Assembly: GCA_013286145.1 (NCBI GenBank)
Contig: JABDGH010000002.1
Span: 46,728 to 110,727, forward strand
Direction of reading: 5' to 3'
DNA from: Verrucomicrobiota bacterium
Lineage (GTDB): Bacteria > Verrucomicrobiota > Verrucomicrobiia > Methylacidiphilales > UBA1321
DNA: 64,000 nt
The translations under genes and the position numbers were made by a program. The stretch's first letter is position 1, and the number at the start of each line of letters is the position of its first letter. Below, in pieces: positions 1 through 64,000 of this stretch. A model generated the notes under the pieces. That model had not been told where the DNA came from, made no database searches, and worked only from the letters and a program-made list of their open reading frames with translations.

Positions 1-825
1 CAGGTTGATCAAAACCTGGCGTATCCGTGTCGCGTCTCCCAAGTAATCAATCGGCAGGTCGAGATCGAGATCGTATTTCAGTTCAAGGTTCTTGTGGGTT
101 GCCCGAAAGTTTAACAAACCGACAACGTCATGAATCAAATCCATGAGGCTGAAGGCATGGTAATCGAGTTCGAGTTTGCCAAATTCAATTTTGGAGAAAT
201 CCAGGACATCGTTGATAATCGCGAGCAGATTTTCCCCGCTGGAATGGATCGTCTCGAGGAAGTCCTTCTGCTCGGAGTTAAGAGGTGTGCCTCGCATCAG
301 ATCTGTCATGCCGATGATGCCGTTGAGGGGTGTGCGAATCTCATGGCTCATATTGGCCAGGAATTCGGTCTTGGCCCGATTGGAGTATTCCGCTGCATCC
401 TTGGCCTTCTTTATTTCTATCTCCACGGATTTATGAACCGTGATATCACGCGAAATTCCAAATGTCCCCACGATCTCCCCCAGTTGGTTCCGCAAAGGCA
501 TCTTCGTGGTGGATATCCAAAAAACTGTTCCATCTCCCCAGGTTTTTTTCTCTTCCCTGTCCACGAGCGGATTACCCGTTCGCATGATTTCCTGCTCATC
601 GGCGTAGTAGCCCTCTGCTTCTTCGCGCGGGGAAAAATCAAAATCAGTTTTTCCAACTGCATCTTTAGGCGACATTAATCCGTAATGCTTCGCCAGAGCC
701 GGATTTATCTTAATAAACCGGCAATCCCGATCTTTGAAATAAATCAAATCAGGCAGGTTCTCCAACAAATTAGGCAACAAAAATGCAGGGGCCAGGGATG
801 CTGTAGTTGAAGGCTCGGAATCCAT
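1..825 (-). CDS. PAS domain-containing sensor histidine kinase (partial, C-terminus beyond left edge)
   Basis: Minus-strand translation from an ATG at 825: MDSEPSTTASLAPAFLLPNLLENLPDLIYFKDRDCRFIKINPAL... (PAS) followed by ...FLANMSHEIRTPLNGIIGMTDLM... (HisKA H-box); open at window edge. Confidence 0.9.
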   Translation of the reverse strand, partial: MDSEPSTTASLAPAFLLPNLLENLPDLIYFKDRDCRFIKINPALAKHYGLMSPKDAVGKTDFDFSPREEAEGYYADEQEIMRTGNPLVDREEKKTWGDGTVFWISTTKMPLRNQLGEIVGTFGISRDITVHKSVEIEIKKAKDAAEYSNRAKTEFLANMSHEIRTPLNGIIGMTDLMRGTPLNSEQKDFLETIHSSGENLLAIINDVLDFSKIEFGKLELDYHAFSLMDLIHDVVGLLNFRATHKNLELKYDLDLDLPIDYLGDATRIRQVLINL

Positions 826-1179
826 AATTTTTTTGGATTATTTTGCTTTAACGTGCGGTGCAATTCATGGGTAATTTTATTCTGAAGCTACCAATTGCAA
901 CAATGCCTCTGACGGAAAGACTACACGCCAGACATTAGAATACTCTTTTAATAAAAAACACAAAAATATTTCTCTGGATAAATACTTGGCAATTGCAATC
1001 GCGAGGGTTTCAGGGCCTTCAGGTATTTTGGGTCTCAAAATTTATGACTCTTTTACGGGAAGGTGGCTAAAAAGGGATTCGCATTATCGCGTATTCCCGC
1101 TTGTCGTCGGGCATTTGGCTTAGCATGATGTCGCGATTATGTTTTCTCCCTTCGTCCCCTTTAGGAGCTTGAGCGCGTT

Positions 1180-2733
1180 ATGATGAGATTTCTTCGCAGC
1201 CAATCGCAGACTGTTTTGATCGTCGTGCTTGCCGTTATCGGCTTCGGTTTTCTCTTTTACGGAAATGCCGGCACCCTGCTGACAAGCACACCCGGTCGTG
1301 TTCATGGTGATTACGGCAAGATCGACGGCGAGGATCTTACCGGGGCGCAGCTTTACGATGCGATTCGCAATACGCGCGATGCATTTATTATCCAGGGCAG
1401 GGGCGCGGATCTGAATCAACCCGGCGCGAATGCGGAAATAGCCGAGGAAGCCTGGCGGCAGCTCCTGCTCCTGCACGAGGCAGATCGTCTTCACATTCAG
1501 GTCAGTGACAAGCAGTTGATCGATTTTATCCACGGCATGTCGATCTTCCAGAAAAACGGCGTTTATAGTCCGGAGGAATTTCAGACCCAACTGACGAATA
1601 TCCAAAACAACCTGCATATCTCTCCCGATATGTTCGAGGCTATCCTGCGCAAAAACCTTCTCATGGAGGCCACTCGCAACGCGCTCTTTTCCGGCGCTCG
1701 CGTATCAGCCCTGGATATTCCCGCTCAATATGAGAGATATAGCGCGCCCGTTCAGGTCAGCCTTGTGAGTTTTGACCTGAAATCCTTCGCCAATTCGGCC
1801 CAGATAACCCCGGACGCCATCCAGGCCGAGTATAAGGCTCACCCTGAAAATCCGGCTTATCGCACGAAGGAAAAGCGCAAGGTCGATTATGTGCTGTTGG
1901 AGTTGACCCCCGAACAGGCCAAGCTGCCGGCCAAGGATAAAAGCGCGGCCAAGAATGCCCTCGGCGAAAAGGCGCTTAATTTTGTGGTGAGTCTCCAGCC
2001 CGATCCTGCCGCTGCGCCGGGCAATATGCCACCTGCCGATTTTATCGAAGGAGCGAAAAAACTTGGATTGACGCCAAAGACGACCGATTTCTTTACCGTC
2101 GAAACACCGCCTGCGGGCTTGCCACCAAGCACCACCTTCAATAACACCGCCTTTTCACTGACGAAGGACAACCCCATCAGCAAAGTCGCGGAGATGGACA
2201 ATGGCGTTGTGGTCATGAATCTCAAGGAAATTCAGCCCAGCGATCTGCGTCCCCTGGAGGAAGTGAAGCCTGAGATTGTCAAAGCGCTCCAGCAGACCCA
2301 GGGTGCCCAAGCCATGGAAGAGGCGGCAAAAAAAGCAGCCCAACAGCTTAAGGCCATCGTTGGGAAAGGCACTGATTTCAAAAACGCTGCCGCTGCATTG
2401 AACCTGAAAGTTGAAACGCGCCCCTCCTTTGTGCCCACTCAGGTCACGGAGAAGGATGCCGGTCTTCGCGCCATCGCTTATGCCGTAACTACTGTTCCGG
2501 TTGGTGGAGTTTCCGATCCCGTGCCAGGCGAGAACGATACGATTCTTATTGTTCATCTCGACAGCCGTGGCAAGGCCGATCCTGCCGGGCTGGCCAAATT
2601 TGAGACCCAATATCGTGGGCAGGAGGAACAGCACCTCCATATTTACGCTTATATCGATTGGGCTAACTGGCAGAGCAATCGCCCCGGCACACGCAAGCCG
2701 CCCAATCTCAATCAATACGGCTCGACGGATTAG
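1180..2733 (+). CDS. SurA N-terminal domain / PpiD-like peptidyl-prolyl isomerase, membrane anchored
   Basis: N-terminal MMRFLRSQSQTVLIVVLAVIGFGFLFYG anchor followed by SurA_N-like region (EEAWRQLLLLHEADRLHIQVSDKQLIDFI). Confidence 0.75.
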   Translation: MMRFLRSQSQTVLIVVLAVIGFGFLFYGNAGTLLTSTPGRVHGDYGKIDGEDLTGAQLYDAIRNTRDAFIIQGRGADLNQPGANAEIAEEAWRQLLLLHEADRLHIQVSDKQLIDFIHGMSIFQKNGVYSPEEFQTQLTNIQNNLHISPDMFEAILRKNLLMEATRNALFSGARVSALDIPAQYERYSAPVQVSLVSFDLKSFANSAQITPDAIQAEYKAHPENPAYRTKEKRKVDYVLLELTPEQAKLPAKDKSAAKNALGEKALNFVVSLQPDPAAAPGNMPPADFIEGAKKLGLTPKTTDFFTVETPPAGLPPSTTFNNTAFSLTKDNPISKVAEMDNGVVVMNLKEIQPSDLRPLEEVKPEIVKALQQTQGAQAMEEAAKKAAQQLKAIVGKGTDFKNAAAALNLKVETRPSFVPTQVTEKDAGLRAIAYAVTTVPVGGVSDPVPGENDTILIVHLDSRGKADPAGLAKFETQYRGQEEQHLHIYAYIDWANWQSNRPGTRKPPNLNQYGSTD

Positions 2734-3561
2734 TTAAAAAAGTAAATCCCGCAGTACCTGGCCCGCCACGTAGAGCGTGCCGCGCCAGGAGTAGCAGAAA
2801 TTCTCCGTATCCTGTCCGGCGATGGGGGAGAGATAGCCGCGCGAGATATTATATTCGATCTGCTGATTCAGCGTCTGCTCGAGCCTTGCCCGGGCCGCTT
2901 TCGCCGTATGTTCCCCGGCAATAAGGTCGCCGGGCGTCACGCCGTTGATTTCGAGAAAATCGAGATGGGCCTGATAAAGTTCCGCCACATCCTGGCAATG
3001 AAGCGCACGAAAAACCGCAACATTAGGCGGCATGACCAGCCCGTAGGTCAGCGGATAATCCCAGGTCACCCAACGCCGCTCATCCTTCCCGTTGGAAGTG
3101 AAGGCGATGAAATGAAAGCCGATCGCTCCCTGGGCGATGTAACCAACTGTGGCCTGGGTTAACTCGTCTTCGCGGGCAAAAATGCGATAGTATTGTTCAT
3201 GCTGGGCTGGTTGCAGTCGGCATTCGTCCAGATTTTGAAATCCCAGTTCGACCAACGCGCTGGTAATCTCGGACAATTCCTCGAACTCTTCCCGCGGTGC
3301 GCGCGCGTCCGCCAATTCGCGATGCCGGGGCACACGCAACTTGCGCAGGACAAACACCATTTCCCAAATCGGGAAAAATATCCAAGCGAGCAACATGATC
3401 AGGGCTAGTGGAACTGATTTGGTGAGAAAGTAAGTCGCCAGCCCGCTGGCCAGCCAGATCATGCCCATGCCGAGCTTCCGGCAACTGATGGACTCCATCT
3501 GGAGCAGGGAAAGGCCGCCGAGCAGCACGACAAAACATCCAAGAAATTCGCGTAAATCCAT
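2734..3561 (-). CDS. hypothetical protein with N-terminal transmembrane helices
   Basis: 275-aa ORF, hydrophobic N-terminus, soluble C-terminus; coding strand by exclusion. Confidence 0.6.
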   Translation of the reverse strand: MDLREFLGCFVVLLGGLSLLQMESISCRKLGMGMIWLASGLATYFLTKSVPLALIMLLAWIFFPIWEMVFVLRKLRVPRHRELADARAPREEFEELSEITSALVELGFQNLDECRLQPAQHEQYYRIFAREDELTQATVGYIAQGAIGFHFIAFTSNGKDERRWVTWDYPLTYGLVMPPNVAVFRALHCQDVAELYQAHLDFLEINGVTPGDLIAGEHTAKAARARLEQTLNQQIEYNISRGYLSPIAGQDTENFCYSWRGTLYVAGQVLRDLLF

Positions 3562-3699
3562 TTGTAATTATTTTAAGATGAGGAGAAAAATCGGCAGATA
3601 TAAGGTTATTTTTAGGAACCTGCCTTAAAGATACCGCCAGAATCGCATTCACGCGATATTTGACGGCTCTGCCCTCTGCTCACATACTGCCTTGAATCT

Positions 3700-4455
3700 A
3701 TGCTGATGCCTCACGCGGTCAACTTTTTTGCCGAAGTCGGAATTGTCTATGCCTTCTGGCATTCGAACCTTGCGGGGAAACTGGTCATCGCTTTCCTTGT
3801 TTTCGGCTCGATCTTTAGCTGGTCCGTCATGCTGATGAAAATCGTCATGATTCGTCGGGCCAAGGCCGAAACAAGCCGATTCTTGCGTCGTTTCCGTGTC
3901 GCACGTAAACCGCTGGCCATCTATCAAAACCGCGAAATTTATTCCAACTCGCCTGCCTATGCGGTCTATCTCGCCGGTTGCAAGGAACTCACTTTTCATC
4001 TCCTGGGCACTCCCGAATTGGATGATACCTTCTCCAGCCGACTGGCTGAGGCCGACCGCATCTCTGCCACCGCCATGAACGCAGTCCGTTCGGCCATGGA
4101 GCGTGAAGTGGGCGAGCAGGCCCTGCGCTTGGAGGATCGCATGACCGTGCTGGCCACCGCCGTAAGTGGCGCGCCCTTTCTTGGGTTGCTCGGGACGGTC
4201 TGGGGCGTGATGGACACTTTCAGCGCCATCGCCGCTTCAAATAACGCCAGCCTCACCACCATGGCGCCGGGTGTTTCGGGCGCGTTGATTACCACCGTCA
4301 CCGGCCTCCTCGTCGCCATCCCGGCCATGTTCGGTTATAATTTTCTCGTCGTTACGCTTCGTGGCATGATCCTGCAACTCGATAACTTCGCGGCGGAACT
4401 TGCCTCCTCCTTCGATCATCGGTACCTCGATACCGGCTCACCCGCCCCGCGATAA
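3700..4455 (+). CDS. MotA/TolQ/ExbB proton channel family protein
   Basis: GAPFLGLLGTVWGVMDTF...ALITTVTGLLVAIPAMFGYN motif typical of ExbB/TolQ. Confidence 0.93.
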   Translation: MLMPHAVNFFAEVGIVYAFWHSNLAGKLVIAFLVFGSIFSWSVMLMKIVMIRRAKAETSRFLRRFRVARKPLAIYQNREIYSNSPAYAVYLAGCKELTFHLLGTPELDDTFSSRLAEADRISATAMNAVRSAMEREVGEQALRLEDRMTVLATAVSGAPFLGLLGTVWGVMDTFSAIAASNNASLTTMAPGVSGALITTVTGLLVAIPAMFGYNFLVVTLRGMILQLDNFAAELASSFDHRYLDTGSPAPR

Positions 4456-4479
4456 CGAAGTGCATTTTCTCCTGCCAAC

Positions 4480-4893
4480 ATGAAGCGTTACTCCCAGCGT
4501 TCCGGACACTCGGCAATGGCGGAACTGAACGTCACGCCGCTACTCGACCTGGCATTTGTGCTCCTCATCATCTTTATCATCACCACACCGCTGCTCGAAA
4601 GTAACATCCCCTTGTCCCTGCCGGTTGCTCCCGACCATAACAATCAAGCGCCCGATCCCAAGTCGATCCGCACCGTCAGCATCGACAAAAGCGGACGCAT
4701 CTACCTCGAATCGAAGCCGATTGAACTCCCGGTGCTGGAACAGGAACTCATCGCCTTTCGCGTAGCTACTCCCGATGCTGCCGTCGTCGTGCGCGCCGAT
4801 AAGTCGCTCCGCTACCAGCAGGTCGTCGATGTCATGGACATCCTCCAGCGCGCCAAGATCAGCCGGATGCACCTGGAAAACGTCGCGCCTTAA
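4480..4893 (+). CDS. ExbD/TolR family biopolymer transport protein
   Basis: MAELNVTPLLDLAFVLLIIFIITTPLL motif; directly downstream of exbB-like gene. Confidence 0.95.
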   Translation: MKRYSQRSGHSAMAELNVTPLLDLAFVLLIIFIITTPLLESNIPLSLPVAPDHNNQAPDPKSIRTVSIDKSGRIYLESKPIELPVLEQELIAFRVATPDAAVVVRADKSLRYQQVVDVMDILQRAKISRMHLENVAP

Positions 4894-4911
4894 GAGATTG
4901 CCAAAAGATTT

Positions 4912-6420
4912 TCAAGGAGAGGCTGTCGCCGCAGGCTGAACGGAAAAGAGATACACCTCGGTGCCGGGCAATTCCTTTTGCTCAAGCAGATGGTAGCGGG
5001 ATTGCAGCCAAGGGAGGAGTTGGTGTTGCCGATCACCGTGATCCAGACGTGCACAAATGACGGCAAACCGGCCCGATCCGTCAAGCTGATCCCTGAAATT
5101 GCGTACATCCGTATCGAAAGTAGCCGGATTCAGGACGCTGAACCCGAGGATGGGAGCCGATCCATGATAGTAACGGGCAACGACCTCCCCAAGATAATGC
5201 GCGCTGACGACGATAACCTTGGGTTTGGCATCCAGTTGCTCCACAAACCTGGAAGCTGCGCGCAGATCTTCCCGTCCATACTCGGGGCTGAAATAGAAAT
5301 GATAAAGCGCCAGCGAAAGAAATAGGCCGTAAAGCACGGCAATCCACCGGAGAAACAGGCCGTCCCGCCATAGGGCACGCACTCCAACAGCCATGATCAA
5401 CCCAAAAGGGATCAACGCGAGAAAGGCATAGCGGGGATTATACGTGACCGTTGGCTTGAGGAGGCTGATCACGGCGGGGCCAAGTAAAAAGATGCAGAGA
5501 CCGCCGAACCCAAACGTGAATAAAAATAAATCCTTCCGCAGCGCCCAAAGTCCGCGACCCGATATAACCACGATCACCATCAATGCCACCAGCGTGAGAA
5601 CCGTTTGCGCCGGGTGCAGGGAGAAGTATTTCGCGCCCATCGTTTGCAGGTCATTCGTGCTGGGGCCCAAGTCGAATCCGAATCCAAAGGAATAAAATGT
5701 GTAGATAATCGCCGACCAGGGAGGTCCCTTATAAAACTGTGCGCCCTCGGGTAAATTGGAAACCTGCACCATCCGAATCAGCCACGGGACAAAAAGGGCA
5801 AAGGAAATGATTAGCGTCACGAGAAGGCTAATCGAACGCATCGGGCCAAGTTTTTTCCATTGAACGAGAAGGAGTAAACCGCACAACCCAAGTAAAAAAA
5901 AGCCGTAGGAGAACGTGTAGTTGGCCAGAACCGATAAGAAGCCGAAGACGATCAAATAACCGATCTTCTTTTCCTGGAAAAAAAGAATCAGGCAGAGAAG
6001 GGCCGCGCTGGCCTCCAATCCCAGCAGCGCGTACATCCTCATTTCATCGCTGTATCCGAGATGAAAGGGTGATAGTGACAGGAAGGCTGCCATGATCCAC
6101 GCGGTTCTTGTATCCAGCACCCGACAACCGATCAAAAAGAAGATTCCACAGGTTAGCGCGCCAAAAATTGCGCTCGGAAGTCGCGTCCATGTCTCGGAAT
6201 CGCCGCCTTTCAGCCACTGTTGCATGAAAAGGTAATAGAGTGGCGGTTTATTTGTTTCCGTTTCCTGAAGGGCAACGAGCATTTGCGGCCAGGGCAACCG
6301 ACTATTTTTCAACGTCAGGATTTCATCATACCAATAGCCCTGTTGGTTCAGGCTGATGAAACGTAATAGAAACGCCACCGTCACGATAAGCCCAAACGAA
6401 ATGGCCTTGGAGCGGTTCAT
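4912..6420 (-). CDS. glycosyltransferase family 39-like membrane protein (PMT/ArnT-like)
   Basis: WYDEILTLKNSRLPWPQML...NKPPLYYLFMQQW signature and many TM helices. Confidence 0.85.
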   Translation of the reverse strand: MNRSKAISFGLIVTVAFLLRFISLNQQGYWYDEILTLKNSRLPWPQMLVALQETETNKPPLYYLFMQQWLKGGDSETWTRLPSAIFGALTCGIFFLIGCRVLDTRTAWIMAAFLSLSPFHLGYSDEMRMYALLGLEASAALLCLILFFQEKKIGYLIVFGFLSVLANYTFSYGFFLLGLCGLLLLVQWKKLGPMRSISLLVTLIISFALFVPWLIRMVQVSNLPEGAQFYKGPPWSAIIYTFYSFGFGFDLGPSTNDLQTMGAKYFSLHPAQTVLTLVALMVIVVISGRGLWALRKDLFLFTFGFGGLCIFLLGPAVISLLKPTVTYNPRYAFLALIPFGLIMAVGVRALWRDGLFLRWIAVLYGLFLSLALYHFYFSPEYGREDLRAASRFVEQLDAKPKVIVVSAHYLGEVVARYYHGSAPILGFSVLNPATFDTDVRNFRDQLDGSGRFAVICARLDHGDRQHQLLPWLQSRYHLLEQKELPGTEVYLFSVQPAATASP

Positions 6421-6434
6421 TATAAAAACCGGGC

Positions 6435-7421
6435 TTACAGGCTGTGGTCATCCGCCACGACATAGAGCGGGCGGCTAAGGGACTGCCTGTAAATCCTCGA
6501 GATGTATTCGCCGAGAATTCCGACCGAGATGAGTTGTGCGCCGCCAAGCAGCAAGACAATCATGAGCAGGGATGTCCACCCCGGTGGATTGGCATTGAGT
6601 ACCCATTTTCCATACAACGCATAGCCGCCGTAGAGAAGCCCCAGCAAGATCGCTCCCAGGCCGCAGCCCGTCGATATTCTCAACGGCAGTGAGGAATAGC
6701 CAAAAAAAGCGCTGGCGGCCAAGTTCATTAACTTACGCAGCGTATATTTGGTTTCCCCGGCGGCACGTTCGGGTCGGTCGTAGGGAACGCCCACCTGTTT
6801 AAATCCGACCCAGCTTCTCAGTCCTCGCAACAAAAGATCCTTCTCGGGCATTTGTTTGATGATATTTGCGGCACGACGGCTGATCAGGCCGAAATCGCCC
6901 GCATCCAGCGGAATTGAAACATCGGCCATTTTTTGAAACAGAAGATAGAAAATTTTGTAGGAGAGCTTCAGCCAAAGCCCCGAGTCTCTTCGCTTCCGAA
7001 TGCCATAGACGACATCGTAACCTTTCTCGAAGTGACTCAGGAATGCCGCGAATAGCTCGGGCGGATCTTGCAGATCGGCGTCGATGAAAATGATGGCTTC
7101 GCCGGAAGCCTTCTCCAGCCCCGCCATCAGAGCAGCCTGATGGCCAAAATTTCGTGAAAATCGCCGAAGCAAAAGTTTGCCGGGGAATAGGCTGGCTTGA
7201 TCCAAAATTCGTTGGGCTGAATCGTCAACGCTGCCGTCATCAACCAGGATCAATTCCCATGTATAGCGATCCAATTGACGCACGGTCGCGGCAAGCCGCT
7301 CCAAAAGAAGCGTGATCATCGCGGCTTCGTTGAAGACCGGAATGACGATGGAAATTTTGGAACCGGTCGGAACGTTGGCCATATCGGTACGAGTGTGACG
7401 CTTGGAGGATGAAAATAGCAA
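6435..7421 (-). CDS. glycosyltransferase family 2 (dolichol-P-mannose/ArnC-like) with C-terminal TM helices
   Basis: SIVIPVFNEAAMITLLLERL...LVDDGSVDDS...IFIDADLQDPPEL. Confidence 0.92.
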   Translation of the reverse strand: MLFSSSKRHTRTDMANVPTGSKISIVIPVFNEAAMITLLLERLAATVRQLDRYTWELILVDDGSVDDSAQRILDQASLFPGKLLLRRFSRNFGHQAALMAGLEKASGEAIIFIDADLQDPPELFAAFLSHFEKGYDVVYGIRKRRDSGLWLKLSYKIFYLLFQKMADVSIPLDAGDFGLISRRAANIIKQMPEKDLLLRGLRSWVGFKQVGVPYDRPERAAGETKYTLRKLMNLAASAFFGYSSLPLRISTGCGLGAILLGLLYGGYALYGKWVLNANPPGWTSLLMIVLLLGGAQLISVGILGEYISRIYRQSLSRPLYVVADDHSL

Positions 7422-7511
7422 TCCTTGGATTAGGGTCTATCCGAAAATCGTTGGCGGCTATCAAAAATTCTTTCAGCGTGATCCGAGCCGACTTTTCGGA
7501 CAGCCTAGGGC

Positions 7512-8558
7512 ATGTCCCGATTTTCACAGCAACGGCAAACGCCGGGAGCGCGCACGGCTGATTACGAATATGAATTGCCCCCGGAGTTGATCGCAACGCA
7601 TCCGACAGCCCAGCGCATGGAATCGCGGTTGCTGGTTTATCACCGGGCGACGGATCGGGTGGAGCATCGTCACTTTTACGATCTCCCGGAATATCTCACT
7701 CCTGATGATCTTCTGGTGCTGAACGATTCCAAGGTTCGACCTGCGGCCCTGGCCACCAGCGACGGCCGTCTGGAAGTTTTATTATTAGAGGAGACAAGTC
7801 CTCAACATTGGGTGGCGCTTGTCAAACCGGGTGCGCGGGCCAAGCCGGGCATGCGCCTGACTTTCACTTCCCGTTCCGGTGATGTCGAAAAGCCCATCGA
7901 AGCGGAGGTGTTGAAAACGCTTCCCGGTGGCGAGCGCGTCCTCCGTTTTTTTACGGCACTAGACCTTGATACGATGGGTGAGATGCCGCTGCCGCCCTAC
8001 ATTCGCAAGCGACGCGTAACGCTGGGCGAGAGCGAACATTTGCCCGAGGATTTTGAACGGTACCAGACGGTTTATGCCCGCCAATTGGGGTCAGTCGCGG
8101 CCCCCACGGCGGGACTTCATTTCACGCCGGAATTGTTGGCGCGATTTCCTCATACTTTCGTTACCTTGCATGTGGGACTCGGCACCTTTCGGCCTGTGAA
8201 AACCGAATATCTCGATGATCACGAAATGCACGAGGAAACCTATTCGATACCGGATGGATTTGAGGCGGCGTATGAAGCGGCCGGGCGTGTGATTGCGGTG
8301 GGCACAACCTCGGCGCGTGTTTTGGAGGCCGCTCCCCACTTACGCCCGTACAAGGGACGCACCCGTATTTTCATCCATCCTCCGTACGAATTCAAACGCG
8401 TCGATGCGTTGCTCACCAATTTTCATTTGCCTCATTCGACGCTGCTCATGCTGGTGAGCGCGCTGGTGGGACGCGAACGTCTGCTGGAAATTTACCGTGA
8501 AGCGGTGGGATTAAAATACCGCTTTTTCAGCTACGGCGATGCCATGCTGATTTTATGA
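7512..8558 (+). CDS. queA: S-adenosylmethionine:tRNA ribosyltransferase-isomerase
   Basis: YELPPELIATHPTAQRMESRLLV...LVLNDSKVRPA...TAGLHFTPELL...HVGLGTFRPV...TNFHLPHSTLLMLVSAL. Confidence 0.96.
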   Translation: MSRFSQQRQTPGARTADYEYELPPELIATHPTAQRMESRLLVYHRATDRVEHRHFYDLPEYLTPDDLLVLNDSKVRPAALATSDGRLEVLLLEETSPQHWVALVKPGARAKPGMRLTFTSRSGDVEKPIEAEVLKTLPGGERVLRFFTALDLDTMGEMPLPPYIRKRRVTLGESEHLPEDFERYQTVYARQLGSVAAPTAGLHFTPELLARFPHTFVTLHVGLGTFRPVKTEYLDDHEMHEETYSIPDGFEAAYEAAGRVIAVGTTSARVLEAAPHLRPYKGRTRIFIHPPYEFKRVDALLTNFHLPHSTLLMLVSALVGRERLLEIYREAVGLKYRFFSYGDAMLIL

Positions 8559-8896
8559 GGCGCGCAGATAAGACACAGACGAAAAGGCACATGATCGCCC
8601 TAGCCCTGACCTGGGATGGATCGCGCTGGCCGGTGAAAAAATTACCGCCCAAAGCCCGAGCTTTCCTTAAGGGCAAATCGGGGAAGGCATTGGCGGCAAC
8701 GGCCACGCAACTTTCCAAGCTTTTTGCGAATGATGAAATTAAGGAGATACGAATCTGCTGGATCCCTCGGTTGAAGGGAGGCGATGACGTCATGACGAAA
8801 CCGTTTGTTCCGCCACAGGGCAAACGGCTTGGGTTTGTTGCCTCCCGAGGCATTCGTTTTGGCGATATTCTGGGTGTGATCTATCGAAGAAGATAG
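8555..8896 (+). CDS. conserved hypothetical, overlaps queA stop by 4 nt
   Basis: 113-aa ORF with ATGA overlap with queA. Confidence 0.55.
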   Translation: MRRADKTQTKRHMIALALTWDGSRWPVKKLPPKARAFLKGKSGKALAATATQLSKLFANDEIKEIRICWIPRLKGGDDVMTKPFVPPQGKRLGFVASRGIRFGDILGVIYRRR

Positions 8897-8910
8897 ATCA
8901 GCAATACCTT

Positions 8911-9135
8911 TTACGTCTCGTGGCAGGAACGGCCCGGGATGCAGACGCACGGATGAACCTGATCGTCATCATGGCCAAGAGCCGAAAGCGTTTTGTTGCA
9001 CCAGAAGAAGGACTGATCATCGTGGTAGCTTTCGGCGTCGAGTGCGCTCGCGGCCAGGCTGGGGATGTACATGCGTTTGGTGCGCAGGTGACGACAGGGT
9101 AATGAGGGAGCGGGTTGTTCGGGTGGCGTCTTCAT
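8911..9135 (-). CDS. small Cys-rich protein, overlaps end of FAD subunit gene by 4 nt
   Basis: 74 aa, ...CRHLRTKRMYIPSLAA...FFWCNKTLSALGHDDDQVHPCVCIPGRSCHET; ATGA overlap with upstream gene. Confidence 0.55.
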   Translation of the reverse strand: MKTPPEQPAPSLPCRHLRTKRMYIPSLAASALDAESYHDDQSFFWCNKTLSALGHDDDQVHPCVCIPGRSCHET

Positions 9136-10118
9136 GGGTTGAGCGCGAGAAGTGTGCGGCGAATGAGGGTGTGGGCGAGGGGAACCTTGTAGCCATTGTG
9201 GGCGAGAGGCTTCGCATCCTTGAGGATGAGGTCGGCGGCCTTGGAGGCGTTCTCGTCGGTGAGCGATTTGCCTTCGAGGAAGTGATGCGCCGCTTCCACC
9301 ATATAGGGCACGGGCGCGACCGCTCCCAGTGCGACACGCACATTAGTGATTTTGCCGTTGGCCACATTTCCCGCTGCAGCACAACTGACCATGGCCCAGT
9401 CGAATTCACTTTTTTCGCTGACCTGGCGGTAGGCGCTGCGGGTGCGTTTGAGCGGTATGCTGGCTGTGAGGAGAAAGTCTTCCGGGTTTAAAGAATTGTG
9501 CGTCTGCGGATTTTTCCAGGCTTCCTGATAAAATTCGGCGATGGATAACGTCTCTGTTTTGCCTGCACGTTTAACTTTAATGGCAACGTCAAGCGCGGCA
9601 AATATCACTGACAGATTGGAAACCACAGGGCTTAGGCACGCACATCCGGTAAAGAGCGAGTGGTATTTATTTTCGCCTTCATGGGCATGACACATATCCC
9701 CGCCACGTTTCAAGCAGACGATATCGGGCTGGCGGTAATACCAGCAGCGCGAATGTTGGAGAAGATTTCCTGCCAGTGTCGCGACGTTGCGGATTTGCGG
9801 TGAACCGATTTCAGAGGCCGCTTCGATCAAGCCAGGTAAAACTTTCTTCAAATCTTCATGCGCCGCAATTTCAGCCACAGTCACGCTTGCTCCGATCTGA
9901 CAGTTGGCGGTATTCGTAACACCCGTGGGGAGAAGGATCGTTCCCAGTTCAGTTGGTTGGCTCATTCCCTTCACATTCACGACAACATCCGGCGATACGA
10001 TGTAATCCTTCATCTCGCCGAGGAGGTCGATCCCGCCCGCAAGGTAACGCCCGTTCTTGCCAATCAGGCTGACAGCTTCGTCGGGGGTGTGGGCGGTGAC
10101 GTATTGGAAGGAGTTCAT
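9132..10118 (-). CDS. xanthine dehydrogenase family protein, FAD-binding subunit (YagS/CoxM-like) with probable 4Fe-4S insertion
   Basis: YLAGGIDLLGEMKD...LIEAASEIGSPQIRNVATLAGNLLQHSRCWYYRQPDIVCLKRGGDMCHAHEGENKYHSLFTGCACLSPV. Confidence 0.93.
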   Translation of the reverse strand: MNSFQYVTAHTPDEAVSLIGKNGRYLAGGIDLLGEMKDYIVSPDVVVNVKGMSQPTELGTILLPTGVTNTANCQIGASVTVAEIAAHEDLKKVLPGLIEAASEIGSPQIRNVATLAGNLLQHSRCWYYRQPDIVCLKRGGDMCHAHEGENKYHSLFTGCACLSPVVSNLSVIFAALDVAIKVKRAGKTETLSIAEFYQEAWKNPQTHNSLNPEDFLLTASIPLKRTRSAYRQVSEKSEFDWAMVSCAAAGNVANGKITNVRVALGAVAPVPYMVEAAHHFLEGKSLTDENASKAADLILKDAKPLAHNGYKVPLAHTLIRRTLLALNP

Positions 10119-12199
10119 ACGGTGGTGACATTGGGGACTTTACCGAGGGCAGCGAGAACCTTGGCGGGGGTGATGGGAAGGCTGTGGATGCGCACGCCGA
10201 TGGCATTGGCGACCGCATTCGCGATGGCCCCCGCGACGGGAATGACGGCGGGCTCTCCGATACCGATGACACCGCGTTCGGGCTTGTTATGGAGGATGAC
10301 CTCAATGTCAGGCATATCGGCGATATTCGGAATTTTATAGGAATCAAAATTGTTGTTGAGCATCAGGCCGGTGTAGCGATCCATTACCCGCTCTTCGTAC
10401 AAGGCATAGCCGATACCCGAGGTGATGCCTCCGTTGATCTGGCTGGTGGTGGTGAGGGGATTCACGATCAAGCCGCAATCATGCACCGCCACAATTTTTT
10501 TCAGGCGAATGAAACCGGTCTCGGTATCGACTTCGACTTCGGCAAAATTCACGCCACCTGCGCCACCGCTGGAAAGTCCCTTCTGCCATTGACCCTGGGC
10601 CGAGAGGGGAGTGACGCCGAGTTTTTTGCAGGCATCGCTCCAGTTGGCACCACGCGCATCGGCTACGCCAGTCTGTTGCTGAAGGGTCTCGAGCGCTTTT
10701 TGGCACGTATCCCAAATGGCCGGAGCCACCGAAGCCGTGGTACTACTTCCGCCGCTACCTCCAGAGGGAGGCAGGTTGGTGTCGCCGATCTTTACCGTGA
10801 TGTCACTGGGATGAAGTCCAAAAGCTTCTGCGGCCACCATGGCTATCACGGTTCGGGAACCGGTGCCTAAATCCTGCGTCCCGCAACGCATTTCCACGGT
10901 GCCATCGGAGTTGATCTGCACCTCGGCTTTGGTGCCTCCACCTCCACCGCCCCAGGTTCCACCTGCGCACCCGACGCCGGTCTTGATCGGCCCGGGGTCA
11001 CTGCCGGGCTTCTTGTACTTTGCGGCCCAGCCAAATTTATCACGGCCATCACGGTATTCTTCCTGGCGTGTTCCGTCAGGATCGTTCAGCAAGCGGAATT
11101 CGACCGGATCCATCCCGAGTTTTACCGCCAGTTCATCCATCATCGATTCGGTGCTGAAACTTGCGGGTGGATGTCCCGGTGCGCGGAAGGCCGTGGAGGC
11201 GCCTGTGTTGAGGGCAACGCCAAATTGCTTCGAGCGTGAATTAGGAAACCGATAGATGTAAGGCATCGAGATATTCGCGCCTCCTCCACCCCCGGCTGTC
11301 TGGCCACCCCCGCCAATTCCGGGCGATCCGTGATTTTCGACATCGGCAGCGAGCAATTTGCCATCTTTATCTGCGGCGAATTTCACCTTTTGAATGGAGG
11401 AGGGACGATTTCCCACGGCCAGTCCTTGCTCAAGGCGATTCAACATCAATTTCACCGGCGCGCCTGCTGCCTTGGAAAGGTCTGCGGCAATCCTGCCGTG
11501 CGCACCCGCGCCGAATTTCGATCCGAAGCCGCCGCCCATGTAATCGCAAAGCACCTGGATATTGGATTGAGGGATGCCGGCCGCTCCGTTCAAGCTGTCC
11601 CGGACGCTGGAGATGCCCTGTGTCGAGGCCCAGACGGTCGCATGGTCGTTTTGAATCCAGACGACGTTGCCATGAGTTTCCAGCGGATGATGGAGCTGAA
11701 TCTGCGTGCGCAATTCCGCCTCGCAGACAACAGCAGCCGAGGCCATGGCATCATCGACATGTCCATCCTCTCTCACGCTTGGGTCGCTGACATTGGGACT
11801 CTTCTCAAAGACGCGGGGTGAGTCGGGCTTCATCGCATCGTCTTCCTTCACGACAAATGGAAGTGGTTCAGCCGTGACTTCGATAGCTCGCAGTGCATCG
11901 AGGCAAGCCTGCTTCGTCGTTGCGGCTATGGCGGCCAATTCCTGTCCATAATAACGAACCGTCCGATTTTCGCCTCCAGTCAGGATGGCGGCTTTTACTC
12001 CCGGCATCGCCTGGGCCTTCGATAAGTCGATTTTCGTGACCTTGGCTGCGGCCCACTTCGAGCGAAGAATCATTCCGTAAAGCCAGCCCTCGGGTTGTAC
12101 GTCGTAGGTGTACTTGGCACGGCCCGTGACCTTGGCCTCGGCGTCGAGACGCGTGGCGGGCTTGCCGAGAACTTCGCTGGGATTAGGCCACGCTGCCAT
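10115..12199 (-). CDS. xanthine dehydrogenase family protein, molybdopterin-binding subunit (YagR-like)
   Basis: GKPATRLDAEAKVTGRAKYTYDV...CDYMGGGFGSKFGAG...FRAPGHPPASFSTESMMDELA...HDCGLIVNPLTTTSQINGGITSGIGYALYEE. Confidence 0.95.
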   Translation of the reverse strand: MAAWPNPSEVLGKPATRLDAEAKVTGRAKYTYDVQPEGWLYGMILRSKWAAAKVTKIDLSKAQAMPGVKAAILTGGENRTVRYYGQELAAIAATTKQACLDALRAIEVTAEPLPFVVKEDDAMKPDSPRVFEKSPNVSDPSVREDGHVDDAMASAAVVCEAELRTQIQLHHPLETHGNVVWIQNDHATVWASTQGISSVRDSLNGAAGIPQSNIQVLCDYMGGGFGSKFGAGAHGRIAADLSKAAGAPVKLMLNRLEQGLAVGNRPSSIQKVKFAADKDGKLLAADVENHGSPGIGGGGQTAGGGGGANISMPYIYRFPNSRSKQFGVALNTGASTAFRAPGHPPASFSTESMMDELAVKLGMDPVEFRLLNDPDGTRQEEYRDGRDKFGWAAKYKKPGSDPGPIKTGVGCAGGTWGGGGGGTKAEVQINSDGTVEMRCGTQDLGTGSRTVIAMVAAEAFGLHPSDITVKIGDTNLPPSGGSGGSSTTASVAPAIWDTCQKALETLQQQTGVADARGANWSDACKKLGVTPLSAQGQWQKGLSSGGAGGVNFAEVEVDTETGFIRLKKIVAVHDCGLIVNPLTTTSQINGGITSGIGYALYEERVMDRYTGLMLNNNFDSYKIPNIADMPDIEVILHNKPERGVIGIGEPAVIPVAGAIANAVANAIGVRIHSLPITPAKVLAALGKVPNVTTV

Positions 12200-12839
12200 A
12201 ATTTGTTACCGTGGTGGTTTCCGTGACTGTCGCCCCGCTCGCCTTAAGGACGGCCTTGATGACATGCGGATAGGTTCCGCATCGGCAGAGATTACCCGAG
12301 CAGCCCCGCTTGATTTCACTTTCCGTCGGTTTCGGATTTGAGGCCAGCAATGCGGTCGCGGCCATCACCAAGCCGGGCGTGCAAAATCCACACATCAGGG
12401 CATCGCAATCAACGAATGCCTGCTGTACAGCCGTGAGTTGGCCATTCTTACCCAAGCCTTCGATGGTCGTGATTTCATGGCCCTGGGCATCAATGGCCAG
12501 CTTCATGCACGAGTAAGTCAGTTTTCCGTCGATAAAAACGGTGCAGGCGCCACAAGTACCGCGGTCGCAAACTTCCTTTGCCCCGGTGAGAGGACCGTGA
12601 TTGCGCAGGGCATCGAGCAGCGTTACGCGCGGCTCCAATTGGAAGTCCTTCTTTTCTCCATTGATCGAAAGTGTAATAGGCACCGCATCGGGACCCTGCG
12701 GGCCGGGACCGGCGGCCTTGTTGATTTCATCCGCCATCGCGCCAACCTGAACAGAGGCAACCGCCACGGCGCTCGTGCCGATGCTTTTGAGGAAAGTACG
12801 ACGATTGACCGTGGGCAGTGAAGAAGGATTCGAGCTCAT
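12183..12839 (-). CDS. (2Fe-2S)-binding subunit of molybdenum hydroxylase with Tat signal (YagT-like)
   Basis: NRRTFLKSIGTSAVAVASV Tat signal; CDRGTCGACTVFIDG and CGFCTPGLVMAA...CSGNLCRCGTYPHV. Confidence 0.95.
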   Translation of the reverse strand: MSSNPSSLPTVNRRTFLKSIGTSAVAVASVQVGAMADEINKAAGPGPQGPDAVPITLSINGEKKDFQLEPRVTLLDALRNHGPLTGAKEVCDRGTCGACTVFIDGKLTYSCMKLAIDAQGHEITTIEGLGKNGQLTAVQQAFVDCDALMCGFCTPGLVMAATALLASNPKPTESEIKRGCSGNLCRCGTYPHVIKAVLKASGATVTETTTVTNYGSVA

Positions 12840-12861
12840 GGGAGAATCTTTAAAACTTCGG

Positions 12862-13485
12862 TTAAGTCAGTTGCTGCGTCGTCTGTGCTGAAGCTTGCTT
12901 GTAGTCATCAGGAGTGTCGATGTCTAGGAGAACTCCGGAATCGGAACACGTCAAGTCCAGTACTCGTTCCAAATATAAACTTATGAAATCGTGCAAAGTT
13001 GCGGTAGAGGTGTTGGCGAGTTCCTTTGCCATGGTTGCCGGGAGCGCCACGGGATGAGCGGGTACGCCTTGAAAAACGGTTCGTATGATTTTGTCCGGGG
13101 CGGTTTCGCACGCTTGCAGCACTTTGCGAAGGGTTTCGATTTCTAAGTGCGGTTGATCGCCGAGTGCGATAACCAGATGAGTGAAGGAAGGATTCTCAAT
13201 GACCCGGCGCGCTGCGGTAACGACCGATCCCATCATGCCTCGTTCCGGTGCCAGTGTCGCGGTTCGTTCCCCGGGCAGCAGTCCCAGCCGCTCCAATTCC
13301 AATCGCACCGGTGTACCTTCACCCTGGGCATGGACGACGAGAATTTTTTCTGCCCCGGCCTCACGCCACTGCTGGATGATATGGCCCACGATGCTTGTTT
13401 TGTCCCACGGCAGGCATAGCTTGGGCTGGCCCATGCGGCGCGATTCCCCAGCGGCAAGAATCGCGACCAAGGGGCGGATCGTCAT
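12862..13485 (-). CDS. MobA-like NTP transferase (molybdenum cofactor nucleotidyltransferase, MocA-like)
   Basis: VAILAAGESRRMGQPKLCLPWDKTSIVGHI...VIALGDQPHLE; located in molybdenum hydroxylase cluster. Confidence 0.9.
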   Translation of the reverse strand: MTIRPLVAILAAGESRRMGQPKLCLPWDKTSIVGHIIQQWREAGAEKILVVHAQGEGTPVRLELERLGLLPGERTATLAPERGMMGSVVTAARRVIENPSFTHLVIALGDQPHLEIETLRKVLQACETAPDKIIRTVFQGVPAHPVALPATMAKELANTSTATLHDFISLYLERVLDLTCSDSGVLLDIDTPDDYKQASAQTTQQLT

Positions 13486-13496
13486 ACATTTTTATG

Positions 13497-13520
13497 TCAT
13501 CCCGAGCTTGTCGAGGAACC
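13497..13520. repeat. single arm of family A repeat
   Basis: GTCATCCCGAGCTTGTCGAGGAAC. Confidence 0.7.
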
Positions 13521-13526
13521 TCTTAT

Positions 13527-14273
13527 TTAGAGCGAAGCAGTTTTAGGCGCGCCGCAAAGGGCTGGAACGGGAAGATCAGTATAACCAAAACGTCCGACGA
13601 AAAGCGTCCGGCGTCCATGATCCGTCCACTTCAGCGAAAGACGGGGCTCGACAATCCGCGATTGCCCCAGTTCATCGACCACGAACGAGCTTGTCTCGCT
13701 TCGCGGTTGATACCAGAGCATTTCACCGCACCCGCCGACGTTGCAGGCCAGGGGAGTTCCACCGTTAAAAACAACATCTTTACCGGCGAAAAAAGTCACT
13801 TTGTCCTCCGCAATCTGCGTTTGCAAATTCACGGATTTCACGTCGGCATCGCCCAATTTTACCGTCGTGTTGGTGCGGGCCCATGCGGTCAACGCGGCTT
13901 TTTGTTCAGCTGAAATTCCGGTTGGAAGATAAGCCACGACAGCGCGGGCCGGTTTGGTTGCATCCGCCAGGTTGACGTCGCTTTTTTCAAGAAGGGCGAC
14001 AGTCAGGCCAGTTAACGGCACGCCATTGAGTTGACCGCTGTCGAATTGCCAGACGCGCAGGGCGTAATGATTTTGCATCCCCACTTCGGAGGAGACGACG
14101 CAACTGCCTGCGAACAATTCGCACGAATGGAGTTCCACCACGCGTCCACGCGGCGCGTTCCAATCAGTCGGCGATGCCGACCAGGCGGGCAGGCTTGCGA
14201 TCAGGGTCAGGAGAAGAAACGGAAGGATTTTGTTGGGCAACATAGGAAGCTCGTTCATTGATGTATTGGGCAA
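13527..14273 (-). CDS. secreted hypothetical protein, possibly DUF1326-like
   Basis: Signal peptide; RVVELHSCELFAGSCVV...LRVWQFDSGQLNGVPLTGLTVALLEKSD resembles my recollection of DUF1326. Confidence 0.55.
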   Translation of the reverse strand: MPNTSMNELPMLPNKILPFLLLTLIASLPAWSASPTDWNAPRGRVVELHSCELFAGSCVVSSEVGMQNHYALRVWQFDSGQLNGVPLTGLTVALLEKSDVNLADATKPARAVVAYLPTGISAEQKAALTAWARTNTTVKLGDADVKSVNLQTQIAEDKVTFFAGKDVVFNGGTPLACNVGGCGEMLWYQPRSETSSFVVDELGQSRIVEPRLSLKWTDHGRRTLFVGRFGYTDLPVPALCGAPKTASL

Positions 14274-15303
14274 TGATGCTCACCGCAATTTCCGGCACGG
14301 TTTGCGCGGCGATATTCACGCCAACTGGACACGATAATCTGGAAAGAGCGCTTTCGCCACCGATTTTTTCAGCGAGGAAATGTTCGCGAATCGTCCGGGC
14401 TTTGCGTCGACTGCCGATCATTCCGAGGAAGGCAAAACCGTGGTCGATCCAGTGCCGCAGCACGAGGGCGTCGTGACGATGGCCGCGCGTCACGATCAAT
14501 CCGAAAGCGCCATGTGCGGGCAGGGGTTCTCGCAAATTCTCTCCCCAATCGCCGACGCGCAAAGTGACTTCGCGTGGAAAGAATTCGTGATTGGTCAATG
14601 CGGGACGATCGTCGAAGACGGTGACGGCAAAATCGAGTCCCAGCGCGAGGGGCGCAACGGCCTGCGCGATATGTCCCGCCCCGGCAATCCAGAGCGCGCA
14701 GGGTGGCGACACTGTTTCCCGGTAGCGCCAATTTTCCCCAGCGGCTTCAGTTGCATCCGCCCACGCAATCTGATCATCCATCGTCACACCCCAGATGCGT
14801 TTACTCTGCCGCCGGGCCAATTCATTCCAAATCGGTGCGGCGGAATTTATTCGTGGCAGGATGACGCCGCTGACCCGTCCTCCGCAGACCAAACCGTCGT
14901 CCCAGCCAAAATCGTGATCCAAAACGAGGTCGAAAGTTTCCGGCTTGCCCGTTCGCAACGCCTGCCGCGCTCGATCCTGGATTTCCGCTTCAAGGCAGCC
15001 GCCGCCCATCGTTCCCACGATCCGGCCATCCTCGAAAAACAGTGCCTTCGCGCCAACTTTTTGCGGACTCGATCCGCGTACCTCGGTGATGATCCCCAGC
15101 GCGACCGGTTCCTTTGCCGCTACCGTAGCGGAGAGCGATTCATAAAACGTGGCCACATGGACAGGATAGCCGGGTTGTGCCCGATGCCAAGGGTACTTGT
15201 AAGAGGTGAAACCAATTTGTTTTTCAGTTCCGTCATCCCGAGCTTGTCGAGGGATCAGACACGCTTTTATTTCCCTGAAAGTTCGGCCATCACGAAAAGG
15301 CAC
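14164..15303 (-). CDS. XdhC/CoxI family protein (molybdenum hydroxylase maturation)
   Basis: VALGIITEVRGSSPQKVGAKALFFEDGRIVGTMGGGCLEAEI...AGAGHIAQAVAPLA...IGSRRKARTIREHFL. True start probably downstream of 15303 (e.g. GTG at 15156) because the first codons read through a dispersed repeat. Confidence 0.9.
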   Translation of the reverse strand: MPFRDGRTFREIKACLIPRQARDDGTEKQIGFTSYKYPWHRAQPGYPVHVATFYESLSATVAAKEPVALGIITEVRGSSPQKVGAKALFFEDGRIVGTMGGGCLEAEIQDRARQALRTGKPETFDLVLDHDFGWDDGLVCGGRVSGVILPRINSAAPIWNELARRQSKRIWGVTMDDQIAWADATEAAGENWRYRETVSPPCALWIAGAGHIAQAVAPLALGLDFAVTVFDDRPALTNHEFFPREVTLRVGDWGENLREPLPAHGAFGLIVTRGHRHDALVLRHWIDHGFAFLGMIGSRRKARTIREHFLAEKIGGESALSRLSCPVGVNIAAQTVPEIAVSIIAQYINERASYVAQQNPSVSSPDPDRKPARLVGIAD

Positions 15304-15372
15304 TGTATTCTAATCTCCCAACTTTTTGATTGTCCATAATGCGTCTGATCCCTCGACAAGCTCGGGATGACG
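15231..15372. repeat. REPIN-like inverted repeat pair (family A)
   Basis: CGTCATCCCGAGCTTGTCGAGGGATCAGACACG ... GCGTCTGATCCCTCGACAAGCTCGGGATGACG. Confidence 0.9.
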
Positions 15373-15456
15373 TTTTTTGCATTTCTATTTTTTCATATCA
15401 GGACGCAGCTTCACAAACCTGAAACTTGCAAAGTCGATAAGAATGATCGACTATTG

Positions 15457-15930
15457 CGTATGCGTCTCTCAAAAAAAGGTGAATATGCGGTGCGCGCCTT
15501 GGTTGAAATCGGATTTGAATCGCATCTCAGGCCCAACAGCCTGATCCAAATTTCGACTGTTGCCCACCGCACCAACATTCCTGAAAAATTTCTGGAACAA
15601 ATTCTTCTCGCGCTGCGTAACGGCGGCGTTTTGAAAAGCAAACGCGGCGTGGAAGGTGGCTACTCGCTCGCCAAGGCACCGAAGGACATCACGCTGGGCG
15701 AAGTCATCCGCCTGCTCGACGGGCCTCTCGCGCCGATCCCGTGCGTGAGCAAAAGCGCCTACGAACCCTGTTCGTGTCCTGAGGAGGAATCGTGCGGACT
15801 GCGTATCGCCATGCAACAGGTGCGCGACGCCATCGCGGGCATTCTCGACAGCTACACGCTTGCTCGTTTAATCGGCGAAGTGCAGAAGCATCGCACCACC
15901 AAAAAGACCGAATGGCAGTTTGAGATTTGA
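15457..15930 (+). CDS. Rrf2 family transcriptional regulator, IscR/NsrR-like Cys motif
   Basis: MRLSKKGEYAVRALVEIG...IPEKFLEQILLALRNGGVLKSKRGVEGGYSLAK...CVSKSAYEPCSCPEEESCGLR; ORF track start is 15367 but homologous start at 15457. Confidence 0.92.
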   Translation, partial: RMRLSKKGEYAVRALVEIGFESHLRPNSLIQISTVAHRTNIPEKFLEQILLALRNGGVLKSKRGVEGGYSLAKAPKDITLGEVIRLLDGPLAPIPCVSKSAYEPCSCPEEESCGLRIAMQQVRDAIAGILDSYTLARLIGEVQKHRTTKKTEWQFEI

Positions 15931-15948
15931 AGATCGTTCTCTCTCCGT

Positions 15949-15973
15949 CATCCCGAGCTTGTCGAGGGATCAG
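15949..15973. repeat. single arm of family A repeat
   Basis: GTCATCCCGAGCTTGTCGAGGGATC. Confidence 0.8.
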
Positions 15974-16001
15974 TTCAGTGAAAAAAGGGGGGCAGGCGTG
16001 C

Positions 16002-16044
16002 TTTATGGTGACAAATGAAGTCCCGTTCCGAAATCGAAAAGATG
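16002..16044 (+). repeat. left copy of ~42 bp direct repeat flanking AlbA_2 gene
   Basis: tttatggtgacaaatgaagtcccgttccgaaatcgaaaagatg. Confidence 0.85.
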
Positions 16045-16174
16045 ATAGCCGCATAAATTGTCCACAAGGCACCCCTCCAAACGGTTGTTCACGTAAAGAA
16101 AGCGTCTTTTGTACCGGGTTTAAGTATCCTCTAGTCTGTGCGCTTGGATAATTTCATGCCATTATAGCACGAGC

Positions 16175-17314
16175 ATGGACAACAAACCTCTCGCAGAGAT
16201 AACCGAAAGCGATCTACAAGAATTAATTGCGAACGAAGTAGCAGAAGGCCGCGCCATCGACTATAAACGCGAGACGAATTGTACTCAGGATGCTGAGAAG
16301 AAAGAATTTCTGGCCGATATTTCATCCTTCGCAAATACGTTGGGGGGCCATGTTATTATCGGAATGGAGGAGCAGAATGCCCTCCCAACAAATCTTGTCG
16401 GAATCCCCAAGGCGACTACAGATCAACTCATTTTACAAATCGAAGGGATAATCCGTGATGGACTTGATCCTCGCTTGGTTGGAGTTCAATCGCAAGTAGT
16501 TGATCTTAGCAACGGCAACGCTGCTTTAGTCGTGCGAATACCAAAGAGTTTCGCTGCGCCACACATGGTTTTCTTTAAGCGAACGTCTCGCTTTTATGCA
16601 CGTACCTCACGAGGAAAATATCAACTTGATGCGGGAGAAATACGACAAGCTTTTCTTCTTTCTGACACTTTAACAAAAAATATTGAAGACTTTCGTCTGA
16701 ATCGTTTGGCCGCCCTAAAGGCGAACGAGACGCTTTATCCGATGCCCGAAGGAGGCAAAATCGTCCTTCATGTCATTCCTGTAGGTGCTTTCACTGCCCC
16801 TGATGCGGTGGATCTTTCCAAGATCGACGCTACAGATGATCTTTGGAAGAATTTATTGCCTATGGCATCCTCGGGATGGGATCGGAGGTATAATCTTGAG
16901 GGTTGGCTAATGCACGCCGTAACTAGAGGCCAAGTTGAATCTAAGTCCTACACTCAAGTATTCCGAAACGGATGCGTCGAAATGGTGGAAGGCCGTAAGA
17001 TTACAGGAAGCCCATATGAAGCGTTTTGGGAACCAAATATCATCGAGGCGCTGGATAAGCTCTTAGTTTTCTTTTCAACGGCTGGATTACAACCGCCGTT
17101 GATTGTGATGTTGAGCTTTCTCGGGGTAGGCCAATGCGAAGCACGCGACATGAATCCTTTACGGAGGGTCGAATCTGCCCACCCTGTCGAGCGAGAAGAC
17201 ATTGTATGTGATCCTCTGTGGATTCAAGAGATAGGAAAATCTGCGACGGATATTCTTCGCCCAGCCTTTGATCGTGCATGGAACGCCTGCGGGTATCCCA
17301 AGTTTCCGTACTGA
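16175..17314 (+). CDS. Schlafen/AlbA_2 domain-containing putative ATP/DNA-binding protein
   Basis: EGRAIDYKRETN...KEFLADISSFANTLGGHVIIGMEE...FYARTSRGKYQLDAGEIRQAFL matches AlbA_2 pattern. Confidence 0.88.
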   Translation: MDNKPLAEITESDLQELIANEVAEGRAIDYKRETNCTQDAEKKEFLADISSFANTLGGHVIIGMEEQNALPTNLVGIPKATTDQLILQIEGIIRDGLDPRLVGVQSQVVDLSNGNAALVVRIPKSFAAPHMVFFKRTSRFYARTSRGKYQLDAGEIRQAFLLSDTLTKNIEDFRLNRLAALKANETLYPMPEGGKIVLHVIPVGAFTAPDAVDLSKIDATDDLWKNLLPMASSGWDRRYNLEGWLMHAVTRGQVESKSYTQVFRNGCVEMVEGRKITGSPYEAFWEPNIIEALDKLLVFFSTAGLQPPLIVMLSFLGVGQCEARDMNPLRRVESAHPVEREDIVCDPLWIQEIGKSATDILRPAFDRAWNACGYPKFPY

Positions 17315-17407
17315 CGTAGCTAAGTGGCAGATTGCCTCTTTGACAAAGAGGCTTCATCATAGCGCGGAATGATTGCGATTCCGAATATAAAAAGAGGACG
17401 GGCGCGT

Positions 17408-17449
17408 TTTATGGTGACAAATGAAGTCCCGTTCCAAAATCGAAAGATG
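17408..17449 (+). repeat. right copy of ~42 bp direct repeat flanking AlbA_2 gene
   Basis: tttatggtgacaaatgaagtcccgttccaaaatcgaaagatg; one substitution and one indel vs left copy. Confidence 0.85.
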
Positions 17450-17574
17450 CATGTTCCCCGAGTTAATGAGCAGGATATGTCTTCCTTTCAGGCGACAGGC
17501 CGCTTAGGATGTCTCGGTGATTGGGAGCGCGTAAAGTTTCACCGATGCGCTTTCCAGAGTATGTTCAGTCTATC

Positions 17575-17648
17575 CGGAGTGTAGCTTAGCTTGGTAGAGC
17601 GCCTGGTTTGGGACCAGGAGGTCGCAGGTTCAAATCCTGTCACTCCGA
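17575..17648 (+). tRNA. tRNA-Pro (anticodon UGG)
   Basis: Cloverleaf: acceptor CGGAGTG/CACTCCG, anticodon arm CCTGG-TTTGGGA-CCAGG, T-loop GGTTCAAATCC. Confidence 0.93.
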
Positions 17649-17656
17649 TGCCTGAT

Positions 17657-20065
17657 TCATTTGCTGTCCGCTTTTTGCTGCAACAGGGCTTTTACCTTGG
17701 CCAAATTGTTTTGCGCATTGGTATTGCTGGGATTAAGTCGCAGGGTCTCCTGGAACTGGACAATGGCCTCGTCCAGTTGTCCTTTTTGAAAAAGGATGGC
17801 GCCAAGACCATTATGGGCCTGGGCGTAGTCGGGGTTGATTTCCAAGGCCTTTTTGCACTGAGCCATTGCCTGGTCCGTCTGCCCTTTTTGGAGAAAAAGA
17901 ACGCCAAGGTTGTAATGGGCCTGGGCATGGCCAGGATCCAGTTCCAAGGCCTTTTGGAACTGCGCCATCGCTTCGTCCATTTGTCCCTTTTTGGAAAGAG
18001 CCAACCCGAGGTTATTGTGAGCATCGGCAAAGTTCGGATTGATTTTCAGGGCTTTTTGAAACTGGGGCAACGCTTCATCCACTTGCCCTTTTTGCAGTAG
18101 AGCCAGGCCATAGTTATTGAGAGCTTTTGCGTCGGTCGGATTGATTTTTGACGCCGTTTGGGACTGGGATGTCGCTTCACCCTCTTGGTTTTTTTGAGAA
18201 AGAATTTTACTAAGATTGTTGGAGGCGTCGGTATAACCGGGATCAATTTCCAGCGCTTTTTTGAACTGGGCAATCGCCTCGTTCAACTGCCCTTTTTGGA
18301 ATAAAGAAATGCCGATTCGATTGTAAGCTTTGACAGAGTCGGGGTCGATTTTCAGTACCTTTTGATATTCAGCGAGAGCCTCATCTACTCGTCCCTTTTT
18401 GGAAAGAGCCAGCCCAAGGTTATTGTGGGCATCGGCAAGGTTTGGATTGATTTCCAACGCCTTTTGGAAATGCGCCATCGCGTCATCCAGTTGTCCTTTT
18501 TGAGAAAAGGCCATGCCGAGGTCATTCTCAGCTGCCGCATAGGCGGGTCTTATTTCCAGCGCACTTTTAAACTCGGCAATCGCGTCATCCAACTGTCCTT
18601 TTTTGATGAGGGCCAAACCGTAGTCGTAATGAGCTAGGGCATAATCAGGGTCGGTTTCCAGGGCTTTTTTAAACTGGACAATCGCTTCATCCACTTGCCC
18701 CCTTGAGTAGAGGATATTGCCAAGGTTGGAGTAGGCTGTTGCGGAGGGATTAACTCGAAGCGTGTCTTGCCAAAGGGAAAAGTCGTTCGCAAAAACGTCT
18801 TCACGAATCAGGGTAAGAAGAGCCAGGGGCAGGAGCGCACCCATGCAGGGGATTACCGCCATCCAAAAGCCCCGGGACGATTTCAACGTCATGAGCAGCA
18901 ACGCCAGTAGTTGCATGGCAAACCCAGCCATCGGCAAATAATAAAAACGATCCGCCATGGGACGGTAGAGAGGAACAAAATTGGAAACAGTTGCCAGCGC
19001 CAGCCAATAGAGGGCTACCCCGAGAGCGCCCAGCCGGCTTTTGCAGGCCAGCCAGGCTTGCAGCAAAACCACGACGATAAGAATCACCATGGCAACGGGT
19101 ATGGAAAGCCCATAGACGTTATCCGGTGCATAATCGGCCGATAATTGCACTGGCCAAAATAATTTGCCCATCATGAAAACCCACAAGCGAGGCTGGATCA
19201 GAAAAACCCGGGGGAGCGATCCACCGAGATAGCCCATGGAAGGCTGGCCAGGGGGGGCTGCTAATAGAAAGCGGGCTGCCAAAAAAGCTCCGGTCACTGC
19301 TATTGCCGCACCTAAAAACAGCAACCACGGCAATCGGGTTTCCTTGCGACGAAACAAGAACCAATAGACGATGAGCAGCAGTGCTGTCGTAACGCCCGAT
19401 TCTTTTGAAGTCACGGCAGCAAAGGCGCAAAAAACGCCTGCGCTTCCGGTTATCATCGCGGTTCGAAAATTCTCCGGACGAAAGGCCATTGCGGCAAGCA
19501 ACGCCAGCAGGGTGAAGAACGTCACCAGCAAGCTCGAGCTGTAACTTATCTCGGCAACCGATTCGACCGCGATAGGGTGCAACGCGAAAATCAGGGTGAC
19601 TGCTGCGATTGCCAGTCGAACTTTTAAAGCGCTGCTTCTGGCCAGGCCTGTTATTTCCGGCGCGATCAATCGCCGCAACAACACATAGAGCAGAGCGACA
19701 TTCGCCGCATGGAGGAGATTGCTGCTCAAATGATATCCGAACGGCTCCTTGCCCCAAATGGCGGCGTTGAGCATCAAATAAAGAAGCTGTCCCGGACGCA
19801 ACCCGAGTACGATATTCATCCCCAGCACCTTCAGCGAAAGAACGTCAGGCAGATTGGAAAGGGACGTGATAAACCCCTCCTCAAGTATTTCCAGTCGCGC
19901 ATCGTAAACAAAATCGGATTTGAGCGAAGGCCAATAGGCCAGGAAGGCCACCAACGCCAGTAGAAGAGGAACCCAGATGCGTGAAAACGGCTCCTTGGAG
20001 TCAGGTGCAGCAGGCATGGGGATGCTGGGATCGGCCTCCTTCTTTTTCCTGAATGGATTTGCCAT
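17657..20065 (-). CDS. TPR-repeat membrane protein (O-mannosyltransferase/DUF1736-like N-terminus with long C-terminal TPR array)
   Basis: Multi-TM N-terminus (FYYLPMAGFAMQLL), then at least nine 34-aa units such as QKGQLDEAIAQFKKALEIDPGYTDAHNNLG. Confidence 0.92.
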   Translation of the reverse strand: MANPFRKKKEADPSIPMPAAPDSKEPFSRIWVPLLLALVAFLAYWPSLKSDFVYDARLEILEEGFITSLSNLPDVLSLKVLGMNIVLGLRPGQLLYLMLNAAIWGKEPFGYHLSSNLLHAANVALLYVLLRRLIAPEITGLARSSALKVRLAIAAVTLIFALHPIAVESVAEISYSSSLLVTFFTLLALLAAMAFRPENFRTAMITGSAGVFCAFAAVTSKESGVTTALLLIVYWFLFRRKETRLPWLLFLGAAIAVTGAFLAARFLLAAPPGQPSMGYLGGSLPRVFLIQPRLWVFMMGKLFWPVQLSADYAPDNVYGLSIPVAMVILIVVVLLQAWLACKSRLGALGVALYWLALATVSNFVPLYRPMADRFYYLPMAGFAMQLLALLLMTLKSSRGFWMAVIPCMGALLPLALLTLIREDVFANDFSLWQDTLRVNPSATAYSNLGNILYSRGQVDEAIVQFKKALETDPDYALAHYDYGLALIKKGQLDDAIAEFKSALEIRPAYAAAENDLGMAFSQKGQLDDAMAHFQKALEINPNLADAHNNLGLALSKKGRVDEALAEYQKVLKIDPDSVKAYNRIGISLFQKGQLNEAIAQFKKALEIDPGYTDASNNLSKILSQKNQEGEATSQSQTASKINPTDAKALNNYGLALLQKGQVDEALPQFQKALKINPNFADAHNNLGLALSKKGQMDEAMAQFQKALELDPGHAQAHYNLGVLFLQKGQTDQAMAQCKKALEINPDYAQAHNGLGAILFQKGQLDEAIVQFQETLRLNPSNTNAQNNLAKVKALLQQKADSK
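17690..18720. repeat. ~102-bp periodic coding repeat (TPR array DNA)
   Basis: Recurrent 'cttttt..aactg..caatcgc.tc.tccaa.tgtcctttttg.a' units. Confidence 0.85.
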
Positions 20066-20193
20066 ACGTTCCTGACTGCTAGGATGAACTCTTTGGGATT
20101 TCCGAAAAGCAGATTTTGCTTTCGGTTCACCTCCAACGCGGCAACGTTGGAATTTTAGCAGGACAAACTTCCGAAGGCCTTCGTAGATTTAAC

Positions 20194-21384
20194 ATGATGC
20201 ACTCCGCTCGATTGCACCTCAATAAAGGTGTCCGCCACCGTATTCTTACCGGACATCCGTGGGTTTTTGCCAGCGAAGTGGACCGCGTGGAGGGCAACGC
20301 GGAGGACGGCGGCACGGTCGAGATATGCTCTCCGAAGGGAGATTTCTTGGGCAGTGCGATTTACAACAGTCGCTCGCAAATCGTGGCGAGGCGTTATGCG
20401 AGGGAAATGGCTGCCCTGGACGCTCCCCTGTTTAGCTTGCGCCTTGATGAAGCCTTGGCGTATCGCGGGAAAATTGCTGCGAGGCAGGCCCGGCGGCTGG
20501 TCTGGTCGGAATCGGATCAACTACCGGGACTGATCGTGGATCGTTATGACGACGTATTGGTCGTGCAAACATTGACCATGGCCATGTCCCGGCGTGAAAA
20601 AATCATCGTCGATCTTCTGGTCGAAAAAACGGGATGCCGTGTCGTGCTGGCACGTAACGATGCTCCCGTGCGGCAGTTAGAGGGATTGCCGATGGAGCGC
20701 AATATCCTGCATGGTGATTATCAGCCTCCGACCTGCGTGAGCATTGCGGGGATCGAATATAAACTCGATCTTTGGTCGGGCCAGAAAACCGGTTTTTATC
20801 TCGACCAGGCGGAGAACTATGCCGAGGTGGCTGCTTATGCCCGTGGACGGCGCGTCCTCGATTGTTTCACGAATCAAGGCGCTTTTGCCTTGAGCGCGAA
20901 GCGGGCAGGGGCGGTCTCCTGTCGTGCCATCGACCAGTCCGTCGATGCGCTTGATCTTGCGGCGGCCACGGCAAAGAGCGCTGGATTGGAAATCGAATGG
21001 ATTCAAGCGAATGTCTTCGATCTATTGCGCCGCTACGAACAAAATCGCGAAACCTTTGATCTTATCATCCTTGACCCGCCCTCCTTCACTAAAACAAAGG
21101 GGAACAAAACATCGGCTTTGCGGGGTTATCACGAGTTACATTTGCGCGCGTTAAGGCTTCTGACCCGCGGAGGGATCCTTGCGACTTTTTCTTGCTCTCA
21201 CCACGTAACAGCGGAAGATTGGGGTGGGCTGTTGCAACGAGCCGCGTCGGAAACGGGTTTGACGCTGCGGTTACGGCGGCGGTTGGGACAAAGTTCTGAT
21301 CATCCTGTGCTCGTCAACGCGCCCGAAACAGAGTATTTACATGGATATGTGCTGGAAAAGATCAATGAACGACCTGCGTCATAA
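20194..21384 (+). CDS. class I SAM-dependent rRNA methyltransferase (RlmI-like)
   Basis: LNKGVRHRILTGHPWVFASEVDRVEG (PUA) ... VLDCFTNQGAFALSAKRAGA ... LIILDPPSFTKTKGN. Confidence 0.92.
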   Translation: MMHSARLHLNKGVRHRILTGHPWVFASEVDRVEGNAEDGGTVEICSPKGDFLGSAIYNSRSQIVARRYAREMAALDAPLFSLRLDEALAYRGKIAARQARRLVWSESDQLPGLIVDRYDDVLVVQTLTMAMSRREKIIVDLLVEKTGCRVVLARNDAPVRQLEGLPMERNILHGDYQPPTCVSIAGIEYKLDLWSGQKTGFYLDQAENYAEVAAYARGRRVLDCFTNQGAFALSAKRAGAVSCRAIDQSVDALDLAAATAKSAGLEIEWIQANVFDLLRRYEQNRETFDLIILDPPSFTKTKGNKTSALRGYHELHLRALRLLTRGGILATFSCSHHVTAEDWGGLLQRAASETGLTLRLRRRLGQSSDHPVLVNAPETEYLHGYVLEKINERPAS

Positions 21385-22081
21385 GCTCATTTTTACCTCG
21401 TGGATATTGATTTTGGGCGTTGCCTTTCTCGGATTCGCCTCCGGAGAGGACTCGACCGATAGCAACACCGTGGTTGCGGCGCCGACGGTTCCACTCGCCC
21501 TCAAAATTCAGGGAGTCGATGCGGACAACAGGAAGGTCATCGTGAACAGGCTTGGGATTATCACCCTCCTTCTGGGCACCAACGAGGACTCCGGTGATGT
21601 GGCGCGTCAGGCAGGCAAGTCCATGTATCCCTTTCAGGGCAGGCCCGATTTCCAACTGATTGTCGTGGTCGATTTACGCGATTCCATCGCGAGTTGGGTG
21701 CCTTCCATCGTGTATGACCACATGAGGTCTGATCTGGATAAGGAAGCGATTGAACTAAAGCCCTACTTCCTGAAAAATAATAATCCAAATAATCCCCGGG
21801 AATCGTCGCATGTGATCGCCGATTTTAATGGTTCGATTTTCCCCCAGCTTGGATGGCCGAGCGGCTCAGATGATCTGCGCGGCATTCTCTTTGGTGTCGA
21901 TGGGCGCGAGATCAAACGCTGGTCAAAAATTCACAATATGGTCGAACTGCAAAACGATGTCCGTCTTGCCATTGAAGCCTTGAATGCGGCGAAACTGGGA
22001 AAGAAAACCCCGCCTAACTTCGCCCCGCCCAAGGCATTGCCGGTAAATTCGCCGAAAGTGAATTCGAGCAAAACAGATTAG
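21365..22081 (+). CDS. secreted hypothetical protein, possibly thioredoxin-fold (YtfJ-like)
   Basis: Signal peptide MNDLRHKLIFTSWILILGVAFLGFASG; overlaps rlmI end. Confidence 0.5.
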   Translation: MNDLRHKLIFTSWILILGVAFLGFASGEDSTDSNTVVAAPTVPLALKIQGVDADNRKVIVNRLGIITLLLGTNEDSGDVARQAGKSMYPFQGRPDFQLIVVVDLRDSIASWVPSIVYDHMRSDLDKEAIELKPYFLKNNNPNNPRESSHVIADFNGSIFPQLGWPSGSDDLRGILFGVDGREIKRWSKIHNMVELQNDVRLAIEALNAAKLGKKTPPNFAPPKALPVNSPKVNSSKTD

Positions 22082-23487
22082 CTGTGGCCGTAAGAGGCTT
22101 CGACGCGTTGACCAACATCGCGATACCCCATATCCACTTCGTAGATTTTTTTCCACTGTTCGAGTGATTTTTCGGGGTGGTTGGTCGCTTCATAGGCCAG
22201 GCCAAGGTTATAAGTGACCTCCTTCTTGAGATCATCCATGATTGGCAATTCAGTCTCGGCGAGAGCTAGTTGTTTCACCGCAAAATCGAGCATTCCGCGT
22301 TTCATGAAGCTTAGCCCCATCAAGTTAAGGGCTTGATAGCGCACGCTCGGTTGCTTTAACCCAAGTTGCAGTTCTTCAGTGGCGCGTTTGTACTGGCCGA
22401 CCTTGTAAAGAGCCTCGCCAAGTTGAAAATGGAATTCACCGTCATTTGGATGAGCGCGAACGCGGGCTTCGGCTTGACTGAGGCGCACCTGGTTGATCTC
22501 GGTCTCTTTTTCTTCCATGGCGACCAGATACTGCGCCTGTAATTCAGGATCGGTTTGTTCGCTATGGGTGGTACGGAGTTCCTGCAATTCAAACTCCGCT
22601 TTCTTCAGTCTGAGATCGGAGATGGTTTTTTCCAGCGCCGAATCGATTCGTCCACCATCGTTGTAGGAACGTTCATACCAATCGATAGCTGAGGCATAAT
22701 CGTTTTTCTGGAGAAACAACTGCGCGATGGCCTTGGAATGAAGAGGATTGGTCGGCTCAGCCTGGTGTCTCTCAAAATTAAGACGAATGTGTTCTTCGAT
22801 CGTATCCAGCGATTTCACCACCCGGGAGGCTTGTTCTATCTCGATGGCTTCGTTTTTATTCTTGAGGACGTTGCGGTAATCGTTGCCCGACGTTTCCCAA
22901 CCGCCGCTGCGTGAAGCGTGTGCGGCGCTGGCATTTTTCAGGCCACTGAGTGCCTCGCCATCGCGCGGATCAATCTCCAAAATGCGCTCATAGGTTTTTT
23001 CTGCCTTGATCGGATCCTTGAGTTCCATGTAGGTGGCCGCCAGGGTGTTCAAAACAGCTTTATCGGTCGGCTTGCCTTCGGCCAGGGTCTCGTAGGCAAA
23101 AGCCTTGAACTCGGGATAGCCGAGCGCGATACCGGCATCCGCAACCAGGGCGTTGGCCTTCGTGTGAAAGGGATCGAGCGTCAGCACTTCTTCCGCTAGG
23201 TTCAACTGTTCGGCAGGTTCTTTTTTACCCGCGCCGGACAGCTTCATGGCGACGCTCCCCATTTTCATGTTGAGCATCTGCTTGTTAAAGCTGCTGGTGG
23301 CTTTGTACTTTTGAATTTCAACCGCGCGCAAATACCGCCGACCCTCTAAATAAAGAGGTTCCGCCTTCAATACGGTTTGCAACAGGTTCACCGCATAATC
23401 GTAATTTTTCACCTGGGCCGCGCTTTTGGCCCGGTTCACCATTTCACGATGCGATGCGTTTAATTCACGTTCCGACTTGAGACTCAT
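22078..23487 (-). CDS. TPR repeat protein
   Basis: AAQVKNYDYAVNLLQTVLKAEPLYLEGRRYLR..., several TPR-like helices. Confidence 0.8.
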   Translation of the reverse strand: MSLKSERELNASHREMVNRAKSAAQVKNYDYAVNLLQTVLKAEPLYLEGRRYLRAVEIQKYKATSSFNKQMLNMKMGSVAMKLSGAGKKEPAEQLNLAEEVLTLDPFHTKANALVADAGIALGYPEFKAFAYETLAEGKPTDKAVLNTLAATYMELKDPIKAEKTYERILEIDPRDGEALSGLKNASAAHASRSGGWETSGNDYRNVLKNKNEAIEIEQASRVVKSLDTIEEHIRLNFERHQAEPTNPLHSKAIAQLFLQKNDYASAIDWYERSYNDGGRIDSALEKTISDLRLKKAEFELQELRTTHSEQTDPELQAQYLVAMEEKETEINQVRLSQAEARVRAHPNDGEFHFQLGEALYKVGQYKRATEELQLGLKQPSVRYQALNLMGLSFMKRGMLDFAVKQLALAETELPIMDDLKKEVTYNLGLAYEATNHPEKSLEQWKKIYEVDMGYRDVGQRVEASYGHS

Positions 23488-23555
23488 CCTTATAAACTAA
23501 TGATTCAGAAGTTCCGGTCAAAACAAATTGCTTTTAGGGCACAGTTAGACACCGT

Positions 23556-23592
23556 TTTTCACGCCCCATGCAACGGCATGGGGCGTGAAAGA
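23556..23592. terminator. strong perfect hairpin, candidate terminator
   Basis: TTTCACGCCCCATGC-AACG-GCATGGGGCGTGAAA, in gap after the 24270-23626 gene; no clear U-tract. Confidence 0.55.
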
Positions 23593-23625
23593 AATTTTAG
23601 GAACTGCCATTAATGAGGCAGCTAA

Positions 23626-24270
23626 TCAGGCTCCGCCAGCCGGGTTTGCAGGTGGGGGAGTTGCGGGTGCGGGTTCAGGTGCAGTTGCGGGTGCTGGAGC
23701 AGCATTGCCGCCCTGTCCGTTACCACCACCACCATTATTATTGTCGCCACCACGATTACCGCCGCCGCCCCTATTTCCAAACTGGGCGCGCATTTGTTCC
23801 CGCAATTGATCCATCTGGGCTTGTTGGGCGGGGGTCATGACATTTCTGATCGCTTCACGACGCGCGTTGCGATCCAACGTTGTGTCGGCGCGAATTTGGG
23901 CGATCTGCTGCTTTTGTGCATCGGTCAGCCCCAACTGGTCATACATCCGTTGCATGCCAGCGCCACGGCCACCCTGTCCTGGCTGACCATTGCCCGGACC
24001 CGGAGTTGGGGGGGGCGTCGTCATGGCTGTTTGAGGTGGAGGCGGGCTTTGATCTGCGGTATCTGGAGCAGGCGTAAGTGGAGGAGGCGTCGCAGCAGGC
24101 TGACTTGGGGGAGGGGCCGCTTCAGTCGTCGCAACTGGAGGCGTCGGGGCGGGTGCGGAGCCTTTCATCACATAAATGGCACCACCAACTGCGGTGAGGC
24201 CGACAAGCCCGATAATCAAAAACGGCAATAAGGAAGTCTTCATAAGAATATAGACCCCCATGGAGAACAA
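23626..24270 (-). CDS. Spy/CpxP (LTxxQ)-like periplasmic protein with Pro-rich and Gly/Asn-rich low-complexity tails
   Basis: TM anchor; LGLTDAQKQQIAQIRADTTLDRNARREAIRNVMTPAQQAQMDQLREQM flanked by P-rich and GGGGN-rich tracts. Confidence 0.65.
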   Translation of the reverse strand: MFSMGVYILMKTSLLPFLIIGLVGLTAVGGAIYVMKGSAPAPTPPVATTEAAPPPSQPAATPPPLTPAPDTADQSPPPPQTAMTTPPPTPGPGNGQPGQGGRGAGMQRMYDQLGLTDAQKQQIAQIRADTTLDRNARREAIRNVMTPAQQAQMDQLREQMRAQFGNRGGGGNRGGDNNNGGGGNGQGGNAAPAPATAPEPAPATPPPANPAGGA

Positions 24271-24416
24271 AGGTTACGTCTAAGTTAATAATTTTTGGAG
24301 CGTTTGGAACCCAGATTGACACAAGCCGTGCTTAATACGCCTGTGATCAAGCCTGTAACTACCGCCATTAAAAAGAGATGGCGGTAAAAGGAGAGTCTCT
24401 CTTGATCAAAAGTGAT

Positions 24417-24956
24417 TTAGTAAGTGATCGCGCTGAAAACCGGATACTTGGCCAGGCGCTCGCGGCCCTTGAGGAAACCCAGTTCGACCAGGAAGGCAAA
24501 TTCAACGATTTCGCCGCCGCACAATTCAACCAAGCGGGCTGCCGCCTCGGCGGTGCCGCCAGTGGCGAGAAGATCGTCGATAATGACGACACGCTGGTGT
24601 TTCATCACGCCATCGATATGCATTTCGAGCGTACCCTGGCCATATTCGAGGGCGTACTCGATCTGGTGGCTCTTGTAGGGAAGCTTTCCCTTTTTGCGGA
24701 CGATGGTAAGGCCGACACCAAGATGACGGGCGAGGGCACCCCCGAAGATGAATCCGCGCGCATCGATGGCGACGATGCGCTCCACGCTTTTGCGTTGGTA
24801 ACGTTCGGTGAAAATGGTGACGGCAAGCCGGAACAACTGCCCGTCGGTCAGGATGGGGGTGATGTCCTTGAAGACAATTCCCGGCTTTGGAAAATCGGGC
24901 ACATCACGAATACTCGCCTTGAGGCGATCCATAGCGCTTTTGAAAGGAACGGTCAT
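24417..24956 (-). CDS. apt: adenine phosphoribosyltransferase
   Basis: IRDVPDFPKPGIVFKDITPIL...RGFIFGGALA...VVIIDDLLATGGTAEAAARLVE. Confidence 0.96.
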   Translation of the reverse strand: MTVPFKSAMDRLKASIRDVPDFPKPGIVFKDITPILTDGQLFRLAVTIFTERYQRKSVERIVAIDARGFIFGGALARHLGVGLTIVRKKGKLPYKSHQIEYALEYGQGTLEMHIDGVMKHQRVVIIDDLLATGGTAEAAARLVELCGGEIVEFAFLVELGFLKGRERLAKYPVFSAITY

Positions 24957-25795
24957 ACGGCAGGCTTTAATTTATCCTGTTTTTCGAGCGCCCGCCTGAT
25001 TTTACGCAGGGCGATGTTTTGCAACTGGCGGATGCGCTCGCGCGTGACTTTGAATTTTCTGCCCACTTCTTCAAGGGTCATCTCCTTTTTCCCATCCAGC
25101 CCGAATCGCAGGTTGATGATCTTAAGTTCACGTTCATCGAGCACATGAAGCAAATCCAGTACCGCTTTGCGCATGTTTTTGTCACTGAGCAAATCGGAAG
25201 GGTCGCCAGCCATCTCATCACCAATCATGTCACCGAGCGAAGAGCCGTCCTCTTCCTGCCCGACCGTGGCATCGAGCGATGCGGGCCGGATGGCGGCGGT
25301 GCGTAGCTGGGCGATCTTGGCGGGGGCCATGTTGAGTTCCTCGGCCAATTCCTCATCAGTCGGTTCGCGTCCGAATTCCTCGGCAAGCTGCATGGCGATG
25401 CGACGCATGCGCGCGATTTTATCCACAAGATGAACCGGCAGGCGGATCGTCTTGCTCTGGTTGGCCAGTGCGCGTTTGATCGATTGCTTGATCCACCACG
25501 CGGCATAGGTGCTCAGCTTGCCTCCCTTTTTGGGGTCGAAGCGTTCGACCGCTTTCATCAGGCCGATATTACCTTCGGAAATCAGGTCAAGCAGCGGCAG
25601 GCCGTAGGAGGAATAGTCATGGGCGATCTTCACGACCAAGCGCAGGTTGGCCTTGATCATGTGCTGGCGGGCCGCTTGGTCGCCTCGTTTGATGCGACGG
25701 GCAAGCTTCACCTCTTCCTCGCGCGTGAGTAACGGAGTTTGTCCGATCTCGCGCAGGTAAATTTTTATGCCAGAATCGCCGTCGTCCGCGTACAT
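24953..25795 (-). CDS. RNA polymerase sigma-70 family factor (RpoD/RpoS-like)
   Basis: IKIYLREIGQTPLLTREEEVKLARRIKRGD...DLISEGNIGLMKAVERFDP...STYAAWWIKQSIKRAL...VTRERIRQLQNIALRKIRR. Confidence 0.95.
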   Translation of the reverse strand: MYADDGDSGIKIYLREIGQTPLLTREEEVKLARRIKRGDQAARQHMIKANLRLVVKIAHDYSSYGLPLLDLISEGNIGLMKAVERFDPKKGGKLSTYAAWWIKQSIKRALANQSKTIRLPVHLVDKIARMRRIAMQLAEEFGREPTDEELAEELNMAPAKIAQLRTAAIRPASLDATVGQEEDGSSLGDMIGDEMAGDPSDLLSDKNMRKAVLDLLHVLDERELKIINLRFGLDGKKEMTLEEVGRKFKVTRERIRQLQNIALRKIRRALEKQDKLKPAV

Positions 25796-25874
25796 AGGAG
25801 AAATTGATGCAAACTTGGTAACCTATCCCCAAATACGACATGGCCGTACCAAGCATTGCAACCTTTAATTATAG

Positions 25875-25907
25875 GCCACGACATGTTGTTGGTTGCCATG
25901 TCGTGGC
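25875..25907 (-). terminator. hairpin downstream of ppdK
   Basis: GCCACGACATG-TTGTTGGTTGC-CATGTCGTGGC, 20 nt beyond ppdK stop. Confidence 0.55.
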
Positions 25908-25927
25908 TGATTTTCGAATTTTACCGA

Positions 25928-28780
25928 TCAGGCGGGGTTTCCCAGTGCCGCTTGAGCCGCCGCCAACCGCGCGATAGGCACGCGGTAAGGAGAACAGCTC
26001 ACGTAAGTTAGACCCGCATTGTGGCAGAACTTGACGGAAGCGGGGTCGCCGCCGTGTTCGCCGCAGATGCCCAGTTTGATGTCCGGACGGGTCTTGCGCC
26101 CCCGTTCGATGGCCAGCTTCATCAGGCCACCGACACCAGCGATATCGACCGTGGCGAAGGGGTTCTGCTTGATGATTTCAAGGTTTTGATAGCTGGGCAG
26201 GAAGGAGCCGGAATCGTCGCGACTCATGCCAAGCGTGGTCTGCGTGAGATCGTTGGTGCCGAAACTGAAAAACTCGGCTTCCTTGGCGATTTCATCGGCC
26301 ACGATACAGGCGCGCGGGATTTCGATCATGGTGCCCACGAGATAACTCAGGCGCGTGTTGTGCTGCTTGCAGACTTCGGCGGCGACTTTCCGCACGAGTT
26401 GGACTTGAAGCTCCAGTTCCTTCTGGAAACCGACGAGCGGAATCATGATCTCGGGTTTAACCTTGATGCCTTCCTTCTGGACCAGGATGGCGGCCTCAAA
26501 GATGGCCCGGGCCTGCATCGCCGAAATCTCGGGATAAACGATGCCGAGACGGCAGCCGCGATGACCGAGCATCGGATTGAATTCGTGCAGGCTGGCCACG
26601 CGACGCGCCACTTTATCCTGGGAGACCCCCAGCTTGGTGGCGAGTTCGGCTTGTTGGTCGTGGGTTTGCGGCAGAAATTCATGCAGCGGCGGGTCGAGAA
26701 AACGGATCGTGGCGGGCAGACCGTTGAGGGCTCGGAAAATACCGGCAAAATCGTCCCGTTGATAGGGGAGGAGTTTCGCCACGGCAGCTTCACGTGCCTC
26801 CTGGGTTTCGGCCAGGATCATCTCACGAACCACATCGATGCGGTCGCCTTCAAAGAACATGTGCTCGGTACGGCAGAGACCGACTCCCTGTGCGCCGAAA
26901 GCCACGGCATTGGCCACCTGATCGGGTTGATCAGCATTCGTGCGAATCTGGAGTCGGCGAAGTTTGTCGGCCCACGCCATCAATTGGGCAAAATTGCCAT
27001 AGGTGGCGCTTTCCTTCGGGTCGAGCGTCTTTTCAATGAGCACTTGGACGATTTCCGAGGGAGCGGTCTTGACTTCGCCCGCAAAGACTTCACCGCTTGT
27101 GCCGTCGATGGAAAGGAAATCGCCCCGCTTGAAGACGTGTTCCCCAACCGTGAGAGTGCTGGCACTGTAATCGATGTGCAGATCGCTGGCACCGCAAACA
27201 CAGACTTTGCCCATCTGCCGCGCCACGAGTGCTGCATGAGAGCTGACTCCGCCACGCGCGGTGAGAATGCCTTCGGCGGCGAGCATGCCGCGAATATCTT
27301 CCGGGGAAGTCTCCTCGCGAACCAGGAGCACCTTGCCTTTGAGCGCCTCGGCCTCGGCTTCGTTTGCGTTGAAATAGATGCGTCCGCTGGCGGCGCCGGG
27401 ACCTGCCGGTAATCCAGAGGCAATCTTCTGGGCATGCTTGATCGCTTTGCGGTCAAAGATCGGGGTAAGCAACTGGCTGAGTTGATCGGCGGGGACGCGG
27501 GCGACGGCCTGCTTCCAGTCAATCAGCTTTTCCTTCACCATTTCGACCGCGATGCGAACGGCGGCGACGCCTGTGCGTTTGCCGTTGCGGGTCTGGAGCA
27601 TGAAGAGTTTGCCGTTTTCCACCGTGAACTCGAAGTCCTGCATTTCGTGGAAATGCTTTTCGAGCGCGGCGCGAACATCTTCCAGTTCGCGATAGGCCTT
27701 GGGCATCTTTTCCTGGAGCGTGGCGACTGCATCGGGTGTGCGAACACCGGCAACGACATCTTCGCCCTGGGCGTTGATGAGATATTCACCGTAGAAAACA
27801 CGTTCACCTGTGGCCGGATCGCGGGTGAAGGCGACGCCGGAGCAACTTTCGTTGCCCGTATTGCCGAAGACCATCGCCTGGACATTGACCGCAGTGCCCC
27901 ATTCGTTCGGAATGTTATATTTCTGGCGGTAAACGATGGCGCGGTCATTGTTCCACGAACCGAAGACCGCCCCGATGGCACCGCGTAATTGTTCTTTCGG
28001 ATCGCTGGGAAAACTGCGACCTGTGCGCTCGTGGACGAGGTTCTTGAATTGTTTGACCAATTCGCGCATGGAAGAGGCATCGAGTTCCGTGTCGGAAACA
28101 TTCTTGCGGCCGGGAAAAATTTTGTTTTTGATATCTTCAATCACCACTTCAAACGGCTCATGCTCTTCACCGGGGCGCTTTTGGACGCCCATGACGACAT
28201 CGCCGTACATCTGGATGAAACGGCGGTAGCAGTCGTAGGCAAAACGTTCGTTGCCGCTGACGGCGATAAGACCCTGGACGGTCTCGTCGTTGAGGCCGAG
28301 ATTAAGAATGGTATCCATCATGCCGGGCATCGAATCACGGGATCCGGAGCGGACGGCAAAGAGAAGCGGATTGGTGATGCTGCCAAAACCTTTGCCGAGA
28401 TTTTTTTCGATGCGCGTGATGGCATCTTCAATCTGCGCGTCGATTTCCTTGGGCAACGTCTTGCCGTGTTGATTGAACCACGTGCAGACCTCCGTCGTGA
28501 TGGTGAAGCCGGGAGGAACGGGAAGTCCGATGCGGGTCATTTCCGCGAGATTGGCTCCCTTGCCGCCGAGGAGTGCCTTCATCTTGCCGTCGCCGTCGCT
28601 GCGGCCATCGCCGAAGAAATAGACCAGTCTGCCTTTTTTGGCCTTGGCTGGCGTGTGCCCATTGCGAACCGCTACAACTTTTACCGATGCTTTTTTCGCG
28701 GGTTTGCGCTTTTTGGTTGTGACTTTAAGGAGGGAGAGACGTTCTTTTTTCTTCAACTTTTTTTTGGATTTTTTAGACAT
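25928..28780 (-). CDS. ppdK: pyruvate, phosphate dikinase
   Basis: [28 protein letters not shown]...[27 protein letters not shown]...[17 protein letters not shown]. Confidence 0.97.
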
Positions 28781-28903
28781 AACAAAGGCGATTCTTTTCA
28801 GGTGAGAAAGTTGAGGCTATCAGCCGAGCAAGTTGAGTCAAGCGCAGCGCAATTTCCACGCATAAAAAGTCACAAGGGTGCTAGTTGGCGCACAGGATGG
28901 CCT

Positions 28904-29734
28904 CTAAAGAGGCTTGCGATGGGAGAGGCGATAACTTCTTGGGGTCGTGCCGGTTTGAGACCGGAACAGGCTGTAAAAGTGACTTAGATTCTCGATTCCG
29001 CAATCCAGCGCGATTTCGAGGATGCTTTGGTCTCCCATCTCCAACTGGCGTTGGGCGTAGGACATTCGGATCTTATTGACGTAATCGGTGGGAGCCATGC
29101 CGAACCAGCGGCGGGTCGTGCGGGCAACGTGTTCCCGGCTGCGCCCGCAGAGTTTGAGGAATTGCGTAACGCCTCTCGAAAAATGTTCCGGTCTTTGGAT
29201 TGCCCGGCACGCCTGTACCAGCCAGTCGGGAGCATCATCCAGTTGCGCGTCACTCTGATCGAGTCTCAATTCCGACAGGACATTCAAAAGAAATCGCTCC
29301 AGGTGGAGTCGCTCTCGCGGCATTTGAGAAAGTTCATCCGCCCATCGATTGAAACGTCGCAGTTGGGATGGCTCCATCTGTTGCATGACAGGATTTTTTC
29401 CCTGATGCCAGAAGGCCCAATCCTGTCTCGAAAAATAACGGTGGCCCAGGAAATCGAGCGTCTTCTGGGCAAAAGCGATGTTGGTCAGCTTGAGTCCCTC
29501 ATGGCTGATGAGGTCGATGCCATGGCAATCGGACGGACGCATCAGAATCAGGCTTCCGACCTGAAGAGGAAGGGAGTCTCCATTAATCCGGTGAATGCCT
29601 CGACCCGCATCGACCCAGAAGATTTCTGCAAAGTCGTGCCCATGATAGCGAAGAGGCTTTGCGCGTGTCTTCGTATCGCGGGCGGCATGAAAGGCTGCCT
29701 TCCCTGCGACTTTATCCCAGTGTAATCTTTCCAT
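28904..29734 (-). CDS. AraC family transcriptional regulator
   Basis: Cupin-like N-terminus; C-terminal ...KIRMSYAQRQLEMGDQSILEIALDCGIENLSHFYSLFRSQTGTTPRSYR. Confidence 0.93.
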   Translation of the reverse strand: MERLHWDKVAGKAAFHAARDTKTRAKPLRYHGHDFAEIFWVDAGRGIHRINGDSLPLQVGSLILMRPSDCHGIDLISHEGLKLTNIAFAQKTLDFLGHRYFSRQDWAFWHQGKNPVMQQMEPSQLRRFNRWADELSQMPRERLHLERFLLNVLSELRLDQSDAQLDDAPDWLVQACRAIQRPEHFSRGVTQFLKLCGRSREHVARTTRRWFGMAPTDYVNKIRMSYAQRQLEMGDQSILEIALDCGIENLSHFYSLFRSQTGTTPRSYRLSHRKPL

Positions 29735-29806
29735 AAGATCACTCTAGCATAATAAATTGTCACATTACGAAAAGAATTACCTCTGGATGTATCCCATGAT
29801 AGTTCC

Positions 29807-30637
29807 ATGAGCACTATTATTTCCGAGCCGCGACTCACTTCCCAGCAAATCGAGACCTACCGTCGTGAAGGGTATCTTATTTATGACCAACCGGTTTTGT
29901 CCCAGGACAAATTCGATAGTCTCAAGGCCTACTTTGAAAAATTACTCGCCACGCTCCCGGAAGGTGAACGCCCGGAGGCGATGGATGTTCCTCACTTCAT
30001 GAATCCCGAACTTTTAAAATGGGCGATGGATGATGAAATTCTCGGTTTGGTGGAGCCGATCATCGGGTCGGATATTGCTCTTTTTTCAACCCATTTTATT
30101 TGCAAGCCGAAAGGCAACGGCAAGCGGGTTCCCTGGCACGAAGATTCGGCCTATTGGAAAAACCAGATCAACCCGATGGAAGTCGTCACTGTCTGGCTGG
30201 CAATCGATCCCTCCTTGAAAGAAAACGGATGCATGATGGTGATTCCAACGACCCATCGGACAGGTCGCCAGGGCTTTTCCGATTACAACCCGGTCGATCA
30301 GGCCAAAAATGTTTTCGCCAATGAAATTGTGAAGGAGCAGCGCGAGGACGATAAGCGTGTTTATCTGGTGCTCCAGCCCAACCAATGCTCTCTCCATAAT
30401 GCCCGCACCATGCATGGATCGGAACCGAATACCTCGAACAAACGTCGCTGCGGGTGGACACTTCGCTTCACTTCAACTTCGGTGAAATTCAATTACGAGA
30501 TGTTTGGCGGCAAACATCAGGTCTATCTGGCCCGTGGGCGCGATCTCGGCGGCAATCATTATGCGGATCCGACGCGGTCATATCCCGAGGTGATGGCTGC
30601 ACGAAGCGCCTCCAGCACCTACAAGTATTCTCACTAA
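29807..30637 (+). CDS. phytanoyl-CoA dioxygenase (PhyH) family protein
   Basis: YRREGYLIYDQPVLS...PWHEDSAYW...VWLAIDPSLKENGCMMVIPTTH...HGSEPNTSNKRRCGWTLRF. Confidence 0.92.
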   Translation: MSTIISEPRLTSQQIETYRREGYLIYDQPVLSQDKFDSLKAYFEKLLATLPEGERPEAMDVPHFMNPELLKWAMDDEILGLVEPIIGSDIALFSTHFICKPKGNGKRVPWHEDSAYWKNQINPMEVVTVWLAIDPSLKENGCMMVIPTTHRTGRQGFSDYNPVDQAKNVFANEIVKEQREDDKRVYLVLQPNQCSLHNARTMHGSEPNTSNKRRCGWTLRFTSTSVKFNYEMFGGKHQVYLARGRDLGGNHYADPTRSYPEVMAARSASSTYKYSH

Positions 30638-31368
30638 TTCCCGAGGTTCGTGACCTCGTCGATGGCAGTTCCGCTGGTGGTGGTATCCGATGGCGGTTGT
30701 TCCAGCTTTTCACTTGGGGGCTCTTCTGGCGAAGGACTCTGCGATTGCCCAATGTGATCCGCGCCGAGACCGAGCGCGTCGGCCTCTTGTTTGGCCTGCG
30801 CCCGCAGTTGCGCCAATTCCTCTCCTACGCGATACTCGGGCAGGTGACAGAGCGTTTGCAGGACACTCCAATCCATTTGAAAGGCGTCGGTGAGGCCGTT
30901 GATGAGAAGCAGTCGCGCTTCTTCATGCGCGGTGGCGTTCGGCACGGGATAAACAGCGGCAAGAACACGCTCAGCGATGATTTCCTCGACGGGAATAAGT
31001 TTGACCACGCCATGATCGGTCATGAAGTCGCGGCACACTCCACGGTAAGCCGTGGCGGTTTCCCTGTGAAACTGGACGGGTATGCCCGACACCATCCAGC
31101 GGTAAATCGAACCTTCCGCGTGAAGTTGTTCGCCCATGATTTCCTGCAGGGCGCGAGGGGAGAGTTTTCCGGCAAAGGCGGCCACTTCAATCTCGGGATT
31201 GGGGGAGGTGGTATTGGCGTAACTGTCGAAGGCCAGTTGCCCGGAGGCGATTAAAACGACGCCCTTGATTTTGAAGAGCGTTGAGATGAGACCTGCCAGT
31301 TGAAGCGCACGCTCAGTCCTGTCCTCTAATTGTTCCAGGCTAAGAAGCGCGTCATCAATTCGACCCAT
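30634..31368 (-). CDS. hypothetical protein, possibly nucleotidyltransferase-like
   Basis: MGRIDDALLSLEQLEDR...LIASGQLAFDSYANTTSPNPEIEVAAF...VVKLIPVEEIIAERVLAAVYP; ORF extends to 31464. Confidence 0.5.
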   Translation of the reverse strand: MGRIDDALLSLEQLEDRTERALQLAGLISTLFKIKGVVLIASGQLAFDSYANTTSPNPEIEVAAFAGKLSPRALQEIMGEQLHAEGSIYRWMVSGIPVQFHRETATAYRGVCRDFMTDHGVVKLIPVEEIIAERVLAAVYPVPNATAHEEARLLLINGLTDAFQMDWSVLQTLCHLPEYRVGEELAQLRAQAKQEADALGLGADHIGQSQSPSPEEPPSEKLEQPPSDTTTSGTAIDEVTNLGN

Positions 31369-31522
31369 GGACGGGTACCTTACCGTGTTTGTCTCTCGCT
31401 GACAATGGTGCTGTAGCGGCTTATCGAGGTCTCTCAATTCCCCAGGTGAAGCACAACGCCTCAAGTCGCCTCATCTTATCGTAACAGTTGGCAAATAGGC
31501 TGGATTTCTCTAAGTTACGGTT

Positions 31523-32833
31523 ATGGAGTCGCCATCTCGTTCTGCCGTTTTTAGTCCGCGTGAAGTTATCTCGGTTGTCATGGGGGGAGGAGCGGGAACC
31601 CGGCTTTTCCCACTGACCAAGGATCGGTCGAAGCCAGCCGTGCCACTTGCGGGCAAGTACCGCCTGGTAGATATTCCGATCAGTAATTGCCTTAACTCCG
31701 GCCTGAAGCGCATTTTCCTTCTCACTCAGTTCAATAGTTCCTCGCTGCATCGGCATGTGCAGCGGAGCTACCATTTTGACGAATATTCCCACGCTTTTGT
31801 GGAGATCATGGCGGCACAGCAAACGCCGGGCAGTAATGCCTGGTACCAGGGCACGGCGGATGCCGTGCGTCAGAACCTTCGGCACTTTGGGAATGTACCG
31901 CACAAGTATGTTCTCATTCTCTCCGGGGATCAGCTCTACCGGATGAATTTTCGACATCTCATCGAACAACACATCAAATCGGAAGCCGATGTCACCGTGG
32001 CCACAATCCCCGTGAGTCGCTCCGATGCAAGTTCCTTTGGCATCATGCAGATTGACGGCGAGCAACGGATCAAGCGATTTGTGGAAAAGCCGCAAGACTC
32101 CGAGGTACTCGACTCGTTAAAAATCGATTCCGAGAACCTTGCCAAGCTCGACGGCCAGAATACGGGAGATCTCTATCTGGCATCGATGGGCATCTATGTT
32201 TTCAACCGGGACGTTCTGGACAATGCCCTGGCGGGCAAGCATGTCGATTTCGGCAAGCACATCATTCCCACCCTTATCGATACGGGGCGGATTTTTTCAT
32301 ATGTTTATCAGGGCTACTGGGAGGATATCGGAACCATCAAGGCATTTTTCGATGCCAATCTCGACCTGAGCAATGAAGTCCCGAAATTTAATTTTTTCGA
32401 AACCCAGGCGCCGATCTACACCCATGCGCGGTATCTTCCCGCCAGCAAGATCGTTCGCGGTTTCATCGAGCGAGCCATCATTTCAGACGGCTGTGTCATT
32501 GTTGATGCGCGCATTGAACATTCGGTCATCGGCATTCGCAGCCGCATCGAAGCCGGGGCCGTGGTCAAGGATTCCATTCTCATGGGGCACGATGATTACG
32601 AGACGCCGGGTGAATTAAAAGTCATGCAGGAGCGGGGTGTTCCTCCCCTGGGTGTTGGAAAAAACTCGTACATCGAGCGGGCGATTATCGACAAGAACGC
32701 GCGCATCGGAGAGAACGTCCGCATTTCGCCCGAGGGTAAACCAGAGAATTATGACGGGCCCAATTTTTATATCCGCGACGGAATCGTCGTGGTTCCCAAA
32801 AATGGGGTCATCCATAACGGCACCATCCTTTGA
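31523..32833 (+). CDS. glgC: glucose-1-phosphate adenylyltransferase
   Basis: VISVVMGGGAGTRLFPLTKDRSKPAVPLAGKYRLVDIPISNCLNSG...YQGTADAVRQNL...LSGDQLYRM. Confidence 0.96.
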   Translation: MESPSRSAVFSPREVISVVMGGGAGTRLFPLTKDRSKPAVPLAGKYRLVDIPISNCLNSGLKRIFLLTQFNSSSLHRHVQRSYHFDEYSHAFVEIMAAQQTPGSNAWYQGTADAVRQNLRHFGNVPHKYVLILSGDQLYRMNFRHLIEQHIKSEADVTVATIPVSRSDASSFGIMQIDGEQRIKRFVEKPQDSEVLDSLKIDSENLAKLDGQNTGDLYLASMGIYVFNRDVLDNALAGKHVDFGKHIIPTLIDTGRIFSYVYQGYWEDIGTIKAFFDANLDLSNEVPKFNFFETQAPIYTHARYLPASKIVRGFIERAIISDGCVIVDARIEHSVIGIRSRIEAGAVVKDSILMGHDDYETPGELKVMQERGVPPLGVGKNSYIERAIIDKNARIGENVRISPEGKPENYDGPNFYIRDGIVVVPKNGVIHNGTIL

Positions 32834-32872
32834 TCTTTCCTCCGGCGACGAATCTCCGTAGCTTGAATCGTA

Positions 32873-33145
32873 ATGGAATTCGAATGGTCTCTTTACAGTC
32901 CGAACCAGTTGACTCCTGAAGAGATTTCGGAAAGTTTTGAAGATCCCTTCAGTTTGCGGCTATTGCCGGACTCCAATCGATTCTCCAACCAGAATCGTTT
33001 TTTCAGCCTGGGGCGTAGCAATAGCGGTAAAGGCATTTTCGCCGTCTATTCCTCAACGGGTAAAATCGTCCGCGTGGTCGCCGCGAGGCCCATGACCGAG
33101 GAAGAAACCTTTTTTTACGATCGTAAAACCCACGAATATACCTGA
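32873..33145 (+). CDS. BrnT/DUF497-like putative toxin (divergent)
   Basis: EWSLYSPNQL...ISESFEDPFSLRLLPD...NRFFSLGRSNSGKGIFAVYSSTGKIVRVVAARPMTEEETFFYDRK. Confidence 0.75.
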   Translation: MEFEWSLYSPNQLTPEEISESFEDPFSLRLLPDSNRFSNQNRFFSLGRSNSGKGIFAVYSSTGKIVRVVAARPMTEEETFFYDRKTHEYT

Positions 33146-33150
33146 TCCCT

Positions 33151-33423
33151 ATGAGCCTTACCCCTGTTACCAATTGGGAGACTGTCCCTGTTTTTGCCAA
33201 CATGACGGAAGAAGCCCAGTATTGGGAGTCGCACCAGATTGATTTGCGCCTGATGCAGACTTCCCTGGTCAGCACGGACACCAACGAATCGACGACGATT
33301 ACCCTGCGCATGGATCCCCGCATGCTCTCGCGCCTGAAGCGACTCGCGCGCCAACGCTACCTCAATTATCAGAGCATGCTTAAACAGTGGCTGGCCGAAA
33401 GACTCGAAGACGAACTTGATTAG
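33151..33423 (+). CDS. BrnA/CopG-like putative antitoxin
   Basis: C-terminal TTITLRMDPRMLSRLKRLARQRYLNYQSMLKQWLAERLEDEL (ribbon-helix-helix); starts 5 nt after toxin stop. Confidence 0.75.
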   Translation: MSLTPVTNWETVPVFANMTEEAQYWESHQIDLRLMQTSLVSTDTNESTTITLRMDPRMLSRLKRLARQRYLNYQSMLKQWLAERLEDELD

Positions 33424-33552
33424 GTTATGCCACTCGGAGTGGGCACGAAATAATTTCGTTGAAAAACGGTGAAAATTACTCGCGCAAAGGTCGTTGGTGA
33501 GTTAATTTAAGTTTAAGCTTAAAAAGTCATAATCCTGCCAATAACCAATCTC

Positions 33553-34233
33553 ATGAAATTACCTCATCCTTCCTCTTCTCGTCGTTCCGGTTTCACTCTG
33601 GTGGAACTTTTGGTGGTTATCGGAATCATCGCCATTCTGGCTGGGGTTGTCATGGCTGGCGTTACCAGCGCCATTAAAGCCGCCAAGCGGGCCAAGACAC
33701 TTGTTGTAGGCAATCAACTGGTAACAGCGGTACAGACTTACTACACGGACTATATGGTCTATCCGGCGCCGCCAAACACAACCGCCGATACAATTTATAC
33801 CTCCACGGATGCAACCAAATGGGGAGCGATGATGGTGGCGTTGTGCGGCGGAGTGGATCCCGGCGCGCCGACTCAAGGGCAGGTAGCCGTTAATGCCAAC
33901 ACCATTCCCAATACCCGTCAGGTTCCCTATCTTAGCCCAAGTCACGGCGATTTGGATACCACGGTTACACCCGCAGTGCTCAAGACTCCTTTCCCGAGTC
34001 AGGCTGGAAAGGCCCAGTATTACTTCATGGCCATTGATACAAACTACGACAACGTGCTTGGAGGAACCGGTGCAGGCGCTGTAAGTATTCCCGATTTTTC
34101 AGCAGCCAAGCCTAACTCAGCCCTGCCCAAGTCCACCAATGGCATATCGACGGGTGTCGCTGTTTGGAGTAACTGCGATCAGGATCCTGCCGGTGGATCA
34201 ACGAGTCCTAATTTCTGGGTTCACACCTATTAA
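33553..34233 (+). CDS. type II secretion/prepilin-type pseudopilin (N-methylation motif)
   Basis: RSGFTLVELLVVIGIIAILAGVVMAGVTSAIKAAKRA. Confidence 0.9.
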   Translation: MKLPHPSSSRRSGFTLVELLVVIGIIAILAGVVMAGVTSAIKAAKRAKTLVVGNQLVTAVQTYYTDYMVYPAPPNTTADTIYTSTDATKWGAMMVALCGGVDPGAPTQGQVAVNANTIPNTRQVPYLSPSHGDLDTTVTPAVLKTPFPSQAGKAQYYFMAIDTNYDNVLGGTGAGAVSIPDFSAAKPNSALPKSTNGISTGVAVWSNCDQDPAGGSTSPNFWVHTY

Positions 34234-34240
34234 GTTTGCG

Positions 34241-34834
34241 ATGCACAGGATTTCATCATTCGCCGGTCGATCACGACGTCATCGGTTTTCAAGTTTTACC
34301 TTGGTTGAGCTTCTGGTGGTTATCCTGATTATCTCTCTTCTAGCCGCCATGACGTTGATTGCAGGTGGCGCGGTGTTGAAAGCGGCTGCGACGAGCAGGG
34401 CCAAGACCGAGATTCGGGCCATAAGCGCCGCCTTGGAGAATTACAAGGTGGATACGGGTGTTTATCCCCTTTTCGACATGGCTGGCCCAACGAATGGAAC
34501 TTACAAAACCGATCCTACTGATCCCACCTACCAACTCTCTTCGGAAGCTCTTTACCAGGCCCTGGCCGGGAAGACGAACTACACGGATGCCTTACCAACG
34601 GGTGTAACAATTTACTATCCGTTCAAGTCCGGCCAGCTTGGCAGCCTCAATAACAACACGTTTATCAAGGATCCCTTTGGTTTTCCCTACGGGTATTCGA
34701 CCGGAAATGGAACGGGCGATGTTCCCTACAATGGCATCGGCTTTTATGACCTCTGGTCAACAGGGGGCACAACAGGTGCTACCACCGCCAATCCTAATTC
34801 CACCAATACGTGGCTTACGAATTGGAAGCATTAG
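34241..34834 (+). CDS. prepilin-type pseudopilin (N-methylation motif)
   Basis: FSSFTLVELLVVILIISLLAAMTLIAGGAVLKAAATSRAKTEIRAISAALENYKVDTGVYP. Confidence 0.9.
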   Translation: MHRISSFAGRSRRHRFSSFTLVELLVVILIISLLAAMTLIAGGAVLKAAATSRAKTEIRAISAALENYKVDTGVYPLFDMAGPTNGTYKTDPTDPTYQLSSEALYQALAGKTNYTDALPTGVTIYYPFKSGQLGSLNNNTFIKDPFGFPYGYSTGNGTGDVPYNGIGFYDLWSTGGTTGATTANPNSTNTWLTNWKH

Positions 34835-34906
34835 GCTCCCGCACTTTTTTATCTTTTAACGAGTGATCGCCGTTGAGGAATAGATTGGCTTAGAGTAAGC
34901 GATCTC

Positions 34907-37126
34907 ATGCTTCGCATTGCCCGTGTTGTTCCCGAGGTTTCGCTGGATCGCGCTTTCGATTACGGCATTCCGGAAGAGATGGCCACGCAGGTGGCATTGG
35001 GCGCGAAGGTTCGCGTCTCGTTTAAATCGCGCGAGATTGTCGGTTACGTGGTGGAGTTCCCCACCGAGCCATTCAAGGGACGTCTTAAACCAATTCTGGA
35101 AGTGCTTGGGCCGGGTTCCTTTCTGCCCGCCATCCTGATCGAGTTGGCGCAATGGATGGCGCAGTACTACTGCGCGCCGTTGACGGTGGCTTTGATGAGC
35201 GTTTTACCCAAGGCGGTGCGGAAAGCCGATGCCGCATTCAAGCAGAAACTATGGGTCGAGCCATTGACGGCTGTGTTGCCGGAAGAAGTGGCGACCGTTT
35301 TGAAAAAAGCCCGTGCCCAGCGTGCGGCTTGGGAATATATCCAACAACATGGTCCCGGTTGGCTGGCGGAACTAAGCCAGGCGTCAGGATGCAGTCCGAT
35401 GGCCTGGCGTGGTTTGGCTGAGCGCAATCTTGTTTCCATCCAGTCTCGAACCCAGGATCGCGATCCCTTCCTCAACACGCCGGTCGTCGAATCTCTCCCG
35501 CACGAGATAAACGCCGAGCAAAAGACGGCGCTCGATATTGTTTATGAAGAGATGCGGGCGGAAAAGGCGCGCGTGGTGCTACTTCACGGCGTCACGGGTA
35601 GTGGCAAAACAGAGGTTTACCTGCAAGCCATCGCCCATGTGCTTTCCCTAGGTAAAAGTGCATTGGTGCTCGTGCCGGAAATCGCGCTGACGCCGCAGAC
35701 GGTGGAACGTTTTCGCGCCCGCTTTATTGGCCAGAAGATTGGCGTGGCTGTCTTGCACAGCCATCTTTCTTCCGGCGAGCGTCACGATCAATGGCAGCAT
35801 ATTCGGTCTGGCCATGCCCGAATTGTGATCGGCGCGCGTTCTGCTGTTTTTGCGCCCTTGAAGAATTTGGGCGTGATCGTTGTCGATGAGGAGCACGAGC
35901 ATTCCTACAAGCAGGAGGAATCTCCCCATTACCATGCGCGCGATGTCGCGGTGATGCGCGGTCACTTGGAGAAAGTGACTGTGATTCTCGGTTCGGCCAC
36001 GCCGTCGCTTGAATCGTACCATCACGCCCAGGAAGGGAAATATCGGTTCGCGGAAGTCAAACAGCGCGTCGAGGAGGGGCAGATGCCGACGACTCACATT
36101 CTCGACATCCGCACGGCAAATAAAAAAGGCGCTCCGCCAGTTCTGGTGGCGCCCAGGTTGATCGAGGCGATCCAGGCGCGACTCGATTGTCACGAGCAGG
36201 CGATTATTTTTCTCAATCGGCGCGGCTACGCTTCTTCGCTTCAATGTCCGCAATGCGGCTATGTGGAGATGTGCCCGAATTGCAGCGTGGCGCTGACGTT
36301 CCATCGCCGGGCGGAGAAGCTGCGTTGTCACCTCTGCGATTTTTCGAGCGGTGTGCCTCATGCGTGTCCCGAATGCGGATTTGCGCCCTACAAATATGGC
36401 GGCAGCGGCACGGAAAAAGTGGAGCAGGCGCTGGCCGAGGCTTTCCCCAAGGCGCGGCTAGCTCGGATGGATTCCGACAATATGCGCGGCAAGGATGCTT
36501 ATGCGCGAACGCTGGGCGAATTTGCGGAGGGCAAAATCGATTTGCTTGTCGGCACACAAATGATCGCCAAGGGACTTCATTTTCCGCGTGTCACCTGCGT
36601 AGGGGTCATCAATGCCGATCTCGCGCTGCAAATCCCCGATTTTCGCGCCAGCGAACGGGTGTTTCAATTGCTCATGCAGGTTTCGGGACGCAGCGGGCGG
36701 GGACGGGTGAGGGGCGAGGTTTTCGTCCAGACGCGCGTACCGTTTCATCCGGCGATCCAGTTTGCGCGTCATCACGATTACACTGGCTTTGCGGAGCAGG
36801 AGCTTGAATTTCGCCGCAGCCTTCACTATCCGCCCTACGAGAGATTTGTCCTCGTGACTGCGCGGGGTCGCAACGAAAAAAAGACGCTCTTCGTCATCGA
36901 ACAACTTGCGAAGGAGATGGAGCGGCTCGGTTTGCCTGAAACCGAGATCACGGGGCCGTCACCCGCGCCCATTGCGCGGATCGAGGAGCGGTACCGCTTT
37001 CAGATTTTTCTCCGTACGCGACGAATCATGCTCGTGACTCCGCGCTTGCGCCCACTTTTCATGGATCGCGCGTGGCCGGACGATATTCGCATCACCATTG
37101 ATGTCGATCCGGTCGATCTGCTTTGA
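34907..37126 (+). CDS. priA: primosomal protein N' (replication restart helicase)
   Basis: VLLHGVTGSGKTEVYLQAI...VVDEEHEHSYKQEESPHYHARDVAVMR...CPQCGYVEMCPNCSVALTFHRRAEKLRCHLCDF...GTQMIAKGLHFP. Confidence 0.97.
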   Translation: MLRIARVVPEVSLDRAFDYGIPEEMATQVALGAKVRVSFKSREIVGYVVEFPTEPFKGRLKPILEVLGPGSFLPAILIELAQWMAQYYCAPLTVALMSVLPKAVRKADAAFKQKLWVEPLTAVLPEEVATVLKKARAQRAAWEYIQQHGPGWLAELSQASGCSPMAWRGLAERNLVSIQSRTQDRDPFLNTPVVESLPHEINAEQKTALDIVYEEMRAEKARVVLLHGVTGSGKTEVYLQAIAHVLSLGKSALVLVPEIALTPQTVERFRARFIGQKIGVAVLHSHLSSGERHDQWQHIRSGHARIVIGARSAVFAPLKNLGVIVVDEEHEHSYKQEESPHYHARDVAVMRGHLEKVTVILGSATPSLESYHHAQEGKYRFAEVKQRVEEGQMPTTHILDIRTANKKGAPPVLVAPRLIEAIQARLDCHEQAIIFLNRRGYASSLQCPQCGYVEMCPNCSVALTFHRRAEKLRCHLCDFSSGVPHACPECGFAPYKYGGSGTEKVEQALAEAFPKARLARMDSDNMRGKDAYARTLGEFAEGKIDLLVGTQMIAKGLHFPRVTCVGVINADLALQIPDFRASERVFQLLMQVSGRSGRGRVRGEVFVQTRVPFHPAIQFARHHDYTGFAEQELEFRRSLHYPPYERFVLVTARGRNEKKTLFVIEQLAKEMERLGLPETEITGPSPAPIARIEERYRFQIFLRTRRIMLVTPRLRPLFMDRAWPDDIRITIDVDPVDLL

Positions 37127-37132
37127 ATGCGA

Positions 37133-37792
37133 TTATTTGGCGTCGGGCCACAAATCTTCGTTTGGTTCAACTCCCCAAAAAAACGCATGTCCCGTTTTGA
37201 TCCAATCAAATGTCTTCTGAAATTCCTTGTCCTGACCCTTATTCTTGAGTGCCTGCCAGCACGACTCGACTAGGTGGGGATCCATATAGCTTAAAATAAT
37301 AAATGTTTCCTGGCGGTATCGCATGGGGTGGGTCGGGTCTAGGGAGTAATCTTGAAGCGCCTCCCCGGAACCGGGCATTTCGAGCAGCGCACCGAACGCT
37401 GGCCAAACTTTTTTCCCCCGATCAGTTTCACGTCCATGCGCAGGATCCTTTAGCCCAGCTTCCATTTGCGAGGTCGGATAATCGAGATAAAGGATCAATT
37501 GCGGAAGGGCTGCCTTGATTTTATGCTCTCTTATGTAATCGAGAGCCTTTAATTGCCTCTGATAGAATTTTATTTCGGCATCATTATGAAAAAACGGGTA
37601 AACAACATGTTCGCGATGGTTCTCAGGCGCTATGAGGCGAAGCGCATCGGTTTCATCGACAGGGCTTGGAGTATTAACCGTTGGCGTATAGTCGCCCATG
37701 TCTCTACTAAAACCGTCATTTTCTCGAACCATAAAAGCGAAGCATCCAACAAGGATGAGAAGAATGATTCCGATGGATAAGAATATTTTCAT
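37133..37792 (-). CDS. hypothetical membrane-anchored protein
   Basis: MKIFLSIGIILLILVGCFAFMV... ; ORF track start 37990 likely over-extended. Confidence 0.55.
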   Translation of the reverse strand: MKIFLSIGIILLILVGCFAFMVRENDGFSRDMGDYTPTVNTPSPVDETDALRLIAPENHREHVVYPFFHNDAEIKFYQRQLKALDYIREHKIKAALPQLILYLDYPTSQMEAGLKDPAHGRETDRGKKVWPAFGALLEMPGSGEALQDYSLDPTHPMRYRQETFIILSYMDPHLVESCWQALKNKGQDKEFQKTFDWIKTGHAFFWGVEPNEDLWPDAK

Positions 37793-37879
37793 GCGATGAT
37801 CCCTCCCAATACCATAGAAGAGGCCGGATGACCCAATCTTTCTACTTTTGCGATCTTTGCTGTTGAGTAAGCTGGCCAC

Positions 37880-38590
37880 TTGTTTGTGAAATTTCTTAAG
37901 TTCCTCATCGCGCTGGCCTTGTTGCCATTGGTGGCGGGAGAAATCTGGACGTTGATCGACCTGGGGCGGGCGGCGGTTCCTGTGGGCCAATGGCGCGCGG
38001 CGTGGTTTGTCAGTTTCGGCGCAGGCTTCATAAGTTGGGTGCTTATTTTTATCTTTTTACCTCGAACGATGTGGCTTTATGTCCTCGGTCACGAATTTAC
38101 GCATGCCCTGGCGGCGATGATCTCAGGAGGAAAGGTGAGCGCCTTCAAGGTTACCTCAAAAGGCGGCCACATCATGACCGACCGGGTCAATTGGTGGATC
38201 GCTCTCTCACCCTACTTTGTTCCCATCTATGCGCTGATCTGGATCGGGCTTTGGTTGACCGTCGATTTTTATTATCCGCTCAGGGAGTGGCAGCCGATCC
38301 TCTATTTTGGCTTGGGACTTTTTTGGTCTTTTCACCTCACTTTTACGTTCAGCATGATGCACCTCCGCCAGACCGATCTTTCGGGTGAGGGCTATATTTT
38401 TTCAGGGGTCATTATTTTGCTGATGAATCTGTTGGCGGTGCTGGTTCTGCTGAGTGTTCTGGCCCACGATATGTCGCTGGCCGGTAACATTTTTTTGCAT
38501 CACACCGGGCAATGTTATAGCTGGACGGGAAATGAAATCATGCGGGGCGCAGCCTGGGGTCAAAACGCATGGCGGACGCATCATATTTAA
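37880..38590 (+). CDS. integral membrane protein with HExxH-like motif (M50-like)
   Basis: WLYVLGHEFTHALAAMISGGKVSAFKVTSKGGHI; multiple TM helices. Confidence 0.7.
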   Translation: MFVKFLKFLIALALLPLVAGEIWTLIDLGRAAVPVGQWRAAWFVSFGAGFISWVLIFIFLPRTMWLYVLGHEFTHALAAMISGGKVSAFKVTSKGGHIMTDRVNWWIALSPYFVPIYALIWIGLWLTVDFYYPLREWQPILYFGLGLFWSFHLTFTFSMMHLRQTDLSGEGYIFSGVIILLMNLLAVLVLLSVLAHDMSLAGNIFLHHTGQCYSWTGNEIMRGAAWGQNAWRTHHI

Positions 38591-38784
38591 GGGGGCGGCT
38601 TATTTGGACTGGTTGGCCTATAATTTTAGGTAGAATAGGTAGAAGAAGATTTCTAAGGCTAACTACTCCGGCTCTAATCGTGACACACTTGTCCCATGAT
38701 TAGAGCGTCCAGTCCTGATAACCCAACAACAGCGATTCTTTCTTTTTTCCGGACATCTTCTAAACCTTTATTCTTACCTTTGTC

Positions 38785-40539
38785 ATGAATACACCCCGCC
38801 AGGAAATCGAAGCCCGCGTCGCGCAGGGCGTGAGCAAATTATTTTCGCCCGTGCCGCCCGCGCCCTACGTGCGTCCATGTCCCGATTCGCGTCATGGCGA
38901 TTTTCAAACCAATGTTGCGCTGATCCAGGGAAAAGAGTCGAAGGCTAATCCGCGTGATCTTGCGGCGCAACTGGCCGAGGTACTGGAATTGGATGGAGTG
39001 GCGGAAAAACCGGAGATTGCCGGACCGGGCTTTCTTAATTTCCGGCTGACACCCGAATACCTGGCGCGGCAGGTGACGCAACGTTGGGGCGATGCCCGGC
39101 TTGGTGTGCCGACGGTGGCGCAACCGGAGACGGTGGTGGTCGATTACAGCAGTCCCAACATCGCGAAGGAGATGCATGTGGGTCATTTGCGGAGCACGGT
39201 GCTGGGTGACTCGCTCGCGCGGCTCTATTGTTTTCTGGGACATCATGTCATCGCCGATAATCATCTTGGCGACTGGGGCACTGGGTTTGGCATGATCCTG
39301 TTCGGCTACAAGCGCGAGGGCGATCCCGAGAAGCTGAAGCGCGATCCGTTTGCGCATCTCGAGGCGATCTACCAGAAAGTTCAGCGGGAGGCGAAGACCG
39401 ATGAGACCGTGAGGGAAGCGGCGCGGAGCGAATTGGTTTTGCTTCAGCAAGGCGATGCGAAAAATCGCAAGCTGTGGGAGGAATTTCTCAAGTATTCGCT
39501 GGCCGCGCTCGACGTGATTTACCAGCGACTTGGGGTGCAATTCGATTATACCCTGGGAGAAAGTTCCTATAACGATGCGTTGCCGGGCGTGGTGGCGGAT
39601 CTGCTTGAGCGGGGCATTGCGCGTGAGAGCGAGGGGGCGATTGCGATTTTTTCCGACGGCACGCTTCCCCCCAAGGATGATCCGTTTCTCGTCTCCGAGA
39701 AGGAAGGTTATCGCGATAATCCGTTGCTCGTTCGCAAATCGGATGGCGGTTACAATTACGCGACCACCGACCTGGCGACGATCCGTTATCGCCACGAAAA
39801 ATTCCATGCGCAGCGCGTGCTCTATGTTGTCGGTGGGCCGCAGCAGATGCATTTCCGGCAGCTTTTCTCGGCGGCGCGTCGTTGGGGTTACAATGACGTC
39901 AAGCTGGAGCATGTCTGGTTCGGCACGATTCTCGGTGCGGACAAGAAGCCATTTCGGTCGCGTGAAGGTGAGACCGTGAAATTCAGGGCGCTCCTGGATG
40001 AGGCGGAGGATCGCGCGGGGAAAATCATCTCGGAAAAGCGGCCTGAATTATCGGACAACGAACGGGCCACACTGGCTCGGGTTGTCGGCCTGGGCGCTTT
40101 GAAGTATGCCGACCTGGCCCAGAATCGAAACATCGACTACGTCTTCAGCTGGGAGAAGTTGCTGGCCTTTGATGGCAATACCGCGCCCTATCTGCAAAAC
40201 GCTTACGTACGCATCCGGGCCATCTTTCGGAAAGCCGGGCTGGAAAAAATCCCGGAAGCGTCCGTGCAATTGACGGAGCCAGCCGAGTTGGCCTTGAGTC
40301 GCAAGTTGCTCGATTTTGCCGATTCCGTGTTGATGGCTGCCGAGGAATATCGGCCTCATTACCTGTGTCTCTATCTTTTTGAGTTAGCGACGCTCTTCCA
40401 CAAGTTTTACGAGGCGTGTCCCGTGATTCAAGCCGAGGAAGCGACACGAAATTCGCGGTTGATTCTTTGTGACCTGACTGCGCGCACCTTGAGGCAGGGT
40501 CTGAATCTTCTCGGGATAGATGTTGTGGAGCAAATGTAA
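38785..40539 (+). CDS. argS: arginyl-tRNA synthetase
   Basis: VVDYSSPNIAKEMHVGHLRSTVLGDSLARLYCFLGHHVIADNHLGDWGTGFGM...MFRQLF-type HFRQLFSAARRWGY. Confidence 0.97.
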   Translation: MNTPRQEIEARVAQGVSKLFSPVPPAPYVRPCPDSRHGDFQTNVALIQGKESKANPRDLAAQLAEVLELDGVAEKPEIAGPGFLNFRLTPEYLARQVTQRWGDARLGVPTVAQPETVVVDYSSPNIAKEMHVGHLRSTVLGDSLARLYCFLGHHVIADNHLGDWGTGFGMILFGYKREGDPEKLKRDPFAHLEAIYQKVQREAKTDETVREAARSELVLLQQGDAKNRKLWEEFLKYSLAALDVIYQRLGVQFDYTLGESSYNDALPGVVADLLERGIARESEGAIAIFSDGTLPPKDDPFLVSEKEGYRDNPLLVRKSDGGYNYATTDLATIRYRHEKFHAQRVLYVVGGPQQMHFRQLFSAARRWGYNDVKLEHVWFGTILGADKKPFRSREGETVKFRALLDEAEDRAGKIISEKRPELSDNERATLARVVGLGALKYADLAQNRNIDYVFSWEKLLAFDGNTAPYLQNAYVRIRAIFRKAGLEKIPEASVQLTEPAELALSRKLLDFADSVLMAAEEYRPHYLCLYLFELATLFHKFYEACPVIQAEEATRNSRLILCDLTARTLRQGLNLLGIDVVEQM

Positions 40540-40615
40540 CCCATTAGAATTTCGCGATATGAACTTACGCAAGTGGTTAGACCGTTTTTCGTTTATATTG
40601 GTGCAAAAGAACTCC

Positions 40616-40744
40616 TGTCATTCCGACCGAAGCCGAGTCACAAGATTGGGTTTAAAGAAAATCCTTCCCGAGGCGAAGTGGAGGAATCGGTCCGAAAAAG
40701 TTATGGGAACGGGTACCGATTCCTCGACTTCGCTCGGAATGACG
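40616..40744. repeat. REPIN-like inverted repeat pair (family A variant) overlapping modA 5' end
   Basis: TGTCATTCCGACCGAAGCCGAGTC ... GATTCCTCGACTTCGCTCGGAATGACG. Confidence 0.8.
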
Positions 40745-41545
40745 AAATGCTCATATCGTATTGCTTGCGGGATTTCTTTATTCATGTCGGCTATATTGGG
40801 AATCATGCCGCTGCACGCCCAGGAGCAACCGCAGGTTCAAGTTTTTGCCGCCGCCAGCCTGGCAGATGTAATGAAGGAGATCGGGGCGAGCTACAAACCC
40901 GCCAAGCTCAATTTCAACCTGGCCGCGAGCAGCATCCTCGCCCGGCAGATCGAAGAGGGCGCGCCGGCAGACGTTTTTATTTCCGCGGACGAGGCGAAGA
41001 TGGACGGATTGGAGAAGAAAGGACATCTCGTTTCCGGTACTCGGCACGATTTGCTCGGCAATACACTGGTCGTCGTCGCGGCTTTGGAGGAGAAGGGGAC
41101 TTTGGCGAGCATTCAGGATTTGATGAAAAAGAAGGGGGCGAAGATCGCCATCGGCCAGCCGGATACCGTGCCTGCCGGAATTTACGCCAAGGAGTATCTG
41201 ACCAAGATGAAACTTTGGGACGCATTGAAGGATCAGCTTGTGCCAACCGAAAATGTGCGCGCGGCGTTATCGGCAGTTGAAGCGGGCAACGCGCAGTATG
41301 GCATCGTCTATAAGACCGATGCGCTGATTTCCAAGAAGGTGCATGTCGTCCTGGAAGTACCCGCAAGCGAAGGGCCGAAGATCGTTTATCCGGTGGCACT
41401 GATTCAACTAACCATGATCAGTAAACTCCCCAACCTCCCAAACCCGGCAGTCGTACAGGCTTTTGAGGCGTATCTTTTCAGTCCGCCCGCGCAGGCTATT
41501 TTCCAGAAGTATGGTTTTCTGGTGCTACCGGTGCCGGGGAAATAA
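40739..41545 (+). CDS. modA: molybdate ABC transporter substrate-binding protein
   Basis: VQVFAAASLADVMKEIGASYKPAKLNFNLAASSILARQIEEGAPADVFISAD; signal peptide MTKCSYRIACGISLFMSAILGIMPLHAQ starting at 40739. Confidence 0.92.
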   Translation: MTKCSYRIACGISLFMSAILGIMPLHAQEQPQVQVFAAASLADVMKEIGASYKPAKLNFNLAASSILARQIEEGAPADVFISADEAKMDGLEKKGHLVSGTRHDLLGNTLVVVAALEEKGTLASIQDLMKKKGAKIAIGQPDTVPAGIYAKEYLTKMKLWDALKDQLVPTENVRAALSAVEAGNAQYGIVYKTDALISKKVHVVLEVPASEGPKIVYPVALIQLTMISKLPNLPNPAVVQAFEAYLFSPPAQAIFQKYGFLVLPVPGK

Positions 41546-41550
41546 CGGAT

Positions 41551-41694
41551 TGTCATCCCGAGCTTGTCGAGGGATCAGACACGTAAACGATAATCGATAC
41601 GTTGAACTACTTGGGTTTTGTTAACTTTCCGTGATTCTCCAGTCTTTGGAGTACATGGAAGCGCGTCTGATCCCTCGACAAGCTCGGGATGACA
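41551..41694. repeat. REPIN-like inverted repeat pair (family A)
   Basis: TGTCATCCCGAGCTTGTCGAGGGATCAGACACG ... GCGTCTGATCCCTCGACAAGCTCGGGATGACA. Confidence 0.9.
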
Positions 41695-41773
41695 GGGGTG
41701 AGTGACCCACTTGCTGGCTCGCCTTCGCTCGGGATGACGGCTTGATGAAAGAGAAGCGTTGGGGCTGCCTCCT

Positions 41774-41818
41774 GTGGCCTCGCTTTTGCGAGGCCACCCG
41801 GACAACGAGTTGTCCGGG
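41774..41818. repeat. double palindromic dispersed-repeat-like element
   Basis: GTGGCCTCGCTTTTGCGAGGCCAC followed by CCCGGACAACGAGTTGTCCGGG. Confidence 0.6.
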
Positions 41819-42085
41819 CCACCCCCAAGGTGTAGCGTGGTCTTATGAGTGCGCGCTTTGTGAGCTAGCGACAAGCGGGAATTCCTTGGGGCACTTCAAA
41901 ATCTTGTGGCGCTACTTTCATCTTTCGCTTAACCCGGCCAGGTCCTTCGACTGCGCCTCGGGTCAACTGTAAGCTCGACTCACACTTTTGGCCTCGGCTC
42001 CGCTCAGGATGACAGCATGTTTTATGTAGCTGCTGCCGTCAGTAGAACCGCTTTACGGCTCACCTCCGCTCGGGATGACAAACTG

Positions 42086-42634
42086 CTAACCCTTTAGTGC
42101 GGCGTCGATGGCGGCGCGCAGGTCTTTATTGGCGGGTTCCACCGTGCTGGGGAATTCACCGATGACCTTGCCTGTTTTATCGACGAGATATTTGTGAAAA
42201 TTCCACAGGGGGGTGCCGTGACCCGTGGTGAGAAATTGATAGACGGGTGATTGTCCGCTGCCCTTCGTTTTCACTTTCTCGAACATGGGGAAGGTGACGT
42301 TGTATTTGGATGAGCAGAACGTGGCGATTTCCTGCGGAGAGCCGGGTTCCTGGCCACCGAAATCATTGGAGGGAAACCCGAGGATGACGAAGCCCTTGTC
42401 TTTGTATTCGAGGTAGAGTTTTTCCAGTCCGGCGTATTGTGGAGTGTATCCGCACTTCGATGCCGTGTTGACGACGAGCACGACGGTACCCTTGTATTGG
42501 GCGAGGTCGGCTGGCTTCCCATCGAGCGAATTGACCTTGAGATCGTAGAGGGAAGCGGCGGGTTCGGCGGAGAGGTTCATGGAAGTTAAAGCGAGTGAGA
42601 TTGCGAGAGCCAAAGTAATGGTAAAGGAGCGCAT
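42086..42634 (-). CDS. glutathione peroxidase (Cys-type), secreted
   Basis: YDLKVNSLDGKPADLAQYKGTVVLVVNTASKCGYTPQYAGLEKLY...ILGFPSNDFGGQEPGS; ORF extends to 42691. Confidence 0.94.
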   Translation of the reverse strand: MRSFTITLALAISLALTSMNLSAEPAASLYDLKVNSLDGKPADLAQYKGTVVLVVNTASKCGYTPQYAGLEKLYLEYKDKGFVILGFPSNDFGGQEPGSPQEIATFCSSKYNVTFPMFEKVKTKGSGQSPVYQFLTTGHGTPLWNFHKYLVDKTGKVIGEFPSTVEPANKDLRAAIDAALKG

Positions 42635-42711
42635 TCTGGAATAATAACACAATTGGCGGCGTGGGCAAAGATGGCATTTTCTTCCATTCACAGATGGGTT
42701 AACCTACCGGA

Positions 42712-43248
42712 ATGAAAATCGTCGATTTACGGCCGGGCTTGCAGGTGTTGCATCCACAATATGGTTTGGGTGATGTAAAACTTCTGACGGAGAAAACGGC
42801 TGAGATACTTTTTAACGAGGGACGTAAGACGTTGACCGAGGAATTGGTTGCGGAACTAAAGCCAGCGGAGCCGCGCGCGAAGCTGGAGGGCTTGGAGAAG
42901 CCGTTGCATGATTTAATCGCCGAGGTGGTGGAGGTGACCACGGAGAAATTAAATCTAAAAGTGGACATGGACGAGCTTGCGCCGCAGTTGGCGCCGCGTT
43001 GGGTGGGCGGGAAGATGGTGATTCACCCGAATGATGTGACGTTGACGACGAAGGAGATCGAACTCGATGTTTTCTTTCACAAGATCGTGATGGTGCGCGA
43101 TAACCTGCGTGTGCTGGAACAGAAGATTAACGCGCATCCGAAGCTGAATGATGCCGAGCGGGTCGAGTTGCAGTACTACATTACGAAGTCGTACGGGTCG
43201 CTGACGACGTTCAATCTGCTTTTCAAGGAGAAGGAGCAGAATTTTTGA
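42712..43248 (+). CDS. conserved hypothetical protein (N-terminal CarD-like/SH3-like fold possible)
   Basis: VLHPQYGLGDVKLLTEKTAEILFNEGRKTL; 178 aa. Confidence 0.55.
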   Translation: MKIVDLRPGLQVLHPQYGLGDVKLLTEKTAEILFNEGRKTLTEELVAELKPAEPRAKLEGLEKPLHDLIAEVVEVTTEKLNLKVDMDELAPQLAPRWVGGKMVIHPNDVTLTTKEIELDVFFHKIVMVRDNLRVLEQKINAHPKLNDAERVELQYYITKSYGSLTTFNLLFKEKEQNF

Positions 43249-43330
43249 CGGAATTACGGAATTGCCAAATTAAACTAAATTTACGGAATTTTTTTTTGGG
43301 ATTAAGATAATTAACGAGATTTGGGGATGA
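43241..43330 (+). repeat. family B A+T-rich periodic repeat
   Basis: TTTTTGACGGAATTACGGAATTGCCAAATTAAACTAAATTTACGGAATTTTTTTTTGGGATTAAGATAATTAACGAG. Confidence 0.85.
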
Positions 43331-43337
43331 GCAGAGA

Positions 43338-43727
43338 TTACCGTTTTTGTTTAAAACACACGTACAAAAAACCCCCAACAAGAATTGGAAATGAAATCAG
43401 TGGTATGACCGAGCAAAGAATGGGAGGAGTATTTGGAGTTATCGGTAGCCAGTAGGAAGCGAAGGCATTTACTGCAACTGCAATTAGAACCATCATCGAA
43501 AAAAAATGTTTTCTCCGATCTAATCCCGGAGAAGGAGCGACGGTCTTTTCTTTTTCTTTTTTGAGTTTTTTTCCGAGGCGAAGACCAAAAGATATCAAGT
43601 AGATCGCCGCAAAAAGAAGAAGCAAATTGTAGGGTTCCGGAATGCCCAAGGGATGCGCAAAAATGGCAGATAGAAGGAGAAGCAATCCGGAGGTCGATGC
43701 CAATAGAATCTTGGTTTGCGTGGTCAC
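43338..43727 (-). CDS. small membrane hypothetical protein
   Basis: Four hydrophobic segments in 129 aa. Confidence 0.45.
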   Translation of the reverse strand: MTTQTKILLASTSGLLLLLSAIFAHPLGIPEPYNLLLLFAAIYLISFGLRLGKKLKKEKEKTVAPSPGLDRRKHFFSMMVLIAVAVNAFASYWLPITPNTPPILCSVIPLISFPILVGGFLYVCFKQKR

Positions 43728-43747
43728 GATGCAATTACTGCGCTAAA

Positions 43748-43809
43748 CTGATCCTTCGTCAACTCTTCGACTTCCCTCTCAGCAAGTTCGAGGTCGCTCA
43801 GGATGACGG
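43748..43809. repeat. degenerate family A repeat
   Basis: CTGATCCTTCGTCAACTCTTCGACTTCCC...GTTCGAGGTCGCTCAGGATGACGG. Confidence 0.6.
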
Positions 43810-43827
43810 AATTGGGGGTTTAGGGGC

Positions 43828-44181
43828 TTAGCGGCTGAAACCGCCGAGGGAGGTATAGTAGGTGGGATTTAGATCGGCCAGGGCGGCTTTGGCTTCCTCT
43901 GTGGGAGAGCCATAGACATCGAAGCGCACGGGGCGGCAGGCTTTGAGGAAACGTTCCGCGAACCGACCGAACGACTGCACGTGAGTCAGCATTGCGGCGG
44001 AATCACGATAGCGTTCGTAGATATGGCAGATGGTTTTTTCGCCATTCAGGTTCCATTCGTAATTGAGCGTGCCTGACTCGGATTTGGTTGAGGCAATCAG
44101 GTCGTTTGCGACAGCGCGAAAATCTTTGAGTTGTTCCGGGAGAATGGCGACTTCGAGAAGCCAATAGATTTGTTCGCTCAT
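43828..44181 (-). CDS. antibiotic biosynthesis monooxygenase (ABM) family protein
   Basis: LLEVAILPEQLKDFRAVANDLIASTKSESGTLNYEWNLNGEKTICHIYERYRDSAAMLTHVQS. Confidence 0.85.
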   Translation of the reverse strand: MSEQIYWLLEVAILPEQLKDFRAVANDLIASTKSESGTLNYEWNLNGEKTICHIYERYRDSAAMLTHVQSFGRFAERFLKACRPVRFDVYGSPTEEAKAALADLNPTYYTSLGGFSR

Positions 44182-44328
44182 ATTAAGTTTATCTTTAAAT
44201 GAGAAGCAGGCACGTGGCGAGTTGAATTTCGGTCGAACTGAGGCTTGTTTACTGTTGGAGCCTCCGCCGACGGGCCGTCGGCGGCTACCACCAAAATTCA
44301 GCGACGGTCATAGACCGCCGCTACATGA

Positions 44329-46353
44329 TTAAAAGAGGCTTTTTGCGACTTCGAGGACGTGTTCGACGGTGAGGCCGTATTCTTTTTGGAGGTGTTCGTA
44401 GGGAGCTGATGCGCCGAACTTTTCGACGCCAACAAACTTACCTGAGTCGCCGAAGTAGCGTTCCCAGCCGAGGCGGATACCGGCTTCGATGGCCACGCGC
44501 TTTTTTACAGCGGGAGGCAGGACGGAATCGCGGTAAGCCTGGGGCTGATCCTCGAAAAGTTCCCAACACGGGAGCGAGACGACACGGGCGGCTTTGCCTT
44601 CCGCGGCAAGTTTTTGGGCGGCATCGTAAGCGAGGGACGTTTCGGAACCGGTGCCGATGAGAATGATGTCGGGCGTGGTGCCAGGTTTCGATTCCCAGAG
44701 CGTGTAACCGCCCTTAAGTAGTCCGGAGGCTGGAGCCGTCTTGGTGCGATCAAAGACGGGAAGGTTCTGGCGGGTGAGGACGATGGCGCTGGTCTCGTGC
44801 TTGTGTTCGAGAGCCGCGATCCAAGCATAGCTGGTTTCGTTGGCATCGCCGGGACGCAGCACGAGAACGCGGGGAATGGCGCGCAGGGTTGCGAGGTGTT
44901 CCACCGGTTCGTGGGTGGGGCCGTCTTCGCCCACAAAAATGGAATCGTGTGTAAAGACGTAGATGGTTTGCAGGCCGCTGAGCGAGGCGAGTCGGATGGG
45001 CGGACGCATGTAGTCGGTGAAGACAAAGAAGGTCGAGCCGAAGGGGATCAAGCCACCGTAATAGGCGAGACCCGCCACGACTGCGCCCATGCCGTGTTCA
45101 CGAATACCGAAGTGGAGATTGCGACCGCCGTAATTGCCTTTCTCGAAGGAGCCGAATTCCTTGATCCATGTTTTGGTGGAGGGAGCAAGATCGGCGGAAC
45201 CGCCGATGAGATTGGGCACGGCGCCGAAGAGGGCCTTGAGGATGTCACCGCCGGCATTGCGCGTGGCGATGGGCTTTTCGGGGCCGAACTTGGGCAGGAG
45301 CGATTCGAGATTCGAGGGGAGTTTTTTCGAGAGGAAATCGTTCCAAAGCTGGGCTTTTTCGGGATTTTTCGCGGCGTAGGCGGCGAAGAGTTTGTTCCAG
45401 TCGGCTTCTTCTTTCGCCCATGTTTTGCGCTTTTCGGCAAAGAAATCTTTCACGCGTTGAGGCACGAGAAATTGAGCGTCTTCCGGCCAGCCGAGATTAC
45501 GCTTGGTGGCGGCGACTTCCTCGGAGCCAAAGGCGTCGGAGTGGGCTTTGGGTGTGCCTTGAAGTTTTGGAGAGCCTTTACCGATGATGGTTTTGCCGAT
45601 GATGATGGTGGGTTGGCCCTTGGTGGCGTGGGCTTCGCGGAGCGCTGAGTCGATTTGGGTCTGGTCGTTGCCGTTGATGGAGATGACGTGCCAGTGGTAG
45701 CCCTTGAAGCGGGAGGGGACATCGTCGCTGTAGGAGAGGCTGGTCATGCCTTCGATGGAGACGTTGTTGTCGTCGTAGAACCAGACGAGGTTGTCGAGGC
45801 CGAGATGGCCAGCGAGTGAGGCGGCTTCGTGCGAGACACCTTCCTGGAGGTCGCCATCGGAGACGATGGTATAGACCTTGTGGTCGGAGACGGGGAACTC
45901 GGGCGTGTTGAAGGTGGTGGAGAAGAATTTTTGGCCGATGGCGAGACCGACCGAATTGCCGGTGCCCTGACCGAGCGGGCCGGTGGTGACTTCGACGCCT
46001 TCGGTTTCGTGGCTTTCGGGATGGCCGGGGGTGAGGCTGCCCCATTGACGGAAATTCTTGATCTGGTCGAGGGTCATTTTCTCGAAACCAGTGAGGTGGA
46101 GCAGCGAGTAGATGAGCATTGAGCCGTGGCCGGCGGAGAGTACGAAACGGTCGCGGTTGGCCCAATGGGGATTGGCCGGGTTGAATTTGAGGTACTTGCT
46201 CCAGAGAACGAAGGCGAAGTCGGCACAACCCATGGGGAGGCCGCAATGGCCGCTTTTTGCTTTCTCGACCGCGTCAACGGTGAGGGTTTGGATCGTTTTT
46301 GGGACGAGTGATTCGATGGGTTCGGTGGCGAAATGGGCAGGTTCCTGGCTCAT
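44329..46353 (-). CDS. tkt: transketolase
   Basis: AVEKAKSGHCGLPMGCADFAFVLW...SAGHGSMLIYSLLHLTGF...GHPESHETEGVEVTTGPLGQGTGNSVG...HDSIFVGEDGPTHEPVEHL. Confidence 0.97.
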   Translation of the reverse strand: MSQEPAHFATEPIESLVPKTIQTLTVDAVEKAKSGHCGLPMGCADFAFVLWSKYLKFNPANPHWANRDRFVLSAGHGSMLIYSLLHLTGFEKMTLDQIKNFRQWGSLTPGHPESHETEGVEVTTGPLGQGTGNSVGLAIGQKFFSTTFNTPEFPVSDHKVYTIVSDGDLQEGVSHEAASLAGHLGLDNLVWFYDDNNVSIEGMTSLSYSDDVPSRFKGYHWHVISINGNDQTQIDSALREAHATKGQPTIIIGKTIIGKGSPKLQGTPKAHSDAFGSEEVAATKRNLGWPEDAQFLVPQRVKDFFAEKRKTWAKEEADWNKLFAAYAAKNPEKAQLWNDFLSKKLPSNLESLLPKFGPEKPIATRNAGGDILKALFGAVPNLIGGSADLAPSTKTWIKEFGSFEKGNYGGRNLHFGIREHGMGAVVAGLAYYGGLIPFGSTFFVFTDYMRPPIRLASLSGLQTIYVFTHDSIFVGEDGPTHEPVEHLATLRAIPRVLVLRPGDANETSYAWIAALEHKHETSAIVLTRQNLPVFDRTKTAPASGLLKGGYTLWESKPGTTPDIILIGTGSETSLAYDAAQKLAAEGKAARVVSLPCWELFEDQPQAYRDSVLPPAVKKRVAIEAGIRLGWERYFGDSGKFVGVEKFGASAPYEHLQKEYGLTVEHVLEVAKSLF

Positions 46354-46407
46354 AAGTCCGGTAAAACTATCGCGATGTGCGGCGCATGTCTAGCCGAGTT
46401 GCAGGGG

Positions 46408-46530
46408 GATTTTTGACGGAATTACGGAATTACCAAATTAAACTAAATTTACGGAATTTTTTTTGGGGGGGGGATTAATAGAATTTGAAGGCAGGCTGAG
46501 TTTTTGACGGAATTACGGAATTAACGGAAA
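46408..46530 (+). repeat. family B A+T-rich periodic repeat
   Basis: TTTTGACGGAATTACGGAATTACCAAATTAAACTAAATTTACGGAATTTTTTTTGG...GATTAATAGAATTTGAAGGCAGG... Confidence 0.9.
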
Positions 46531-46544
46531 CTATGACAGGGTTG

Positions 46545-47252
46545 CTACCACGGGATTTCGCCGTTTTCCTCGAGGTAATGGTTGGTGAGGGTGTGAGGGA
46601 CGTCGGTGACGAGTCGGACGATATTTTTAGCGCCTTTTTCAACCGTAAGCGGCGCGCTTTCGCCGCCCATTTCGGTGCGCACCCAACCGGGTGAGGCGGC
46701 ATTGACGCTGATGCCATGCGGGGCGAGGGCTCCGGCCAGTTTGCGGGTGGCGGCGTTGAGGGCGGCCTTGGAGATGCCGTAACTGGCCCAGCCATCGGTC
46801 ATGTTCTGGATGGAACCGAGTTGGCTGCTGAGATTGATGACGCGGGCGGGTCGTCCCGCCTTGAGAAGGGGAAGGAGCGCCTGGGTGAGCAGGATGGGAC
46901 CCAGGGTGTTGGTGATAAAAGTGTCACGAAGTTCCGCAGCCGTTACGTCGAGGATGGTGCCGCCCCATGTTTCGAGTATGGCGGCGTTGTTGATGAGGAC
47001 GTTGAGGGCTTTGAAGCGTTTCTTAAGATCGTTGGCCGCAGCTTGAATGCTGGATTCATCCGCCAGGTCGAGCTGGAGAAATTCGACTTTGAGTCCTTCC
47101 CTGGCGAGATCGGCCACGGCTTTTTGACCACGTTCGGACGAGCGAGCGCTCAGGATGACACGATGATCGAGTCGGGCGAGTTGGCGACAGATTTCGAGGC
47201 CGATTCCTTTGTTGGCCCCGGTGACGAGGATGGTTTGGGATGAGGTGCTCAT
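46545..47252 (-). CDS. short-chain dehydrogenase/reductase
   Basis: ILVTGANKGIGLEICRQLARLDHRVILSARS...NVLINNAAI...YGISKAALNAATRKLA. Confidence 0.93.
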   Translation of the reverse strand: MSTSSQTILVTGANKGIGLEICRQLARLDHRVILSARSSERGQKAVADLAREGLKVEFLQLDLADESSIQAAANDLKKRFKALNVLINNAAILETWGGTILDVTAAELRDTFITNTLGPILLTQALLPLLKAGRPARVINLSSQLGSIQNMTDGWASYGISKAALNAATRKLAGALAPHGISVNAASPGWVRTEMGGESAPLTVEKGAKNIVRLVTDVPHTLTNHYLEENGEIPW

Positions 47253-47257
47253 GGGTT

Positions 47258-47372
47258 TAGGAATTTTTTGGAGAGGATTAACAGGATTTGAAGGCGGGCA
47301 GAATTTTTGACGGAATTAATGGAAGGCAAAGGCAATTTTGACAGGATTAACATGATTAACGGGATTGGGAAC
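47258..47372 (+). repeat. family B A+T-rich periodic repeat (degenerate)
   Basis: GGAATTTTTTGGAGAGGATTAACAGGATTTGAAGGCGGGCAGAATTTTTGACGGAATTAATGG...GACAGGATTAACATGATTAACGGGATTGG. Confidence 0.8.
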
Positions 47373-47443
47373 AGAAAGAAGGCCAGCGTGGTTAGGACTT
47401 TTAAGCTTAATTACTCCTGTCTCTTTTTTTCACACTTTCCGGG

Positions 47444-47472
47444 GCTGATCCTTCGACAAGCTCAGGATGACG
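47444..47472. repeat. single arm of family A repeat
   Basis: CTGATCCTTCGACAAGCTCAGGATGACGG. Confidence 0.8.
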
Positions 47473-47532
47473 GAGTTGATATCAGGCGATTCCATCCTTC
47501 TAACTTTTTCCTTCTTCCTTCATACTTTCTTC

Positions 47533-48432
47533 ATGTCGGATGAATCCGTTTCTGCGGCCACGCAGGTGATCGCACCGCCCGCCGCCCCCGAAGTATTGGT
47601 GGAGGATGCCGGGAAGTTGCCGCAAAATTTATGGTGGGACGACCGGGATGAATCGCTGTGGTGGACTGACGTGGAGGGTGGACGGTTATTCCGGTTAAAT
47701 TACAAAACGCGCATTCAGAGCGCGGTTTATGAAGGGCCATCCGTTGGCGCATTCGTTCCGCAGGAGGACGGAACATGGCTGCTTTTTCGCGAGAAGGATG
47801 TCGCGCTATTTGACTTTGACCGTCATGAGCAGGTTGTCCCTTTGATCGAAAATGTGCGGATGGACGGAGACCGTTTTAACGAAGCGATTGTCGATGCGAA
47901 TGGGCGCATCCTGGTGGGGACACTACGTGCCAGGCGTTCTAATGGCGCGGGCATTTATCGGCTGGAAACATCGGGCACACTGGTCAAGGTTTTGGGTGGG
48001 ACAGGGGAGTCGAGTGGCATGGGCTGGAATGACAAGGGCGATGCGCTTTACTGGACGTGCGGGACGACGAGGACGATTTTTCGGTGTCGTTACGACGTGA
48101 AACGGGGAGCCATTACAAACCGGCAGGTGTTTCACGAATGCATCCCGGAGGAGGGAACACCGGGCGGGCTGGCGTTGGACATGGAGGGAACGCTTTGGTC
48201 GGCGCGGCGGGATGCGGGCGGAATTTTGAAAATCGCCGCGAGTCGCGCGCTGGTCGGGCAGGTGACTTTTCCGGCGAGGCATATTACCTCGCTCGTTTTT
48301 GGCGGGGCGGATCACCGCACGCTATTTGCCAGCGCCATCACTGAGGAGGGGCTGTCGAAAATTTTTATGCTTCAGTCACCTGTTCCGGGAATGCCGCAGC
48401 GGAGGGCGAAGGTCGAGCGAATGAAGTTGTAA
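47533..48432 (+). CDS. SMP-30/gluconolactonase/LRE family protein
   Basis: LPQNLWWDDRDESLWWTDVEGGRLFRLNYKT...RMDGDRFNEAIVDANGRILVGTL...CIPEEGTPGGLALDMEGTLWSAR. Confidence 0.93.
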   Translation: MSDESVSAATQVIAPPAAPEVLVEDAGKLPQNLWWDDRDESLWWTDVEGGRLFRLNYKTRIQSAVYEGPSVGAFVPQEDGTWLLFREKDVALFDFDRHEQVVPLIENVRMDGDRFNEAIVDANGRILVGTLRARRSNGAGIYRLETSGTLVKVLGGTGESSGMGWNDKGDALYWTCGTTRTIFRCRYDVKRGAITNRQVFHECIPEEGTPGGLALDMEGTLWSARRDAGGILKIAASRALVGQVTFPARHITSLVFGGADHRTLFASAITEEGLSKIFMLQSPVPGMPQRRAKVERMKL

Positions 48433-48440
48433 TAAGTTTG

Positions 48441-48468
48441 TTTTTTGACGGAATTAACGGAATTTGTT
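48441..48468 (+). repeat. family B short copy
   Basis: TTTTTTGACGGAATTAACGGAATTTG. Confidence 0.7.
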
Positions 48469-48682
48469 TTGGTCTAATTCCTCGAAGCTTGCGGCGTGCA
48501 GTTGGTAGCCGGTGTGTGCCGCGTCGCGAAATGGAACTCGGCACACCCGACCGCCGCTGGGCCAGCGGCGGCTACCTTGAATACCCCGCTGCTTGCGGTG
48601 GAATTTTTTAGATGAGAATTGGAATTGTGAGCATTTGCTTCCTGTTTGGGGGTCGCCTGGCTTAAATGATACTTTGTAGATC

Positions 48683-49906
48683 ATGATTCGTTATTTCGAT
48701 AAGAATGTCCCACTGACCATCTCCATGTGGGATTTTTCCTGGCTGACTTGCTCCCACCCTGGTGGTTCTTTCGCCGATCTTTCGCGTTGCGTCGCGGAGG
48801 CTGCGACTTGCGGGTATAACACCCTGCGGGTGGACGTGTTCCCTCACTTTTATCTGCAAAAAGAACACGCCTTTGCCCCCCAGGGTTTGGATCGCCGCAT
48901 TCGTTCCTGGGGTGATGTGCTTGTTCCCGGCGGTTATACGGTGGATGTCCGGGCCAAGGTGATGGAACTGGCCAATCTCTGCCGCCAGCACGGCATTTGG
49001 CTCGGTCTCGATACATGGACGTCCCTAAAAATCCTGGCCAACATTTCCATAATCGAACTCGACGAAGAAGAACATTGGTGCCGGGAGTGGGCCGCCACCT
49101 GGGTCAAAGCCCTGAAGATGATGCGCGAAGACGGAGTCCTGGAACGCGCCATATGGGTTGCTCCCTGCAATGAAGTCCCGCTGTTTCTCGGCGGCAAGCT
49201 GCGCAGCGTGCTGCTTGCCGATACGAAAAAACGTCGTGAAGGAGAGGTTGATTTTTGCGAGAACCTGCCCGAGCTCGACCATGTTTTTCAACGCGTCAAT
49301 CACTGGCTGGGCGAAGCCATTTACGAAGAGATTCATCGCGATGGAATCCCTCTCTCCTACTCGTCTCTCGGAGCGGAAAACTATGGCGCGCGCCTCACCG
49401 ATATTTACGACCTCGTTGATATTCACTTCATGCCTGACGTGATTCTGACGGACGAGGACAGAATCGCCATGGAAAAAGCGGCTCCCGGCGCCTCCAAGTT
49501 TTCCCTGCACGCGGAACTGGATACCTACAACCTTGCGCTCTATGGAGCGGCTTGGAACCAAGCCTGCCGCCGCAATTACGCCGACATGCTGCGCCTCGCC
49601 CACGCTTATGCCCAAGGCGTGTTCGCACATACCACGCTTTCTTCCGGCAAGCGGTTGCCCGTCGTTGTTACCGAGGCTTACGGGCCCTGCGGTTATCCCG
49701 ATCATCCCGAAGTTTCATGGGGATGGTATAAAAACTGGAATGCAGATGCCGCCCGCATTTTTTCCGGTTATGACTTTGCTGGACTAACTCTTTCCAATTA
49801 TGCCGAACCTCTTTTCAACCTTTGGCATGACACCGACTGGCAGCGGCTCACTAATCTTTACATTCTCCATGCAGTCCAGCCGGAATTTTTTGGACAGGAT
49901 GAATAA
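48683..49906 (+). CDS. cellulase-like family protein (glycoside hydrolase, TIM-barrel)
   Basis: MWDFSWLTCSHPGGSFADLSRCVAEAATCGYNTLRVDVFPHF...VVVTEAYGPCGYPDHPEVSWGWYKNWN. Confidence 0.7.
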   Translation: MIRYFDKNVPLTISMWDFSWLTCSHPGGSFADLSRCVAEAATCGYNTLRVDVFPHFYLQKEHAFAPQGLDRRIRSWGDVLVPGGYTVDVRAKVMELANLCRQHGIWLGLDTWTSLKILANISIIELDEEEHWCREWAATWVKALKMMREDGVLERAIWVAPCNEVPLFLGGKLRSVLLADTKKRREGEVDFCENLPELDHVFQRVNHWLGEAIYEEIHRDGIPLSYSSLGAENYGARLTDIYDLVDIHFMPDVILTDEDRIAMEKAAPGASKFSLHAELDTYNLALYGAAWNQACRRNYADMLRLAHAYAQGVFAHTTLSSGKRLPVVVTEAYGPCGYPDHPEVSWGWYKNWNADAARIFSGYDFAGLTLSNYAEPLFNLWHDTDWQRLTNLYILHAVQPEFFGQDE

Positions 49907-49936
49907 GATTAAGATGATTGGGAGAGATTGATCTGC

Positions 49937-51139
49937 TTATGCCCCAGCTAAAACGGTTTTGGTGGGAATGACCTGGGCGGCTTCATCAAGGGGGCTGTTG
50001 AGGAGCGTGCTGACGATGGTTTCCGCCGCTTGGGGACGGCTGTAGGCGAGCGCCTTTTCGCGCATGGCCTGGAGCTGGGCGGGTTGATCGAGAAGGCCGT
50101 CGATTTTGTAGGCGAGGGTGCTGAATTCGTTGCACTTGAGTGCGATGCCTTTTTCGAGGAGGTGATCACTGTTGCGTTCTTCCTGGCCGGGGATGGGTGC
50201 GACGATGATCATGGGGAGGCCGCTGGCGAGCGATTCCGCAGTGGTGAGTCCACCCGGTTTGCCGATGAAGAGATCGGACATTTGCATCCAGCGATGCATT
50301 TCGTTGGTGTAGCCGATGATCTTGAAACTGAGGCCGGGGACGGAGGCTTCAATGGCACGGGCTTGTTTTTCGAGCTGGGCCTGCAATTCGGGTTTCTTGC
50401 CGCAGATCACAATGGCCTGGGCCGGATGTCGCAGACGTGAGAGGCCTTCGAGGACACCTGCCGCCGGGCTGACTCCCAGCGCACCGCCAGAGATGAGAAA
50501 AAGAGGGCGCTTCGAATCGAACCCGGCCTCGGCTCGCAGAGTGTCACGGTCTTCACGCTGTCCAAAGGCTGGGTCGATGGGAATGCCGCTGACGGTGATA
50601 TTGTCGCCAGGCAGGCCGAGAACCTGGAGGTGAACTTTGCTTTCTTCCAATGCGACAAAGTAGCGGTGGAAGGTGCGGCAGAGCCACATGGCGTGCACAT
50701 CAAGATCAGTGACGACGATGGAAAGCCTGGCGTTGAGTTTCCCCTTGCTGATGAGATAGGAGATGATTTCAGAGGGAAGAAAATGGGTGCAGACGGTGAT
50801 GTCCGGCTTGAACTTGGCGATGAAGCGTTCGAGCGGGCCGGTGTTGAGGCGGTCGAGCATGAGGCGCATGCGGTCGGTTTTCCACGGTTCGTCGGTGCTG
50901 TTATAGACGATGCCCAGGACAGTGGGGGCTTTTTGAACGAGATGGATGTAGAGCTTGGAATAGAAATCGCGAAAGAGTTTGTTGGTGAAACGGAGGGCGT
51001 CGATATTGCGAACTTCGCCAACGCCCGGTTGCTGGCGAAAAACTTTTTCGAGGGCTTCGGCGGCCCGGACGTGGCCCGTGCCCGCGCTGGCGGAAAGAAT
51101 GAGGACTTTGCGGCCTTCCGGATGAGGCGAACGGTGCAT
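49937..51139 (-). CDS. MGDG synthase/MurG-like glycosyltransferase
   Basis: VLILSASAGTGHVRAAEALEKVF...DITVCTHFLPSEIISYLI...KPGGLTTAESLASGLPMIIVAPIPGQEERNSDHL. Confidence 0.92.
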   Translation of the reverse strand: MHRSPHPEGRKVLILSASAGTGHVRAAEALEKVFRQQPGVGEVRNIDALRFTNKLFRDFYSKLYIHLVQKAPTVLGIVYNSTDEPWKTDRMRLMLDRLNTGPLERFIAKFKPDITVCTHFLPSEIISYLISKGKLNARLSIVVTDLDVHAMWLCRTFHRYFVALEESKVHLQVLGLPGDNITVSGIPIDPAFGQREDRDTLRAEAGFDSKRPLFLISGGALGVSPAAGVLEGLSRLRHPAQAIVICGKKPELQAQLEKQARAIEASVPGLSFKIIGYTNEMHRWMQMSDLFIGKPGGLTTAESLASGLPMIIVAPIPGQEERNSDHLLEKGIALKCNEFSTLAYKIDGLLDQPAQLQAMREKALAYSRPQAAETIVSTLLNSPLDEAAQVIPTKTVLAGA

Positions 51140-51208
51140 TTTTAATGGATTACATGACCCGGGCGAGTTATTGAAGCCCGGAAAATGGTAATTTCGTGAC
51201 GTCCGTGG

Positions 51209-51904
51209 TTACTTCTTGATCCCGCCGATGAAGAGGCAGTGGACGCCGCCAAACTGGAGGCTGTCCTGGACGCTGAGCCAGCGTTCCTTGATGGATTGGC
51301 CGGCGACGTAAGTGCCGTTGGTGGAACCGAGATCCTTGAGAAAGACGCCGCTGCGGGAGTATTCGATGCTGGCATGGCGCTGGGAGATCGTCGCGTCGTT
51401 GATGACGATGTCATTGATGGTGGAGCGTCCGATGAAGGCAATGCCGGGGCGGATGGGGAAAGTTTTAATTTCGGTGCCCAGGGTGATGCGCAAGTAAGGA
51501 TTCGTGGGCATGAGACGAATCGGCTCGGTGGCGCGATTATGATCGTCGGAGGCTTGTTCATCCCTGACGCGCGCGGCTTCGCAGAGAACTTGCATGTAGG
51601 AGATATTGATCGTGTTCCGCTGGGCTTTTTCACCCACGATGAATTCCGTTTGGGGATCGCGCAGATTGATGAGAGCGATGGCTGCCTCGAGGCCGGAGCG
51701 GAGGCCAAATTGTGCGTCAACGATTTCGCCATTGACCAGATTGATACGTGCTGGTGGCGCGACGTTGGTGATGTAAATCTCACCAGTCTTGCGTCCAAGA
51801 CCAAAAGTCTGGATCTGCTCAGCGATGCTAAGAAGGTTTCCAAGCTTGACCGTGTCCCTGCGCAGATCGGGAAGCATGTGACAATATAGTCTCACAACTT
51901 GCAA
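51209..51904 (-). CDS. DUF4388-like (PATAN) + FHA domain protein
   Basis: GLGRKTGEIYITNVAPPARINLVNGEIVDAQFG...AFIGRSTINDIVINDATISQRHASIEYSRSGVFLKDLGSTNGTYVAG. Confidence 0.88.
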   Translation of the reverse strand: MQVVRLYCHMLPDLRRDTVKLGNLLSIAEQIQTFGLGRKTGEIYITNVAPPARINLVNGEIVDAQFGLRSGLEAAIALINLRDPQTEFIVGEKAQRNTINISYMQVLCEAARVRDEQASDDHNRATEPIRLMPTNPYLRITLGTEIKTFPIRPGIAFIGRSTINDIVINDATISQRHASIEYSRSGVFLKDLGSTNGTYVAGQSIKERWLSVQDSLQFGGVHCLFIGGIKK

Positions 51905-52043
51905 AGCGTCGAGTTTTTCTCAACGTTCAGGATACAAACTTCCTGGAAAGACGATAGTTGAGATAACAATACAGCGGAGTTAGCTAATTTTTGGGCACAA
52001 CGGTTCTTGCGGGTTGGGCCGGGCTATTCCATAAAGGCTGTTC

Positions 52044-52721
52044 ATGCCTGCAAAGCTTTATGTGGTGGCGACACCGATTGGAAATCTGGAGGATATGCCG
52101 CCCCGGACGGTGCGGATTTTGCGCGAAGTCGATTTGATCGCGGCGGAGGATACGCGACACACGGGGCATCTGCTGACGCATTTTGAAATTCGCAAGCCGA
52201 TGGTGAGTTATCACCATTTTAGCGAGGCAAAACGGACGGCGGAGTTTTTGCGGGAGTTCGAGATGGGAAAGTCGATCGCGCTGGTTTCCGATGCGGGTTT
52301 GCCGGGCGTGAGCGATCCGGGCGAGCGGTTGATTCGCGCGGCGGTCGAGGCTGGGGTGCTGGTCGAGGTTGTGCCGGGGCCTTCCGCGCCTTTGCTGGCG
52401 CTGGCGGGTTCGGGTTTTCCGATGGTGCCGTTTTATTTCGGGGGCTTTTTGCCGGTGAAGGGTGGTCAGCGGCGCAAGGAATTACTGGCTGCCGGCGCGC
52501 GCGAATGCACGAGCATCTATTTTGAATCGCCCTATCGGATTGTCCGGATGCTGGAGGATGCGGTGACGGAGATTCCGCAGGCGCGGCTTTGCCTGGCGCG
52601 GGAATTGACGAAGAAGTTTGAGGAGTATCGGCGCGGGACGGCGTCGGAGTTACTTGCGCACTTTAAAAGTAATGCGCCGCGTGGGGAGTTTTGCGTGGTG
52701 ATCGCGGCGGGAGAAGTTTGA
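52044..52721 (+). CDS. rsmI: 16S rRNA (cytidine(1402)-2'-O)-methyltransferase
   Basis: MPAKLYVVATPIGNLEDMPPRTVRILREVDLIAAEDTRHTGHLLTHF...VSDAGLPGVSDPGERLI. Confidence 0.95.
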   Translation: MPAKLYVVATPIGNLEDMPPRTVRILREVDLIAAEDTRHTGHLLTHFEIRKPMVSYHHFSEAKRTAEFLREFEMGKSIALVSDAGLPGVSDPGERLIRAAVEAGVLVEVVPGPSAPLLALAGSGFPMVPFYFGGFLPVKGGQRRKELLAAGARECTSIYFESPYRIVRMLEDAVTEIPQARLCLARELTKKFEEYRRGTASELLAHFKSNAPRGEFCVVIAAGEV

Positions 52722-52900
52722 TGGAATTACGGAATTACGGAATTACCAAATTAAACGGAATTAACGGAATTTTTTTGGACAGGATTAAGATGATTTTAAA
52801 GGCAGGAGAAGGTTGACGGAATTACGGAACTCCTGCGGAGGGCAGTAAACGGAATTTTTGGGATGGGATTAAGATGATTAACGGGATTGGTTGAAGGGAA
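52718..52900 (+). repeat. family B A+T-rich periodic repeat
   Basis: TTTGATGGAATTACGGAATTACGGAATTACCAAATTAAACGGAATTAACGGAATTTTTTTGGACAGGATTAAGATGATTTTAAAGGCAGGAG... Confidence 0.9.
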
Positions 52901-52925
52901 AATCCCGGTGTCTTTAAAATCAGCT

Positions 52926-54110
52926 TTATCCGATCCACGCCAGCAGGATGCCGGTGAGGAGGATGTTGGCGAGGGAGAGGGGAAGAATACCTTTCCAGCC
53001 GAGGCCCATCAACTGATCGTAGCGGAAGCGGGGAAGCGTCCAGCGTACCCAGATGAAAAGGACGATGAAGAAACAAAGCTTGAGCAGGAAGACGCAGGCG
53101 TAAATAGGGACGCTCCACCATTCGGTTTGCCAGGACATGTAGGTCTTGGAAGGAAAGCTCCAGCCGCCGAGGAAAAGGGTGACCATGAGCGACGAGGCGA
53201 CGATCATGGCGGCATATTCACCGAGGAAAAAGAGGGCGAATTTCATGGCTGAATATTCGGTGTGGTAGCCGCCGACGAGTTCCGTTTCGCTTTCGGGCAG
53301 GTCGAAGGGAAGGCGGTTGGTCTCGGCAAAGGCGGAGACGAGGAAGGTCAAAAAGGAGATGAGCATTGGAATCCAGAGGATGTAGCTGCCCCAATTTTGG
53401 TGAAGGGCAAAGAGAGGGAAGATCGCCCAGCCGTGTTCGGCTTGATACTTAATGACCTCGGTGAGGTTAAGGTTGCCCATGATGAGGAAGATGGGGATGA
53501 CCGAGAGTCCCATGGAGACTTCATAGGAGATCATCTGTGCGCTGGAGCGGATGCCGCCGAGGAACGGGTATTTCGAGTTGGAGGCCCAACCAGCAATGAC
53601 GATTCCATAGACGCTCAGTGAGGCGATAGCGAAGACAAGGAGGACGCCGATGTTGACGTCGGCGATGACACCGGGAGAGGGGATGGTGAACCCGAAGAGG
53701 GTGACCGGGGTGGTGCTGGCATAGGGAATAACGCAAATGGTGAGGAGCGCGGGCACCATGGCCATGGCGGGAGCGAGCCAGAAGTAAAATTTATTCACGT
53801 GCGCGGGAGTGAATTCCTCCTTGAGCATGAACTTGAGTGCGTCGGCGAGCGGCTGGCCGAGTCCCCACCAATTCCAATTGGGGATGGTGAACGAGCCGAT
53901 GCGGACGCCGCCGAGAGGGATGCCGACGCGGTTCGGGCCAATGCGATCCTGAATGGCGGCGCTGATCCGGCGTTCGGCCATGACGGTGTAGGAGACGAGG
54001 CCGAGGATGACGTTGACGACGATGAAGATTTTGATGGCCGTGATAAAAACGTCGGGCACCCACAAGGGGACGCTTGAGGGCATGTCGGCGAAGAAGAGGG
54101 TGGGGATCAT
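52926..54110 (-). CDS. nuoH: NADH-quinone oxidoreductase subunit H
   Basis: MAERRISAAIQDRIGPNRVG...SNSKYPFLGGIRSSAQMISYEVSMGLSVIP...ETNRLPFDLPESETELVGGYHTEYSAMKFALFFLGEYA. Confidence 0.97.
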   Translation of the reverse strand: MIPTLFFADMPSSVPLWVPDVFITAIKIFIVVNVILGLVSYTVMAERRISAAIQDRIGPNRVGIPLGGVRIGSFTIPNWNWWGLGQPLADALKFMLKEEFTPAHVNKFYFWLAPAMAMVPALLTICVIPYASTTPVTLFGFTIPSPGVIADVNIGVLLVFAIASLSVYGIVIAGWASNSKYPFLGGIRSSAQMISYEVSMGLSVIPIFLIMGNLNLTEVIKYQAEHGWAIFPLFALHQNWGSYILWIPMLISFLTFLVSAFAETNRLPFDLPESETELVGGYHTEYSAMKFALFFLGEYAAMIVASSLMVTLFLGGWSFPSKTYMSWQTEWWSVPIYACVFLLKLCFFIVLFIWVRWTLPRFRYDQLMGLGWKGILPLSLANILLTGILLAWIG

Positions 54111-54118
54111 GAAGGGGA

Positions 54119-54255
54119 AATTTTTGACGGAATTACGGAATTACCAAATTAAACTAAATTTACGGAATTTCTTGGATGGGATTAATAGGATTTGAAGGCA
54201 GGCAGAATTTTTGACGGAATTACGGAATTAACGGAATTTTTTGGATTTTTATTAA
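54119..54255 (+). repeat. family B A+T-rich periodic repeat filling nuoG-nuoH gap
   Basis: TTTTTGACGGAATTACGGAATTACCAAATTAAACTAAATTTACGGAATTTCTTGGATGGGATTAATAGGATTTGAAGGCAGGCAG... Confidence 0.9.
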
Positions 54256-55958
54256 GGTGTGGAGGCAGGTTGTTTGGAGCGATCTGCGTTCGCATTTTTA
54301 AGTTCCACGCCGAGGTCGCCGATGCGGCTTAAAGTCATGCCGGCTAGGGCGGGAGTGGCTGCAACCATTGCCTTGAAGACTTCTTCGATGGTGTAGAGAC
54401 CGTTGCCGCCGCCGAGGGCTGCTTTTAGCTGGAGCAAAATTTGCCAGTCGTCCATCGCCTGACCGGGAACGGAGATGGCTTTATTGAGGCGTTGGAGGCG
54501 TCCGGCACCGTTGACCATGGAGCCGCGTTTTTCGGCGAAGCTCGCGCCGGGTAAAACAAAATCGGCGCGTTCACTGGTGGGGCAGGGGAGAATGGATTGA
54601 ACGACGAGCAGCTTTAAATTGGCGAGCGCGGTGGCAGGCCATCCGGCATCCCCGAGAAGATTTTCGTGGAGGACGAAGAGCGCCTGGATGCGGCCGCTTT
54701 CGACGCCCTGGCGGATTTTCGCGAGAGTCTGGCCGTTATTGGAGATTCCAAAGAGGGCAACGCCGTTGCTGTTGGGATTCAGGTCGGCGCTGCGGAGGAT
54801 ACCGTCGGCGACGCCCTGGCGGGGAACGATGTCGGTGAGCACCTTGTCGCCACCGAGTACCTTGCGGACTTCGCTGAGGAGAAAGGCTTCTTCGTTGGTA
54901 AGTCTGCCCGAGGCGACGATGGCGATCTGCTCGGGCTGGAATTCGCGCAGGCGCGAGGCGACGCGGGGAATGATTTCGTCCCACGGCGTGTGGAGTTTTC
55001 CCTGGCCGACTTTGGCCGTCGGTTCGACGAGCCGCTCGGGGAGATGGATGTAATGAAAGCCGAGACGTCCCTGGTCGCACATCCACTGGGAGTTGACGGC
55101 TTCATTTTCGCGCGGTGTCTGGCGATAGACGGTTTGTTCGCGGCTGCCGATCAGGGTGTTGCAACCCGTGGCACAACCAGTGCAGATGCTCTTGGTTTCC
55201 TTGAGGAACCAGACGCGCATCTGGAAACGGAAATCCTTGCTGGTGAGCGCGCCGACGGGACAGATATCGACGGTGTTGAGCGAGTAATTATTATCGAGGC
55301 GTTTGCCCGGATGGACGGCGAGGGTGGTGTGGCTGCCGCGATCAATGAAACCGAGGACGTCGTCTTCAACCGTCTCCTTGGAGAAGCGGATGCAACGCGA
55401 GCACATGATGCAGCGTTCGTCATCGAGAACGATTCGCTCGCCGATATCGACACGCTTTGGTTTCTTGACCTTTTCGTCGGTGAAGCGGCTGCCTTCCGCG
55501 CCGTACTGGACGGAGTATTCCTGGAGTTTGCATTCACCGGCCTGGTCGCAAATGGGGCAGTCGAGGGGATGATTGATGAGGAGAAATTCCATGACGCCTT
55601 CGCGGCATTCCTTGACCATGGGCGATTCGGTGCGGATGCCCATGCCCTCGGAGATCATGGTAGCGCAGCCGATTTGCGGGCGGGGTATCCAGTTGAGTTC
55701 GGGTTTGCCATCGGCGGCGAGAACTGGTTTGCGCTCGGCATCGAGCTTGGGTGTGCCCATTTCGACCAGGCACATGCGGCAGTTGCCGGAGATGGAGAGC
55801 TTGGGATGGTAACAATAGTGGGGGATGAATTTGCTCGCGCGGCGGGCGACCTCGACGACGTTGAGGCCCTTGGGAAACTGCATCCAGACGCCATCGACCT
55901 GGACGTTGAGCATCGGGGCGTCGGCGGGAGTGATGTCGTGATTGAACGGATTCTTCAT
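54252..55958 (-). CDS. nuoG: NADH-quinone oxidoreductase subunit G (molybdopterin oxidoreductase family)
   Basis: HYCYHPKLSISGNCRMCLVEMG...INHPLDCPICDQAGECKLQEYSVQYG...DDERCIMCSRCIRFSKE. Confidence 0.96.
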   Translation of the reverse strand: MKNPFNHDITPADAPMLNVQVDGVWMQFPKGLNVVEVARRASKFIPHYCYHPKLSISGNCRMCLVEMGTPKLDAERKPVLAADGKPELNWIPRPQIGCATMISEGMGIRTESPMVKECREGVMEFLLINHPLDCPICDQAGECKLQEYSVQYGAEGSRFTDEKVKKPKRVDIGERIVLDDERCIMCSRCIRFSKETVEDDVLGFIDRGSHTTLAVHPGKRLDNNYSLNTVDICPVGALTSKDFRFQMRVWFLKETKSICTGCATGCNTLIGSREQTVYRQTPRENEAVNSQWMCDQGRLGFHYIHLPERLVEPTAKVGQGKLHTPWDEIIPRVASRLREFQPEQIAIVASGRLTNEEAFLLSEVRKVLGGDKVLTDIVPRQGVADGILRSADLNPNSNGVALFGISNNGQTLAKIRQGVESGRIQALFVLHENLLGDAGWPATALANLKLLVVQSILPCPTSERADFVLPGASFAEKRGSMVNGAGRLQRLNKAISVPGQAMDDWQILLQLKAALGGGNGLYTIEEVFKAMVAATPALAGMTLSRIGDLGVELKNANADRSKQPASTP

Positions 55959-56046
55959 TCGAGGTGTTCTTTGCGAGGGTCGGACAAATTTCGTTGCGCC
56001 AGACCTTGGAAGATCCGGCGCAACATAATTAAGTTTTTAGATCAGA

Positions 56047-56184
56047 TTAGGAATTCGGATGAACGGGTTCCGGGGCGGGAGCCGGTGGCGGTGGTGGCGG
56101 AGCGGGATGATCGCAGGCGGAGAGCAGCGCGGATGAAAAGGTCACCGCACAGATCAACACGAGGAGTTTAAGATACGATTTCAT
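56047..56184 (-). CDS. small Pro-rich lipoprotein between nuoF and nuoG
   Basis: MKSYLKLLVLICAVTFSSALLSACDHPAPPPPPPAPAPEPVHPNS; lipobox LLSAC. Confidence 0.7.
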   Translation of the reverse strand: MKSYLKLLVLICAVTFSSALLSACDHPAPPPPPPAPAPEPVHPNS

Positions 56185-56263
56185 ATGTTTTATGGCTTGG
56201 TTTTGGGTTCGAATGACAGGCGTTATATTAGTAAGAAGCAGATGCAGGGCAAGGCCGTGATTT

Positions 56264-57655
56264 TTAAACCGGCTCCAGTTTTTTTGACGAGGCGGAGCCA
56301 ATGGTTGATTTTTTATTCGCCGACGCGCCATTGCCGAGGGCGTGGGCTTCAAATTCATTTTTAAACTTGCTGACAAAACTTTGCACGGGCCACGCGCAGG
56401 CTTCACCAAAAGCGCAAATCGTCTTCCCGGCAATATTGTCGGCGACGTTTGTGAGGAGACTCACGTCGTCGGGATGACCGCGTCCGTTCATCAGCCGGTC
56501 TGAAATCTTTTTCATCCAGAGCGAGCCTTCGCGGCAGGGGGTGCATTGGCCGCACGATTCGTGGGCGTAGAAAGTGGAGATATTGGCGAGGCACTCGACC
56601 ATGTTGCGGCTGTCGTCCATGACGATGATGCCGCCGCTGCCCGCCATGGAACCTGCCGCTGCGAGAGTATCGAAATCGAGGGGGATGTCTTCCAGGCCGA
56701 TTTCTTTTTCCTCCATCGTGCCGTCGGCTTTCTTGCTCTTGATCTTGTAGCGTTCGCCCGCCTTGAGGACTTTGGCCGAGGAGCCGCCGGGAATGATGGC
56801 CTTGAGCTTGCGCCCGCCACGGATGCCGCCGCAAACATCGTTGATGAGTTCACCGAGGGTGAGCGCGCCGACTTCAAATTCAAAGTAGCCGGGCTTTTCG
56901 ACGTCGCCACTGACGCAGAGGAGTCGCGTACCGGTGTTGTTTGGTTTGCCGAGCTTGGCGTAGGCGGCACCGCCCATTGCGACGATGTGCTTGATGTTGC
57001 AGAGGGTCTCGACGTTGTTGACGATGGTGGGGCACATGTAGAGACCGAGCACCGCCGGGAAATAGGGAGGCTTGATGCGTGGGTAGGCGCGTTTGCCTTC
57101 GAGCGATTCAATCAGGCCGGTTTCTTCGCCGCAAATATAGGCACCCGCGCCGCGATGGACGTAGATTTCGAGGTCGTAGGCAGTACCGGCGATGCCTTTG
57201 CCGAGGAAGTTTTTGGCCTTGGCTTCCGCAATCGCTTTCTCAAGGATTTTCGCGCCGAGCGTGAATTCACCCCGGATATAGATGTAGGCGAGATGGACGT
57301 TGTTGGCGTAACAGGCGATGATCATGCCTTCGAGAAGCTGATGCGGATCCTTGTAGATGATCTGGCGATCCTTGAAGGTGCCGGGCTCCGATTCATCGGC
57401 GTTGCAGATGAGATAAACGGGCTTGGTATTTTTGGTGGGGTCGATGAAGCCCCACTTCATGCCGCAGGAAAATCCGGCACCGCCACGTCCGCGCAGGGCG
57501 GAGGTCTTCACTTCGGCAACGATCTCGGGGCCCTTCATGGTGAGGGCTTTTTTCAGGTCGTTATACCCGCCGACTTTTAGATAGCAGTCGATATCGACGG
57601 TGTATCCGGGTTCGTCGATGTGCTTGAAGATGAGTCTGTTTTCGGCGATGGGCAT
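56264..57655 (-). CDS. nuoF: NADH-quinone oxidoreductase subunit F
   Basis: ALRGRGGAGFSCGMKWGFI...CNADESEPGTFKDR...ESCGQCTPCREGSLWMKKI. Confidence 0.97.
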   Translation of the reverse strand: MPIAENRLIFKHIDEPGYTVDIDCYLKVGGYNDLKKALTMKGPEIVAEVKTSALRGRGGAGFSCGMKWGFIDPTKNTKPVYLICNADESEPGTFKDRQIIYKDPHQLLEGMIIACYANNVHLAYIYIRGEFTLGAKILEKAIAEAKAKNFLGKGIAGTAYDLEIYVHRGAGAYICGEETGLIESLEGKRAYPRIKPPYFPAVLGLYMCPTIVNNVETLCNIKHIVAMGGAAYAKLGKPNNTGTRLLCVSGDVEKPGYFEFEVGALTLGELINDVCGGIRGGRKLKAIIPGGSSAKVLKAGERYKIKSKKADGTMEEKEIGLEDIPLDFDTLAAAGSMAGSGGIIVMDDSRNMVECLANISTFYAHESCGQCTPCREGSLWMKKISDRLMNGRGHPDDVSLLTNVADNIAGKTICAFGEACAWPVQSFVSKFKNEFEAHALGNGASANKKSTIGSASSKKLEPV

Positions 57656-57790
57656 AAAAATTTTGACGGAATTACGGAATTACCAAATTAAACGGAATTA
57701 ACGGAATTTTTTGGATGGGATTAATAAGATTAAGATGATTTTAAAGGCAGGAGAAGTTTGACGGAATTACGGAATTAACGAAATTAGGAC
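57655..57790 (+). repeat. family B A+T-rich periodic repeat upstream of nuoF
   Basis: TTTTGACGGAATTACGGAATTACCAAATTAAACGGAATTAACGGAATTTTTTGGATGGGATTAATAAGATTAAGATGATTTTAAAGGCAGGAGAAG... Confidence 0.9.
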
Positions 57791-57807
57791 TGAAGGTTGG
57801 GAGAAAC

Positions 57808-58122
57808 TCATTTAGTGACGTTGGTATTCGTTGTTTGAAACATGCCGCGACAAATTAATCTGGCGAGTGGGCCACTCAGCACAAACATGATGACCGCAGT
57901 GAGGGCATGAAATGTGATCTCCGTTACGTAAGCTTGGATGGAATGCTTCTGATACGAAGTTGGTAAATCCGAATTGGCCAAGTAACTCCTATCAAGCTCA
58001 AGAAGACAGAGATAATGGAAGGTAAGTAGGACGAATTGAAACCCAATGATGCGAAACGACACAGTTGCGAGCAATTCAATCAATCTTCTCGTAAGTAGTT
58101 CATTAACATGCATGTCCTTCAT
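57808..58122 (-). CDS. small membrane hypothetical between nuoE and nuoF
   Basis: 104 aa with two hydrophobic segments; locally A+T richer than neighbours. Confidence 0.5.
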   Translation of the reverse strand: MKDMHVNELLTRRLIELLATVSFRIIGFQFVLLTFHYLCLLELDRSYLANSDLPTSYQKHSIQAYVTEITFHALTAVIMFVLSGPLARLICRGMFQTTNTNVTK

Positions 58123-58176
58123 GTTCCTCCTACCTGAAATAGGTGTGCCTTTAAAATCATGTTAATCATATCAAAA

Positions 58177-58749
58177 TCATTTGTATTTGAGGAGGAGTTC
58201 GTCGGCGCGGCGTTGGGTGACGTTTTCGTGGAAGTCGTCGTTGATCATGATGACGGGCGCGGTGCCGCAGGAGGCGATGCATTCGACAAACTCGACGGAG
58301 TATTTGCCGTCGGGACTGGTGGCGAGGCCGTGGGCATCAGGCTCTCCGACTTTGCATTCCTGGCGGAGGTAATCGCAAAGCGCGTAACTGCCCGCCATGG
58401 CGCAGGAGAGGGTGCGGCAAACCTTGATCAGCGTTTTGCCCGCCGGGTGCTGGCGGAACATGGGGTAGAAGGTGACGAGCTCGAGGATGTTGATGGCTTG
58501 CAGGTCGAGCTTGGCGGCGATCCACGCGATGCCTTCCGGCGAGATGTAGCCGAAGGTTTCCTGCCAGAGGTGGAGGAGGGGGAGGGAGGCACTGCGCTTG
58601 GAGACGGGATAGTGGGTGATCAATTCGTCGGCCTGCGCTTCAAAGCCCTTGGGCAAAGCGGTTGGGGCGTGATGATGATCTGGAGCGCCGGGATAGACGG
58701 TTCCGGGGAGGATCGATTGGGTGGAGGGGGTGACGACAGGATTGCTCAT
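58177..58749 (-). CDS. nuoE: NADH-quinone oxidoreductase subunit E
   Basis: LQAINILELVTFYPMFRQHPAGKTLIKVCRTLSCAMAGSYALCDYL...VEFVECIASCGTAPVIMINDDFHENVT. Confidence 0.95.
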   Translation of the reverse strand: MSNPVVTPSTQSILPGTVYPGAPDHHHAPTALPKGFEAQADELITHYPVSKRSASLPLLHLWQETFGYISPEGIAWIAAKLDLQAINILELVTFYPMFRQHPAGKTLIKVCRTLSCAMAGSYALCDYLRQECKVGEPDAHGLATSPDGKYSVEFVECIASCGTAPVIMINDDFHENVTQRRADELLLKYK

Positions 58750-59084
58750 GATTTGGTTGGGGAGGGGATCGCAGTATGGTCAACAACTCCGTTAACAAAG
58801 ATAACTTGGAAGTCTCCGCCGAGTGGATAAGTAGGATAATGGTAGACATCGCCAACTATGCCGGTCGATTCAGCGTGTTCGATTCGGAGAGGCTGTCCCA
58901 TAAGTTGCTCAACTTTGGCTATCGAGAGAGGTGGCTTCGTCTCGTTGATTTTCTCGAAAGAGGACAGAAATTTTGCCGACTTCATCGCCATCAGCACAGG
59001 AGGCACAAGCCAGATGGCAAGGGCGATGATAATCGACGCGGTAATTAGCGCCGAAAAAGTCATGATCTTCTGCATAGGAATCAT
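58746..59084 (-). CDS. small membrane-anchored protein, possibly divergent SmpA/BamE-like domain
   Basis: TM N-terminus; KVEQLMGQPLRIEHAESTGIVGDVYHYPTYPLGGDFQVIFVNGVV; 4-nt overlaps on both sides. Confidence 0.65.
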   Translation of the reverse strand: MIPMQKIMTFSALITASIIIALAIWLVPPVLMAMKSAKFLSSFEKINETKPPLSIAKVEQLMGQPLRIEHAESTGIVGDVYHYPTYPLGGDFQVIFVNGVVDHTAIPSPTKS

Positions 59085-59377
59085 TTGAATTCGCCCTCCC
59101 TGGCCATGACCTTGTCATTGATGAAAACGATTTTCACATCGGCGGAACTGGTATGATACGTATAGGTCATGCTGCTAAGACCGAGCGCACCTTGAGTTTG
59201 AACGTCGGTGGGCGTGCCAAGGATCGCTTTGACTTCGTCGGTGGTCATGCCGTTGTGAACTTTTTGCAGGTTGTCGGAGGTGAGCTTCGAGCAGGCCGTG
59301 AAGAGCAGGGTGACGGCGAATAGCAGCGTCATCGTAAAGTGCCCCCGGTTCAATCGTATCGCTACAGGTGAGATCAT
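59081..59377 (-). CDS. SmpA/OmlA (BamE-like) lipoprotein paralog 3
   Basis: Lipobox LLFTAC; SKLTSDNLQKVHNGMTTDEVKAILGTPTDVQ...YTYHTSSADVKIVFINDKVMAREGEFK. Confidence 0.8.
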   Translation of the reverse strand: MISPVAIRLNRGHFTMTLLFAVTLLFTACSKLTSDNLQKVHNGMTTDEVKAILGTPTDVQTQGALGLSSMTYTYHTSSADVKIVFINDKVMAREGEFK

Positions 59378-59715
59378 TTGAAAGTGCCCTCTGTGGAAAC
59401 TACCTTGTCCCCGATAAAAACGACTCCTACGTCAACTGAAGAAATGCGATAAAGATACGTGATTTTGTCTTCGAGTTTCCGGGCCGGATAGTTTGGTGCA
59501 CTAGGATTAGGGTCGTACATTTGTGTCGTAAAAACTGTCGATTTGCCCAGAATGGCCTCCACTTCACTTCTTGTCATGCCGTTGTGAATTTTTTTGAAAT
59601 TGGACTCGGTGAGCTTAGGACTCGAGATGCAGGCCGTGAAGAGCAGGGTGATGGCGAATAGCAGCCCCATCGTAAAGTTGCCCCGGCTCAATCGTTTTGC
59701 TACAGGTGAAATCAT
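59374..59715 (-). CDS. SmpA/OmlA (BamE-like) lipoprotein paralog 2
   Basis: Lipobox LLFTAC; SPKLTESNFKKIHNGMTRSEVEAILGKSTVF...YRISSVDVGVVFIGDKVVSTEGTFK. Confidence 0.8.
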   Translation of the reverse strand: MISPVAKRLSRGNFTMGLLFAITLLFTACISSPKLTESNFKKIHNGMTRSEVEAILGKSTVFTTQMYDPNPSAPNYPARKLEDKITYLYRISSVDVGVVFIGDKVVSTEGTFK

Positions 59716-60116
59716 TTGAAGGTGCCCTCCGTAGCAGTGACTTTTTCCCCGAGAAAAATGATTTTTATGTCAGAGGAAGAGGTGTGATAGAAATAAGTGA
59801 TCTTGTTCTTGAGCTTACTGGCCAGATAGTCCTGGTAGTCTGGTGCATCCGGAGAGGGCTGGCGGCTGAGATAACTATTTCTTTCCTCAAAAACAATTGG
59901 GCTGCCAAGGATCGCTTTGACTTCGTCCGTGGTCATGCCGTTCTGGATTTTCTTGAAATTGGACTCGGTGAGTTTAGAGCAACTCGTTATAAACAGAGCG
60001 AGAGCCAATAAGATTCCCATCGCAAGATTGCCCTGATTGAGTCGGGCTTTCTGAGTAAAATAGTTAGAGATCCCTCGATAAAATCGAGATGACATAAAAT
60101 TTTTCATCGGTCGCAT
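59712..60116 (-). CDS. SmpA/OmlA (BamE-like) lipoprotein paralog 1
   Basis: LFITSCSKLTESNFKKIQNGMTTDEVKAILGSPIVF...YFYHTSSSDIKIIFLGEKVTATEGTFK; true start may be 60020 because upstream codons read through a dispersed repeat. Confidence 0.8.
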   Translation of the reverse strand: MRPMKNFMSSRFYRGISNYFTQKARLNQGNLAMGILLALALFITSCSKLTESNFKKIQNGMTTDEVKAILGSPIVFEERNSYLSRQPSPDAPDYQDYLASKLKNKITYFYHTSSSDIKIIFLGEKVTATEGTFK

Positions 60117-61354
60117 TCTCCCATGACGAAATCGAGGCTGCCGAGGATGGCGACGACGTCAGCCATCATGTGGCCGGGCAGGAGTTTCGAGAGGATGCTC
60201 AGGTTGACGAAGGAGGGGGAGCGAATCTTCATCCGGTAAGGAACGCCGCCGCCCTTGCTGTTGATGTAGAAGCCGAGTTCGCCCTTCGGATTTTCCGCGC
60301 CGAAATAGACTTCGCCGACGGGGGCCTGGATGCCCTCGGTGACGAGGATGAACTGGTGGATGAGTTCCTCCATCTTGGTGAGGACTTTGTCCTTGCGGGG
60401 GAGGAAGCCCTTGCCGTCGCCGATGTTGATCGGGCCGGTGGGAATGTGGCTGAGAGCCTGTTCGAGGATGCGGGTGCTTTGGCGCAATTCCTCCAGGCGG
60501 CAGAGATAGCGGTCGTAGCAATCACCGACCGAGCCGACCGGCACCGAGAAGCCATACTCGGAGTAGGTGAGATAAGGACGATCCTTGCGGATGTCATAAT
60601 AGACACCGGAACCGCGAAGGTTGGGTCCCGTGAGGCCGAAGTCGATGGCGTCTTCCTTGGAAATGATTCCGATGCCCTTATTGCGATCGACGAAAATCTT
60701 GTTGCGGCTCAGGAGTTGATCGAGTTCGTCGATCTTGCCCTTGAACTGTTCGACGAAAGCCTTGGCCTGATCGATAAACCCGGGGGGCAGATCGCGGATT
60801 TGTCCGCCGATGCGGGTGTAGCTGGTGGTGAAGCGCGCACCAGTGAGGAGTTCGATGAGATTGTAGATTTTTTCGCGCTCGGTGAAGATATAGAGGAAGA
60901 CGGTCATTGCGCCGCAATCCATGGCGAGCGCGCCCATGCCGAGGAGATGCGCGGAGATGCGGGCGAGTTCGCAGCAGATGACGCGGATGACCTGGCCTCG
61001 TGGTGGAATGGTCCAGCCCATGAGTTTTTCAACTGCGAGGGCATAGGCGACGTTGCTGGCGAGGGGGGCGAGGTAGTCGAGCCGATCCGTGTAGGGCACG
61101 AATTGGTTATAGGTCATGTTCTCGGCGATTTTTTCGTCGCCGCGATGGAGGTAGCCGATGTCGGGCACGGCGCGGGTGACGATTTCACCGTCAAGTTCGA
61201 GCAGGACGCGAAGGACGCCGTGCGTACTCGGGTGCGATGGCCCCAGGTTGAGCATGAGCTTGTCGCCCATTTTTCCGTTTCCGGCCTGGACTTGCTCGAA
61301 TTGTTGCGCGGCGCGCATGACGCTATCGGGTGTTTCGAGGAGGGTTTCGGGCAT
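60104..61354 (-). CDS. nuoD: NADH-quinone oxidoreductase subunit D
   Basis: LMLNLGPSHPSTHGVLRVLLELDGEIV...DIGYLHRGDEKIAENMTYNQFVPYTDRLDYLAPLASNVAYALAVEKL. Confidence 0.97.
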   Translation of the reverse strand: MPETLLETPDSVMRAAQQFEQVQAGNGKMGDKLMLNLGPSHPSTHGVLRVLLELDGEIVTRAVPDIGYLHRGDEKIAENMTYNQFVPYTDRLDYLAPLASNVAYALAVEKLMGWTIPPRGQVIRVICCELARISAHLLGMGALAMDCGAMTVFLYIFTEREKIYNLIELLTGARFTTSYTRIGGQIRDLPPGFIDQAKAFVEQFKGKIDELDQLLSRNKIFVDRNKGIGIISKEDAIDFGLTGPNLRGSGVYYDIRKDRPYLTYSEYGFSVPVGSVGDCYDRYLCRLEELRQSTRILEQALSHIPTGPINIGDGKGFLPRKDKVLTKMEELIHQFILVTEGIQAPVGEVYFGAENPKGELGFYINSKGGGVPYRMKIRSPSFVNLSILSKLLPGHMMADVVAILGSLDFVMGECDR

Positions 61355-61361
61355 AAATCTG

Positions 61362-61525
61362 AAGAAGTTTGACGGAATTACGGAATTACCAAATTAAACC
61401 AAATTAACGGAATTTTTTTAGGAATGAAGATTGGGTTGGGGGTTGGGAAGCAAAACGGAATTACCAAATTAAACGGAATTAATGGAATTTTTTTGGGTGG
61501 GATTAATAAGATTAAGATGATTTCA
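61362..61525 (+). repeat. family B A+T-rich periodic repeat filling nuoC-nuoD gap
   Basis: AGTTTGACGGAATTACGGAATTACCAAATTAAACCAAATTAACGGAATTTTTTTAGG...ACGGAATTACCAAATTAAACGGAATTAATGG...GATTAATAAGATTAAGATGATTTCAG. Confidence 0.9.
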
Positions 61526-62128
61526 GAGGTCGGCGGGTTTGGCGCGGGGTTCGCGGGTCGTGGTGAGTGCTTCGCCAATGAGAGGTTGGGCAATCTCGGG
61601 TGCGGCGACGAAGGGGCCGCCTTCGAGTGGCGCGGGACGGCTGAAAGCTTCGCCCGGCATGTCGCTGGAGAGGCCTTCGAGAGGGAAATCCTTACGGAGA
61701 GGATAGTAGGGGTAGCCGTCCCACATCAGAATGCGGCGCAGATCGGGATGGCCGTTGAACTTGAGTCCCATCATGTCGAAAACCTCTCGTTCATGCCAAT
61801 CCGCGCCTTGATAGACCGGCACCAGCGAATCGACAGTCGTATCGTCTTCGCTGACCTTGATTTTGACGCGCAGGTGTTCCTGGTTATTAGCACCGCCCAA
61901 GGTGCTAAATTCGTAAACGACCTCGTAACGGGGTTCATCGCCGAAATAATCGACGCTCGAAATATCGACGAGAAAATTGTAGCCGAGCGTATTCTTGATG
62001 TAATCGGCTGCGGGGCGAATTTGGTCGCGATCGACTTCAATCGTCCACTCGCCGCGAAATTCCTTCGCCTGGCCGACTTTGCCGGGAAATTGCTTTTGCA
62101 GGGATGCGATGGTGTCTTGAGCGGACAT
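61523..62128 (-). CDS. nuoC: NADH-quinone oxidoreductase subunit C
   Basis: VPVYQGADWHEREVFDMMGLKFNGHPDLRRILMWDGYPYYPLRKDFPLEG. Confidence 0.96.
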   Translation of the reverse strand: MSAQDTIASLQKQFPGKVGQAKEFRGEWTIEVDRDQIRPAADYIKNTLGYNFLVDISSVDYFGDEPRYEVVYEFSTLGGANNQEHLRVKIKVSEDDTTVDSLVPVYQGADWHEREVFDMMGLKFNGHPDLRRILMWDGYPYYPLRKDFPLEGLSSDMPGEAFSRPAPLEGGPFVAAPEIAQPLIGEALTTTREPRAKPADL

Positions 62129-62129
62129 A

Positions 62130-62270
62130 CAGAATTTACGGTAGGGAATTTACGGAATTACTAAATTAAACGGAATTTTTTTAAGGAATGAAGATTGGGT
62201 TGGGAAGTAAAACGGAATTAACGGAATTTTTTGGATGGGATTAATAGGATTCGGGGAGCGCTTTGATGAT
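62130..62270 (+). repeat. family B A+T-rich periodic repeat filling nuoB-nuoC gap
   Basis: AATTTACGGTAGGGAATTTACGGAATTACTAAATTAAACGGAATTTTTTTAAGGAATGAAGATTGGGTTGGGAAGTAAAACGGAATTAACGGAATTTTTTGGATGGGATTAATAGG. Confidence 0.88.
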
Positions 62271-62271
62271 T

Positions 62272-62862
62272 TCAGAATTTTGCGACTTCGGCTTGGCTCA
62301 TGCGGCCCGCAGGCATTTTGGGCAATTGTTTCTGGGCCATGGTCGAGCCTTCGGTCATGATTTTATTTTGGAGACGCATCAGTCCTTCGAGCAGAGCTTC
62401 GGGACGAGGCGGGCAGCCGGAGATGTAAACATCCACGGGCAGGATTTGATCGACGCCCTGGAGCACGGCGTAACTGCGATACATGCCGCCAGTGGAGGCG
62501 CAGGCGCCCATGGCAATGACCCACTTGGGATCGGGCATCTGGTCGTAGATGCGCTTGGTGGCGAGAGCCATCTTGTAGGTGACCGTGCCGGCGACGATGA
62601 GCAGATCGCTTTGACGTGGAGAGAAGCGCATGACTTCGGCTCCAAAGCGGGCGATGTCGAATCGCGCGCAGGAGGCGGCCATGAGTTCAATCGCACAGCA
62701 GGCCAGGCCCATGGGCATGGGCCAGAGTGAGTTTTTTCGCATCCAGTTGATGGAGGCATCGAGCGTGGTTAGGACGATGTTGCCTTCAACCTTTGAATTA
62801 TAAGAGAGGTCTTTTCCGTGGACCATATTGGGAAAACATAGAGTGCGCTCGTGGAGCGGCAA
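62272..62862 (-). CDS. nuoB: NADH-quinone oxidoreductase subunit B
   Basis: [51 protein letters not shown]...[41 protein letters not shown]. Confidence 0.97.
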
Positions 62863-62991
62863 GGGAATTATTAAAAATTTAACGGTGGTGGGGATGGCAG
62901 TCCCTGGCGTCCGGTTTTATTTGGGACGCGAAGGGACTCGCGTCCCTACCTTGCAGACTTGATGACTAATAAAGGTTGAGTAAAGTGCGGC

Positions 62992-63366
62992 ATGGTTAAA
63001 AAGGGCTTTGTCGCTGTCTTCGAAAAGGCGCTCGACCGTGCGCACATCTCGGAATGTGTCGCCTCATGGCTGGATCGTTTCGAGAAGGTCGAGCAGGTGG
63101 TTCCTCACATGGAGGGTACGCTGGAGGTGAGGGAGCCGAGCGAAATCATGTGGGAACCCACCATGCAATTCCGGGTGATCAACGGCGAACAATTTGCGTG
63201 GGTCTATGTGTCGCTGGACAAACTGGCGATGGAGACGACCGGCTTTCAGGACGCGGAGATTTCTTTCTGCCTCGAGATATTGCTGGAACTGCCCGGCGTC
63301 GCCGAGGTGGTTGATGAGAAAAACCAGAAGCGGCTCGAACAGCTTGAGAAGGCGGGGATTATTTAG
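62992..63366 (+). CDS. conserved hypothetical protein
   Basis: 124-aa ORF with good coding character; no recognised family. Confidence 0.6.
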   Translation: MVKKGFVAVFEKALDRAHISECVASWLDRFEKVEQVVPHMEGTLEVREPSEIMWEPTMQFRVINGEQFAWVYVSLDKLAMETTGFQDAEISFCLEILLELPGVAEVVDEKNQKRLEQLEKAGII

Positions 63367-63370
63367 GCTG

Positions 63371-63400
63371 AATTTTTGACGGAATTAACGGAATTTTTTT
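63371..63400 (+). repeat. family B short copy
   Basis: GAATTTTTGACGGAATTAACGGAATTTTTT. Confidence 0.75.
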
Positions 63401-63414
63401 TCACTTTACTCTGC

Positions 63415-63518
63415 CGTCATCCTGAGCTTGTCGAAGGATCAGCTCCCGGTAAGCATTCATTTATAGAGTGAAGTGAACACTCTCTGGAGGCTGATCCTTC
63501 GACAAGCTCAGGATGACG
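63415..63518. repeat. REPIN-like inverted repeat pair (family A variant)
   Basis: CGTCATCCTGAGCTTGTCGAAGGATCAG ... CTGATCCTTCGACAAGCTCAGGATGACG. Confidence 0.9.
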
Positions 63519-63528
63519 GGCTTGAAAA

Positions 63529-64000
63529 TTAACTCGCGCCTATCGCCCTCTGCCTGAGGAAATGATCGACGAGGACGAGGCGGGTCATGGCTTCGACCAT
63601 CGGGACGGCGCGGGGGAGGACGCACGGGTCATGGCGGCCGCGGGCCTTGAGTTCGGCGGCTTCGCCGGTGATGGAGACGGTCTGCTGCGCCTGGGCGATG
63701 GTGGCGGTGGGCTTGAAGGCGATGCGGAACACGATGTCTTCGCCGTTGGAGATGCCGCCCTGGACGCCGCCACTGCGATTGGTGAGGGTGCGGACGCGGT
63801 CGCCTTCCTTGACGAAGGCGTCGTTATGCTCGGAACCTTTGAGGAGCGTGCCCGAGAAGCCGGAACCGATCTCGAAGCCCTTGGTGGCGGGGAGGCTCAT
63901 CATGGCCTTGGCGAGATCGGCTTCGAGTTTGTCAAAGACAGGTTCGCCGAGGCCAACCGGCGCGTTGCGCACGATGCAAGTGACGATTCCGCCGATGGAA
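63529..64000 (-). CDS. aroC: chorismate synthase (partial; N-terminus beyond right edge)
   Basis: [48 protein letters not shown]...[28 protein letters not shown]. Confidence 0.96.

Follow-up and report, generated by a model that had tools for sequence, protein, structure and literature searches.

Direct repeats around a Schlafen-type gene in a Verrucomicrobiota genome as relics of a dispersed hairpin-element family beside a candidate one-gene defence module

Do the direct repeats that bracket a lone AlbA_2 (Schlafen-like) gene next to a tRNA gene mark the ends of a small mobile unit, or do the repeats and the gene merely lie side by side? In the 64,000-nucleotide stretch of DNA that was analysed (the window), the two ~42-bp direct repeats of the original prediction were recovered at 16002-16044 and 17408-17449, on either side of the AlbA_2 gene (16175-17314, + strand), and tRNA-Pro (TGG; 17575-17648, + strand) lies at the predicted distance, 125 bp past the second repeat. 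The gene is indeed richer in A+T than its surroundings (GC 47% and GC3 44% versus GC 51-59% and GC3 58-69% in ten neighbouring genes), and a sequence comparison of the repeat with tRNA-Pro gave no match, in line with the earlier view that the two are unlike. A tRNA-integrated element was rejected as well: within the window, the tRNA-Pro end is not duplicated on the flanks of the gene. Upstream lies an Rrf2-family regulator (15469-15930, + strand), which in four congeners precedes another conserved gene instead, and tRNA-Pro stands in other, varying neighbourhoods in the congeners. The AlbA_2 gene is absent from seven congeners, in which searches located Rrf2 (six), a full-length match to tRNA-Pro (five) and RlmI (seven), all at separate places; given that these three markers occupy separate loci there, the site of the gene is a rearranged junction. 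In one congener (L150, G003:C128), the first 42 nt of tRNA-Pro recur at 1435-1476, between purM and the intact gene (5121-5195) and 3.6 kb ahead of the latter, a duplication suggestive of an insertion at this same tRNA gene; in another (G006, L149), purM abuts tRNA-Pro. A promoter and terminator scan found nothing.

An exact 28-base match is present twice in the window (0 expected from shuffles), and the likeness of the repeat pair extends leftward to 57 nt (15983-16039 versus 17389-17445, 88% identity). When the source genome (2.33 Mb in 103 contigs, 66% complete) was searched, the repeat core was found in ten copies by a pattern search allowing up to three mismatches, and a covariance model located the element at about 25 distinct places, scattered over many contigs and both strands, with a palindrome matched on both strands counted as one place. 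Alignment of the full element revealed outer arms AAAAAGGGGACAGGCAYGTTTT and AAAAGATGCCTGTCCCCTTTTT around a variable interior and two size classes of ~75 and ~115 bp. Compared with predicted genes the copies are mostly intergenic (with several overlapping ORFs that are short or ill-defined), and intact ones form long hairpins (z -1.3 to -6.3). Clusters of copies also occur on contigs C64, C23 and C36, with six copies within 8.5 kb on C64, where one core variant is common to three copies and a 94.9%-identical pair (6420-7331, L064) brackets a lone response-regulator gene. Both window repeats match the covariance model, at 15979-16064 (80 bits) and 17385-17469 (79 bits). The first (15983-16044, + strand) retains the left arm and the core and has lost the right arm after GATG; in the second (17389-17449, + strand) two arms are still recognisable and their pairing is lost. 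Neither forms the hairpin of a REPIN (fold z +1.8 and +0.5, respectively). A further repeat, CGTCATCCCGAGCTTGTCGAGGGATCAG, has perfect direct and inverted copies at 15231-15260, 15343-15372 and 15944-15973, directly left of the first window repeat.

As a family, the elements are dispersed extragenic copies built of two inverted REP-like arms, and they resemble REPINs, i.e. REP doublets forming hairpins (PMC3116915), in having such arms with a short spacer, in their ~75- and ~115-bp classes and in being extragenic and multicopy. They differ in that the one RAYT of the genome sits by a different palindrome and in that the window copies are decayed. The 66%-complete source genome yielded no RAYT with the REP of this family on its flanks, and a RAYT link for the window repeats was set aside, as the sole Y1_Tnp gene (RAYT-like, G000:C2:707-1072, L089) is flanked by another palindrome, GGGTGGCCCGGACAACTTGTTGTCCGGG; the GGGTGGCCCGGACAACTTGTTGTCCGGG palindromes around this gene represent a second REP family in the source genome. 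The window repeats had no meaningful match in Rfam, the element model produced few and weak matches in three congeners, and the repeat core was not found in relatives at up to two mismatches. On these comparisons, the window repeats are best described as two decayed members of a short, non-autonomous dispersed hairpin family (REPIN- or MITE-like). That they mark the limits of a ~1.4-kb unit able to move or excise is not supported, and most of the ~25 family members do not bracket a comparable insert; a generic dispersed repeat had been set against the cassette idea beforehand, and this is largely what the genome holds. The repeats probably did not define the cargo, and repeats and gene would be two unrelated things side by side.

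The rival account that fares best, itself rather unlikely, holds that two copies of the dispersed element recombined homologously to bring the gene in, or can do so to release it, such that the repeats would be real boundaries without being dedicated attachment sites. It draws on the cores of the two window copies, which differ at 2 of 43 nt (only 3 of 78 pairs are equally close) and lie between arms that differ at 6 of 18 (left) and 10 of 15 (right) positions, above the median divergence for pairs. Such a mosaic would be expected if crossover or conversion had homogenised the core, and it fits either local conversion between neighbours or recombination at the locus; the two copies also share their orientation, and the gene is foreign in composition and missing from congeners. 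By contrast, the pair is ordinarily divergent when the element is compared in full (distance 0.29, rank 41 of 171 pairs), and local copies on C64 share core variants too, which suggests that the family is commonly homogenised at the local scale. The interval is without a recombinase, and no empty site was found among the congeners, whose marker genes lie at separate loci. Recombination between the two copies is kept as a minor rival on account of their unusually alike cores and divergent arms.

What, then, does the gene encode? The assignment of the ORF to AlbA_2 proved sound (PF04326 SLFN_AlbA_2, E 5e-12, aa 24-151, 46.8 bits versus a cut-off of 25.3), and the 379-aa product consists of an N-terminal Schlafen RNase-like domain (aa ~24-160) and an undescribed C-terminal domain (aa ~170-379; coding part 16682-17311, + strand, from alignments). 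HMM searches matched the N-terminal domain to CbCash (9ylu), SLFN11, SLFN13 and SLFN14, and Foldseek matched the fold model of the protein (pLDDT 88) to SLFN13/14 and to the SAMD9 tRNase domain (E 1e-5 to 1e-4, probability 1.00), with low TM-scores over the full query. In the HMM alignment, E24, D29 and E66 fall on the catalytic carboxylates of SLFN13, which we take to be E205, E210 and D248, respectively. Among 43 relatives, E24 is invariant (43/43), position 29 is D or E in all (43/43) and E66 is kept in 33, within the conserved motifs E-x4-[ED]-[YF]-K and G-x-x-E; the three catalytic carboxylates of a Schlafen/AlbA_2 RNase are all in place in our protein. These profile and fold matches, together with the carboxylates, ally it with the Schlafen RNase domain (SLFN11/13/14, SAMD9 tRNase; PF04326), from which it differs in being a single AlbA_2 domain joined to a ~200-aa C-terminal domain unmatched in Pfam and PDB. 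That C-terminal domain had no Pfam match and no PDB sequence match, a fold search of PDB with its confident model (pLDDT 88, pTM 0.87) returned nothing at E<=0.001, and its alignment offered no pattern conserved enough for scanning. The protein matches no catalogued PADLOC system, the only hit being PDC-S50 (E 2e-4) over the N-terminus.

A scan of the genome collection identified 147 relatives and retained 80. They come from archaea and numerous bacterial phyla, and most are full length and 32-42% identical; within the phylum, the domain is found in 6 of 388 genomes (source genome included) with scattered hosts, and no homologue was found in phage records. Where the gene call was clear (76 loci), hsdS or hsdR is nearby in 12, and in 8 of the 76 hsdS and hsdR flank the gene on the same strand, within a type I restriction-modification (RM) locus; inspection of translated neighbours added a ninth such case (L144). 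About five sixths of relatives lack a nearby hsdS- or hsdR-like gene. PADLOC identified five HsdR and five HsdS among immediate neighbours, whereas the far control lists two type I methylases and neither HsdS nor HsdR, a comparison that rests on the 25 commonest families listed. By both the hsd counts and the near-versus-far control, the relatives are associated with defence genes. Relatives on plasmids adjoin integrases, and the one on Paenibacillus pAP1 has a SMODS synthetase and a SLATT_6 gene close by. In five loci, the AlbA_2 family gene directly adjoins one for an MgsA/RarA-type AAA ATPase.

The C-terminal domain also occurs with other partners. It is joined to TIR_2 in Planococcus and to Mrr_cat in Haloterrigena, where SIR2 adjoins, and it accompanies an Mrr_cat match below the Pfam cut-off in Haloarcula (L233). 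Two further haloarchaeal proteins (L234:3425-4600 and L235:3533-4651) carry the same C-terminal domain behind unrecognised N-termini, and the gene for the latter sits between Kiwa KwaB and BREX-5 PglZ genes. Bacterial immunity proteins that pair a sensor with an effector usually keep one C-terminal domain and vary the toxic N-terminus, and the best reading of the gene is a one-gene abortive-infection module that would be composed of an effector and a swappable sensor.

The gene itself is thus probably a recently acquired, anti-phage Schlafen-type RNase, to judge from these comparisons, and we infer its defence role along with its activity, trigger and target. The C-terminal domain would sense a phage-induced trigger and, until then, would keep the N-terminal RNase off; once triggered, the RNase would cleave tRNA or rRNA, such that translation would halt and the phage would not be propagated, which would constitute protection. 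Relatives flanked by hsdS and hsdR may be triggered when the restriction enzyme is inhibited, like PrrC, the anticodon nuclease embedded in EcoPrrI (PMC12707154). The analogy lies in the placing of an RNase-type gene within type I RM loci, as seen in some relatives; the domain is unrelated to that of PrrC, and the gene here stands alone. On the hypothesis that this likeness extends to function, relatives in hsd loci might guard an RM enzyme. The broader proposition, that the C-terminal domain, as yet unnamed, serves as a phage sensor shared across a modular family of one-protein defences whose killing domain is exchanged (Schlafen RNase, TIR or Mrr-type nuclease), and that members in type I RM loci guard the restriction enzyme like PrrC, we put forward tentatively, with less than even confidence.

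Could the gene instead encode an ordinary regulatory or nucleic-acid-binding protein that binds ATP and has no defence role, as database labels have it? Most plasmid homologues are annotated 'ATP-binding protein', and the gene is isolated here amid housekeeping genes: the Pfam families listed for the window are mostly of this kind, the gene has no recognised defence system next to it, and beyond it the window holds no defence cluster, PADLOC at E<=1e-10 giving four models (MzaA, mad2 and two TPR). Yet fold and residues match Schlafen RNases, the hsdS-gene-hsdR order recurs as described above, and the exchange of the C-terminal domain with TIR and Mrr, along with the Kiwa, BREX and SMODS neighbours, likewise speaks against so ordinary a role, which we consider improbable.

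Taken jointly, the likely account is that the repeats are relics of a genome-wide hairpin element and that the gene is a single-gene defence module, gained by horizontal transfer and lodged at a rearranged junction by tRNA-Pro; counting against it are the 10 of 43 relatives in which E66 is not kept, the lack of a recognised defence system beside the gene here, the many relatives with no hsd gene close by, the sub-threshold Mrr_cat match of L233 and the closeness of the two repeat cores, which hints that the copies recombined. Of the original prediction, an accessory, compositionally foreign gene from a defence-associated family is supported, and 42-bp repeats as the limits of a mobile or excisable 1.4-kb unit are not. 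A dedicated mobile cassette (integron-like or site-specific) with the 42-bp repeat as its recombination site is most improbable and disfavoured at this locus: there is one gene per repeat interval and the C64 pair likewise brackets a single gene, but the repeats are terminally palindromic elements on many contigs and both strands, mostly without an adjoining cassette, the hairpin is lost in both window copies, and no recombinase lies between them. An integron cassette was rejected, the repeat being a palindrome scattered on both strands and none of the listed ORFs of the interval being an integrase.

Direct repeats around an accessory gene can thus be relics of dispersed hairpins, which closes a false lead. 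Bacterial Schlafen defence proteins are reportedly the subject of a 2025 preprint by Taboada et al. that PMC12839542 cites. Schlafen RNases are on record as prokaryotic defence effectors (PMC12839542), so the kind is already known: those proteins likewise have a bacterial Schlafen RNase domain in defence contexts, and the BREX-linked ones are described as joined to a minimal histidine kinase and a wHTH instead of the C-terminal domain seen here (PMC12839542). What is possibly new is this C-terminal domain and its swaps. The family is small and widespread in bacteria and archaea, and it pairs one undescribed C-terminal domain with three effector classes; identifying what the C-terminal domain senses would join Schlafen, TIR and restriction-type immunity via one sensor.
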